The notes beneath the pieces were generated by a model, which did no database searches, was not told where the DNA came from, and saw nothing but the letters and a program-made list of their open reading frames with translations. Below, one piece after another: positions 1 through 64,000 of a DNA stretch of 64,000 bases (position 1 is the stretch's first letter; each line of letters opens with the position of its first letter). Source of the stretch: Halichondria panicea (Eukaryota; Porifera; Demospongiae; Suberitida; Halichondriidae); assembly GCF_963675165.1 (NCBI RefSeq), contig NC_087381.1, positions 5,519,378 to 5,583,377 of the forward strand, given 5' to 3'. The position numbers and the translations under genes are program-made.

Positions 1-299
1 CAAACAGTGGCTGTAATAAAGAGGTGATCTGCTAACACATGCAATGGAGACTTTGGGGCCCATTACATGTATAAACCTGGCTGTATTATAGAGGGTGACA
101 TGAAGTTTTTCTAGAGTGCTTGACCGTTATCGTGTATGCGAGCTATTGCATCTACATGTAGAATTGAATTGCCTCGTACAGTGAATACATGACAATGTGT
201 TGACAGCCACTGTTGGGTAGATCAACAGTGGCTGTAATAAAACCTTGCTAATACAGTAGGTCAAAACACATGCTGCAGAGAGACTTTGTGACCCCCCCC

Positions 300-371
<72 letters not shown>

Positions 372-374
372 CAG
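1..374. repeat. Intronic repeat-rich start of window
   Basis: No coding sequence is visible. The stretch lies in the CSDE1 intron upstream of the first exon seen here. Bases about 45-110 belong to a dispersed family with the words GGAGACTTTGGGG and CTGGCTGTATTATAGAGGG, seen again near 11480 and 63365 (same strand) and near 1765-1945 and 25580-25640 (opposite strand). Poly-C followed by a long CA run (about 291-367) ends at the splice acceptor of the next exon. Confidence 0.6.
291..373. repeat. (C)n(CA)n microsatellite abutting a splice acceptor
   Basis: A C tract followed by about 33 CA units, then ATGTACAG and the exon at 375. On the coding strand the CA run occupies the place of the polypyrimidine tract. 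Long Cys/Val or His/Thr open frames across it are artefacts of the repeat. Confidence 0.9.
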
Positions 375-3300
375 GGTTCGTGTGCTATCGTACAGTGACA
401 CAGACCAGGTGGGGGACTTCACAATGCTCTCTGGGGACATAGTCAACTTCAGTCTGGCCATTGACAAGAGAGACGGCACAGAGAGAGCCACAGGTGTGAG
501 GCTACACCGCCTGGTTGAGGAGCAGAAGGACACATCTCAGAGGGAAACGGTGGGTTCATTGTCAGTGTAACAAATATTGTGCCAAGTTAATAACAAAACC
601 AGATCTTCACATATCTAGAGCCTGAACATTTGTAAGGCTTACAGAAAATAATGTACAGAATAGCATGTACATATACGTGTCTTTATCATAATTATCATTT
701 TGGTTGGATTGAAAGCAAGTACATGTACATGTATGTATATGGACTCTGTACATATTAATTTGTACTGTCTTCACATCATGTCGTTATTGCCTGCCTCCCC
801 TACAGGGTGTGGTGGCGGCACTAAGGGACGGGTTCGGGTTCATCAAGTGTGCTCAGAGGGACATGAGGATGTTCTTCCATTTCAACGAAGTCATTGATCT
901 CGTAAGTGTGCTAATAACAAGTTTCACCAGGTGTACGTACGTTGGAACACTGCTCCATCAATGCCTGTACATGGATACAAAGAGCTATGTGTACATGTGT
1001 ACAGCGCACTAAAATAGTGTACATGAATAGGCAAATAAGTAGCCTCAGTTGAAGGCGTAGCATTGACAACCAACTATCAATGGTGTCTTTACGTGAGGCC
1101 GTACCAAAATTATGCTTAGAGTGCCAAATTGTCTAGTCATTAAAAGATGCACTAGAACAAACCAGTAACACGTATTCTAGCTGTCCTATTAGTGTGTGTT
1201 CTCTCTACATTTCAGGACCACAAACTGGCTCAGTACGACGAAGTCGAGTTCTCTGTACAGAATGTGAGTGCACTCATGTGTATAAATGTACAACATTTTA
1301 GCCAGTATACATGTAGTACAGTACAAAGGTGGTCTTGGTTGAGGGATTGTGTTGCACTATTTGGGACCTGTGGGTTCCTGACCGTTGTATTGCAGTTGCC
1401 ATTAATTTTCCTTAAGAGTGGCCATTGAGAAGGTCACCACACTGTGTACTAGTCAGCTGCCCATCACTTGTCTGTGTTACTGCAGGACTACACAAATGAG
1501 AGACTCCATGCTGTCAGGATCAAGGTCATACCCCTGGGCACTGTAAAGTTTGAGGTAAATTTAGTACAGTTACATGTATGTAGAATCACATACTTTTGTA
1601 CATGCATATACATAGAACATGTAAGACAGTATGTACATGTGTAATCATAGTATTATGAGGAAAGTTATTTGGTGGAAGCTATATTGAGTGTTGGGCCACC
1701 CAAAAGTCTGTATGAACTTTTATTGATGAATGCAGAAGTTGGTCAGAGTGGCATTCCATAAAACAGGTCACCCTCTATACAGTGTACATGATTGTACAGC
1801 TTGTACACTGTACAGTTGTACTTGTATGTGCACATTTTGCAATACGTGTACAGCTGTTAATAGGCCCCCTAGCATGCATTTGTACCTGTTAGCAGCTGTT
1901 AGCTATAATTACAGCCAGTTTAATGGGCCTCAAAGTCTCTCCATAGCACGTGTTTCAAGTAGTGTTAGTAGACCACCTCTTTATTGCAGCCACTTCTTGG
2001 GGTACCCTCTATTAATAGCGTGTTTGTACCTTGCAGCTGTGTTCTAATGATGTGTACACTGGATCAGTGGAGGAAGAGCTGCCTGGAGATTGCCCTAGGA
2101 ACCAACCCAGCGTGCACAAGATACAGAGGTGGGTGGTGGGTGGTGTGAGGGAGTCCCTAGCAACCAACCCTGCTTATACTGTACGTGTACGTGTACTCGA
2201 AATCCATGGAAACACACTCTGAGGCCTTGTGTTCTTTTCTGCCCTTGCAACTATAATTTTAATTGAATCAAAGCTACAAAACCATTTAGCAGCTCTAAGG
2301 ACGTGGTGTGAATCTAAAAATTAAAACTAATATACATGTATGCATGTAGTTACTCTAAATCATCAAGTTTGCTATTGCTAGCAATTTTAATGTTCATAAC
2401 ATGTACAGCCAGCTTAAAGTACACATGACTTGTGCACGTATAAATTCTGTTGGTCATAAATGAACATAATAATTATTATACATAATTATGATATGACCCC
2501 CCCCCCCCCCCACACACACGCACAGTGAGGGTGACTCTGGGACTATTCGTTTCCTGGGTCCCACTGGTGATGTGGAGGTGGTCAAGTTCTACTGGTCCTC
2601 CGATCGTCTACAATTTGGGGATCAGGTGAGAGCTCGGGGCTTTAAATTAATTAGATATTTAAAAGATTGTTGATTTACACGGTTACTCATACTGGTGTAT
2701 GTACATGTGGCTGTTGAAGTCTACGTTTTGGAGAGATCATAATTATAAGTGCAACAAGACTAGTGGTACACATTAATTGTAGAAATTGAGAAATGGGTCC
2801 ATTTGTGGTTAAGTGCGACAAAGCACTGTCCTCTGTGGAGGGTACTTAATACCAGTACAGAGGGTATTTATCGGAGGTTCCACTACATGCAGTGATACGT
2901 CTAATTTCGAAGTGGTGGCTATAATTATTTCAATCCTCAATCAACAACCACATTTTTCGCTTTTACATGTATGTAGTAAACTAAGCCTAAGAGGTTTTTT
3001 TGTTGTCTAGAGGTGATTAGTACCAACCACCACCGACTAGTGTACTATACATGTATGTACATGTATAGTACTAAAAGGCCTCTGAATAATACTTATTAGT
3101 TTGTCCTTCTCTCAATACTATCTACTGCTGAACAACATCTGTTCCTCTCAGGTTGAGTTCCAGGTGGCCACTCGTAGCTACGACAACCTCGTGTTCGCCA
3201 CTGATGTGAGGGTGGTTCAGAAAGCCAAGGACATCAAGTTCAGGGTACGTACAGTGTGTGCTGGATCGTGTACATACAATGGATATGTAGCCTGGTACGT

Positions 3301-6300
3301 ATTGTATATTATAAGCACATGTGCTTGTAGGGTTATGTATAGGTGAGCTTATGATTATGATATTGCCTGGCGAACTGATCACTGAGCTCATTAGAGAACA
3401 ATCATTCAAGCATTGCGATGCTAAATGCCTCGGGGCATACATGTTTCATTGATACTATCAAGAGTTTATGATAGAGAGAGAGTATCGAACGTAGGCATAC
3501 TGTACATCAGATGTATGCGGAGAGTAACGTGACTTCCTGTATCTGTCACAAGCTTGGAATTTGCACACTGACCAATCCAAGCGTGGGTGATGTAATCTAT
3601 CAACCCATCCAAGTGTGGGTGATGTAATCTACTTTCTTGATAGATGACATCACCCACACTTGGATTGGTCAGTGTGCAAATTCCAAGCTTGTGACAGATA
3701 CAGGAAGTCACGTTACTCTCCGCATACATCTGATGTACAGTATGCCTACGTTCGACACTCTCTCTCTATCATAAACTCTGGGTACTATGGAGTGGTATGG
3801 AAGAGAACTTAAAGATGTGAGGGGAAAATGTTGTGTATACATGGTACCTGTAGGCTTTGCATGTATATAGTGTTATGGCTGGACCTTATTGTAGAATTCT
3901 GCCCGGATCTCATTTGAGTAACTATGCGCGTAATTTTCAGGAAGAAGTGTGGATGTATGATGTATTTATTGCGCATGAATTCAAGTGGCTCATGATGTCC
4001 ACTGCTGTACTAACTATAGCCTAAACAAACATGTAAGTGAAGCTACATGTATCAAGACCTCAAATTCTACTCTGTAGTTACTTACCAGATTCGTCCATGC
4101 TCTCTTTCTATTTAAGCTTCCTACCTAGGTATGATCCCCAGTCACTGTCCTGTCATTCAACAAGGCCAGTCTAGCTTCCCTAGAACCTCTCTGAGGTTGT
4201 ACTACGGAGATCTTGTAACATCGACAATTATCAAACGGTCACATTTCTTTCGACGATTCTAAAGCAAAAATAATATTAAAAATACCACGTGAAAAAGCAG
4301 CTCAATGCGCATGTGCATAGCTCCAACACAGTGTGCACAAATTATGTTTTGAACTTGATCGGTAGCCATCAGAGGAGGTTATGATTTCAGTGTAAAGTTC
4401 TAGCTTGTTTTGTTGCGTATCAGAGACTGAGAGCTGACTGTTTTGGACTTCCTGGCTCCTTGGGTGTATAGCTACCCGACATCCAAATATCCTCTTCATT
4501 CTGACGAATTATCAGTGCATAGAATGTTTGCTAGATTCCTGCCAGCCAGTATAATGCAAGCTACAGCACCGCTGATTATACTCTACCTTTACCCTATACT
4601 ATAGTCTAGCTAATCTCTCTCAACAGATACAGCTAGTCAGGCTCAGTACAGTCGGACATAGCAATAACTTTTTGCAGTTGTTCGGTATCTATGGTGACGG
4701 GATAAAAAACTTTAGGAATGTCACATGAATGATGACACATGTCCAACCTCCTCTGGGTAACCATGCCGACAATAAGTCAGTTAAAGCGAGGAAAGAGTTA
4801 AGAGATTCAATAATATTAGATATGGAGATATGACTATACAAAATAAATGAGAGACTATAATACCTGCTAATGACATTGTAAAAATATCTATGAAAAATAG
4901 TTTGGAAGCTTGAAAAGTCTCATGCTCTCAGCATCCTATCGTTTCTGCTAGTTCGTATCTTTGTGATGTCCCTCACACGCATTCGTTTCAGCATCTGAGT
5001 GATGGTATTCATACTTGTCTTTCTTACGATCCCTCACTCCACACACGACAATGATGATTAGACTACCACAGCATACAATGAGCAGGATCACCACAATTGG
5101 TACCACTATGGCAACAGTCAGATTGACTATAACTGCTACTTCAATCTTTTCCGTGGTGTCAATGGTGCTTGTAGTAGTGTCAATGGTGCTTGTAGTAGTG
5201 TCAATGGTGCTTATGGTAGTGTCAATGGTGCTTGTGGTAGTGTCAATGGTGCTTGTGGTAGTGTCAATGGTGTCAGTAGTTTCTTCTTCCTCTGGTAAAG
5301 GTCGATCTAGATCTGAGAAGAAAATACAAAGCAATGAAGTCGAGTGCACAGGGAAGCCACGTATATACCTATGTACATGTATTAAGGACTGCCTGAATAA
5401 ATTATTAATAATGACTACTTATTATTGACTCTTGCATGGTACCACATTTCCATAATTTTATTGGCAAAGAACAGCCCTTTCATAATAATTATACGTGGGG
5501 ATGGTGTGCATGGAACTATTTTTCATTGTGTAATGTGTGCTTACCATCGGTAGATACCATGAAACTGTTGGTATCGTTTACACTGACAATAGTTGTAAAC
5601 AAAGTGACATTAGCAACAGAACTGCAGTTGACAGCATTGTCTCCCAATGGAATAATGTTTATGACCTCAAAAGAATTGGATGTGGCTGAAACTTCAATTC
5701 TCCACTGATAAATGGCCTCATTTGGTGCTGTGATTTCTGTTGACGCGTACAAAACGACACCCCCTTCTTGTACGGTGAGATTAAATGACACACCACATTC
5801 GGAAATAGTGAATTTCCACCGAGCCTGCTCCCCACGTTCCAGTTCACCATTGTTGGTGGTGTTTCTTGGAACAGGTGTTGTAACTGGATTTTGTTTGAGA
5901 ATAGTAGTAATTAATTATTGTAGGCCTGCATACGTATATATATAAAGGCTACAATGTCATATATATATACAAATTATAGTGGTGCATGGGCCCTACGATA
6001 AAAATGGTATCAGTAATTACAATCATTAGCATGCACGGTATAGTACGTGCTAATAGTATAGGGTTGGATTTTAGTTGCAAATGAAAATGAATGGTTTACT
6101 TGTGTTGCAAATCTGTTCCTCTTGAGCACTCTGAACGCACGACAACTGTGAGAAGTCAACAGAATTGAAAATATGCTGCTGTTGACTGGCAATGGCTACC
6201 AAATCTTCTCTCCGAAATCTAGTCCCGACTCCGATTGCAAACACATTAATAGGTGGAGAGGCAGCCCTCAAATCAGCCGCAGCTTCAGCAACTGATGAAT

Positions 6301-9300
6301 AGCCACAGTCGTTAGTGTTTACTGTAGACTGCCCATCAGTTAATACCATGGCCACTCTAAACACACTGGGATCTGTACGACCTTCAAAACTCGGAGAAGT
6401 TTACAGAGAGCATCTGCATGGTATGTTGGTGTTTCCTCCATTATAAGGAATAGCTGCCACAGCATTTTCCAAAGATGTAGCGTTGCTGTGGGTGTCTAGA
6501 CGAAATTGCTCCTGGGCAGAGGTGCTAAATGTGATCACACCTACTCGATTATCATTTGGTCCGATTTTCAAGCTGTCCACATACTGTGCAGCAAACTGTC
6601 TCACTAGACTAAAATCATCACGCCCAACACTGCCAGATTCATCCAGGACCATCACAATATCGCTATTAACCCGACAGGCTGTGAATGATACAAAGACATG
6701 CTGTTGATTAAATTAACATAAAATTATAATGCCATACAACGCTTTCACTAAGACTGAATCTGTTTGGCAGTAATGCATGCACTTGCCAATAAATTTATGC
6801 ATGTACATGTATATCTTTCTCTTACGATTTTTGCTTGTCAAGAGGGTAACGTCTTCAATATATGTCTCCACAATGGTGTTACTGCTGTAGTGCGTACTCC
6901 AGTAAGCAGCCTGTCCTGGTACATCACACGGAATAGATTCTGTATCAGAAATGTTTAACAGAAACAGTCTCGCTGCTATTCCCGAATAAAGGGGAATCCT
7001 CAAATCCCTCCACTGCACACTCGGCCAATCAATGTTGAACGCCGTTCTTACGGCAACATTTTGTGTACTAGATCTATTTGTGTCTTGAGTGCTCAAAAAC
7101 TTATCTTCATCCACCTGCCATATGCCTCCATTGTAGCCAGGTCGATACGTATCCGTGTCAGTTTCATCTCTCGATTCAACAAAAGCGATTCGCCTGAGAA
7201 GTTGTCGATCAAAACCGAACATAGCTTGGATTCTATTTACTGCTGCTCTGACAACATCGGACCCGGATGCTTCTCTTTGCAAAGTCAAGTCCACTCCCTG
7301 AGCAGTCAGTAGAGGGAGTAATGCACTGAGAGTAATCAGCACACTGAAACTAGCAGTCTTCATTGATGGATTGATTGATTGTCAATAATGAGTTGATTAG
7401 GATTGTTAAAGTCACAATGATAGTTTGATAATAATTTTGGTCATAACTCGGTCCTTTTATAGCTCTTTAGGTTGAGTGGTGCATGCCTGTACCTTATGTG
7501 CACAAAAACTTTGATGTGCTGGTGTAAGATGCAGGCATGCATGCACTGAGGGTATGGTACTGGAAGCAAGGGGAGGGTAAGTACTGGTAGCGATTAAGGG
7601 GAGGGTATAGTGTACTGGTAGCAAGTAAGGAGAGGGTAGCACAGGAAATGACATACTGTGCATGGAAGTAAGGGTGCACATGCAGCGAGGAACGTACAAG
7701 ATATATTGTATAGCCAGGGTACCAAAATAATAATAATTAGCTTCCAAATGGGAGGATGCACATGTACTGTGACGTATAAGCTTACGAGTAATACGGTAGT
7801 GTGATCATACTTGCATGTGTATCCCAACTTCCCCCAAGCCTGAGATGTCATTCTACATGTATGTAATGAAACCTGAGTGTTGTATGAAATATACATGCAG
7901 GTATACAAGCTGGTGAGCTGCCTGCATGTATATTGCATACGACACGAATTTTATATCATAGCGATCTTTACCAAATTATGCCTCGAGGCTATACGTGACC
8001 GTGTAATGTTATAAAAATACGGTTAGGGACTGTATGAATTTCATTACTCGCTTGTTACCTTGACAACATGATGTTAAAGTGGTGGAGCTACCCACGCTCT
8101 GTATGAGTAATTGATAGCTAAGAACTTTTAATCACTCTAAATTTACTATGCGATCTGTTCCTCCCTCAGGGCTTTGTGGCTACTCTGAAGGACAGCTACG
8201 GATTTATAGAGTCCGAGGAGCACGACTGTGAACTGTTCTTTCCCTTCACGTGAGCAGGGCCGGGGTATTCGGTGTCAGGGTCGTGTTAGTGTTATGTTAG
8301 TGTCAGGGTCATATCAGTGTCAGGGTCAGGGTCATATTTATAGTGGGGCTCCTTCTCATGTGAAATAAATAGTGTGGAAATTCCACTACATGTAAATGCG
8401 TATATACATGTAGTGGAACTCCCCTTCTCTGATATTCATGTGCAGCGTACAGTACATGTACATGTATGTAGGGCCTCACTAAGGCCCTGTATGGAGGGCT
8501 GGCCACAGCTACATGTATTGCAATAACGAGTTTACATTTGCAGCAGTTTCATTACCATTTTGTATGCCATGGACATATTTTGTCAGAATCATTAGATTTT
8601 AACCAGTAACTTGTTCTAAGCTCTAACTATTCCATATGATACGTACATGCAGCTCCCTAAGAGCTACTGAATGCATACATGTACATGTATTATTTTAGTT
8701 TTGATTTTGAAAATTGGTCGATCCAAACTAAAAACTACAGTCAGTCAAAGATACAGCATATATGCGTCACTGGGATTGTAAGGCTGTAGTCATGGCTTGT
8801 TTACTTTTCTTCCTTTGTCACCTCCAGGTCATGCAACGGATTCTGCGACCCCCATGAGCTCAAGGTGATGGACGAGGTCGAGTACGGTATAGTACGCAAG
8901 AACAGCAAACTGTCGGCTGATGAGATCACCAAACTGCCCCAAGGCACTATTCAATCGGAGGTGAGGGTGTAGTGTTAAGGTTTTATTTAAAGGGAGGGGG
9001 CGCTAGTTAGGGCACATCTGGCTATAGCTGCCAATGCAAGCAATGTACATATACATGTATACAGTACATGTATACAGTACATGTATGTATGGTTTCTATT
9101 CTCCGTAAATGCCTAACTTTTAATGGACCACAACTTGCTGTTAGATCGGACCTTTTCAAACGTACGTGACAGATACAAGTGGCACCTGAGATAATTGTAC
9201 TCAGTCTAAAAACAGTAAAGCACCCACAAGGATTGCACATGTACAGCTACATGTACTCTTGCAAACAAAGGAGTCGAACAAGAAAGCGCCATTAGAAAGA

Positions 9301-11714
9301 AACACACTCAGAGCACTATGTGAAGTGCTAAACCCTCAGCTGTTTTGTTGGCATGACTAATAAGGAAAAAAGTGCATGTGCTTCCAAAACTCGCTTCCAC
9401 AATACAATTTGTTAGTACCTGAGAATGAACTGGATGTGCAAACATTTCCTGGAAAGGGGGTTGTCATGTATACAACGTGGAAGTGAATAATTATGTTAGG
9501 CCACTCCAAATGAGACTGTATAGTTCCCGTCCACCACTTGCATCCTGCCACTGCTAGTCATTTATCGGCACACAATAAGATTGCTTTCAAGCACATGCTG
9601 TTAAATTGGTGGTTCTTTAATGAAATTCATGGATGATGTCGCACGTTTATAATGATATTCACGATAATACTGCACCTCTGACAGGAAACTACAGTTTCAT
9701 TTGTAGTGACCTTATGGTGATGTTCAGGGGCGGGGGTTTAGAGAGTAGCAGAGGGTGCTCCAGCACCCCCTGACCTTGAAGAATTTAATCTCAAAATCAC
9801 GTGTGCGTGTTTCCTTTCCTTTTGCACCTACATTGTACCTACCTACTTGTTTTTCCTATACTGGTAGATCCGCCCCTGAATTGTTCCATTTTAATAAGAG
9901 GCACCGCAGTACATGTATTTTGATACATTCATTATTCTTTCCCCACATGTCCTGCAGGCTTTGAAGCAAGGACAGTACAATGGCGTCGTAGAGAAGCCAA
10001 TGAAGAGCACAGACAACGCTGTGAGCATTGTGTACAAATAATTATAGCTAGCACTAATGTGTGTACATTGTAGCTCTTGAACTAATGTTACATAGACCAT
10101 GTGTTCACCAATACGTATACGTAACTGCATGTCAGGAGGGCACTCCTGGTACTGTATATTACATGTATGTGCTTTTTCCTTATTATACGTGTATGCTTTT
10201 TCCTGGCAATGCTCTTGCTGCATAAATTATACCTGGTAGTACATTGTACGTAGATGCATGTAGGCATTGTACCAGTGCATACTGTACATACATGTACATG
10301 TACGTGTATACTTTAATACTTGTTCTCGGTATTGTCTGCACATCTACTTCACCCATCTCTCCCACCCTCCATAGCTTGACTATGAGGGCATTATCAAGCC
10401 TACTGGCGGAGATGGCCCCTCCCTTCCTCCTCAGCTGCCCTTCAGTGCCACGAGCCTCGCTGATCACAGAGTTGCACTAGCTCAGGGAGACACGGTACAT
10501 AACATGACTGTACATAATTGTATGTGCACTGTACTTGCACTGTTCTTACACAGTTTTTTTACATGTTTCTCTGTTAAAATTCTTAAGCGTATTATAAAAC
10601 CGTCTGGATTGTTACCGTATAGCGGGTAATTTTCGTGGGGTAAAAATTCGTTCAACTCGAGAAACGGTGGTTTTCGTGAGTAAAAATTTCGTTTAGTCTC
10701 GTTGTCTGCCTGCACTGCCTGCATTCCTACGTTCCGGTAAGCCACGCCTACGTTAAAATTCCGTGGAGGTCAGCTTGCCCACGAAAATAACGAATATTTT
10801 ACCCCACGAAAATTACCCGCTATACGGTAATACTTACATGACGAAACGTTTTAGTAGCTTTTAAAGACCAAACATGTACTGTACGTACATGTACAGTATC
10901 GTTGCTCTTAACCAAATCTATTTTCCCACTGTATAAGCACACATAGTCATATATATACATGTAACTGCATGCATGCTTGACGTTATTGAAAAACATGCAA
11001 ATATACACATGTACATTTGTACATGTATGGCAGTTCTCTGGTTATGGCCGGGGATTGTCAACCCTGTTTTGAGTAATTTCCACATCCTGCATAAAACAGT
11101 ACAATCTCATGTAATTAGATTGTTAATTTTAACACTCTGATCTAAAGCCCCTCCCATTTTCTCAGGTCCAGTTCCGGGTGGGGGTGTGTCCCCATTCCGA
11201 CACTATGCGGGCCGTCAATGTGCAGTCATGCAAGAAGTTCCTCAGGGGCACTGTGGAGACCATCAAGGGAGAGGTGCATACATGTTATAAACTAGAGACT
11301 ACCGCTAGACAACACGCGCTAATAAAGAGTGGATTGTGAGGATTGTACCAACAATCTGAGCACATCACTGTACATGTGACTAGTACAAGCAGCTATTCTG
11401 CTTATAAGATGTTGCCTACAGGTATTTTAGGGTTCGATTTTCGGTTAAAATGAGAACCTTGAAACACGTGTTGTTTTAGAGACTTTGGACGTAATAACCT
11501 GGCTGTTTTATAGAGGGTGCATGCTGCTTTTGGGGTGACCACAATAGACAGCATGATATGCCATGTGGGCCAACCATGCACGTGCCATGTTTTGTTTGGA
11601 ATAGTCTAACTGCATGCATGTGTACATGTACATGCATGTTTACTTATTGCACCACAATCATTTCTGCATACACACACGTATACATATACAACTGTACCAA
11701 CGTCCCCTCACACT

Positions 11715-11766
<52 letters not shown>

Positions 11767-11790
11767 CACACTCGCACACACACTCACACT

Positions 11791-11867
<77 letters not shown>

Positions 11868-13375
11868 CGGATTCATCACCTGCCACGGGTCCTTGTCCAG
11901 CCGTAGCAACAGCCCCACCAGTAATGGAGAGAGTATCTTTTTCCACATGAAATCTGTGGAAACTGATTTCACTGCCCTACATTCTGGAGATGAGGTCGAG
12001 TTTCTTTTGGTGAGCAACAGCAAATCAAAGAAGAATAGTGCCAGCCATGTCAAGAAGCTCAGGTGAGAGGGACACACGTACAGTATGTACATGTATGTGA
12101 CGTGTGTCCCACACACGTACAATGTGTGTATACATGTAAGTGTTGTAGTTGAAGTGGTGGCTATTTTCTATCTCTCAATTCAATATGTACAGTGTAGTAA
12201 ACTGCATCATAATCTCATTTGCTCCTGACTACATGTACATGTACATGCATGGAAGCCCATACATTATTGTCTTAGTGGTGGTTAGTACTAAAAGGCCTCT
12301 GAATGTTGGAAAAACGAACTTTTTGTAATGTGGACCTCAGCACTATCTGCATGTACACGTATACTGGTAAACAATATGAGGCTGTTTAATTTATCCCCAT
12401 GCATACATGTACAGTACCTTAATTTATATACATGTATATGTATATGTACATGCATAAGAGTATACCTTAATTTATCTTTGTGTAGACTTTATATACTTAT
12501 AGATGTATTGTGTCATGCTTGAATGTGTTTGCATACACATGTACATGTACAGTGCCAATGAAAGGCCAGAAAGGTTGAGAAGAAAACAAGTCACGCCAAG
12601 AGCTCAGGCCCCAATGTAAGTTTTCTTCAGCTGATCACTTCAATATATTCCGAGGGGGAGTTGCCTGTGTAATTGCTACATTGTATATTTGTGGCAACCC
12701 CTCCTTACCAAATTATGCCTGGAAGCGTTTGACCGTGTAAGGGACTGTATGACTTTTATTACAATGCTTGTTACCTTTACAACGTAATGTAGGCGTACAG
12801 TATATGCATGTACAGTAATTTGGCTATTGTAATGTTTCTCGTCATCCGCCTTGGTCGCATCAAACGTTCATTATGTGTCTGTGGCTTTATATTGCATCCT
12901 GTACGTGTGGGTTGCTTTAGTCAGCAGTAAATCGTCACTCTATGAATGATACGTACATCAGGGTTTCATCTAGGATTAAAAGTTTGGGGTGGAAGGTTTA
13001 CGCACGCTGCAAAATGTTTGGCCACTCCCACATTTGTTGACCACACCCTCTATTACATAGTGCATCACAGTAGATCTAGTTACATATTGCACATCATAGA
13101 CTGTACTAATGTATTATACAAATTCACCCCAGCCCCCCCCCCCCCACTATAGATGAAACCCTGTACATGTATATAGAAATATGAATATCATAATTATTAT
13201 ACAATCAGACAAATGAAGTAGCATGAACAAACACATAATTATACGTGCAAGTTGACATTATGATTTTCATTTCTTACACACTGACAGGAATGTGAGCCGT
13301 CAGCCGATTGGTCCGGACAGCAGTGGTGGGTTTGCTCCTCGTACGTTCCTCCCCTCCCCTGTTCTCAACCGGTGA
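375..13375 (+). CDS. CSDE1: CSDE1/UNR-like cold-shock-domain RNA-binding protein, 3' part
   Basis: Fifteen exons with GT-AG borders and consistent phase: 375-549, 806-901, 1216-1263, 1486-1554, 2037-2128, 2526-2625, 3152-3244, 8170-8249, 8828-8960, 9958-10020, 10375-10494, 11166-11273, 11866-12062, 12553-12615, 13288-13375 (TGA 13373-13375). They encode about 507 residues; the N-terminus lies upstream of the window. Canonical cold-shock RNP motifs are seen in exon 2 ([18 protein letters not shown]), exon 8 ([17 protein letters not shown]) and exon 13 (YGFITCHG...SIFFHMKSV), alternating with non-canonical units as in the human protein. The C-terminal [12 protein letters not shown] corresponds to the human RQPRGPDNSMGF end. 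The family binds mRNA in the cytoplasm and controls translation and decay. Intron 7 (3245-8169) hosts an antisense receptor copy. The assignment is firm; small exon borders are my reading of splice sites. Confidence 0.9.
1320..1440. repeat. Degenerate copy of a TTTGGGACCTG dispersed element
   Basis: Within CSDE1 intron 3. The words GTGGTCTTGGTTGAGGGATTG, shortened here, and ATTTGGGACCTGTGGGTTCC resemble the element at 33265-33452 (GAGGTTG, CATTTGGGACCTGGGTGCC). No coding sequence is seen. Confidence 0.4.
1765..1945 (-). repeat. Dispersed repeat, inverted copy
   Basis: GGTCACCCTCTATACAG and ACAGCCAGTTTAATGGGCC are the reverse complements of words in the copies at 45-110, 11480 and 63365. It lies in CSDE1 intron 4 and has no coding potential. 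Confidence 0.5.
2640..3140. repeat. CSDE1 intron 6 with dispersed repeat words
   Basis: No gene is seen. The string GTACTAAAAGGCCTCTGAAT near 3067 recurs near 12285, and GAAGTGGTGGCTAT near 2910 recurs near 12150, so two CSDE1 introns share one dispersed element. Confidence 0.45.
3461..3779. repeat. Near-perfect foldback (hairpin) element
   Basis: Bases 3461-3602 are the reverse complement of 3638-3779 with very few mismatches (AGAGTTTATGATAGAGAGAG pairs with CTCTCTCTATCATAAACTCT). The loop is about 35 bp. A short word of the arm, CCAAG(C/T)GTGGGTGATGTAATC, is repeated in the loop. No open frame of note. The shape fits a non-autonomous foldback or MITE insertion. Confidence 0.85.
3780..4947. 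other. Non-coding intron sequence, downstream of receptor copy A
   Basis: No exon with supporting homology is seen on either strand. It is part of CSDE1 intron 7 and must contain the 3' UTR of the antisense gene that ends at 4948. I could not find a clear AATAAA on that strand. Confidence 0.5.
4948..7363 (-). pseudogene. LVP copy A: lysozyme-like/VWA/PPC-like membrane receptor with internal stop
   Basis: Four exons on the minus strand: 7363-6826, 6678-6100, 5883-5545, 5312-4948, all joined in phase 1. Signal peptide (residues 1-22), then a lysozyme/transglycosylase-like domain with FVESRDE and GGIWQVDE, a VWA domain with DESGS and LTDG, a beta domain ([17 protein letters not shown]), a Thr/Ser/Asp stalk, a strongly hydrophobic membrane helix and a basic tail. 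In the VWA exon, four extra bases (TGCA) after AACATACCA and a seven-base loss after GAGTTTT together restore the frame, but TAA at 6401-6403 lies between them. The exon is otherwise open. The gene is nested antisense in CSDE1 intron 7. It could be a recent pseudogene or carry an assembly error. Confidence 0.8.
5156..5278 (-). repeat. 21-bp minisatellite coding a Thr/Ser-rich stalk
   Basis: Five full 21-base units plus a partial one (GTGTCAATGGTGCTTGTAGT and close variants on the plus strand). On the coding strand each unit encodes STIDTTT, giving a mucin-like, O-glycosylation-prone spacer just outside the membrane. Copies B and D have no such array. Confidence 0.9.
7453..7461 (-). promoter_or_regulatory. 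TATA box of LVP copy A
   Basis: TATAAAAGG on the minus strand about 90 bases upstream of the ATG, inside AGCTATAAAAGGA. The same string lies about 75 bases upstream of the ATG of copy D, so it is conserved between copies. Confidence 0.65.
7465..8160. other. Rest of CSDE1 intron 7, no gene seen
   Basis: Contains GGGGAGGGTA-type short repeats (7565-7640) and, near 7975-8060, a word set (AATTATGCCTCGAGGC, GACCGTGTAA, GGGACTGTATGA) that recurs near 12710-12780, so another dispersed repeat. No supported coding sequence. Confidence 0.5.
8961..9957. other. CSDE1 intron 9, no gene seen
   Basis: Short open frames on both strands lack homology or coding structure. A CAGGGGCGGGGGTTT...AGCACCCCCTGACC block near 9725-9775 resembles dispersed repeat ends seen near 54556. 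Confidence 0.5.
10613..10829. mobile_element. MITE with TA-flanked inverted ends
   Basis: 217 bp with terminal inverted repeats of about 30 bp, starting TACCGTATAGCGGGTAATTT and ending in its reverse complement. TA at both borders fits a TA target duplication, as in mariner-like MITEs. It has no open frame. A second, longer member lies at 52843-53251. It sits in CSDE1 intron 11. Confidence 0.85.
11480..11526 (+). repeat. Dispersed repeat fragment
   Basis: AGAGACTTTGGACGTAATAACCTGGCTG (given in part: GAGACTTTGG, AACCTGGCTG, TAGAGGGTGC) matches the words at 45-110 and 63365-63412. Located in CSDE1 intron 12. Confidence 0.5.
11708..11864. repeat. Long CA/CT microsatellite abutting a splice acceptor
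   Basis: About 155 bases of CA units with CACTCA, CGCG and CATA interruptions. It ends directly in CACAG, the acceptor of the CSDE1 exon at 11866. Confidence 0.9.
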
Positions 13376-13525
13376 GTGGGTGAACTGTCTTTCACATTCG
13401 TACAGTCCTGTATGTTAAACTGAGCCAATTCTTTCATTAGGGTTCTTGGTATTGCATATAAAATTATAATTATAATTATACATGTAGCTGCATGTGTGCT
13501 GTACGTGTTAGCATTGTACATAATT

Positions 13526-14113
13526 ATAGCCTCGAATCCAGGCCGATTAAAATACGGCCTGGTATCTATTGCATGGGTAATTAATAATAAATTATGTGTG
13601 GTCCATCCACGCCCATGTACTATCTACATTGTATGGCCTGTGGTGAAGCTTAGCTAGCTCGTGTTGCCAGAAGGCTTGCACACTGGTCTGAAGCCATAAG
13701 AGGCTCTCATCTACCTCTATAATGGTCGTATCCATGGTCAGGATTTGAACTTGGTTTCTGTGCTGACTATGGCAAGTCTTTGACTTTGTGCTTCCAATTA
13801 ACTGTGACTATACGACCATCGTAAATACATGTATATACATGTAGATGAAACCCTCTTCTGGCTTTAGACCAGTGTGCAAGCCTTCTCGACAACGGAATAG
13901 AGGGCATAAGCCACAGCTTCACAGGAGACAAAGTATAAAAACTAGTAAACAAACTACATCAGTGTATATAGTTTACGGTATAATTTTACAAAGGTTTACT
14001 GACGTATAACGAATCCCCCCAGATTCTGGGGGACTCAGTTTGTGCATGTGCACTATCACCCATTCAATATAGATACCAGGCCGTATTTTAATCGGCCTGG
14101 ATTCGAGGCTATA
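13526..14113. mobile_element. 588-bp inverted-repeat element (CCTCGAATCCAGGCCG family)
   Basis: Ends are inverted repeats of about 44 bp (ATAGCCTCGAATCCAGGCCG and its complement at 14094-14113). A second inner inverted pair, GAAGGCTTGCACACTGGTCT near 13670 and its complement near 13866, lies inside. No transposase frame is present, so it is non-autonomous. The end word CTCGATTCCAGGCCGC and its complement recur at 34670, 37983, 60669 and elsewhere. It lies just 3' of CSDE1. Confidence 0.8.
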
Positions 14114-15580
14114 AGAAGCTTGAACTTGCACGTTAATTGGTTCTATACTATAGCTGTTCATGCGACCTTTATTTGATGTAGAGCTATACATTTGCAGCTG
14201 AAGTTATCCTTTATACCGGTCTCTAATTTGTAGTTTGTTGCTTCTGTATTAGATGGTTTTTGTACATCTATTATTTTATTCATATGTCAACAGGCGAGTT
14301 TGTCTGTTTGTGACATCTGCTTACCTGTGTGTTTGCAGTTTACAGCATTGATATACATGTAGCCTTCCACAACAAGTCATTAGTTTTTGTAGTGGCAGAT
14401 TTTGATATTAAAGCTTCTATTGAGGCAAATTTGCATGCATGGGCATATTCTTGAGGCCTATGCAGGAACTTTCGCTTAAAGTGGGGCATGGGCGTAAATC
14501 TCAGTAGAATATGGTACAAAGGGATTTCAATGTCGATATGTGCTTATTGACTCCGTTTTCCCACTGTAGGAGTTCAAATGTGAGCCCCACTCCACAATAG
14601 TTAGTACCACAATGCAAGCTAAAGAACTGTCAAGTATCGAGACACCCTAACACAACGTGAACAATTATAATTCCTTGCTGTCAGTCATTAATATGGAAAT
14701 TAATATAATTAGAATTTCTATTTTGTCACAATTTTGCATGCGTGTAAATGTATATAATTATACACTGTGTATATATTATAGCATGCATCCCATCTGTTAT
14801 ACAGTAGCTCTGGGAGTTAAGAAATATATAGTTTGAGATATACACCGTCCTGCATGTTGAATGCATGCATGAATGCTTACATCTACAGTGCAACAACCGT
14901 GCAAAGAGAGTATAGAACTTATGATTTTGTTTATGTGAATATCAGTCTTCTAAACTAAAATTTAATGTGATTGGATCAATTTGAGTGCAGGCACATGCAT
15001 GTATTATAATATTATACTGAGATACAACAGTCAAATAGCTTAATTGCAATTCCCAAAATACAGACATAATTATAAATTGCTAAAATTTTATGTTCCAGCT
15101 TTTAACCTACAGTCATGTAGTAGATCTACTTAGACTGGAAGGCAACAAATTACCGTATATAAAGCTATAATTATACTGTTTACAAAAATATATAGTACCA
15201 GGAGTGCATGAAGATGCACTCTTGATACTACTGTACATGCAGTGCAACAACCAATGAAAGAGAGTACGTAGAACTTTAGATTTTTTATGTTTTTGTGAAT
15301 ATCTTCTAAACTATAAATGTGATTGGATCAATTTGAGTGTAGGTACTGAAAGTTCAACTATTGGCGCTTCCATTGGGCCACCACCTGTTACATCATATGA
15401 CATCATCATTCCAAAATGGCTGCTAGAATAATTATGTGTACATTGAAAATAATTATGTTAGGCGTAAAACTATCTTATAATTATGTTTGAGTTAAGATCT
15501 GTAATTAAATTTTGTTGTGCAAGTATTTTATTACCTTGCTATAATACGGTAGACTCTTGATCGCTATATTCCGGTGTGCC
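14114..15580. repeat. Intergenic, AT-rich, with a direct repeat
   Basis: No gene is seen. Bases about 14886-14995 and 15241-15345 are direct copies (GTGCAACAACC, AAAGAGAGTA, TGTGATTGGATCAATTTGAG). The rest shows only short AT-rich open frames. Confidence 0.55.
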
Positions 15581-16030
15581 CCCTTGGTTATTACGGCCAT
15601 GTAAATAATCAGGTCACGTTGAGATTTTGGCAGTGCATGCCGGGACATTATAATAGTAGCTGTTAGTGGAGTACACATTAGAACTTAGTGACTCATGATC
15701 GGTAGTTGTGCATTTATACATTACTTTAACAGTTTGACTTCAAAGTTGGAGGATGTGTTAATTGTTATGGTATTGAGGACACTCCATGCAGTTCAATTTT
15801 ACACCTCAGAAGTATTATTATTTTTAAGCTTCTGCTCATAATTATAATATCATAAAGCTGGACAATAATTGACAATAAATTCGTAACATTTTGATCATTA
15901 CCTACAATTACAATTACAGTGGCATCAGAGCTAGGGTATAATTAAAAATTATGATGGTTGAGAAGAGTCACCCACCTCGGCCTAAGCTGGCACAATTAAC
16001 TGTGCGCGCGTGCATGCATGGTTAACAAAA
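15580..16030. repeat. Third partial copy of the LVP flank repeat
   Basis: CCCCTTGGTTATTACGGCC, AACAGTTTGACTTCAAAGTT, TTGAGGACACTC and CACCTCGGCCTAAGCTGGC are shared, in order, with 32468-32820 and partly with 39362-39710, which follow the membrane exons of two LVP copies. No coding sequence is evident. Confidence 0.8.
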
Positions 16031-16787
16031 AACTTATAGGTATAGCCTTAACTGTAATTACTATATGTGACTCTCAGAATATCGCCCTACAGAAGAAAAG
16101 GTATAGGTTGTGTCTGATGATAGATTTTTTTGTCCGTTCTTACCGTTTATCAGACGCTAAATCTAGCACATTTCAGCTTTTGAAGACTTAGTAGTTGATA
16201 TTTATCAATTCTTTTTTGCACATACATTCATAGTAACACATGCTTGATCAGATTGTGCAAAAGAAAACTTTTTATCACTGCTTGTTTCCTTAGAATGAGT
16301 GTCTGAACATGCATTGTGTCTGATTATAGATGCCTTACTCTAGATCTAGTTGTGGACTTCATTTAGCGTTAATTACAAATTTGCTAAAATTCGCTAAAAT
16401 TAGTACCCGTTTATAATAGTATAAAAATAATAGACATGTGTTTTGAGCGAATTCATTAGTTTTCCAGAATTCTATAGTAAATTCTTAGTTATACTTTCCA
16501 CAACTAGTGTAAAGGGAAGGAGTATAGGCCCTGATAAATTATGCTCAGAATAATTGCAAGGGTAAAAAGGATAATTGACCATCTACATAAATTATAATTA
16601 TGCTTGTCTTCCTAGCAGCCCACAACTTTATTTCAGTACTGTAACATGTATAACATAAATCAGCATCTATATAATTATATGGCATATAATCAACCTTCTA
16701 TTCATATACTATAACTAACTAGATCTAGAAGTTAAGTTAAGCGGCTAAAAACTCAGCTATTTACTTTCATGATTTTGTCCCTTTGAG
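16031..16787. other. Intergenic; 3' UTR of gene E
   Basis: The minus-strand 3' UTR of the adhesion GPCR occupies the right part. Near 16521, GGCCCTGATAAATTATGCTC matches the end of the element at 34038. No other gene is seen. Confidence 0.5.
16627..16632 (-). terminator. Candidate polyadenylation signal of gene E
   Basis: AATAAA on the minus strand (TTTATT on plus) about 155 bases past the stop codon of the adhesion GPCR at 16788. Position and sequence fit; a transcript end is not visible from DNA alone. Confidence 0.5.
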
Positions 16788-19700
16788 TTATTTCTTTTCT
16801 TCATTGTGTAGGGAATACTGCTTGCTTGATAATGTGCTCATGCTCGATAATTCCTCTCCGACAGTGCTAGAATTATCTCGCGGATTAGTGCTCCCTTTCT
16901 CAGAAGACACAAAGTTATCAGTATTTGATCTACAGCCACTAAAGAGTTTTATCCATAGCTGGCGGAAGTTAGTGTTTCGAATACCATATAGAATAAAAAT
17001 CAGCACACCTTGAGAACCCACAAAGATAGAGAATATCACTTGGAATGTGAATGACAGCTCTACAAGACCAGAGCTTGTTGATACTAGTCCAAGGCCCCAA
17101 CCCAGGCCAAGTACAATCGATAGGCACATTGCAATGATCAAGTTCTCCTTAACATTCCTCAACTGTTGACGTACGGAGCTCTCACGAAGTGACTGCAGGT
17201 TTCTAAAATGCTTGCAAATGGACACCATGATGGCAACAAACACAATCCAGTTGAGTACGTAGATGATGACAAAAGGAAGAATGAATCCAAAATAGAAAGG
17301 CCATTCAGTAGGACGACAGCTGAATGAATAATGATGTGTGTATGTGATCGATGGAATATACACATGTCCTATTCATAAAAATGTATAACTGGAGCACTAA
17401 AGTGCAAACCCTCGGCTGGTGACATGATTATAAAGAAACCAGTAGAGTGATATAATGCAGTGCATGTATAGTGATGTATGACTGAGCTGTCTAGCACAGC
17501 AACTCAAGAGCAATAAAACTAAACCAGACTAGAGGCATGCTGTGAGAACAGAGTTTTAGTGGTACATGAGGCATGCACAGTGGACTAGGTCCAGGATCAC
17601 ACTATATACTATACTACTACTATACCCGTGGCCGCCCACGCGTGCCTCAGGTAACAAGAGTGAATGATTTGAACTACACGGAACTTCTTTTAGTGTGCTA
17701 GTATATCCTCCCCCACGCTAAAAATCAGCCTATAATTCCTTTCACAAACATTCATTTTGGAATTACTATATAAATCATTTACTAGTATGGGTTGCTGTAG
17801 TACTGGTATCCTGCTCCAGCACTGACGACTACAATCATAAAGGGCAGCACTGCATGGACAAAGCATCCTCATTATACACACACAAGAATCACTGAATGCA
17901 CTATCAACTCATGAGTGCACAAGCAATCCCTCAAGATAAACAATACACGATAATTATTAGTGATTGCTTACACCAAGCTGAGAGTCCAGCCTTCAGCATA
18001 AACTTGGAGGTGAGGGACTGAGATCCCGTTACTACTACCAGTTTGAGATAGAGCCAGACAGCTTCTACAGCCATCCAGGAGAAAAACACTAGGAAGAAGT
18101 ACTGCAAGAGGGCAGACATGAACCCACAGATAGGTGGGATACCAACAGCGAACCCTCCAATGAGGAAGGTGAAGTACAAACACATCAGGGAAATACTAAT
18201 GTTGATGAGGATTTGATTCTGTTTATCAGCGAGTAGCTTCCTAGAAATTTCAAACTTAACGTTGATGTAATAAGGTTATAATTATTATACTTACTTGCTG
18301 ACAAAAATGGTGAATATGAACACCAGAAGACAAACTACAGACAAGCTCAGACCAATGTATGTGATGGTGCTCAAAGCAATTGAAAGCTTTTCAGGTAATG
18401 AAGTTGGATTCAAATCCTGTAACCATGAGGAGATACAAAAGGTTGCAGGTATGCATATTGCCATTGTTGCCAGGTAGACTCTACTAAACTTACAAAGAGT
18501 ATTCCAAAGTGGCCCAATTGTCTGCACTCGCAATCTTTTCTCCCATTGGAACTGGTTATCTCTCTACATCCAGCAGTGTCCCAAGCTCCAAACTGATCTG
18601 AAATAGCCGGCATTAATAAATGACAGAATTTTTTTGTGAGCTTCTTAAAGCTGCATTTACCATACTGCAAACTCTTAAGGTCTTTTTTCGTTTTCAAACA
18701 TACACCACCATGCATTATAATTTATGTTGTATAGCGATACATCTCAAAGTGCTTAATTTTCACTGTTTTCGATCCAGTATGAAAATTAGGTCCACGAAAT
18801 ACTTAGCTAACAGAAGACACAACGTCATTTGACCAAATTAATAGCGCGAAATTTATTATGCTTTTAGAGGTGATTTCACAAAACGAATGGAGAGAGTGGA
18901 GTTAGTGGGTGGAGTTAGTGGGTGGCATATCTTCATAAGTTTGCAGTTATTCAGATATTTATTTGTAACGTTTTCCTCGGATATCAAAGGACCTGGCACC
19001 AGACACTATAATTATAATCAACCATGCATGATTATTCGCTTCTCAATCCTTGTTTCTATTATTATATCGTCATGAATTATTGGATAGTAATTCGCATGTA
19101 CATAATTATAATAGATGCAACAGATGAGAATAAGACAATAACTTGGAAGGCAGAGTATAATTATATATACTGAGTGCAACAGATGAGAATCTATGTAGAA
19201 AGACAAGAACTTGGAAGACAGAGTAGCTGAGTGCAACAGATAAGAATGTAGGAATTAAGACATTAAACTTGGAAGACAGTAGCTGCATGCAGCTAGCGGT
19301 TGTCTATCTGTTTGCGCGAAATGTTTTTTGAATTACTGGCCATTCTCTTTGAAGTTTCTGCTATCAGTGGCTACCCTTTGATTGACTATTATATAGGACC
19401 ATTGATTGCTGGAAAGTTTCAGATACACCTAGTATATAGAGTCTACCCTCAGACTCTGGCCATAGATCTCTGCTCAGGGGTGTCCACAAGTGGCTGGGCC
19501 TGGGATGTATTGTCAATTAAGGTGAGCGATATAAATCAATAATACCCTTTCATCATTGGAAAAGTGTACACTAACTATAGCTCAATCCTTGGTACCTGGA
19601 TCATGCCTGGATCAAGGTGTGACATTACGGCACTGGCACTGGCGTTGTGTACCATCACTGTGAGTATAAAATGTGTAGTGAATTTATTGTAATACAGGAG

Positions 19701-22700
19701 CAAAATCAAGCCTTTTCCCTCCAACCCCCGTCGTACTAGCTGATGGGTGCGAACTCATTGAAAGGGGATGCCTCAGTGACACTCGTGCATGTCCTTCTTA
19801 GGGACCGATCTTATAGAACTACCTGTACTAAATCTATATACTGAGATGGATATAGCTCTACCAACACTTCTAGTTGCTATCTTGCATGGCCAGTAACGTC
19901 AGGATTCTATTGTCTCTTGATGCACTGCATGTGAACACACAATCTTTGTCATGCCACCTGAAGGCTTAGCAGGCACATCCAATGCAGTATTAAGCCTCTC
20001 TGGAAGCTCTTATTTGAGATCCTTGCTTCTAAACATTTACCTGTTAAGACACAGTATTGCTGTGCAGTACACTCTACAAAAAATAGCTATTATCTCGGAC
20101 TATAGCAGCATTAATTTCCAGTGCATATATCACTTAATCACTGATGTGACATGGCACAAAAATAATATAATACAATGCACAATTTCCGGTCACGCCCAGA
20201 TACAATCAATATCAGGCCGGGGAGTCGACCTAGTATTATTTTAGAGACAAATCAGCCAGGGAACGAGAGTAACAAAACACTGAATAGCTCTAGAAACTAG
20301 CTATGCAGTCAGTTTTCAGATGTGATTCTTCTCTGCAGAGATATAACAGTTTAAACACCCGATAATATAATTATGTGAAAAGTGCTAAAAAGCTACAAGA
20401 GTAGTGCCAATCCAGTTAAAGCCTATTGGTTTTAACAATAGTGCTGCATGTGTTACTGCTATCCAAGGGCACTTACCTTTAGTCTTATACACAGCACACC
20501 TGCTGTTATTGACATTATCCTACAAACAAATAATGTAATAAATCTATACAGAGTATTAAGTTGCTCATACCGTCATCCTGATCAGAAAGCTAGTTCGTAT
20601 TGGTACTGTCTTGTTGGTCTGCAGACAAGCTAGTCTTGCAGCCACCACAATAGATCCCACCCGATTAGTACTTCTGTTCTCAGGAAGGAAAAGCACATCA
20701 GACAAAAAAACAGAGTAACTTAATCTCTGCCAAAGTGAAGTACGATTTATTGTAGGGCATTTTTCAAACAAGGAAGGGCTTAAGCGTAGAGAGGCAGTTG
20801 AGTTTTCTGTGTCTTCACTAAGAGAATCAATCTCAGATCTATTATCAGCATTAGTTGTCATCAAAGCATATTGGTCGATAACGCCAGTATTTTTCATTGC
20901 CTCTTCAACTGGACCTAAATCAACAGCAAATGTCTGGCCTTGGAAACTGTCAGGGTCTAAATCTTGCACTGTGATAGCAAATGTTTCGAAACTGAGAACA
21001 GTTCGATTGCTTGTGGAGTTTCTGAAAACAGTTGAAGTATTGAGATTGACCACAAATGTTTCGAGGCTTGCAAGAATCCTATACCGGGAGGGTAAAATAA
21101 TAAAGCTATATAGCGTAAACATAAATTTTGCATGGCAAAGATTATATAGCATAATTAAACTGGCTTGCTATAACAATTAATACAGTGTTGACTAAGTCTA
21201 TTGATCAACAGCCACTATATTCATTATGAAATGGCTTTCGGCAACTATAAACACATGCAGGGAATTGAAGGTAAATAGCAAAGAGAATTAGGGAGTCCCA
21301 CAACATTAATTACGTTGGCTACATGCATTATTGCATACCTTGTTGATGAATTCATTACCATCTGGCTCTCATAGATGACGTCAGCATCGGCTTGCTGAAT
21401 ATTGTTGATTGTTTGAAGATAGTTGTCTCTCACCTAAACATGTAAAAATTCGGCAAGCTTTAGATCCCACTTGTGTGTGTTTAGCAGGGAATTAGCCATA
21501 ATTTCATAGTCTCCCAGAGAATTATAAGCTTATATAGGGTATAAAGTTAAGTACACCGAGTGTACAAAAATGGGAATTATAAACTTGAGGGTATAAAGTT
21601 AAGTACAAATTGAGTATTATTATACAGTACAAATGAAGCTGTAGCTGCAACTATAATAGGGCTATTTAGTGTTTCTATTTATAGCGCTTACTGGTTGGTA
21701 GGGTTCACCTGTAACTTTTCTTGTCTCTACGAGGAATACTGAGAGCTAATGATTTTAACTGTCCATTGTCACAAGCAGGTTTTTGTGTCTAAGTATTTGT
21801 CAACTTTGTCTTCCTGACTTCTGTTTCTATTCTGAAGCCATGTTTTAAAATTGTTTGTACGCCTATTCAGTAGACTCTATATAGTGTCTTTTTGGGAACG
21901 ATAGTGTATAGCAAGTTGTTCCTTGCTAACTAGCCGTACAGAACTGAGAAGCTTGAGCTTTTTTTTGCAAAAAAGGGGGCTGGGCTCGTTTGTTGCAGAG
22001 CGCTTCCTGCAGAAGGTGGAGTCATACATGTAGTTAATCCACAATGTTGAAGCTGGGCAATTCAGGGCCAATACAAAGGTTTTTTAGCAGGGAAGCAGAA
22101 ATCACCCTGTCAGAACAGGGCAGTTTCAAAAATAAAGCTGTTGCTAAGGCTTGCTGCTTTTATAGATACACTTTTTTCCTGCATGAGGTACGGCTAGTAC
22201 ATATAGCCAATGAAAAGTGCATGGGATCAGTACATGTGCATTCAGTATCTATGGTTATAGTGTCCCTCATCTCTCGGGCAAGCCCTCGAGATTTAGGACA
22301 CTATAATTATATAATAGATACCTCATATCCATGCATATTGTGACAGGCTCTGGGAAAACCAGACTATTGGAGCAGAATTTAGTATTGAGCTACAGCTAAA
22401 TTTATGCCTACAGTATAAAATCTCAATTAAAATGTTATTGATGTATAAGTATCTACAGTCCTTCTACTACCTCTCTGTAAAATCTGATGCTCTAAATCCA
22501 ACTCTTTCCATCGAAACGCTTCGTCCAAACTTTCGCTATTACCTTATTTTTCCTAATTAAGCAATCTTTGAGAGCCGTTTTTCTCGATACTACATTTTAC
22601 GGCTTCGAGTTTCCAACGCGCATAACTCGGGTATGAAACTAGGTATGTGAACACTAAGCATATCATTGTGTAGGCAATGCTCTGCTCTATCACTTGGTAC

Positions 22701-25700
22701 ATTAATCACCAAAATTTTAGTCTGCTCCAATAGTCTGGTTTTCCTAGAGCCTGTAAAGGTATGTGAACACTAAGCATATCATTGTGTAGGCAATGCTCTG
22801 CTCTATCACTTGGTACATTAATCACCAAAATTTTAGTCTGCTCCAATAGTCTGGTTTTCCTAGAGCCTGTCACAATTATATATACTAACTATCACATAAT
22901 GTTCACCTCTTGGTTGATAGCAGCTTCTGCTGCTACTTGCTCTACTATTGCAGTAACCAAGGTGATATGACTTGCAGTCAGATTTTGTGGTCTGGATGTG
23001 ATGTTGGCAATCTGATTGGATGTTTGCGTTGTCTTATTTGTTGAGAGTCCCTAGTAAAAACAGAATAGCATTTCAGTACAGTAAGTGGAAATGAAAAGGA
23101 ATTCAGCTAGCTTGTTCTAGTTGTATTTTTTGAAACAGTTAGCTACATATATATATAATTATATAGAATTAGTCCTGCAGTTGTTCAACAGATAATATTT
23201 ATTTCCTCAAACCACTTACTAGTGCAATCTCACACAATTCCCGGGATATGTCTGAAAGTGTAGTCTCACAGCTGCTGAGGTCAAGCTCATCCTTCCACAT
23301 ACCTCCCTCACTGATTGATCCAGAGCACTGTCTGCTGACATTCCCTGCAAACACATCCAATACTTCTACACATGGACAAGGGGACAGTGCAGTAGACCCT
23401 AGTGCCGTGTTGGGCCAAGAATGATTCTGGTATACCTCTGCTTTACAACCAGCTGTAAAAGTGTGTGCATTGTACAAGACACATACAAATAAATCCATTG
23501 CTCTATATATAAATGACACTAATGTAGCCGATGCTATAAGAGGAGTAAATAAAGCTGCTTGAACCAATGTACTGTGTACTACATGACCTTTGTAATCACT
23601 TAATTATCCCAAGGCACCAATTGACTTATATTATACGTTAATAAACATAAAAATTAATAATTACTATAAAACATCACGTTGTTTTTATTCCAAATAAAAT
23701 AACTTTTAATACCAAAAATGTTGTGGTAAAAACCTTATGAATGAGCCAAATCAACAGAAAATCCGTTGCAATCTACCAGTACTAATTTAGGTGTTACGAT
23801 TTATTATTGCGAATTGATTAACTCTCGCACATGCAGTTTACACATGTTTGATGCTCGCAAAGTAATACGGTAATTGTTATAACAAAAGTATCCACACACT
23901 CACTAGCTGCCACAAAAATCTTGTTGAGAACATTGAAAAAAATATGCATTTAGTATATTATAGTTAACTGTGTTAGGAGATTTACATATAATTATATTAC
24001 TATAGTTTGCTTTGTTATAATTATTGTTGTGCTTGTAATTTTTGACAATTAACCCACGCAGCCATTATATAGAAGCTTAAATGGAAACAGAAGTCTATTA
24101 CATATCTGATGGCTTGATGAATGATTTTCAAGGGATTTTCAAGGATAGAAGCATGTAAAAGTTGTAATAAGTGTTTTGCACTTTCTGTCAAAAAAAGGGG
24201 GTATTACAGTGGTGACTATAGTGTTATACGGTTGTTACAATCGTTACATGCATGCAGTAGTGACTGGTGTTACAGGTGTTACAGTGGTGACAGTTATATA
24301 TACAGTAAAAAACAAATTTGTTACATTAACATAAAACATGTTAAATAAAGTGTGAAAACACTATCAGCAAAAAAACATTTGCGAAAAATGTCCAGTCATG
24401 TGAATGATGTTGTAACAGATTGGAGTTATACTCGTGCCGAATTTTTGTTTCTACACTTTTTGGTCAATCTTAGCAACATTTCACATTGCATGCTATATAC
24501 AGGCTAATTATAATCAAGGTATGGGCACAAACATTATTTTAGTTACATAATCCTTACAGCCATTGTCAATGACAATCAGATCCAATGTGTCACGTGCCAG
24601 TAATCCCCTTGGTGGCGTTGTAGTAATACTTAGTTGCAATTGGGCAGTCTCCATGGGCTCTTGAGCAATACTGTCTACCCGATACGTAACAATGATTTCT
24701 TGATTCACACCCGGACGAACTGTGTATCTGTCGGAACTGATCTGAAAATCTATGCCCACACCTGCAAAAAATAAAGCTAAAATAATAGCCAAACAATTTT
24801 TTGGGAGAGATTTCATTAACACAAAGAAATTAGACGATTAGCCTCACTTGCAGTCCCATCATCAGCTACAAGGATGTCTCCTCTGATAAGGTTGGTAACC
24901 GAGTCAGGTCGTTTAATGTACCCAATACCAACCATATAGCCTTGTCCCCTTTCAACTGCTTCTAGCCTCTCTTCAAGAAATCCATACACTGTGGATATTG
25001 CAATTGGTAGAACGTTACTTGTACCATGATGTGCTCTGACACTAAGGAATATCCATTGAAATTCTCAGGATACTCCAGAGTACAAATCCCATGTACCCTG
25101 CTAGGGTGTACATTAATTCATATACCCTAGGGTACATTGGCTGTGGTCAGCCTGAAGCCCTCCTACCCTTTAAGGACCCTCTCTTTTAAAGAATACTATA
25201 CCGAGAAAAATTTTGTGAAAAGCAAAAAATGTGCGGGTGTCTGAAGTTGTAAATGTGGTTTGTCAAGTGCAAGCACACGCACACAAAATGTGCACAGTGC
25301 ATGCACGGCAGGGATCAAAGAGTGTTTACTACTACTCAGCTGTAAATGGTTGGATAACAGCTTCTAATTGCTTCTACTGGTATTCATAGTACAAGCTACC
25401 TATACCATGGATATCTGCGTGTGTATATATTGTTATTGTACTACCTCGTGCAGTTGTATGTTTTCCCTCGGACTGCACCCTCGGGGAATACATAGAACTG
25501 CCCTCGGTAGTACAAATCCGATACACCCTTGATATCTATGGTACAACTATTACATGTATGTTATTATTGTGGTTACCCCCTGTATGCAGGTCACCCTCTA
25601 TATATAATACAGCCAGATTAATGGGCCTCAAATTAAATACCTATATTGAGAGATTACATACCGATACAGTCGATGCATTGTCCCAGTAGGTTATAGGAGA

Positions 25701-27848
25701 GTCCGGCAGTGCTGAGACAACACTCTCTAACCTGAGCAGTAGCTGACTCGATCAAACTTACAGAAATGATGTCTCCGTTACACTCGACCTCACTATAGCA
25801 ACCAGTGATGGAACGAGGACCTTAAAAAAGAGCAATAACTATTTACTTGTATAACCAAGATATTTTTTAGTCTAACACGATAGTAAATAACGTATATCAG
25901 GGAATTTTCGTCAATACAAATTTTCCTACTAACTATAATAATTACCCACTTTATTTCGTATTAAAAAGTTTCACCCTACTCAAGGTGGTGACTATTGCGC
26001 ATTGTTGCATTTTGAGTGGGCAGATCAAAGGAAACACTGTGCCAGTATCTGCCATATGGCACAGGTCAAGCCTTGAACTGTGCCACTATCTAGATACTGG
26101 CATAGTATGGCTGAAGTTACGTAAAGCCCACCCTCCACCCAGTAACCTGAAACGGTCCCTTTTATAGTATAACACTGTTAACAGATTCAGTGGTAAGCAG
26201 AAAACGTTTTTCATGCGTCTGGTGCATTCCACAGCCACCACAAGTAGTTGAAACTAGTTGTCCTATAAAAGGAGTGATGTGTACACGGAAAAGAATGCAC
26301 AAGGAATGCAACAAATCAGTTGTTACACAGCTCACTCGTGCGCACATCGGATATATTGGCTCAGTAGTGCCTTTGATCTTGAGGCCTGCGGCCCTCGGGC
26401 CTAAGTCACTACTGAGCCAATATATCCCATGTGGCACTCGTGCATGTGTCACAACTATAACTTAATTTTCAGACGAATAATTAAACTAGCTACCAAAATG
26501 TGCACCGTACGAAAAATTTATAACTCGTATATACGGTAATTTGTAGAGATAGACTCACATTGTAAACATCTTCCTGCACTGTCTGTGTAAGCCACTCCCC
26601 CACCAGTAGCACAACACTCGCCACGACTCAGAGATTGGCTGGCATTAAAGCCATCAGTACAGCCAATGTTAGCCGAGCAAATCACATTTCCTGCATTTGA
26701 ATGGAGAGAAATCATAAATTTATTATGAAACTAATACTAGCTGGAGTCGAATGGATCAGCACAGCCAGCTATAGGGATATAGTCGAGCAAAGCATGCATA
26801 TTGACTACTAAGCACATTGCTCTACAAAGGATATTACTAGTTAAAAAATGAGTTAAAATTTTCTAAAAAGAGCACAGTCCCCTCTTTAATTCACATTTTT
26901 AATACTGTGAATCTTACCGGAGCACAGTTGACAGATATCGGCTCCTGTATTGAAGGACAAGAATCCCTCATCACAGCAGTCCTGACCTGCGACTCTTAAT
27001 GTTGGTCGTTCACTACTGCAACTGAAGTCTGCTGTACTGTAACATTCGACCTGACCCATACCTGTTCAATGCCAGAAAAATAATTATTGATGATACATAA
27101 TAGATTAACCTTAAAAAACCCAGGCCCGGAACAAAAGCCTAGATTGTGATTCACATCATGTAACAGCTGGTTGCTTGAGCCATATATACCTATTAATTAA
27201 TATACCCATGCAGTGATGATAAAATTATATTATACCACACTCAACGGCCGGCCAACTGCAATATATAAATCAGCCCATTTTTTGTGTACAACACATTTCC
27301 TACAAAGGTCACCTCTGTATAATGGCTAAAAGTTGGTTCCCAAATGTTTACGGTGAAAGAGGTTCTCAAAAACATGCACAGAGCCGAGCAAGCATTTGGA
27401 TAGCCAACTGTTCGTAAGTATTTTGCCAGTAGATCATTAAAAATGGAGTGTTCACAAGAAGGGCTGCTGGCTGGCAGTATATACCAGCCAGCACTGCAGC
27501 CCTTCTTGTGAACTCTGATCTCATTGCATGCAGTTTTGCCAGCTTTTTTCTGACTCTCAAACAGCTATATAGCGCTTTTAGTGCACAGCTAACTCATAAG
27601 TAGTCTCCTTCACAGGTCTTGAAGGAAAAAAGAGTGCATATATATATGGCCTGGGATCGAGGCTAAATAACACCCATGCACTGGAAGCAGCATGTCCTAC
27701 CATCAGTATAACTGAATACATTCCTGCATTTATATTATTGACACAACAGTCCTCACATTGTATTATTTATTAAAAAAAGCAGTGTCTTACCAGCAGTGGA
27801 ATTGAGCAAGAGGATCAATGTCAGTAGAAGTTGACTTGAAACTCCCAT
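16788..27848 (-). CDS. Gene E: adhesion G-protein-coupled receptor, 1009 residues
   Basis: Sixteen exons: 27848-27791, 27061-26918, 26690-26559, 25820-25662, 25063-24848, 24761-24558, 23452-23220, 23050-22907, 21433-21339, 21078-20571, 20519-20477, 18597-18494, 18416-18295, 18240-17972, 17849-17783, 17319-16788. The sum is 3030 bases in one frame. Order: signal peptide (MGVSSQLLLTLILLLNSTA), three cysteine-rich modules (residues about 20-164, e.g. CCDEGFLSFNTGADICQLC), an unrecognised module (165-236), an Ig-like beta module (237-304), HRM (305-382, SWPNTALG...PCPC...GGMW), GAIN (about 383-645), GPS-like motif (to 680), then seven membrane segments (681 to about 940) and a Ser/Thr-rich tail. 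The GPS reads CECRQLGHFGIL, without the usual HL(T/S). From HRM on, exon sizes match gene C almost base for base. Class assignment is firm; ligand unknown. Confidence 0.88.
19111..19282. repeat. Three-unit tandem repeat in gene E intron
   Basis: Three diverged units of roughly 55-65 bases, each with GCAACAGATGAGAAT and ACTTGGAAG(G/A)CAGAGTA. It lies in the 1.9-kb intron before the GPS exon. Confidence 0.7.
19300..19525 (+). other. Uncharacterised plus-strand open frame in gene E intron
   Basis: An open frame of about 75 codons with non-repetitive composition (SAISGYPLIDYYIGPLIAGK, SGVSTSGWAWDV) followed by GTGAGC, a plausible donor. I recognise no family. It could be an exon fragment of a displaced gene or chance. 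Confidence 0.2.
21434..22339. other. Gene E intron, no gene seen
   Basis: Only a short direct repeat (GGGTATAAAGTTAAGTACA near 21537 and 21590) is apparent. Short open frames lack support. Confidence 0.5.
22340..22873. mobile_element. Inverted-repeat element with duplicated right end
   Basis: Left end GTGACAGGCTCTGGGAAAAC at 22340 is the reverse complement of the right end at 22854-22873; the inverted match runs about 38 bp. The right-hand 118 bp (from AGGTATGTGAACACTAAGCA) occurs twice in tandem, at 22641-22758 and 22759-22876. No transposase frame. It lies in an intron of gene E. Confidence 0.8.
23453..24557. other. Gene E intron, no gene seen
   Basis: AT-rich, with a run of GGTGTTACAG/GTGGTGAC-like short repeats near 24210-24290. 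No supported coding sequence. Confidence 0.5.
25064..25661. repeat. Gene E intron with dispersed repeat
   Basis: Bases about 25585-25640 (GGTCACCCTCTATATATAAT, ACAGCCAGATTAATGGGCC) are an inverted copy of the family at 45-110. A TACCCTAGGGTA-like palindromic cluster lies near 25095-25135. No coding sequence. Confidence 0.5.
25985..26462. repeat. Inverted-repeat element in gene E intron
   Basis: ATATTGGCTCAGTAGTG at 26351 pairs with CACTACTGAGCCAATATAT at 26407; CACTGTGCCAGTATCTGCCA near 26035 pairs weakly with GATACTGGCATAGT near 26092. Parts recur at 42050-42170 (CTACTGAGCCAATATATCCC, TGTGGCAC.GGTGCATGTG), upstream of gene C. No open frame. Confidence 0.6.
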
Positions 27849-27918
27849 CCTGCATGCATGTGTTCTTTTTGACAATGATTGCTTTGGTTGTAAGGCCACA
27901 GTTATGCTCATTCCCATG

Positions 27919-27942
27919 CATCCTGTTTATATAAACAGGATG
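27919..27942. promoter_or_regulatory. 24-bp perfect palindrome with TATA core upstream of gene E
   Basis: The half site CATCCTGTTTAT is followed directly by its reverse complement. The centre reads TTTATATAAA, a TATA-like core, 72-95 bases upstream of the ATG at 27848. Position suggests a core promoter, possibly a dimer site. The palindrome is directly visible; its role is inferred. Confidence 0.5.
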
Positions 27943-28921
27943 AGGGAGAGCGGTCATTATTCATCATTGTTGGTTTGACATGCACCATTTGCAGGTGAAA
28001 ATTAACAGAATGTCTGTTGATAGTTATTGTGTAATGTTTTATTAGTGTTTAAACAGTGTGTTTAAATAGTGTGTAAGTAGGAAATGTACCTATATCTAAC
28101 CACACCAGGAGTGTACGAATACATGCACTTGTGGTGTTGGATAGTGCATTTCCTACTTCACAGTTTATACAACAACAAGACTATATATAATAATAGTGTT
28201 TGTGACGTAGCTTAGTCAAATTAGTTTATGGCCTTGCGTATTTTGGTCAGTATAATTATGTCTATAGACGCCTATACTTGTCTCACATTTGCTCTAAATA
28301 TCGTGTGTATCATACTGGTGATTATATACATGTAGTATTACTGTTTAAAAGTACCACAGAGATCATAATGACAAACCTATAAAGCTGTGCGCGCATTTCT
28401 CTTTTAGTGTGAACTTGCCAACCTCACACTATAATGTTATACACTGTACTGTGTAACAGCAAAAACTCCTGGTAACAGTTATTCTGCATGTTTATTCACT
28501 GCATTACATATACATCTACATCCCTGTCGCACTGTTTGGAAGTACCACAGAGACTAAAATCATCAATAACAAACCTTATAGCTAAAGCTGCATTTCTCTT
28601 TTAGTATAATTATGATCATGCCGACCTCACACGAAATGTACAAACACATTCACTGTCAAAAGCTCCCTTTCTCTTTTGCAGGATCAGAATAGAATTATTA
28701 AACAAAAATTGTTTGATTTTTTGTCTATTTGTAAATCTTATCTGCATTGTTATGTTATTGTTGTATTCCATGATTGTGTTAACTTGTTTTTATTGACTCT
28801 GTTTAGCATACTAGATTTGAAGAAGCTAACAGAGATATATTTTGTATCACAATAAACATGAAATATACACAACATTAGGTGTTACTTTGCTTTAGCTCTT
28901 GGTATACACTCTTTAAATGTT
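27943..28921. repeat. Intergenic upstream of gene E
   Basis: No gene is seen. An inverted pair AAGTAGGAAATG / CATTTCCTACTT spans 28075-28158. A direct repeat pair at about 28340-28430 and 28531-28632 shares AAGTACCACAGAGA, ACAAACCT.ATA and GCATTTCTCTTTTAGT. Confidence 0.55.
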
Positions 28922-31625
28922 TTATTGTCTTTTTACGTAGATGACTGGTGGACGTAACTGGAAATCATACAAGAGTATTGAGGATTTCGTGACTGAATCT
29001 TCCCACTCAATTCGCTTCTTCTTGTTTTCTGGATCCTGTCTTCTTGCCACTATCCATTTGCTGTTGTATTTCCCTTCCATCCAGACAATTCTATACCTCT
29101 GAATCTGAGATCGATCGAACTTGAGCAATCCATGGCTCGATGTTACTGCTTGGACAGCTTCTGGCTGCCAGCAACTGATCAATCTTGAGACCTGCTAAAT
29201 CCTGCACCTCCCTAACATCTGTCCGTGATTGCTTTCGGTAGGCCCCAGTGTACACCTGTATGACATCGAATTTGAAGGTAGATACCATGTGAAGCAAAGC
29301 AACCTAAATTTAGGAAGCCTGCTCAGTTAGGGATGGTATAATTTTTTTGTATGCACACATGTGACCTAAATTTAGGAATTGTGTGTATATACTTATGCAT
29401 TACGTATACCTAAGTTGAAGAATTATGCAAAGTGACCTAAATTTAGTATATTTAGGGAAGGTGCAATAGGTGTGCTGAACTGTCGTATAATTATTGCTTA
29501 CATTGCACTCTTCATTCTCTGCAGCAAATAGAGCTTGAAGCTGGGTATTCTGAGGCGCATCACAGCTCATATCTGCTGATCCTGAGGCTGGGAGTTGGGC
29601 CAGTTGACAAACTGTGTAATAATTATTAAAGTATAATGGTGTTACGTATATAATTCTGATTGAAATGAAAGTTTGCTCACCTTCTTGGAGATGTAGCAAG
29701 GGCCAGGGGGTAATTCCAAATTCAAATTGCTCCCACCAAATACGAGCATCATCAGAGATCCAAGACTAAAACTTTGGAATATCTATGTGTAGACGTGTGC
29801 GGCAGGTCTATCTTGTTGTCAGACAGGTGAACTCTATTTGGAATGCCACATGGAATCTCCTGCAGTAAACATTTTGCATGTAAAGTTGAGGTGTATTTTT
29901 GGTAAAGATCCTTACAGTAAAATGCACGAATCAGCGAAAATTAATACTCAAAATGTTACGCTATTATAGTGTAAAATCCAAATTTTTATGAGCGTAATAG
30001 GCACATTTTTCAAGAATTCAAGTATCGAATGGGTGTATTATCAGGGCCTAGAGAGCTGTACAATATAACGAACATCAGCGTCTGTAAAAAACCGCTATTA
30101 GCAACTGCATACACCCTAACACAAAGTGTGTTGCCATACATAATGTAGTATGCATGTGCTTGTACGGTATTTATTATGATCACTGACAAATCGTTATATA
30201 TTACATGCAGACTTACTTAGAAGTAGTTTCACTGCTACATCATTTCACTGCTACATCAGCATTGCACCAAGCATCACTGCTCCAATGCTGAAAATATATC
30301 ACAGCTTTCCCATCTTCTAAAAGAATTTGAAGCAATGTGGAAGAGAGTGACCGTTTAGTCCGTCAATACAAGGTTCCAGCCACGACCTCACATCAGAAAT
30401 AGTATTGAGTACCTCAACCGTTGGGGTAGGTTTGCTTGACTGTGTAATCTGCTTTTGGAGATCTGTACAATTATACATGCAATAATCATTATGTAAAAGC
30501 TGGTCAATGTCCTCATGGGTATATTTATGACCAACAGGTAGGAAGTTTACCAGCACCTATTATAGCACAATGTATACAGTGTCATATGCATGCATGGGCA
30601 ACCATGCATTGACAATGTGTGCATGAATGATTATAATTGTAGTCATTAGGGCAGGGCAGTGCATGCAGTTGCTATGTAATAATTATTACAATGCTATAAT
30701 AATGATACCTTAGTGAATATCTTCCGTTCTACCAACAATGCACAAAACCCCAGGAAGAACTTGTTTTGGTTTTCTTTTGTTGTATTGTCCAGTTGGATGT
30801 TCAGAACTGGTGGGAGATGATCTAAAGCAATCAAGGATTTGAGTAGCACATGAATTGTAACGTTGCAGTCATGAGGGAATTGCAGTATGTCAATGTAGAC
30901 GTGAGCTAACTTTCCATGAGGTGCATGCCCGGGTGTGTACTAGCACTCCAGTGACGTGTTCTGAGAGGAAGCAATCCCTGCACAGACTTTGAGATCTTTG
31001 CGAGGTGAGGAAGATTGGTCTTGTGCTGATCCATGCCATCAATGATGAGGGTAACACTGTGCTGTGGATTTGTTCTAGATTTCTCCCGATGACCATAATA
31101 CTTCCGCCTTCCTTGCCTGTCACCATAATAATAATAGCAAGATGGAATAAAATGCATAATTGTGAGTTACGTACATTTTATTGCTGTCTGACTAAAGGCA
31201 AAGAATTAATTGCGTGTAAATGTAATCTGTACTTGAATATAAGGTAAAGGCTTGCAGAGTCACTTACTGAACAATCTGTAGATGTTGATCATACTCCTCC
31301 TTAAATCCACTCTTCATTCTTTCCTGGTCAAACTTAGTGCAAATATCACACTTGCTGAAAGCGCTTTAATTTGCTGTAAATTGGTATAGTTGATATGGTT
31401 ATAGTATAATTATAGAATACTTACACTGGGAATGAGCACCTTCGAAAAATCTTCTTTCCAAAAGCGGTAAAAGGTAGAAACTTTTACAACTGGGATTCCT
31501 CCAGCCATGAGCTCCCTCTTCATCCTGAGGTACACATCGTACTTAGTGAGGAAATGAGGAAGGTGTATACGCGATCGATGTGAGGCATCTTATCTCCAAT
31601 GAGATTAAAGTATTGCCTCATCCAA
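28922..31625 (-). pseudogene. Decayed DUF7869-like, transposon-type gene
   Basis: Minus-strand blocks in order: YFNLIGDKMPHID and LRMKRELMAGGIPVVKVSTF in about 31625-31425, FSKCDICTKFDQERMKSGF (31370-31268), VTLIIDGMDQHKTNLPHL followed by LPLRT, HGKLAHVYIDILQFPHDC and NIQLDNTTKENQNKFFLGF (31116-30709), then LVNFLPVGHKYTHEDIDQLL (30556-30320). These are hallmarks of the DUF7869 family found in many copies in sponges and corals, thought to derive from transposons. At least three frameshifts are needed to join the blocks. Weaker coding-like frames continue to 28922 (e.g. KWIVARRQDPENKKK). Function today is unlikely. Confidence 0.65.
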
Positions 31626-31694
31626 GTCTCTCATCCAAGTATTCTTTGTGTTAATATAGCTTAGCTTGCTTAGCACTATTCTAAATCAGTTATA

Positions 31695-31806
31695 GGCCTC
31701 ATCCAACGGTCACTATGGGATTATGAGACCCTCAGGCCCTTAGTAGCGCCTTCGCTGCACTCGGGGGCGCTACAGCCTCAGGCCCTCGGGGTCTCATAAT
31801 CCCATA
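31695..31806. repeat. Hairpin repeat
   Basis: CACTATGGGATTATGAGACC pairs with GGTCTCATAATCCCATAG. An inner pair (GCGCCTTCGCTGC / CGGGGGCGC) is weaker. Related, more decayed words lie near 33890 and 41045 (CCTCGTCCAATGGTCAC). Confidence 0.7.
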
Positions 31807-31898
31807 GAAACCTTGGATTCATCCTATAACTATATATAGGCAATTTCCTTGAGCACAACTAGATCATTATTATATTGCATTGTCTCTCTTTATTATAG

Positions 31899-32161
31899 AT
31901 CAGCTTCTAACCGAGGAAGAAGTCATCACTGACACTACTATAAACCCCCCTGAAGTAGTAGTCACAGTCAATCTAAACACGGCCATAGTGGTACCAATTG
32001 TGGTGATCCTGCTCATTGTATGCTGTTGTATTCTAATACTCGTTGTCGTGTGTGGAGTGAAGGATCGTAAGAAAAAAAGTTGTCAATCCGATACTGAAAC
32101 GAGTGCGTTTTTGGATAAAAAAAAGATACGACTGACTGAGTACAATACTTGGATACTATAA
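31899..32161 (+). pseudogene. Orphan LVP membrane exon
   Basis: After an acceptor (TATTATAG) it encodes DQLLTEEEVITDTTINPPEV, a hydrophobic helix ([18 protein letters not shown]), and a basic, Cys-poor tail (CGVKDRKKKSCQSDTETSAF) ending at TAA. It matches the last exon of LVP copy B at 38762-39009. No lysozyme-like, VWA or beta exon lies upstream on this strand; the minus-strand DUF7869-like remnant is there instead. It is most simply the 3' stump of a lost LVP gene. The reading frame is still open, so loss may be recent. Confidence 0.75.
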
Positions 32162-33264
32162 CAAGTGAAAAAGTAGTTAGCTAACATGAGAGTATTTTGA
32201 GCATTTTAGACTTTGTTCATTTGCATGCTGTTTTTGCTTCTTGAGTTTTCATATCAATTTCATGCTGCCAGCCCCTTTTTAATTCCTAACGAAGCGAGGC
32301 TCTAATCCAGGGCTGTAAGAAAATGTTTTATGGTGGAGGCACAAATAGAAATGGGGGCGAACTCCTGGGCAAGGCGGCTCTTGCGCTGGTGAAACTTAAT
32401 TTAATGTTCTCATAGTTGTTAACATAGTTTAGATACATAATTGCAGTATGAAAACCTGCCCCCCAGCCCCCTTGGTTATTACGGCCGAGTAATCAGGTCA
32501 CGTTGAGATTTTGGCAGTGCATGGACGTTATAACATTAGTGGCAGACACATTAGAACTTAGTGGCTCTGGTTGTTGCATTTACGTTACTTGAACAGTTTG
32601 ACTTCAAAGTTGGAGGACGTGTTAGCTATGGTATTGAGGACACTCTATGCAGTTCAATTTTACACCTCAGAAGCATTAAGTGTTCTGCTCATAATTATTA
32701 TATGCAATAAATTGACAATTCGTAACATTTTTACTGGCATCAGAGGGGTACAATTAGTATGATGGTAGAGAAGGGTCACCCGCCTCGGCCTATAGCTGGC
32801 ACAATTAACTGTGCGCATGGTTAAACAAAAACCGCCAACAAAATTAATGTTCAGGTATGATTATTTGATCAGTCTGCACAATTTCAAGGGTCAACTATCA
32901 ATTCATATTTTTGCATTTTAATTAACGAAAGGTATTCCTTTTGTTGAAATGGCCTATAGCGTCGAGAACAGGCTGCTTGTTACAGACAGAACGCCTGGTC
33001 AAGTTCCAATGTGGCAATTGGTATACCAGGAATTTCATGGACTGGTAATTAACAACCATAACGGGTCATGAAATCGTTATGATATAAACATTCCATGGAA
33101 TGGCTTATCAAAGGAGATCTGACAAGCATGGTGCAGCTCAAGCTCTTATTACTCTCTTCAAGAGTATATAGCTCTATATACAAGACCAAATCCAACTGAC
33201 CTGCACTGCACTGTGCGTCAATGGCATGCACCACCTATCTTTTCAAAATCCACCTCTGTGCATG

Positions 33265-33452
33265 TGTATACAGTGGAACCCCTCTATAACGGACACCTTT
33301 GGTGAACAATGTTTTGGCCTTTATACAGAGGTGGCCTTTGTTGAGAGGTTGTTTTGTATACAAACTGTTCATTTGGGACCTGGGTGCCTGGCCGTTATAT
33401 ATAGCAGCTGGCCTTTATTCGGAGGTAGTTGTTAACTGAGATTCCACTGTAG
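33265..33452. mobile_element. Short MITE-like element
   Basis: Begins TACAGTGGAACCCCTCTATAA and ends ACTGAGATTCCACTGTA (inverted ends about 12-17 bp), with TTTGGGACCTGGGTGCCTGG inside. The start is given here from the T at about 33268. A decayed relative lies near 1320-1440. Confidence 0.55.
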
Positions 33453-33536
33453 TATAAAAAACGGCTTTTACATAAGTTTATTTGGTCAATATCACTTTTT
33501 CCATGACTTTTGTTGATATCTGTATTGTTTTTTCTT

Positions 33537-33662
33537 CCTCGTACGTCCCTCCCCTCCCCTGCTCTCAACAGGCAGGTGGGTAAACTGTCTTTCACATTCG
33601 TACAGTCCAGACTCCTATATCACTACGTTTAGATAAACTGAGCCGGTTCTTTGATTATAGTT
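33537..33662 (+). pseudogene. CSDE1: Duplicated fragment of CSDE1 last exon and 3' UTR
   Basis: CCTCGTACGTCCCTCCCCTC and AAACTGTCTTTCACATTCGT, then TAAACTGAGCC, match 13337-13440 in order. The source covers the last dozen codons and start of the 3' UTR of CSDE1. The TGA of the source is altered here. Only about 120 bp is shared, so it is a dead fragment inside segmental unit 1. Confidence 0.75.
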
Positions 33663-34037
33663 ACACCGAAAAACAATAATTATAGTCTCAAAGTAGACTA
33701 TAATACCATTATTATACTGCAGAAAGAGTGGCCAGATTTTGTAGCCTTCAAATGGCTAGTTGAACAACATGTCATGTCGTCTCCTACACAGATGCGCTGT
33801 GCTTTCCAAGTTTTTTGTAAGTCTTCAAGCTCGCAAACCACGCTCATTGATCTTTCTCATTGCTTAGTTGTCCGGTATATATAGCCTCGTCCAATGGTCA
33901 CAATGGGATTTTGAGATCATCAGACCATTAGTTTATATAGCCCCCTCGCTACGTTCCATGTAATTTAAAGTATGTCTATGCTTCGGGTCTCAAATCCCTT
34001 AATTGGACTCATTGTTGGTGCATGCATTGGTTTAGGT

Positions 34038-34748
34038 TAGGCCCTGATAAATTATGCTTTTTTTTCCCCATTATTTTACATTATTTTTGAAAAATGTACC
34101 TATTATTCTCATAAAAAATCCGATTATTCCCTGATTATTCTCATAAAAATGTAATTATTCCCAAAAAATGTGACATAATAATTATTGACGAAATTAAGAC
34201 GTAGGCATAAACACAGCACATGCATGACTGACACATGACATAATTAATATGATCATGCATGGTTCTCAGTGTTATCTTGCCGACTTGAACTGATCCATAA
34301 TATTCACTATAAAGCCAAGCCAACTTAATTACATGCTTCACGGATGCAAGCAGGTCTCTTTTTGTAAAAAAACACCCTTATAAGGCTTTTTTGTGACCAC
34401 AACTTACCAGTGTGGTTTGGGAAGCCTAACAATTTCTCTAACAGCCTAAACACCCACTCTCCCTTCATTTTTAATGAGATTCATACTTTTTTTTTTACAG
34501 GCCTAGCTGGTCTATAAATTGCTAATGAAAGTCGTGAAACATGTTATTAAGTTGGCTTGGCCTAATCAGTACTCCCCTTCAGCCACTTTTTGCTATGAGA
34601 ACATTCGTTATGCAAAAATTGATTTCCCAAAAATGAACATTGATATCTTTAGACACCTAGATCTATTTAGCCTCGATCTTCGCGGCTGGAATCGAGGCTA
34701 AGATCTATTATGCTAAAATTATTCTGAGCATAATTTATCAGGGCCTAG
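34038..34748. mobile_element. 711-bp inverted-repeat element in unit 1
   Basis: AGGCCCTGATAAATTATGCT at 34038 is the reverse complement of AGCATAATTTATCAGGGCCT near 34728. It interrupts a flank that is continuous in segmental unit 2 (near 41213), so it is an insertion. A CCTCGATCTTCGCGGCTGG.. hairpin sits inside near 34671-34702. Single ends of the family occur at 16521 and 30040. No transposase frame. Confidence 0.65.
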
Positions 34749-34820
34749 TTGGGTATACAATGTTATGCTAAACAATGCACCAACACATACTTGTACACAG
34801 TCATATATCCTTTTGACATT

Positions 34821-35111
34821 TCACGATATTGAGCCTTGTTTTATGAGAGTACATTTCTGAGGTTAGAGTTTCCTACTTTGTGTGGGTTTGAGGTTAAACT
34901 TTCCTTGTGTGTGTGGGTATAATTTTCTTTCTGGTGGCCTAGTTTCCTTATGTGTGTGTGCATGGGTTTGAGGGCATAATTATAGTTTCCTTGTGCTGTG
35001 TACATGATTTTCTGAGGGATACTTCCCTATAGTGGCCATCATGCATCACTTTCTGCACTGTCAACATTAATTTTAGTCGCCACATCACTTGTTAACTTAA
35101 TCAATATATCA
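34821..35111. promoter_or_regulatory. Upstream region of LVP copy B
   Basis: About 290 bases of TG-rich sequence (TGTGTGGGTTTGAGG-like repeats). Unlike copies A and D I see no TATAAAAGG here, so copy B may have lost or replaced its promoter. Confidence 0.35.
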
Positions 35112-38100
35112 ATGAAGACTGCTGCTTTCAGTGTGCTGATTACTCTCAGTGCATTGCTCCGTCTACTGACTGCTCAGGGAGTGGACTTGACCTTGCAAAG
35201 AGAAGCATCTGGGTCCGATGTAGTCAGAGCAGCAGTGAATAGAATCCAAGCTGTACTCGATTTTGATCGACAACTTCTGAGGCGAATTGCTTTTGTTGAA
35301 TCGAGAGATGGAACTGACACGGATACGTATCGACCTGGCTACAATGGAGGCATATGGCAGGTGGATGAAGATAAGTTTTTAACCACTCAAGCAAATAGTG
35401 CACTGAATGTTGAGAGACATGACGCCATAAGAGAGGCGTTTGACATTGATTGGCCAAGTGTGCAGTGGAGGGATTTGAGGATTCCCCTCTATTCGGGAAT
35501 AGCAGCGAGACTGTTTCTTTTAAACGTTTCTGATACGGAACCTATTCCGTGTGATATACCAGGACAGGCTGCTTACTGGAAGACACACTACCGAGTCTAC
35601 CGTGGCATTTATACTTGTAATAAGGCTGACTCGGAGGAGACATTTATCGAATATGTTAACATCTTAGCAAAAAGAAACCGTAAGTTTAGATAATTATAAG
35701 CATGCATTCTCTGTGATACACATGCAGCACACATACAAAAGGGCACCCGCTCTAGCTGTTTGATTGGCGAATTGAAGTTAGGAATCTGTATACAGTAGCG
35801 TTAATCCGGTCACCCTTGGGGCGCAGTGCAGCTTGGCCGGAATAGCGATCACGAGGTGGCTGTATTTCAGAAAATAGCCGCGGCTAAAAAACGACTTTAC
35901 CTCGAATCTATAATGGTTCATTTTGCGGTTCTATTTAGATGATAATAAAGGGTATTGAATCATTTTGCTCTCTATTTAAGTGTAATCAAATTTTATCTGC
36001 CAAACCACACCCAAAACGTCATATTTGGCTGTACGTTGAAAACCTAGTTTGGGGCAGCAAGTAAATATTATATGGAAAGCAAGCTAGCTATAGCAATCTG
36101 TGCCAAACCAAATGGCCGGTATAATTATGGAGATGGCCGTACTCGGAATAGCGAGAGTTTACTGTAGTCTTGTGTGCACAATGTACATGCATGCATGCAG
36201 TGTTGATATGCTAAAATTGAATGTGGGTAGCTACATATTGTTGTCATGTATTGTGCCACTATAATACATGTGCTTGAGGACATTGAGAATCTAATCCTGG
36301 CTCTACACCCCTGATGTGTGCCAAATAAATGGCAAGACAGTTTATCTATAACTGTCAGAGTCTGACCATAATTATACACCCTGTTTGAACTTTACACTGC
36401 ATTGGGAAACATGTTATGAAATAGATACAATTAATGTATAGTCCTCCGCTATATTACATAGTAAATAAAATGCAGGTTTTTCGAAGCATGATTGCCTGAC
36501 AGCATGTTAAATTTAGATCTGCAGCATGGCTTTACATGCATGCATGCATAATTATATACTAATCAATGAATGCGCGCGTCTTATCATTTACAGCCTGTCG
36601 AGTTGTCAACGACATTGTGATGGTCCTGGAGGAATCTGGAAATGTTGGGGAGGCCAACTTTAACCGGGTGAGAGAATTTGTTATTCAATATGTGGACAGT
36701 TTGCAAATTGGACCGAATAACAATCGAGTAGGTGTGATCACATTTGGCACTACTGCCCAGGAGCAATTTAGTCTAGACACCTGCAGCAATGCTACATCCT
36801 TGAGAAATGCTGTGGCAGATCTTCCATATAGTCGGCAAGGAGGTACTAACATACCAGATGCTCTCTGTCGACTTCTCCGAGTTTTCTCAACTGAAGGTCG
36901 TACGGATCCCAGTGTGTTTAGAGTGGCCATGGTCTTAACTGATGGGCAGTCTACAGTAAACACTAACGACTGTGGCTATTCATCAGTTGCTGAAGCTTCG
37001 GCTGCTTTGAGGGCTGCCTCTCCACCTATTAATGTGTTTGCAATCGGAGTCGGGTCAAATGTCCAGAGAAAAGATTTGGTAGCCATTGCCAGTCAAGAGC
37101 AGTACATTTTCAGTTCTGCTGACTTCTCACAGTTGTTGTGTATTCAGAGTGTTCAAGAGGAACAGATTTGCAACACAAGTAAGACCCCATTTTGTTTGAG
37201 TTCATAGCATGCAGAGCAAAATTAATGACATTATTACCCAAATCTGTACGTATAGTCGCAGCAACTGTTCCAAGAAACACCACCAACAATGGTGAACTGG
37301 AACGTGGGGAGCAAGTCCGATGGGAATTTACCATTTCTGAATGTGGCGTGTCATTTAATCTCTCTGTACAAGAAGGGGATATCGTTTTGTACGCGTCAAC
37401 AGAAACCACAGCACCAAATGAGGCCATTTATCAGTTGAGAATTGAAGTTTCAGCCACATCCAATTCTTTTGAGGCCATAAACATTATTCCTTCATTGGGG
37501 GACAATGCTGTCAACTGCAGTTTTGTTGCTAATGTCACTGTGTTTACAACTATTGTCGGTGAAAACGATACCAACATATTTACTGTATCTACCAATGGTA
37601 AGCCATATTACTATAATTATAGCTATATACAATATACACACAAAACGTTGAAAAATCACTATAAATTGCACTAATTATGCCTCGGTGCGCATGCGCAAGC
37701 GAGGTATAAGGTAGTGTGTTTGTGTGTGTGTGTGTCGATCTGTGTAGACTGCTACAGCTTCTCAAGGATCAATGAAGTGCAAGTAAGAGTTTCTATATAT
37801 AGGCTTCTAGTCATGTTTTCTTGGATTTTAATTCGTGGAATACCGCACTTATTCGATTTAAAGCCGCGACCCTCCAAATATGCGATACCCTCGATCTTTT
37901 CAAATTTTCTGACCTCAAAAAGAAGCAACTGCAGCATTGACAATTATTTTTTTATGTCGCGTAGATCGAGGTCAAACTACAGCCTCGATTCCAGGCCGCA
38001 AGAAACAATCTAGGATATAGTAGAGTAACCTCCAATTATAGATGCCACCCTCTAAATATGCGACACCAGGACTTCAACATAATTTTCAACCTCCAAAAGA

Positions 38101-39009
38101 AACGACCTCTGGCTGTGGAATTATTTAAATAAGTACGGTAATGCTTCGTTCTCAAGCCTTATGCCTAGTTTTGCTTACTTGGAATGCCATTGCAGCCTTT
38201 TCAGAAGAGCACGTAGCCAAACTTGTTTACCGAGTGTTGCTATAGTCTACTTAGCAGTTAGTTCTGCACTAGAACGCTAGCTATTGGTAGCTGCAAGAGT
38301 GAAAAGAGATTGCACGCGAGCAAAGCTCTGCTGACGGGAACCAAGCCTATCTATACAGTTTTGTTCTGGCCTGTTACGCAATAGCATCATTATTTTTAAG
38401 TGGGTGTTAGCCAATAGCGATGAATATCACTTGTGTTGGCCACGCCTTTCAGTCAATCCAGCGTGTGCAAAATTCACGTGGTAAAAGTGGGTGTGATCAA
38501 ATACTGATTGGAATCTTTGACTTTTGATTTGATACACTCATATGACAATGATAGATTAGTTATTTAATGATAGAATATCTTTTGTTATAGATTTCTGAAG
38601 TTAAAACGGCTAGCCATTAAAACTAGAAGCATGGAAATGGTGCGCTTGAGTCCATTTTAATATTTCGAGAGGTCATTTTGTATAATTACATAATTATAGG
38701 CAATTTCCTTGAGCACAACTAGATCATTATATATTGGCAATGCATTGTCTCTCTTTTATAGATCAGCTTCTAACAGAGGAAGAAGTTACCACTGACACTA
38801 CTATAAACCCCCCTGAAGTAGAAGTCACAGTAAATGTTGCCGCTGCCATAGTGGTAACAATTGTGGTGATCGTGCTCATCGTAGGCTGTGGTAGTCTAAT
38901 ACTCGTTGTCGGGTGTCGGGTGAGGTGTCGTATAATAAAAAAAAGAAAAAGGTGCAAATGCTGTCAATCCGCGCCAATACTGGGAGAAAAAAAAGATACG
39001 GCTAACTGA
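35112..39009 (+). CDS. LVP copy B: lysozyme-like/VWA/PPC-like single-pass receptor
   Basis: Exons 35112-35679, 36594-37178, 37262-37597 (start 37256 also possible) and 38762-39009, all joined in phase 1; about 578 residues. Signal peptide 1-22 ([20 protein letters not shown]). Lysozyme-like domain: Glu63 in AFVESRDGT is placed like the catalytic Glu of goose-type/SLT lysozymes, and GGIWQVDE (79-86) resembles their GLMQV loop. The VWA domain starts near residue 195, but its metal site reads EESGN instead of DxSxS, while LTDG is kept. A PPC-like beta domain follows (GVSFNLSVQEG, LYASTE), then DQLLTEEE stalk, one membrane helix and a Lys/Arg/Cys tail. The membrane exon is followed by the segmental repeat. 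Enzyme activity and ligand are not shown by sequence alone. Confidence 0.82.
37675..38160. repeat. Dispersed repeat in LVP-B intron 3
   Basis: TGCCTCGGTGCGCATGCGCA, a TG microsatellite, then ATAGGCTTCTAGTCATGTTT and TTGGATTTTAATTCGTGGA. The same order (TGCCTCGAGGCG, TG run, ATAGGCTTCTAGCCACGTTC) is seen at 46210-46380 in gene C, so it is one repeat family in two LVP-type introns. The AGCCTCGATTCCAGGCCGC end word lies near 37981. Confidence 0.65.
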
Positions 39010-39924
39010 GTATACAATACTCGGATACTATAACGAGTGAAAGTAGTTAGCTAACATGAGAGTTTTTTGAGCTGAATATTGTTTTAGTCATTTGCATGCT
39101 GTTATATTTCTAGCTGCTTGAGTTTTCATATCAATCATATATTGCCCCTTTTTAATTCCTAGCGAAGCGAGGCTCCAATCCAGGGCCGTAAGATGTTTTA
39201 TGGTGGAGGGCACAAATAGAAATGGGGGCGAACTCCTGGCAAGGCGGCTCTTGCGCTGCCCAGAGGGTGGGTCCGAGAGGGGGGTGTTCCGCCACACCGG
39301 AGGCGAAATTTAATTTAGTTGTTAATAGATACATAATTGCAGTACGAAAACCTACCCCCCAGCCCCCTTGGTTATTACGGCCATGTAATCAGGTCTCATT
39401 GAGGTTTTGGCAGTGAATGGACGTTATATAATGTTGGTGGCAAACACAATAGAACTTATAAATTAGTGGCTCTGCATATCATGGTTGTTGCATTTACGTT
39501 ATTAAACAGTTTGACTTTAAAGTTGGAGGACGTGTTAGTTAACTTACGGTATTGAGGACACTCAATTTTACACCTCAGAAGCATTATTATTTTTAAGCGT
39601 TCTGCTCATATTAATTATAAAGCTGGACAATAATTATTCTTAAATTGACACTTTGATCATTACCTACAATTACAGCATCAGAGGGTATGATGGTTGAGAA
39701 GGGTCAAAGGTCAATTGCATTCTAGTTAACGCAAGGAATATATTCTTTTTGTTGAAATGGCCTATAGTGTCGAGAGCAGGCTGTTTGTTACAGACAGAAC
39801 ACCTGGTCAAGTTCCAATGTGGCAATTGGTATACCAGGAATTTCATGGACTGGTACTGGTACTGGTAATTAACAACCATAACGGGTCATGAATATCATTA
39901 TGATATAAACATTCCATGGAATGG

Positions 39925-40805
39925 TACGGAAGCCCATAGGGGCCATTCAGTTCCACTCTAAGATCCCACTCTAGAATGCACTTCCACTCTGACTGTAGCA
40001 AGGGCTACTGAAATTCAGCCGTTATAATTATAGCTACACATCTTTGAGATTACAAAACTGACCCCCCCCCACACATAATTATAGTGTATTAAAAGAGTGT
40101 GCATGGGAGTATAGTGTCCTCAATGCAAGATAAAGTCCCGCCCACCAGCTCTGCCCTCTCTGATGTTCAACCAGAGTGGAGCCTGGAGGTATATGTCAAG
40201 GACTGCAAAGGTCAAATTGACATCATCTGGTCTGTACATGTTCAGGCACTTGGTAACAGAACTGGTAGCTATGAACATTAAAACTGCAGCTAGAAATTTA
40301 GCGTTTATTGATGATTTGTAACATTTATATCAATTTGTGCATGTGTTGGAGACAGATCATTAGCATTCATGTCCCCAATGCTGTCACCGTATAACAGTGG
40401 TTGTTTGATTGTGTCCTAAATATGTTTCAGAATAATTATTACAAGCAGTAGCTGTTGGGGATTAACTATCCCAAGCCGAGTTTTCGCTTTTATAACGGTT
40501 AGGCAAACAACGTTGTTCACCTAACGGTACCGTTATAAAAGCTAAAACTCGGCCTGGGATCGAGGCTAGGGATCAACAAGATAAAAAACACAGGCCTGTA
40601 AGAATACCCATGCACTCTCAAAATATTAACAAGTTTCTCAACTTCACTATAGCCATTTTTCACACTGGATGGAGACAATAACACAATGGAATTTCAGAAT
40701 GGAATTTCAGAATGGAAGTGCATTCTAGAGTGGAATTGCAGAGTGGAAGTGCATTCTAGAGTGGAATCTTAGAGTGGAACTGAATGGCCCCTATGGGCTT
40801 CCGTA
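39925..40805. mobile_element. 881-bp inverted-repeat transposon with 6-bp target duplication
   Basis: Ends TACGGAAGCCCATAGGGGCC and its complement GGCCCCTATGGGCTTCCGTA; inverted repeats of about 60 bp include TTCCACTCTAAGAT and CATTCTAGAGTGGAA words. GAATGG stands on both sides (39919-39924 and 40806-40811), but once only in the matching empty site of unit 1 (near 33099). So the insertion postdates the segmental duplication. No transposase is seen. Confidence 0.9.
40471..40570. repeat. Nested hairpin inside the 881-bp element
   Basis: CCGAGTTTTCGCTTTTATAA pairs with TTATAAAAGCTAAAACTCGG; an inner pair GGTTAGGC... / CCTAACGGT surrounds AACGTT. The right side runs into CTGGGATCGAGGCTAGG, an end word of the 13526 family. 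Confidence 0.65.
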
Positions 40806-41290
40806 GAATGGCTTATCAGATGAGATCCGACCGGCATTTATTATATTGCAGAAAGAGTGGCCAGATTTTGTAGCCATCAAAAGGCTCTTTGTAAGCTATT
40901 TTCTTCAAGTTCACAAACCACGCTCATTGACCTTTATCTTTGCTTAGTTGTCCAGTATAGCATCATCCGTGCTGTCAATTGCGTATCTTAGTCTGTATGC
41001 TTAGCCTTATATATAGCGCTATATATTATAAACCAGTTTTAGGCCTCGTCCAATGGTCACTACGGGATATTGAGATCCTCAGACCGCTAGTATATATAGC
41101 ACCCTCGCTACGTTCGGGCATGTAATTTAAAGTATGTCGATGCTTTGGATATAAAAATCCCCAAATCCCTTAATTATAGACTCATTGTTGGTGTATTGTT
41201 TAATTGGTTTGGGTACAATAATATTAACCCAAACCACGTACTGATTAAACAATGCACCAACACACACTTGTACACATAATCCTTTTGACA

Positions 41291-42370
41291 TGTGGTTGAT
41301 GTAGTGCATGTCCATGTGATTAAGAAGCCCTCAGCTATTCGTAGAACCCTCTCTACACACAGGATACTATAAATCAGTGCTTCTAAATCTCATGGACACA
41401 AAACAGTAATTATGCGTAATGTTTGGTGCCTTCTACTAGTACAGCCTTACAAATAAGAAGCTTAGTAGAGCATTCACCCCCGTGCGTTGAACTTGCAGCG
41501 GAAAAACGAGATAACTGCTTTTTACCGTAATGACCTTAACATTATGGGGAATCGTGAATTGATGAATATCTACAATTTACATCGATCAGACTTAGTTTTT
41601 TTGTTGTTTTCAAAGATTTCCTACAAGTTTCAACTATAATATTTCAACTTATACTGTCTCATTAGCAGCTAGAGTAGTCCATGCATGAAAGTGTCTAGTT
41701 CGCTCAAACAGCTCATTAATGTTGTGTCCACACACACACCAATCACCCTGCATGCTGCGCACGGGGTAACTATATATTATGTACTATTAAGGCATCCCTA
41801 GCTCGGATCACACTTACATCTACTATCAATGGAAGCATGTATCTATGGTGGAAGTTACATCGACCACGACTGACTTAATTTCTTCCTGCAGTGCATTACC
41901 AGGGGATGTTTGAACTGGCATGCAGTGCATAGAGTACAGGAAGTGAGGGTATTACTTGGAAGTGAATGATTACAGGAGGGTGACAGCATGACAGGGTAAA
42001 CAAATAGTTTCAAATTATGAATGGTATGTTTGTTGCATATTGACTCCTGAGATCAGAAGAAACACTGTGCCAATGTCTGCCATATGACACAGTTCAGACG
42101 GTGCTGTGCCACTACTGAGCCAATATATCCCATGTGGCACTGGTGCATGTGTCACAACTATTACATACTGTTATAGTGCTTCCATACTGTTATAGTGCTT
42201 CCATACATTTCCTTCTTGGCAGCTGTTTCATTATTATTGGCTGGGAGACAACCACTTACTACTAGTGGAAGTTACACCTAACCACGACTGAATCATTCTC
42301 AGAAAGTTATAATTATATAGTCTATTATGCATGGATAAGATCCTATAAATCTTCAACTTTAATTAACTCA
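41291..42370. other. Upstream region of gene C
   Basis: No gene is seen. Bases about 42050-42170 match the inverted-repeat element at 26025-26450. A TATAAAT at 42344-42350 lies 21-27 bases before the ATG, too close for a normal TATA box unless the leader is very short. Confidence 0.45.
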
Positions 42371-45300
42371 ATGAAGACTGCTACTTTCAGTGTGCTGATT
42401 ACTCTCAGTGCATTGCTCCCTCTACTGACTGCTCAGGGAGTGGACTTGACCTTGCAAAGAGAAGCATCTGGGTCCGATGTTGTCAGAGCAGCAGTGAATA
42501 GAATCCAAACTGTGCTTGATTTTGATCGACAACTTCTCAGGCGAATTGCTTTTGTTGAATCGAGAGATGGAACTGACACGGATACGTATCGACCTGGCTA
42601 CAATGGAGGCATATGGCAGGTGGATGAAGATAAGTTTTTAACCACTCAAGCAAATAGTGCACTGAATGTTGAGAGACATGACGCCATAAGAGAGGCGTTT
42701 GACATTGATTGGCCAAGTGTGCAGTGGAGGGATTTGAGGATTCCCCTCTATTCGGGAATAGCAGCGAGACTGTTTCTTTTGAACATTTCTGATACGGAAC
42801 CTATTCCGTGTGATATACCAGGACAGGCTGCTTACTACAACCGAGTCTACTGTGGCTTGACATGTAACGAAACAGAGCAGCACTTTGTCGAAAGTGTTAA
42901 CATAATCTCGGCAAACAGAAACTGTAAGTCCTTAATACAGGTTTAAACCGCAAATTGATAAACGTATTATGCCAAAATACGATTTGTACAATCATGCATG
43001 TACAGTTATACATAGTGTAATATCCATGGTATTGTATAATTATATATATTGTAAGTTTAATGTTTTATTTCATAAAAGATCGAGTGACTGCACTATAATA
43101 TCCTGATTTACAGTTAATAGCGACATTGTGATGGTCTTGGATGAATCTGGCAATATTGGGAAGACCAACTTTAACCTGGTGAAACAATTTGCTGCACAGT
43201 ATGTGGGTAGTTTGCAAATCGGACCGAATGACAATCGAGTAGGTGTGATCACATTTGGCAGTCATGCCCGGGAGCAATTTAGTCTAGACACCCACAGCAA
43301 CGCTACATCCTTGAGAAATGCTGTAACAGATCTTCCTCATGCTGGAGGAAACATCAACATACAAGATGCTCTCTGTCAACTTCTCCGAGTTTTCTCAACT
43401 GAAGGTCGTACAGATACCAGTGTGTTTAGAGTAGCCATGGTCTTAACTGATGGGCGGTCTACAGTATACGATAACAACTGTAGCTATTCATCGGTTGCTG
43501 AAGCTGCGGCTGCTGTGAGGGCTGCCTCTCCACCTATTAATGTGTTTGCAATTGGAGTCGGGAAAGATGTTCGGAATGAAGATTTGGTAGCCATTGCCAG
43601 TCAAGAACGGTATATTGTCCGTATTGATAACTTCTCACAGCTGCCATGTGTTCAAAGTTATCTAGAGGGACAAATCTGCAACATAAGTAAGATCATTCGT
43701 TCATAAATAATTATTGTTACATAAGCCCCCTATGGAGTTCTTATAAACAAGAAGTATTATAATTATAATGTCATTCCATTTCTGTAGCAACGACTGTACC
43801 AAGAAACACCGGTACCACCAACAATGGTGAACTGGATCGTGGGGAGTTAGTCCGATGGAAATTCACTATTTCTGAATGTGGCATGTCATTTAATCTCACT
43901 GTACAAGAAGGAGAAGTCGTTTTGTACGCGTCAACAGAAATCACAGTGCCAAATGAGGCCATTTATCAGTGGAGAATTGAAGTTTCAGCCACATCCAATT
44001 CTTTTAAGGTCATAAACATTATTCCTGCATTGGAGGACAATGCTGTCAACTGCAGTTCTGTTACTAATGTCACTGTGTTTACAACTATTGTCGGTATAAA
44101 CGTTACCAACATGTTCACTGTATCTACCAATGGTAAGCCCTATAGCTCAATGCACTTATACAAAGTAGTCTCCCCCGCCCTGCATGCATGTTTATATGTT
44201 TTTGTTGCCCAGTGAGTGGGCAGATCAAAGCAATCCATTGCTGTGTATATGGCATCACTATACCACCATGCATGCAGAACATAGGTTTCAAAAGACCTCT
44301 AATTTTGACTAATGCCACACCATCCCACCCAATAACCCAATTGGTCCTTTTTATAGAATCTACCTTTTGTACTAGTTGTGGGAAGCAAAACTAATGATTT
44401 ATGATGGAATTCGGCAAAACTAATGAAATCACTCAAAACACATGAGAGAAAAACTTGCCCAATCAGAAAAGTTTGACGTCATTGGGCAAGTTAGTTATTG
44501 CAGGCGCCCTCGTGCAACATGCCAAATAACTAGATAACTTATAATCCGCACTTGTGCTTGGCAATAACAGAATGAGAGAAGAAGTATTACCATTTCATTT
44601 TCATGATTCTATTTGAGCTGCTTTTGTTTAGCTGTGGTGATGGCCTAGTTGATGAGATCAGTCAGAGATAAAGTATGTTGGATTGTGGTCTGCCACAACA
44701 TGTTCACCTGTAGTTGTTGAGTTAGCACCACAGCACTGCATGTGATTCTTTCTAACTGTGGACGATATGCTTGTCAATTGGTTAATTCTATCACCGCCTT
44801 CCTCAGCCCCACAGACTCAGTGTCCTCCTCTACCGGCCATTCTCAATGGATTCATCACCTACGCTCCTGACAACACACCTGACTATGATCTGGGAACTGT
44901 GGCTACTTACGCCTGTGACATTGGGTTTGTTCTAGACCTCTCCCTAGGAGGATCTGAGATTAAAACTTGTGCGGACAATAATAGACTGGATACTATTGGA
45001 GCGTTTGATAACCTTAACCAAACTCTAAGATGTACCCGTGAGTAAGATATCTCCTATAAAATATACCCTATTTTGCAATGTACACTATTTTATTGCAAAT
45101 CTTCCATCTGTATTACAGCCATTGAGTGCCCTCCTCTACTGGACATTCCTAATGGTACGATCTCCTACTCTCCTGACGTCAGCCCTAATTTTGATCTGGG
45201 AACTAATGCAACCTACACTTGTGACGATGGATTCTATATCATGGATGTCACTGAGGCACGAGTTTGTATGGATGAAAATGCTATGGGAGTGTGGAGTGGT

Positions 45301-48300
45301 CAGAAGCCTCTTTGTATCGGTACGTTATTGCATACTTTAAATATACCGAGGTAGTGCACGTCTCAGACTTAACGAAATTACAGCCATGTATGCATGGAAT
45401 TTAAGCATAAGTCTTGCAATGCATGACATCTATATAAATTATACATGCATGTATACATGAATGTTTAATAAAGATATTTTAGCAGAGCAATAATTATAGA
45501 GACATTGCATGTGTCTATTGTGCACGACCTTAATTTGTATTTGAACGTCCATACATGCATACTCTGTTTTTGTTGCTTAGTAAACAAAGTCATGCGTTTC
45601 ATCTAGCTATCAATTGAGATGCTGATGATTTGACTACCTAACTCTTATCTGCAAGGGAATTAACCGTAGCTACATAATTATGCTTAACAAATCATTCTCT
45701 CTTACAATGCACAAAATTATGTTTCAGCTGGCTGTGTAGCGGGTATACACCAGGATCATTCTTGGCCCAACACGGCACTAGGGTCTATTGCGCTGTCTCC
45801 TTGTCCATGTGCTGAAATGGGTGTGTTTGCAGGGAATGTCAGCAGACAGTGCTCTGGGTCAATCAGTGAGGGAGGTATGTGGAAGGATGAGCTTGACCTC
45901 AGCAGCTGTGAGACTACACTTTCAGACATATCCCAGGAATTGTGTGAGATTACACTAGTAAGTGGTTTGAATAAGTGTATAGTATAACATCTGTGTCATG
46001 TTTGTTATAGCCAGCTATAGGATTTAGCCACTTTAATTAATGTACTGAAAAATCATGGAGTATAGCAAGTCCATCGCAGTAAGAAATATATATAGTGTCC
46101 CTTAGTCAGTGTACTCACTTAAAGTGAAACAAATGATTGGCCCGGTGCCCCACCACCCAAGGTTTTACTCATGTCTGGATGGTAAACGTTGCTGTAAATA
46201 ATAATTATTATGCCTCGAGGCGTAGCCGCACGAGGGATACGGTAAAGCTGACTGTGTGTGTGTCTGTGTGTGTGTGTATTCCAGCAGTAACTGCTCAACG
46301 GTTGCAATGCGACGAAAACTAACAGCTTCTATAGGCTTCTAGCCACGTTCTCTTGGATTTTGATTCGTGGATTAGCAAACTAAAGCTTCTTTCTCTAGTT
46401 ATGGCTAGTTTGACTCACATTGAAGGCTGTTGCAGTCTCTTCAGAATCTTTCATAGCATCATCTGTTCGCACAAACTTTCTATTCAACATATGAGTTAGC
46501 CTTGAACTAAAGCGCTAGCTTTTTGTTAGCTACAAGACTCAAAAAATATCTGTTAAAACAGCTAGCTAGCAGTAGCCATTTGTGAAAATTGATCTCTTTG
46601 GACACACCCTTTAATTATTGCTGTGGATGTAATGCGCATGCGCGCTCATTCCCCATGTGTGAGAAAATAATATCCAAGATCCAGATCCAGATCCTCCTGG
46701 CAGAATCATCTTTGTCTTGAGGGCTAGGGCCTGGTAAGCCATAAAACACTACCATATAACAATATTAATATAGATAACAATATGCATGTACAGGTCTTTT
46801 CTTCTTAGATATTATATACACTGAACTACAGATCCTGGAAGAATCAATTTTCTTCTTTCTTGAGGTCCTGGTAAGCCACATAATACAACAATAGATGCAT
46901 GTAAATAAATGTTTTCTTCTCAGTGACTTTATATAGATAAGCTAACTTTAGATAACATTCTAATACTTTTGAGCGAAAGCAAAAACATGGCGAGAGGCAT
47001 TAGCACAGCGCCAGCTTGAACACTAGTTATTATAGGCACTCTCATCAAATACAACAACAACAACTCAAGCATCCAATCAGATTGCCAATATCACATCTAA
47101 GCCACAAAATCTGACTACAAATCAAATCGCCATGGTTACTTCAATAGTAGAGCAACTAACAGGAGAAGCTACTGTCAACCAAGAGGTAAACATTGTTACT
47201 TGAAGTCCAAATTAATTTTAATGACTCTTCACATGTCCATGCAGGTGAGGGACAACTATCTTCAAACAATCAACAATATTCAGCTAGCCGATGCTGAAGC
47301 CATCTATCAGAGCCAGTTGGCAATGAATTCATCAATAAGGTATCACATATATATATACAGCAGATTTAGGGGGGGGGGAGATATACGTAGGTGAACATGA
47401 CGCATGAGAAGTGATCATTGGAGCTTTACCTGCAGTTCAAGCAGAAAGTGGTAACCACGTGCACAAAATTCATATCCACGAAGACAGAACTGACTACAAA
47501 ATTAACCTTCCGGAAATTACCCGCTATAATTTTACGATAAATTATTGCAAGCTTGAACAACTCCAAATGCTTTGGCAACAGATTGCCGCTCATATACATG
47601 CACTTGCTCTTAAAAGTCCTTGGTCTTTCCCAAATGATTGCTGCTATAATAAGTATAATTATTGTACCATGCATGCAGTAGTGGTTTTTGCACTATGTCA
47701 ACACATAATAACTTTATAACGTTATACAATAGTTGTGAGCATTAATGTATCTTATTTTACTGGCATAGGATTCTTGCAAGCCTCAATTCATTTCTGGACA
47801 ATCTCAATATTTCAACTGTTTCCAGAAACTCCACAAGCAATCGGACTGTTTTCAGTTTCGAAACATTTGCTATCACAGTGCAAGATGTATACCCTGACAG
47901 TTTCCAGGGCCAGACATTTGTTGTTGATTTAGGACCTGTCGAAGAGGCAATTAACAATACTGGCGTTATCGACCAAGATGCTCTGATGAAATTTAATGGT
48001 GGTAAAGGTAATACAGCTGATAACAGATCAGACAACAAAAACTCAACAGCTTCTCTCCATTTAAGCCCATCAATTCTTGAGGATTGCCCAGCAACAAATC
48101 GTACCTCGCTTACGCAGAGATTAAGTTACTCTGTTTTCTTGTCTGGTGTGCTTTTCCTTCCTGAGAACAGAAGTACTAATCAGGTGGGATCTATCGTGGT
48201 AGCTGCAAGACTAGCTTGTCTGCAGACCAACAAGACAGTACCAGTACGGACAAGCTTTCTGATCAGGACGATGGTAATTATAAGAAACTTGAATCTTAAT

Positions 48301-50114
48301 AGCTATATACTTAATAAGTTACTTTGCCTGCAGGATAATATCAACAGCAGCAGTTGTGCTGTGTTTAACACTCAAGGTTAGCGACTAGAATAATTGAGGA
48401 CACTTTTACTATTATGAATCATCATGGTGAAATATCTTTAGTATAAGCTCACAAACAAAAAGTATACTGTCATAATGCCGACTATTTCAGATCGGTTTGG
48501 AGCTTGGGACACTGCTGGATGTAAAGAGATAGCCAGTTCCAATGGGAGAAAAGATTGCGAATGCAGACAATTGGGCCATTTTGGAATACTATTTGTAAGT
48601 TTATATTTGCATGGCAACGAAATTAATGAAATCACAACCTTTTATGCACCTCACGGTTACAGGATTTGAATCCAACTTCATTGCCTGAAAATCTTGCAAT
48701 TGCTTTGAGCACCATCACATACATTGGCCTGGGCTTGTCTGTAGTTTGTCTTCTGGTGTTCATGTTTACCATTTTTATCAGCAAGTAAGTGGAAGCCTGA
48801 TTACACCAACTTATAAGCTTGACATTTCTATTTCCTTCACAGGAAGCTACTCGCTGATAAGCAGAACCAAATTCTCATCAACATGAGTATTTCACTGATA
48901 TGTCTGTACTTCACCTTCCTCATTGGAGGGTTCACTGTTGGTGTCCCACCTCTCTGTGGATTCGTGTCTGCCCTCCTGCAGTACTTCTTCCTAGTGTTTT
49001 TCTCCTGGATGGCTGTAGAAGCTGTCTGGCTCTATATCAAACTGGTAGTGGTAATGGGATCTGATTCCCTCACATCCAAGTTCATGCTGAAGGCTGGGCT
49101 CCCAGCTTGGTGTAAGCAATCACTCGATTTAAACAGTGTTCGTTTATAATTATTATGCATGCATGTATACTTAAGGGATAATTCATTCAATTGAACGCAT
49201 GCACAACATTGTGCTTCTTGACTGTATAGTGATGATGATTTACCACTCCACATGCAGTACTCCCCTTCGTGATTGTAGCCATAAGTGCGGGGGCAGGCCA
49301 CCAGCACTACAACAATCCATACTAGTAAGTGAATCAAATCGTATATAAGATAAAATAAACTTGGCCGATTCTTTATGTTCAGCAAAAAAACATGGGTCTG
49401 GGGGCAATTAAGTCAAATCAAGTACTGTGGATCCTACAAGTTTTGTGTATAGTTACTTAACTCAAATCATCATAATTATGTAGTCTCAATACTGGAATAT
49501 TAGCTAGGGCATGTGCATGGATGTACCCCGTCATTCATTCATTCATATACACACATTACTATTGATTCAGCTGTCGTCCTACTGAATGGCCTTTCTATTT
49601 TGGATTCATTCTTCCTTTTGTCATCATCTACGTACTCAACTGGATTGTGTTTGTTGCCATCATGGTGTCCATTTGCAAGCATTATGTCAACGGAAACCTC
49701 TCACCACTAAAAGAGAGCTCCCAAAGTGAACAGTTCAGCAATTTTAAGAAGAACTTGACTATTGCAATGTGCCTATCGGTTGTACTTGGCCTGGGTTGGG
49801 GCCTTGGACTAGCATCAACAAGCTCTGGTCTGGTGGAGCTGTCATTTCCGTTCCAAGTGATATTCTCGATCTTTGTGGGCTCTCAAGGTGTGCTTATCTT
49901 CTTTTTTTATGGCCTTCGAAGTACTGATTTTTGCCAGACATGGATAAAACTCTTTAATTGCTCTAAATCTAACACTGATAACTTTGTGTCTTTTGAGAAA
50001 GGAAGTACTACTCAACGTACGGTTTCTGGCACTGCAGTAGAGGAGTTATCGAGCATGTCAAACACATTGCCGAGAAAACAGTACGCCCAACACAACGAAG
50101 AAAAAGAACTATAG
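42371..50114 (+). CDS. Gene C: chimeric adhesion GPCR with lysozyme-like, VWA and CCP ectodomain
   Basis: Fifteen exons: 42371-42923, 43114-43686, 43788-44132, 44807-45037, 45119-45319, 45728-45957, 47036-47185, 47245-47339, 47769-48273, 48334-48376, 48491-48594, 48663-48784, 48843-49111, 49258-49324, 49571-50114. They sum to 4032 bases in one frame, 1343 residues. Order: signal peptide and lysozyme-like domain (1-184, FVESRDGT and GGIWQVDE kept), VWA (185-375, DESGN), PPC-like domain (376-490), two CCP domains (491-567 lacking the Trp, 568-634 with it), HRM (635-711), GAIN (712 to about 975), GPS-like (to 1010, CRQLGHFGIL), seven membrane segments (1011 to about 1285), tail ending HNEEKEL. 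Exons 1-3 match LVP copies B and D; exons 6-15 match gene E. No signal-peptide exon precedes the CCPs, so exon 1 is the only start I can find. Joining rests on phase and order, not on a transcript. Confidence 0.78.
46205..46640. repeat. Dispersed repeat in gene C intron 6
   Basis: TTATGCCTCGAGGCGTAGCC, a GT microsatellite, then CTATAGGCTTCTAGCCACGT; same order as 37675-37850. No coding sequence is seen in the rest of this intron. Confidence 0.6.
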
Positions 50115-50990
50115 GAACACGAGATAAAACAATAGTTGTATCACTTATACTTGTTTATTCCTATCCTTTTATGTGTATAATCCGATTGTGAATGTTGAGA
50201 CGGTCAGACGTTTATACTGTATATACATGTAGTAGGAAATGTTTGTGGGTTCTAATATCGCGGTTCAATCCCAGAAAACCACACCCACCAATAGCTTTGC
50301 ATGCATGTGAAGTATCGGTGCGTGGGAGTTTTGTTAACTGCTTTACCCTCGAAAAGGCACCTCACACAAATTTCCCGCTATACAGTATAGCATTAGTGAA
50401 ACGTCGCACTAAACATTTAGCCAATGATATGAGCTAGATTTCCACAATTTTATATCTAGATGTACATGTAGTGTATATTATAGTTTAACATTCCAATGAT
50501 GTGGCAATATCCCCCCATTTCCTCGAGGGAAAAAAGGGGGAGTTTGGTAAACTGCGGGGCCACTCCCTCACTGTGCCAACATTCATACCACTGCATGCCT
50601 GAACAGCAGCTTTTTAAAGCCTTATGCCGATGATTGCTTTGGCCGCTTGGTCACGTCATCTGCTAGGCCGCTTGGCCATACCGCATTCATTATAATTTAG
50701 CTTAATAATTTATTAATAATTACCTATACTCTAATCTGAGGGAGTGAATGTTTAAGCTCCCATAAGTATGAGAGAGTGGTGCAATGCCCCGACACCGAAG
50801 GCAGAGAAGTATGGTAAATACGAAATAAAGCGTTAATAACAACATTTTCAAACCATGCTATATATAAGGGTGGGAAGGGAGGGGAAGACTTTGCAGCTGA
50901 CAACTGAATATGTTTATGCTTGTGATAGAGCTAGCAGTATAGCTATAGTGCACAATAATTGTATTTAGCTGGGAATTTGAAGGTATGAAA
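50115..50990. other. Intergenic downstream of gene C
   Basis: No gene is seen. A decayed end of the TATAGCGGG MITE family (TTTCCCGCTATACAGTAT near 50368) is present. Confidence 0.45.
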
Positions 50991-50994
50991 CTTT

Positions 50995-52490
50995 GTGGGG
51001 GATATCTTGAGCTAGGAAGTAGTCATGATTGCTTGAGAGTGATCAGAGTGTAGGTCGAACTGTGTCAGAGTGCATTTTGAGAGCAAGAGATCGGCCATTT
51101 TCAGTAAGCTCGAGGTGTGCGGTGATCCCATCATCGTTGCACCAATATATCCCACTCTTCCATATAGAGCAGAATTTTTGAAGAGTATAGGGACATCGTG
51201 CAATACTTTGCTAGCAGGGGCAAGGCGGAACGTGAATACTATCCTCAGAATGAGGACCTGAAGGCAGCGAGAATCGAAAAACTTGGTATCTTGAGAGGTT
51301 TCAAGTATCCAACCAAAGTGGTACTGCTTGATGCTTTGAGCATCTTTCCAAACTTGATCTGGAGTTTCGATTCGAATGAGTCCTGGAAAGAAAAGGTATC
51401 GAGCGTCAGACTCAGGAACAGAAGTATCTCTGTCAGTGGAAGAAGCAATCTCCTTTGAAAAAAAACTTGCTCATCTAAGATTTCTAAACACAGCTCTAAA
51501 TGAGACATGTAGGCAATCAGCATCTCTATATCGAAGCCATTAAATTCTTTCTTGAATTTCGACAAAGGCACCACTCCAGTGCTTGAAGCTAGCTTGCAGT
51601 GCTGGCGGAACCTTTAGGAACAAACACGTTTCCAGTGACTCGGGACAGAAGTGTAGCTTGGTCAATCACTATAATAAAGACTTCTCTGGAGAGGTGTCAT
51701 TGCGAAGAACAAGAGGAGACCTCTTTTATGCAGCTGGTCACAGATCTCTACAAGGTGAGGGACGGTGCTGGGTATGAAAGAAAGAATATCTTGGGTGCAT
51801 TTTGACAGATCCTTGCTAAGATTGCTCTTAATTTTTTCGTATACATTTTCCAAAGACAAAGCAAGGTAGATGTAAAAGGTGTGAGCATTCAGGCTGATTG
51901 TTTCTGGAGAGCGGAGAATAGTTTCTGAATCTGTTTTCTTGCTTTTGTCATATCATACGAACCAGCAAAGCGACAATCCATTGGAATGAACTCTTTGAAC
52001 TCAAACTTTTGATAATGGGGGCAAAGATTCCCTCTTTGGCTTGCGAATCTTCTCCCATTTCCTTCAACGTGTCGGCATGGCTACCAACTACTATCACATG
52101 TGCTTTGCCTTTCAGATTAGTGCACTGGTTTTGGACGAGGGTCAACCAACGATTCATGGAATCAATAATCACTTGCTCATTTTCTACAAGCTTATTAGCA
52201 CAGAGGATAATGATGGGTGGAGAGGTTGGAACAGCATCCAGCCAGCCATAGAATGCACCCACTGACAGAGCACTCGCCTGTAGTTGGTATATTGTAGCAC
52301 AATTTACACGGTTATTGATTACATTGTTACAGCATAGATAAAGAAGAGAGGGATTGGCAACAGAAGTTAAAACGTAGACTTTTGTGCAGGGGGTGTGGCT
52401 TAATCTTGAAACGATGCGTGTTGTCCCCCACCGTAACGCCGCGAAACACTTTACAGTATAACTGTACAGACATGAATACATGAATACAGA
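50995..52490 (-). pseudogene. Broken Roco (Roc-COR) GTPase gene
   Basis: Minus-strand frames give, in order: LVENEQVIIDSMNRWLTLVQ and HVIVVGSHADTLKEMGED (end of the Roc GTPase, with the VGSHAD form of the G4 motif), FIPMDCRFAGS, then the COR region: NAHTFYIYLALSLENVYEKI, DILSFIPSTVPHLVEICDQL, VIDQATLLSRVTGNVFVP, STGVVPLSKFKKEF, EMLIAYMSHLELCLEI, LFFPGLIRIETPDQVW, YHFGWILETSQDTKFFDSRC. Blocks are in all three frames, so several frameshifts are present. The order matches animal Roco/LRRK-type proteins. No kinase or LRR part is seen. Family call by memory of the motif set. Confidence 0.6.
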
Positions 52491-52499
52491 CGGATGACA

Positions 52500-52800
52500 A
52501 AAGAGAAAAGAGGCTATCCTAATACTGGACGGAGTTTCCCGTTACAAACGCTAGAAGAAGTCATTTGCTGACCTTGCTGAGTGCACACACTCTCTGCCAA
52601 CTTGTACTCACCAATGCTGACTAGAGCTTTCACAATATCTTTCCACTGTATGCCAATATTTTTGATTTTGGCTGCCTGGAGACTTGCTATGTTGGCTCTT
52701 TTTATGGTTTTCAGTTAGTCATTGCCCAATCCAAATTGGTCACATTCCAGCTGACTCAGCTGTTCCAGTGATGGGAACGAGGACAGAGGATCTATACATG
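52500..52800 (-). pseudogene. Death-domain-like fragment, probably of the same broken gene
   Basis: The minus strand reads NIGIQWKDIVKALVSIGEYKLA and ends near a donor-like site, shortened here: the words QWKDIVKAL and IGEYKLAESV are typical of the last helices of a death domain. Upstream, a stop (TGA/TAA) breaks the frame. It lies directly 5' of the Roc fragment on the same strand, so it may be its N-terminal exon. Weak call. Confidence 0.35.
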
Positions 52801-52842
52801 TAGGAGAGATTTAGAAGCCAAGAGACTCATATAGCTATGTAG

Positions 52843-53251
52843 TACCGTATAGCGGGTAATTTTCGTGGTTGAGCAATATATTTAGTCATTTCGTGGATAA
52901 CATTTTTGTGGTTGCTGCTTGCACTGCAGGTAAAAGGTAAGCCTGCAAGGTCGCTTCATTCGTGGGTGAAATATTCATGGTCAGGCAAAATAACAATTGT
53001 GTTTGATGCATGCATGTCATAATATTAGTATAACTAACAACAAACTCAATGCCTTCTAAGGTATTTCTGATATAGTCTGCGCCGGCCATGGTAGGAGAAT
53101 GATGTAATTATTCTATGTATGATTTATAAACGTTGTATTAGAGAATATCCTGTATGTCCACAATCATGTGTGCATTGCTGGCCATGGTTTTGTTTGGGCA
53201 ATCCGCGAAAATTAATTTTAGTGCCCCTCGAAAATAACCCACTATACAGTA
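52843..53251. mobile_element. Second member of the TACCGTATAGCGGG MITE family
   Basis: Starts TACCGTATAGCGGGTAATTT, as at 10613, and ends AATAACCCACTATACAGTA. At 409 bp it is longer than the first copy and has diverged inside. TA at both borders. No open frame with homology. Confidence 0.75.
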
Positions 53252-53471
53252 TTATACTTACAGAAAGCATAATTATTTAGATCAACAATGCACTTTACTA
53301 TCCTTATTGTTATGCAGTTAGTACAGTGCAGTAATGTATACTCATTTCCTCATGCAGAGCTTATATTTGAGATCCGTTTTCCTATAGTGTTTGGACGAGG
53401 CTGATGAACTGATAACTTCTGAGTGCCTGGGACAGATTGATATTCAACGTCCTGGGGTACTGTCCTATCAA

Positions 53472-53606
53472 GGTTCAGAGGTCAATACATGTACCCAAGA
53501 AGTGACAAGTTTTCAACTCGTATCCTATAAGGGTGGTCTAGTTCAGAGGTCAATACACGTACCCAAGAAGTGACAAGTTTTCAACTCGTATCCTAAGGGT
53601 GGTCTA
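53472..53606. repeat. Two-unit tandem repeat (about 68 bp each)
   Basis: GTTCAGAGGTCAATACATGT...TATCCTATAAGGGTGGTCTA occurs twice in a row with a few changes. A small open frame crosses it but its sequence resembles nothing I know. Confidence 0.8.
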
Positions 53607-53845
53607 GAGATTAAAGGTCATATTCAAGAAGAAATGTTTTACAATAATACTTCAGCAGTCCATTTATTATTGCCATAATTACGAATTCAGAGGTCATTTC
53701 GCATTGATTGAAGTTAACATTTTCCATCACTCTAGCCATTAACACTCACTCAGGAAAACTATTGTGTATCCACCAGTTCTGCTACAGTGTATTTATTATA
53801 CTGGTATAGTACTATATTTATGACTGTGGTTTTGGGTATACTTTA

Positions 53846-54345
53846 TCAGAGCCGGAGGAAGCAAATATGAAGTGGTCAGGCCGGACCCATAAAGGGGGTC
53901 CGGGGGTCCTCCCCCGGGAAATTTTTTTTGAATGGTGCTTGCTGGTGCATTCTGGTGCATTTTGAGTAATATTTAATGAATTTGAAAATTGACATTTTAA
54001 TTGAGACAATCACAAAAATTAATATTGGTACAGGTATATGAGGTTGCACCTAAAACTTCTGAGACGGTGAATGATACCGGTTTGGAGAGGCACCAATGTG
54101 AGGACACTGAAAGGAACTCGATTGCAGTTTGGAGAGAGACATTTTCTTCTGGCTAGCAGCTAGATCTGACACTAGATAGCCTGTCCTGCGGTACTACTAC
54201 AGTATCTAGCTATTACCAGCACCGTTGAGTTAACAATTATTACCTGATTAATTTTTCATTAACGACCGTTACCAAATAAATAAGTGAATGCAAGAAAAGT
54301 GGTCAGGTTTTGGCCTGACCAACCTGACCGGTTCCGCCGGCCCTG
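53846..54345. repeat. Degenerate inverted-repeat element
   Basis: CAGAGCCGGAGGAAGCAAAT near 53849 and GGTTCCGCCGGCCCTG near 54330 are loose inverted ends, with GTGGTCAGGCC / GGCCTGACCA just inside. GGGGGTCCGGGGGTCCTCCC lies between. No coding sequence. Confidence 0.5.
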
Positions 54346-54985
54346 ATTTATGACTCTGTGAAAGTTTGTGTTGTTGTGCATGAGGTATACATAATTGGGT
54401 GTGCTGAATGATAGTCCAGAAGCCTGTAATGACTTTATGGCGTTGCGTGTATCCTGTGTCGTGTGCATGAAGTATATTATGCTAATTGGCTATACAGTCC
54501 CTGATGTTTTAGCCTTGCTTTCTTGCTATCAACTTGTATAATGTTGATATTGGCAGGGGCGGATCTATGGGGTGGGTTGCAACCCCCCCAACACTCACAA
54601 AAACTAGCTCAACCACACTTGTGTTGCTTGTGACTAAATGAGCAATGTGGTTAACTTACAAGCTGTGAACTATGATGTATTAGTACTGCCCTTTGCACTT
54701 GGAAGTTTAGGGCAAATAGTAATTGCAAAAAAACCACTTGAGATAATTAAGTGTAACAACTTATACATAAGTAAACCACAACACTATAGAGCAAGAGACC
54801 AAGCTTAAATTTTGGAATAAATATCAGGAAAAACGCACATTTGCCACAATATAGTCGCCATCACCTGGTCTCAGCTGAACCATGGGGCCCTGGGGTGTGT
54901 GTGATGTGTGGGTGGTGTAAGATGTGACAGTGGTGTGTGAGAGATGTGGGGTGTGTGTATGTGGGGGGATACGAGTGTGTAAGAT
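54346..54985. other. Intergenic, no gene seen
   Basis: A block with GGGGCGGATCTATGGGGTGG near 54556 looks like a dispersed repeat end. A GT-rich low-complexity run (54895-54975) leads into the retroelement. Confidence 0.45.
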
Positions 54986-56107
54986 GCTTTCAACTCTATC
55001 AATAGGAAATCCGCCCTTCATAACGTCAGTGTGCTGTGTCCCCTCCTTGCACAAGTGCTCATCAACACATATATAGTCACCCTGTCCGCTTGTTTATCAC
55101 AAATGGGGGTGAAATTCAAAGTACAGAAGGCACTACCCAAGGCGACCCCCTGGCAATGGCCATGTATGCCATTGCCATTGCCACTATACCACTAATTAGA
55201 AAACTGAAGGAAAAGTGCCCAGATGTTAAGCAAGCCTGGTATGCAGACGATGCCACCGGAGCCGCCTCATGTAATAACCTAAGGTATTGGTGGAATGAAC
55301 TCTCTCGACTAGGGCCCCTCTATGGCTATCATCCCAACCCAGCCAAAACATACCTGGTTGTAAAAGAAGAGCATAAGGAGAACGCCACCTCTGCCTTTGC
55401 TAACACCGGAGTTCAGATCACTACAGAAGGCAAGCGCCACCTTGGAACTGCTATAGGCTCACACAGTTTTACCAAAGAATATGTCACTGGAAAAGTTGAG
55501 GAATGGACACAGGAAGTCGAACGCCTCGCTCGGGTTGCAGTATCACAACCCCAGGCTGCATATGCAGCGTTCACACATGGTCTCACAGGCAGATGGACTT
55601 ACCTACTTCGAACAATCCCAGACATACACAATCTCCTCTTCCCTCTAGAAACAGCAATAAAACATCTTCTCATCCCTGCTCTATCAGGCCTCCCATCTTG
55701 TTCAACGCTAGAAAGAGATCTACTCGCTCTCCCTGTGAGACATGGAGGATTGGGCATTGTCAACCCTACAACCCTACCCTCACAATTCTACAAGGCATCC
55801 GAAACAATATGTAAACCCCTAGTCTCTCTCATCGTGTCTCAAGACATGGATCAGAATGCAGACCCGATGATAACAGCAACCGCTAAAAGAGATGTGAGAG
55901 CCCTGAACCGTGCGGAACATGCTCAACAAGCCAATGATGTCAAGGACAAGTTACCCAGTGATCTGAAACGTCACGCAGATCTGGCAAGTGAAAAAGGAGC
56001 CTCATCATGGCTATCGGTTATACCAGGAGCCCATAAAGAGAAGGAGCGACTAAATTCAACGTACACTCGGGGATCACGTCTCGTAATTGCCGGTGAAACC
56101 GCACTTC
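54986..56107 (+). mobile_element. Truncated retroelement reverse transcriptase
   Basis: The reading frame encodes DAFNSINRKSALHNVSVL (RT motif A, D-A-F-N) up to about 55068. It shifts by two bases in a TATATA run, then continues as LFITNGGEIQSTEGTTQGDP (motif B), WYADDATGA (catalytic YADD, 55238-55264), LGTAIGSHSFT and KEKGASSWLSVIPG. These are the palm and thumb of a non-LTR-like (LINE-type) element common in marine invertebrates. Both ends are missing: a TAA stands just before DAFN and the frame runs into receptor exon DNA at 56108, giving an open frame to 56133. With the frameshift it is inactive. Confidence 0.8.
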
Positions 56108-56245
56108 TTGGATTCTATTCACTGCTGCTCTGACAACATCGGACCCGGATGCTTCTCTTTGCAAAGTCAAGTCCACTCCCTGAGCAGTCAGTAGAGGGAG
56201 CAGTGCACTGAGAGTAATCAGCACACTAAAAGTAGCAGTCTTCAT
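56108..56245 (-). pseudogene. Inverted partial first exon of an LVP gene
   Basis: On the minus strand, ATG at 56245 opens [20 protein letters not shown] and continues to AAVNRIQ, then stops matching at 56108, where the retroelement begins. Only the signal peptide and about 27 more residues remain; no catalytic-like Glu, no VWA. It carries its own copied promoter on the left arm of the palindrome. Confidence 0.85.
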
Positions 56246-57934
56246 TGATTGATTGAGTTGATATAAATGTGTAAAAAGTCGCAATCGATAATATGCTTTT
56301 GCTGGACTTGTAAGTCCTTTATAGCTATATCACACAATTTGTGACTCCATAATTATGCCACGTTTTGCATTTTGCATCTATAGGAAGACTCCGGACGGAA
56401 AGCGTTATTATGATTGGGAACAACAAACATGCGCACGAGGAAAGGTGCACGACTTATGATACTGTACAATATAATGTACTGATTCAGTTGTGGGTGTGAT
56501 TTCCACTAGTTGTATGCTAATTAAGCACTGTGATCGTCTCATGTCAATCTCATGTCAATACATGCAAAGCACCTATACCATGCACAGAGCAAGAGCATGA
56601 CCTGGACATGTTTTATACACCTGATCTATATAGTGCCTCAAAAGGTATTCAGATCTCTATAAAACATACTTATATAGTCATAAATCTACAATTTCAAAAC
56701 ATGCACTGAAACTTTGTTCCTGCAGTATAATTATACAGTCATTGTAGATGAACCATATAGATCTAGCAAAGCCATGCATGCATACTGTATGCTGTAAAGC
56801 CACATCACATTTGTAGATATGGATCGATGCTATACAGCTGCACACACAAACATATATTGCATGAATGCATGGGTGGGTACAGTGCATGGTTCCAATCCCT
56901 GGGTATATATATATATCAACATAATTATACATGCACTACTGTTTTTTACATAATGCATGATCGACAGATCATGAATCTATAAAGCAACAAGGATTAGAAA
57001 ACTAAAACAGTGATTTTGTCATCTTCACAAATTTCCTATTATTTTTCAACCATGCACTGTCTCATTAGATTTATGACTATATAAGTATGTTTTATAGAGA
57101 TCTGAATGCCTTTTGAGGCACTATATAGATCAGGTGTATAAAACATGTCCAGGTCATGCTCTTGCTCTGTGCATGGTATAGGTGCATGTGTATGGGAACT
57201 GCATGGGGGACACATGCATGTGTGCTAGCGTATGCATGTATATGAAGGAAAAATACTGAAAATGGCCGGGGTGTGCTTATCCATGCTCTTGTTCAACATC
57301 ATTTGTTAGCGGCTATAATCTGTTCAAGCAGTATACATTTTATGACATTGTCATGTGTAATTGGGAGATCAGAGTTAATGCCTGCATGGCATGCGTGCAT
57401 GTGAAGTGTGAAGGATATCTTATAATGGTGTAACCACCAGATAGGATGTTTATATAGGAAAGGGATTACAGCATTGATACTCATAGTCTTTCCTATTATG
57501 TCAACGTGTGTACTCATTAATAATAAGCAAGGTGAATATTATGCTAATGTCCTTGACTGCATGCTTAGCCTCAAGTATAGTATGCTTAAATCCTTCTACA
57601 GCCTTATAACTACACAAACAAATGCATGAGGTCATGCGCAATTATGGGACAAGCACTCTTATACTCTTGGAGGAAACAGGCAATAGAAAGCTAGACATCC
57701 TTTGCATGTATTGACATGAGACGATCACAGTGCTTAATTATCATACAACTAGTGGAAATCACACCCACAACTGAATCAGTACATTATATTGTACAGTATC
57801 ATAAGTCGTGCACCTTTCCTCGTGCGCATGTTTGTTGTTCCCATTCATAATAACGCTTTCCGTCCGGAGTCTTCCTATAGATGCAAAATGCAAAACGTGG
57901 CATAATTATGGAGTCACAAATTGTGTGATATAGC

Positions 57935-57943
57935 TATAAAAGG
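57935..57943 (+). promoter_or_regulatory. TATA box of LVP copy D
   Basis: TATAAAAGG within AGCTATAAAAGGA, about 75 bases before the ATG at 58014; the same string and spacing class is found upstream of copy A. Confidence 0.65.
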
Positions 57944-58013
57944 ACTTACAAGTCCAGCAAAAGCATATTATCGATTGCGACTTTTTACACATTTATATCA
58001 ACTCAATCAATCA

Positions 58014-60550
58014 ATGAAGACTGCTACTTTTAGTGTGCTGATTATTCTCAGTGCACTGCTCCCTCTACTGACTGCTCAGGGAGTGGACTTGACTTTGCAA
58101 AGAGAAGCATCCGGGTCCGATGTTGTCAGAGCAGCAGTGAATAGAATCCAAACTGTGCTCGATTTTGATCGACAATTTCTAAGGCGAATTGCTTTTGTTG
58201 AATCAAGAGATGGAACTGACACGGATACGTATCGACCTGGCTACAATGGAGGGATATGGCAGGTGGATGAAGATAAATTTTTAACCACTCAAGTAAATAG
58301 TGCACTGAATGTTGAGAGACATGACGCCATAAGAGAGGCGTTTGACATTGATTGGCCGAGTGTGCAGTGGAGGGATTTGAGGATTCCCCTCTATTCGGGA
58401 ATAGCAGCGAGACTGTTTCTGTTGAACATTTCTGATACAGAATCTATTCCGTGTGATGTACCAGGACAGGCTGCTTACTACAACCGAGTCTACTGTGGCT
58501 TGACATGTAATGAAACGGAGCAGGAATTTATCGAAAATGTTAACACCTTGACAAACAGAAACCGTAAGTATCTATTATAAAGGACTCACTGGTATAATTA
58601 TGTGAAATTATGTGTGTATACTATTATTATAGTCCTCTGCATAAGACAATTCAGTTTGGTTTCACCCTTGTTTGATTCTTGTTTGTTGTGTTGTGAGTCT
58701 GATCAGTAAATTATGCTTAATTGTGATTGCCGCCTGTTCGCATGTATTATTTTACAGCCTGTCGAGTTAACAGTGACATTGTGATGGTCCTGGATGAATC
58801 AGGCAGTATTAGGGAGCCCAACTTTAACCGGGTGAGAGAATTTGTTGTTCAATATGTGGACAGTTTGCAAATCGGACCAAATGACAATCGAGTAGGTGTG
58901 ATCACATTTGGCACTACTGCCCGGCAGCAGTTTAATCTAGACACTCACAGCACTGCTACATCCTTGAGAAATGCTGTGGTAAATCTTCAATATAGTGCAG
59001 GATTTACCAACATACCAGATGCTCTCTGTCGACTTCGGCAAGTTTATTCAGACGATGCTCGTACAGATCCCAGTGTGTTTAGAGTGGCCATGGTCTTAAC
59101 TGATGGGCAGTCTACAAGAAACACTAACGACTGTGGCTATTCATCAGTTGCTGAAGCTGCGGCTGCTTTGAGGGCTGCCTCTCCACCTATTAATGTGTTT
59201 GCAATCGGAGTTGGGTCAAATGTTCTGAGAAGTGATTTGGTAGCCATTGCCAGTGAAGAGCAGTATATTTTCAGTTCTGCTGACTTCTCACAGTTGTCAT
59301 GTGTTCAGAGTGTTCAAGAAGAACAGATCTGCAACACACGTAAGATCCTAATTATATAGAGCTAAAAATTGAATGATTGCATGCATGTGACTTGTATCCT
59401 GCTATGATTATACAACTAGCTTACATCCATACACTTTGTACCATAATAAGAAACATAATTATAATTATTTTAGCCTCGTTCCCAGGCCGATTTAGAAGGG
59501 ATATGGTGGAAATTGCAACTTGGCGGAAATGAGGCTAATAGAAATGCTTGCACGTGGTTGTCTTGATTTTGACCTGTCCCTAATAATTTCATCTGGATCC
59601 CCCTAAAATAATTCAGTGCATGTTAATTAAGGTGGTCGAATAATAATGGTATTATTATGCCTTTGCTACAATTCTTGGCATATATAGTCACAACAACTGT
59701 GCTACGGAACACCACCAACAGTGGGGAACTGGATCGTGATGAGGTCATACGCTGGCAATTCACTATTCCTGGATGTGGCGTGTCATTTAATCTCACCGTA
59801 CAAGAAGGGGATGTCATTTTGTACGCGTCAACAGAAACCACAGCACCAAATGAGGCCATTTATCAATGGAGAATTGAAGTTTCGACCTCTTCTAATTCTG
59901 TTGGGGTCATAAACATTATTCCTCCATTGGGGGACAATGCTGTCAACTGCAGTTCTGTTACTAATGTCACTGTGTTTACAACTATTGTCGGTATAAACGT
60001 TACCAACATGTTCACTGTATCTACTGATGGTAAGTATATACACATTCAGTCACTCAATTTTGCAGGCTGTATGTGGAGTCAAAATTACTGTAATTATGGT
60101 GAATAAGCCCTTATAGCGAGTTAAAGTATGGTCGCAATGCATGCATAAATTAATTAGCAGTATGCTCAGCCTCCAATTATATAGAGAGCTTGCATGCGCT
60201 GTACTTAATATAGAGGTTAGACATTAATGTGTGCATGCATGCCATGGTGTATATATACGTGTCCTTGTAGTTTCCTTTTACACTAAACACTATATCGCTT
60301 GCACTATCTTTCCTCTATAGATGATCTTGGTGAAACCAGCACGGACACTACTACTGTCGACAATGATTTTGAAATACCAGTGCTAGTCATCATCAATTTT
60401 GCTGCTGTCATAGTGGTACCAATTATCGTGGTGATCCTGCTCAGCGTATGCTGTTGCATTGTGATAATAGTTGTTGTGTGTGGAGTGAGGGATCGTAAGA
60501 AAAAGTACCACTACAAACACTCGGATGCTGAAACAAGTCCAAAGAATTAG
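58014..60550 (+). CDS. LVP copy D: intact lysozyme-like/VWA/PPC-like single-pass receptor
   Basis: Exons 58014-58563, 58758-59339, 59688-60029, 60321-60550; phase 1 at each junction, 1704 bases, 567 residues. I chose the ATG at 58014 because it starts the signal peptide ([20 protein letters not shown]) shared by all copies and follows the TATA box; an in-frame ATG at 57921 lies before that box. Lysozyme-like domain with FVESRDGT and GGIWQVDE and the Cys pattern IPCDVPG...YCGLTC; VWA domain with complete DESGS and LTDG motifs; PPC-like domain; short acidic stalk (DDLGETSTDTTTVDND); membrane helix; basic tail ending AETSPKN. This is the best-preserved member and likely a type I surface protein. 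Direct function is unknown. Confidence 0.85.
59473..59535. repeat. Short hairpin with TAGCCTCG end word
   Basis: TAGCCTCGTTCCCAGGCCGA and a weak complement ending AATGAGGCTA; a small member of the CCAGGCCG repeat group in intron 2 of LVP copy D. Confidence 0.45.
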
Positions 60551-60666
60551 CCTGAACTGACTTAAGCTGACTGCATCATTAATAATTATTTATTTACACA
60601 CTAATCATTAGCTATAGAGGTAGAATTTCATATCAAGTTTAACATCCCTCTGATCATTATTTTGCA

Positions 60667-60732
60667 ATAACCTCGATTCCAGGCCGCGAAGAGAAAGGCA
60701 CGTTTTTCTTCGCGGCTGGAATCGAGGCTAGG
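60667..60732. repeat. Hairpin with CCTCGATTCCAGGCCGC arms
   Basis: CCTCGATTCCAGGCCGCGAA pairs with TTCGCGGCTGGAATCGAGG. A third, direct word CCTCAATCCCAGGCCGC follows near 60741. It separates LVP copy D from the RAB11 promoter. Confidence 0.8.
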
Positions 60733-60815
60733 CATGCAATAGCCTCAATCCCAGGCCGCTCTTCCTCTCCTTTTTGAGGCCTTGTGAAGGCAGCTAGGCA
60801 TGCAAAGACACTCAT

Positions 60816-60852
60816 GGGGCGGGGCACAATAATAATTATAGAGGGGCGGGGC
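60816..60852 (+). promoter_or_regulatory. Twin GC boxes, RAB11 promoter
   Basis: GGGGCGGGGC occurs twice (60816-60825, 60843-60852), the Sp1/KLF consensus. About 100 bases further on lies CTGTCAG|GTAAGT (donor at 60957), so a non-coding first exon probably ends at 60956 and joins 61453, just before the ATG. Confidence 0.6.
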
Positions 60853-60869
60853 ATGTTTCTAGCTCGGGC

Positions 60870-60956
60870 GGTACACTGCTGAGCTAGCTCAACACTAACA
60901 ACCATTGAAGAAGTACAGTGCTGGTGCTAGGATCTAGTGGGAATCACTGCTGTCAG
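60870..60956 (+). other. Probable 5' non-coding exon of RAB11
   Basis: A stretch after the GC boxes that ends at a consensus donor (CAG|GTAAGT). The 5' limit is a guess. The intron 60957-61452 ends in CACTATAG before the coding exon. Confidence 0.45.
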
Positions 60957-61461
60957 GTAAGTATAAATTATAGATGTTTGTGTGTGCAGCTAGCTAAACA
61001 TAATTATTTGATCACTGTACTAGATCTATTAATAATGGTATATAAATTATGGTAGACATGTGATGGTACTATCAAAGCAATATTATTAATCCATACAGCC
61101 TATTTATTGTATTGCTGTCTTGGTTGCATCACGGGTCTCCCTATAAGTATAAATATGTATGTTTTAAGTAATGGCTATAACCGTACCATGAATTAAGTGT
61201 GAAAGGTCGGCACGAGTATCAATAATTAAGTCTATAGGCGATCTTTTAGCTGAGCAGACCAGTAGTGGCCGTAGTATCAGTTGTTTTGCTAATTAATTGA
61301 TACAGATGCTATGCATGGGCCTATATTAGCTTGGCTGTATTCTATAGCATGACCACTCTGTGACATCACTGCATTAGCAACCTTCACTGACCATTGAAAT
61401 GTGTACTGCATTGTGTTTGCACAATTAATTCTGAATGTTTATATCACTATAGAAACATAAG

Positions 61462-61845
61462 ATGGCCAACAGAGATGACTATGACCTTTTATTCAAGAGT
61501 AAGTTGCAACATTTCTCTGAATGAAGGACACTTATAATTGGGAGCAGTCACTTTGTTTATTATAGAGAGGCTGTTTCTTAGTGTGGGATGACAATAACAC
61601 TGCATTCTGTTCATATTCAGTCTATCCTTTATAATTATAAGAGGTTTCACAGCATTTAACCTTAGTTACAGTGGAGCTTAGTCAGCTCTATCACGTACTG
61701 TGCATGTGCTTTGTGACGTGTTTTAACATCAGATGTATGGGTAGTATTGTACACACCCACACACGCACACACACACGCACACTCCCCCACCACACACACA
61801 CACCCTTCACACACACACACACACACTCCCCCACACACTCCCCCA

Positions 61846-61903
<58 letters not shown>

Positions 61904-63692
61904 GTGTTAATTGGTGACTCTGGTGTGGGAAAGTCTAACCTCCTCGCACGATTCACGAGGGACGAGTTCTTCTTAGAATCTCGGACAACTGTGGGGGTGG
62001 AGTTTGCCACTCAGAACGTCACAGTGCAAGGGAAAACCATCAAGGCTCAGATCTGGGACACAGGTACTGTGTAAAAACTCTTAGACAAAAGTTTCAAGAT
62101 AAACACGAGAAATTTTTTACCTTCGGGAATGTGGAATGTAATTAGTAGCTAGATCTAGCACATGTAGAGCAATATATAGAGCCTTCAAATAATTGTTTCT
62201 GTGAAGCTAAGAGTGTTCATTGTCATAGTAGAGAGAGTTAATAGGCTGTATATACGTCCGTCTTTGAGAGGCTAGTAAAAACACTACACTAGACTAACAG
62301 TCATTCTTAGCCATGTTTACTTAATAGAGAAACTAGTAATACCGTGTTAAGAGATTGCTTTCACACTCTTTGTGTATGTTGTTTAAGTATATCTACAAAA
62401 GGATAACTATTACCTAAAATCACAATGACTGTCAGTCAGTACTTGGCAACAATCGATGATGTGCTTTTATTCTTCCACAGCTGGACAGGAGAGATTTAGA
62501 GCCGTCACCAGCGCGTAAGTGTGTGTGTGTGTGTGTATTGTACATCGTAACGTACAGTTGAACTCGTAGAAGGCAAATGTGGACTCCCTGTACAGGAGTA
62601 TGTATTTCATTTGTCCCAACTAATAAAGACTATTACATAGTCTAGCTAGAAAACACGTCAGTGAGATAATAGTACTCAACCCCTAAAATGTCATGTGCTT
62701 TCTCTGAAAAAAGGACACCTCGTATAACAATTAGGACTCTCAACTCAGTAGAAGCATGCACGTAGAAATCAATCTTCCTTCGAAATGAGGACACCTGAAC
62801 AAAAGATACCCTAGGTCCCCAAAGTATCCGAGGCTCCGGTGTATTATCAGCGTATAGTGTTTCGTGTCTCAAACATCATGGGCTTTAAACTACCTTGAGG
62901 TGACATATCTTCACAGGTAGATTTGTTGCGTTTTCACTGTTTACATGTAGCTCGATCATTGTGAAATTAACGTTTCTAATTACTCGCAAGTGGTTTTAAT
63001 GAGATTCTTCATTGCATTTTCCAATTATCTGCGAGTACAAATTTTTGTGATTTTACTCTCACTCGCATAAATAGCAGAAATTATTACTCGCAAAAATATG
63101 TCACCTTAAGGTATACTGTGCATTCCCCCGCTCTACAGTTACTACAGAGGAGCAGTGGGTGCTCTAGTGGTGTACGATATTGCTAAGCATCCCACATTTG
63201 AGAATGTACAGAAATGGCTGAAGGAGCTAAATGACCACGCTGATCCAAACATCTGTATTATTCTGGTAGGAAACAAGTCTGATCTAAAACACCTCAGGGC
63301 AGTACCGACTGACGAGGCTCAAGAGTTTGCTAGTGAGTGTTTGTGGGGGTGGGGCATGCATGAAATGGAGACTTTGGGGTCATTAACCTGGCTGTATTAA
63401 TTGTAGAGGGTACGTGCAATCCTCATAAACTGTATACAGATACAGATAATTATGTATACGACGTATAACGAGAGTTACTAGGGAATTTAACTACAGCATT
63501 GTGCACCCTAATGGTACTGGCTCTTTCATTTTTATTCGTGAGGTCTGAGTAGGCTACCACGCTGTAAATGCTGCATATACATGAACGTACATGTGCTCTA
63601 AACCCCTGCAGAGACCAACGGGTATGCATTCATAGAGACATCAGCTCTAGACGCCACCAACGTGCAAATGGCCTTCAATAACATCATCGGCG
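61462..63692 (+). CDS. RAB11A: Rab11-family small GTPase, 3' end outside window
   Basis: Coding exons 61462-61498, 61902-62063, 62481-62514, 63139-63332, 63612-63692, in phase. Start [12 protein letters not shown] resembles the Rab11 N-terminus. G1 GDSGVGKS, switch I with [10 protein letters not shown]3 [20 protein letters not shown] (Gln kept, unlike Rab25), G4 [13 protein letters not shown] and G5 [10 protein letters not shown] are all present; [10 protein letters not shown] is a Rab11 signature. The C-terminal hypervariable part and prenylated Cys pair are beyond 63692. Rab11 directs recycling endosome traffic. RAB11A versus RAB11B cannot be told apart for a non-vertebrate. Confidence 0.92.
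61751..61900. repeat. CA/CCCCCA microsatellite abutting a splice acceptor
   Basis: Runs of CA with CTCCCCCAC interruptions, ending directly in CACAG, the acceptor of RAB11 exon 2 at 61902. Confidence 0.9.
62064..63138. other. RAB11 introns, no other gene seen
   Basis: Apart from the 34-base exon at 62481-62514 there is only non-coding sequence. Near 62895-63110 the words AGGTGACATATCTTCAC and ATGTCACCTTAAGGT with ACTCGCA / TGCGAGT words form loose inverted repeats, likely a decayed MITE. Confidence 0.5.
63355..63412 (+). repeat. Dispersed repeat fragment
   Basis: ATGGAGACTTTGGGGTCATT and ACCTGGCTGTATTA, TAGAGGGTACGTG: same family as 45-110 at the other end of the window. In RAB11 intron 4. 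Confidence 0.6.
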
Positions 63693-64000
63693 GTGAGCAT
63701 GCATCTGTATAGTGTATAATAATGGTGCAATGTGAGAAAGAACTATAGTCTCAATTCCAGGCTGCAGGGTAAATCTTATTGTTGGAGTATGCATACTGTT
63801 GTTTAACATTGATTAGGTGGTATATGACACTAACAGTAATTTTTTCCCTTGAACCGGGTATAATAATTACGAGTACATCATAATTATTATTATCACTGTA
63901 TATTTGAACCGGACATCCATCCTCTTTTATAAGACAAAAGTTACATGCTGCTCCCAAAATGTCCTTTAATTAAAACTAGCTGTACTAAAAACTTTTAGCA
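63693..64000. other. RAB11 intron at window end
   Basis: No exon is recognised after the donor at 63693. A CTCAATTCCAGGCTGCAGGG word near 63750 is another relic of the CCAGGCCGC repeat group. Confidence 0.5.

Follow-up and report, generated by a model that had tools for sequence, protein, structure and literature searches.

Adhesion GPCRs are thought to diversify through changes in their N-terminal modules, and receptors of the ADGRV type carry Calx-beta repeats. Calx-beta and ADGRV are both mentioned in the sections covered here of PMC12716839. In the sponge Amphimedon, at least eight adhesion GPCRs with an HRM domain are described in the portion of Krishnan et al. 2014 (PMC4302439) on which we draw, and a sponge adhesion GPCR gene rises upon microbial patterns according to part of PMC6208332. 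On the side of the lysozymes, animal GH23 enzymes have been traced to transfer from bacteria (PMC12855814, in part).

Here we describe a locus of Halichondria panicea that we read as one chimeric, probably uncut adhesion GPCR gene with lysozyme-fold, VWA and CCP modules, a reading to which we give a probability of roughly 0.62. It lies in a stretch of 64,000 nucleotides of contig NC_087381.1 that was analysed as a whole (the window) and in which Rfam gave nothing above its cut-offs. The original prediction had described a stop-free chain of fifteen exons and 4032 bases, and rebuilding the exons reproduced it: positions 42371-50114 of the forward (+) strand, on which all features given below lie, yield 4032 nt in one open frame (1343 amino acids plus stop) with no internal stops, GT-AG ends on 14 of 14 introns, and phase 1 at the entry of exons 2-6. 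Exons 1-3 form a module that we call LVP, consisting of a lysozyme-like domain, a VWA domain and an exon-3 domain, the last of which had been named "PPC-like".

Exon 1 (42371-42923) encodes a signal peptide, 21 residues long as judged by eye, followed by the lysozyme-like domain. No Pfam family matched this exon at E values up to 10; the phrog_3108 profile matches it at 2e-10 and matches six of the seven LVP members (best 1.5e-20), and the relatives of exon 1 are phage and bacterial proteins of this uncharacterised family. An hhalign comparison of 38 phage or bacterial and seven LVP rows with Slt, MltC and MltD of E. coli gave a probability of 72 over 42 columns (E 3.4e-5), with a score of 35.9 that none of 60 column shuffles reached (maximum 19.3). 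With the LVP rows only there was no similarity (probability 0.4), and an eight-row alignment was weak (5.6). A PDB profile search with the wide family alignment placed goose-type lysozymes in its top three positions at weak E values of 0.035-0.31; the seven LVP rows gave one chance match and the eight rows two, neither search reaching a lysozyme. In Pfam, SLT is matched by 2 of 23 members of the phrog_3108 family (best 1.5e-4) and Phage_lysozyme2 by 1 of 23; five bacterial or phage relatives gave nothing in NCBIfam and chance matches only in Pfam. Taken together, the comparisons by hhalign, against the PDB and of the relatives with Pfam uphold the predicted first domain as lysozyme-like, of the GH23/SLT type, a putative fold that is read from profiles. 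The putative catalytic Glu63 sits in AFVES and is followed by GGIWQ, which ends at residue 83; the E, S, G, W and Q of this ES / G-x-W-Q motif are invariant in all eight alignment rows, and the Glu and Gln in all 23 rows of the wider family alignment. The C2 LVP and the phage and bacterial rows retain the C-terminal motif of YN-x-G type (YWKKYYNTxxGxGT in the phrog_3108 family) with small variations, but the receptor has lost it, its exon 1 reading YYNRVYCGLTCNET.

The VWA domain of exon 2 (43114-43686) is well matched by Pfam (3.7e-33). An intact VWA MIDAS metal site consists of DxSxS, T and D; by eye, the site is partly degenerate here, with DESGN and GGNINI in place of the DESGS and xxTNI of LVP-d and L040, and with TDG kept. 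Exon 3 (43788-44132), whose donor leaves phase 1, encodes a domain conserved among LVP genes, for which the sole Pfam match was DUF5091 at E 0.11, below cut-off. The name "PPC-like" found no backing, as PPC matched none of the seven LVP members at Pfam E values up to 10.

In the receptor part, two stretches match Sushi (CCP) over its cut-off (4.1e-11), corresponding to exon 4 (44807-45037, entered in phase 1) and exon 5 (45119-45319). Exon 6 (45728-45957) is HRM-like and has 13 matches across the genome; a Pfam match to the predicted HRM domain was indeed obtained (5.4e-4), but it falls under the curated cut-off (20.7 vs 26.2 bits). The putative GAIN region begins in exon 7 (47036-47185), continues in exon 8 (47245-47339) and lies mainly in exon 9 (47769-48273), with a sub-threshold match to the GAIN subdomain model (E 0.68). 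A GPS motif before the first helix (9.5e-7, 29.7 bits vs 22.5, residues 968-1009) starts in exon 10 (48334-48376) and runs into exon 11 (48491-48594), where it is followed by the tethered-agonist-like GHFGILF. Helix 1 of the 7TM domain is in exon 12 (48663-48784), with further 7TM sequence in exons 13 (48843-49111) and 14 (49258-49324), and exon 15 (49571-50114) holds its end, the cytoplasmic tail and the stop codon; 7tm_2 matches at 2e-27 with 96.5 bits against a cut-off of 20.6. The VWA, CCP, GPS and 7TM modules that had been proposed thus all stand above their Pfam cut-offs. In adhesion GPCRs (class B2) the HL-S/T autoproteolysis triad is optional, and some members are without it. Here it is not present at the GPS, where the receptor has CECRQLG against CKCTHLG in a C7 paralogue.

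The pairing of lysozyme-like and VWA domains is present in the receptor as predicted, but is not peculiar to it, being the core of a wider LVP family. Among 13 LVP loci in this genome, five near relatives (LVP-a, -b and -d of the window, L026 and L040) were found by tblastn to continue from exon 3 into a single-membrane exon that is homologous among them, and in LVP-a, -b and -d this exon is entered in phase 1. A further four, on C2 and C7, have a membrane exon by hydropathy; since the hydropathy threshold is loose, being passed by 118 of 300 random 2.2-kb stretches drawn from the window, these four are identified by position and mutual likeness only. The receptor cassette likewise occurs elsewhere, in 12 loci in all, and an LVP part stands before it in only two, the window locus and a degenerate inverted copy. 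Four sister receptors examined upstream of the HRM exon have four different N-terminal sets (names by eye, gene membership by position), namely Calx-beta-like repeats with two CCP domains, at least seven CCP domains, a signal-peptide exon that we call spX, and EGF-, Ig- and LDL-receptor-like segments.

The critical question is whether intron 3 (44133-44806) lies within one gene or separates two, that is, a secreted LVP protein ending after exon 3, through retention of the intron or a terminal exon that escaped notice, and a neighbouring CCP-HRM-GAIN-7TM receptor whose first exon was not recognised. In line with two genes, none of the remaining 10 of the 12 receptor loci has an LVP exon 1 nearby on its upstream side, and the frame of exon 3, continued into intron 3, runs for 27 codons before it meets a stop. 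An in-frame ATG precedes CCP1 (MLVNWLILSPPSSA), and intron 3 contains two loose signal-peptide-like starts; 115 of 300 control stretches have some too. Further upstream, the search for a first exon of the CCP part went by similarity to spX only. Against two genes, intron 3 holds no first exon that combines a signal-peptide-like start with a strict donor (such an exon is present in 6 of 300 random stretches of 674 nt), and the longest ATG-started frame confined to the intron has 68 codons. The acceptor of exon 4 is a CAG with a pyrimidine-rich tract, and its phase fits. Intron 3 contains no AATAAA or ATTAAA, a weak point, as the 486 bases past the receptor stop have none either. A membrane exon homologous to that of the five near relatives was not found after exon 3 in the receptor gene or in its inverted copy, and over the 2.2 kb that follow, hydropathy averaged on 19 residues peaks at 2.06. 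The original prediction had named a separate membrane exon in transcripts that end after exon 3, and a distinct promoter and signal-peptide exon for the CCP-7TM part, as signs that would speak against it; no such membrane exon is seen in the DNA, and no good signal-peptide exon is seen in the junction intron. The absence of both, the matching phases and the differing N-termini of the sister receptors are indirect evidence, and lead us to infer from the DNA that the LVP and CCP-7TM parts probably belong to one gene; two neighbouring genes appear unlikely.

It also should be considered that the gene may be chimeric and yet without function, a decaying by-product of local duplication with little or no transcription. 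The inverted copy, at C5:5132519-5139401 and 0.42 Mb away, has the same exon order, and its intron 3 is 96.4% identical to that of the window locus. We considered an assembly mis-join as the source of the junction and rejected it, as two separate loci share the LVP-receptor junction. Beyond this, the copy has little weight as independent support, because most of its introns are about as similar to those of the window gene as the exons are, and because it is broken: its VWA exon contains a stop, its CCP2 exon is frameshifted by a 2-base insertion, and the donor of exon 13 is altered. This damage is what decay would lead one to expect, as are the damage to LVP-a and LVP-a's own copy and the altered residues at positions expected in active VWA and GPS domains. 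However, the window gene is open across 1343 codons with every splice site intact, and a comparison of the two copies gives a dN/dS of about 0.36 for either half (0.0109/0.0304 and 0.0217/0.0598), values below 1 being equally expected were the halves two separate genes. Against paralogues, 14 exon comparisons gave dN/dS of 0.23 to 0.97, several of them weakly constrained (0.74-0.78 for the VWA exon, 0.96 for exon 7 and 0.97 in one exon-3 comparison). On balance, a non-functional gene seems rather improbable to us. A different possibility concerns the first domain, which might be an active cell-surface lysozyme on a 7TM anchor, cutting peptidoglycan while the receptor part would report the cutting or only serve as an anchor. 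The retained putative Glu and GGIWQ, the phage and bacterial kinship of exon 1 and the digestive role of a placozoan GH23 lysozyme (from the part of PMC12855814 covered here) would all fit with this; what argues against it is that this gene has lost the strongest of the C-terminal motifs of the family, which the C2 LVP retains, and on present sequence evidence we doubt that such an enzyme is encoded.

Returning to the single chimeric receptor gene, its history and action may be pictured as follows. An LVP module would have lost the single membrane-spanning exon of its near relatives and been fused with a CCP-HRM-GAIN-7TM cassette, perhaps through recombination within the repeat-bearing intron; the pointer to this is the presence of a dispersed repeat (44199-44528), whose matches on many contigs are 69-96% identical, the highest values coming from short pieces. 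The product would be located in the plasma membrane, where the lysozyme-fold domain, which retains its acid residue although its enzymatic activity is probably reduced, may bind peptidoglycan-like or other glycans, with VWA and CCP contributing adhesion. As its GPS is without cleavage residues, the receptor should retain an uncut GAIN domain, and a pull or conformational change could then present GHFGILF to the 7TM domain, which would signal via G proteins. No locus beyond this one and its degenerate copy shows the arrangement, which may therefore be young, rare or without function. More tentatively, and with more doubt than belief, we suggest a longer route in which a muramidase-type domain of phages or bacteria was captured by an animal lineage, passed into single-pass receptors with VWA, and was placed by intron recombination onto a non-cleaving adhesion GPCR to give a seven-helix sensor of bacterial walls whose sensing domain had once been an enzyme that cut them.

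If the main reading is true, a lysozyme-fold domain became the part with which a G-protein-coupled receptor senses, joining module change with the transfer of bacterial GH23 domains; the receptor would be a concrete candidate for a GPCR that senses peptidoglycan, which agrees with the sections of PMC6208332 covered here, and, if confirmed by transcripts, a new type of sensor. The presence within one genome of the junction intron, the receptor-less relatives and the sister receptors makes the fusion route testable. In the open-licence PMC literature we found no paper joining an adhesion GPCR with a lysozyme domain, none joining one with sponge and VWA, and none combining adhesion GPCR, domain architecture, choanoflagellate and lysozyme; "lysozyme" and "VWA" are absent from the main text of PMC12716839 and from the first 300,000 of the 412,533 characters of PMC13197933.

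Among known systems, goose-type lysozymes and lytic transglycosylases (GH23) are similar to exon 1 at the profile level, E. coli MltD having VES...AGIWQ for VES...GGIWQ here; phrog_3108 differs from them as a phage and bacterial branch whose few SLT matches do not extend to exon 1. The ADGRV type is approached by a sister receptor at C5:6.49 Mb, a paralogue rather than the window receptor gene, in which (by eye) the Calx-beta-like repeats and two CCP domains stand upstream of the same HRM exon. The Amphimedon adhesion GPCRs share with this locus the HRM-GPS-7tm_2 cassette and variable N-termini; in the portion of PMC4302439 covered, the N-terminal domains named include EGF, fn3, Ig types, SRCR, SNARE and DUF among others, and that text, whose figure is a selection, names no lysozyme-like, VWA or CCP domain. 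The LVP genes of the same genome that end in a membrane exon agree with the receptor gene in exons 1-3 and in exon order, phase and signal peptide, but lead into one membrane-spanning exon and a short tail where the receptor gene leads into CCP-HRM-GAIN-7TM.

The fifteen exons of the original prediction (window 42371-50114, plus strand) were all recovered, with GT-AG borders, matching phases and a single open frame of 4032 bases. Exons 1-3 are those of an LVP gene, a family with a lysozyme-like exon 1, a VWA exon 2 and an exon 3 holding a conserved domain of unknown family, and exons 4-15 encode the CCP-HRM-GAIN-GPS-7TM part. The VWA, CCP (two Sushi stretches), GPS and 7TM (7tm_2) domains it had assigned were all found by Pfam above curated cut-offs; the HRM scored under its cut-off. 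A search of the genome (131 Mb in total, the window sitting on contig C5) gave 13 matches to the HRM exon, and 12 of these lie within ~7 kb of a GAIN-exon match. The VWA metal site, read by eye, is partly lost. At the GPS the gene reads CECRQLG, where the usual motif is C-x-C-x-H-L-T/S, and the GHFGILF that follows retains hydrophobic positions of a tethered agonist. Judged from the DNA, this is a real, well-formed chimeric locus and a variant adhesion GPCR with a predicted fusion, seen at one intact locus only.

We consider it probable (about 0.8), from sequence features, that the LVP part and the CCP-7TM part form one gene. Exon 3 has a gtaag donor and CCP1, the first CCP exon, a pyrimidine-rich acceptor in the same phase, and this match argues for a single gene, as does the missing membrane exon after exon 3. 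The intron between them (intron 3, 44133-44806) points the same way, because it holds neither a signal-peptide-like first exon with a strict donor, which 6 of 300 random stretches have, nor an ATG frame of more than 68 codons within its bounds; a loose signal-peptide test gave two starts, and 115/300 controls likewise have some. Near the CCP part there is also no exon of the spX type, the signal-peptide exon of a sister receptor, which again favours one gene, first exons further upstream having been sought by spX likeness alone. Counting against one gene, however, is an in-frame ATG directly 5' of CCP1.

A second, degenerate copy of the receptor gene lies inverted 0.42 Mb away (C5:5132519-5139401). 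Aligned with each other, the two copies show 94.8-100% identity in their exons and 96.4-100% in all introns but 13 and 14, which reach 78.5% and 66.2% in this alignment; intron 6 differs in length by 819 bases. Window 1718-41027 (except 3651-5443 and a few short gaps) has an inverted match on the same contig, at about C5:5141-5184 kb, with long pieces 97.4-99.6% identical; this near-copy stems either from a recent duplication in inverted orientation or from two haplotypes that were put together on the same contig. A single mis-join was ruled out as source of the junction, which is common to both gene copies. In the inverted gene copy the VWA exon is interrupted by a stop, the CCP2 exon is two bases longer and the exon-13 donor is changed from GT to AT; being damaged, this copy is no warrant for function. 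With gapped and stop codons excluded, dN/dS between the copies is ~0.36 for each half of the gene (482 codons, 0.0109/0.0304; 841 codons, 0.0217/0.0598). Fourteen comparisons with paralogues gave 0.23-0.97, with weak constraint on the VWA, on exon 7 and in one of the exon-3 comparisons.

The lysozyme-like/VWA family (LVP) on which the fusion rests may be a sturdier find than the fusion itself. Genome searches gave 16 matches to exon 1 (some being pieces of one damaged copy), 15 to the VWA exon and 12 to exon 3, and exon 1 is only 35-58% identical to its relatives on contigs C2, C12 and C7. A single-membrane exon after exon 3 is recognisable by sequence at five near loci (LVP-a, -b and -d in the window, L026 and L040). 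At 13 LVP loci a hydropathy scan covered the 2.2 kb that follow (one C7 gene, its exon 3 unmatched, was scanned from the VWA exon) and flagged these five plus both C2 and both C7 genes, with flagged stretches alike within each pair. The C12 gene had flagged stretches 1.3-1.8 kb off, unlike LVP membrane exons, and over the same 2.2 kb no flag was raised for the receptor gene, its inverted copy or the LVP-a copy. Since the threshold is loose (118/300 random 2.2-kb window stretches pass), membrane exons are firm only for the five near loci. In LVP-a, -b and -d this exon is entered in phase 1, like the CCP exon of the receptor gene, and on these grounds the older form of the near relatives was most likely a single-pass surface protein.

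LVP-a itself (window 4951-7363, minus strand) has a stop inside its VWA exon; in its near-copy (L028/L029) the VWA exon is open, exon 1 lies in three frame pieces and a membrane exon was looked for but not found. An LVP-type membrane exon, tmB, occurs at window 31898-32158 (plus), with no LVP exons detected upstream on that strand within the window. A truncated LVP exon 1 (window 56084-56245, minus) is adjoined by a reverse-transcriptase-like open frame, named by eye (55024-56329), and a Rab-like GTPase exon, also named by eye, lies at 61745-62074 (plus), 3' of a simple repeat. On C7 (L036/L037, 4788510-4795514) an LVP gene and a receptor of the same subfamily, both of them distant, converge on opposite strands within ~7 kb.

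Exon 1 has no Pfam match. It matches phrog_3108, a phage family listed with function unknown, at 2e-10, as do six of seven LVP members overall (best 1.5e-20); that model finds 11 places in this genome, every one an LVP exon-1 place, and none in 14 control genomes. Relatives occur in three bacterial metagenome-assembled genomes (37-42% identity), in the final part of a viral protein of 1061 residues, in an uncultured phage of 636 kb and in many viral contigs, where 157 of 161 pattern matches encode a relative of the bacterial query (the best 80 retained). Every row (8/8) of one family alignment keeps a Glu-Ser pair, a Gly and a Trp-Gln, and every row (23/23) of a wider one keeps the Glu and the Gln. 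A family profile (38 of 86 phage/bacterial rows plus 7 LVP rows) aligned across 42 columns round the active-site motif with E. coli Slt, MltC and MltD (E 3.4e-5), a score reached by 0/60 column shuffles. The same family placed three goose-type lysozyme sequences on top of a PDB search (E 0.035-0.31), again in the active-site region; smaller alignments reached neither similarity. Among 23 family members Pfam found SLT in two and Phage_lysozyme2 in one, the rest being without a match. The "lysozyme-like" label thus holds, more exactly as a remote GH23/SLT-like relation, and phrog_3108 (loci L058-L137) looks like a GH23/SLT-type phage lysozyme family. Derivation of the exon-1 family from bacteria or phages would be the simplest reading; animal GH23 lysozymes are traced to a bacterial transfer in a published study (PMC12855814). 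The motif WKKYYNT-x-x-G-x-G-T, present in the C2 row, is lost in the receptor gene, so catalysis is expected to be weak or absent, with binding perhaps retained.

As to how the two parts met, megablast likeness to other LVP genes ends within ~25 bases past exon 3, and bases 67-396 of intron 3 (674 bases) match a dispersed repeat with at least 57 matching pieces besides both gene copies, on many contigs (40 of 422 candidates scored). Recombination in this repeat could plausibly have joined an LVP gene to a CCP-7TM gene, although repeats may be common in introns of this genome. Another adhesion GPCR of this subfamily lies in the window (24816-16791, minus), with an spX exon upstream and the same QLG at its GPS. 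Upstream of the HRM, sister receptors carry Calx-beta-like repeats and two CCP (L045), at least seven CCP (L046), or EGF-, Ig- and LDL-receptor-like segments (on C7), all named by eye and assigned by position; with such varied segments the HRM-7TM cassette seems to carry differing N-termini. Two of 12 GAIN-exon loci have an LVP exon 1 no more than 10 kb upstream on their own strand, namely the receptor gene (5.3 kb) and its inverted copy (4.5 kb). At the other ten it is >680 kb away or absent, a count that leaves out a truncated exon-1 fragment (C5:5575458-5575559, minus) lying ~35 kb upstream of the second receptor in the window.

Given CECRQLG at the GPS and the retained hydrophobic positions, the GAIN domain would be expected to stay uncut, with GHFGILF as tethered agonist. 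The lysozyme-fold end would likely bind bacterial or matrix glycan, and this putative binding would be relayed via GAIN to the 7TM. In a published experiment (PMC6208332), microbial patterns were followed by a rise of an adhesion GPCR gene in the sponge A. aerophoba and by a fall of GPCR genes in D. avara, which makes a sensor idea reasonable, other genes than ours being concerned. Searches of open-licence papers yielded no description of a lysozyme-like/VWA/adhesion GPCR combination, which does not prove its absence. Krishnan et al. (PMC4302439) count 40 adhesion receptors in Amphimedon, of which at least eight carry HRM; the sections covered here name EGF, fn3, Ig, SRCR and others for them, and do not name lysozyme, VWA or CCP.
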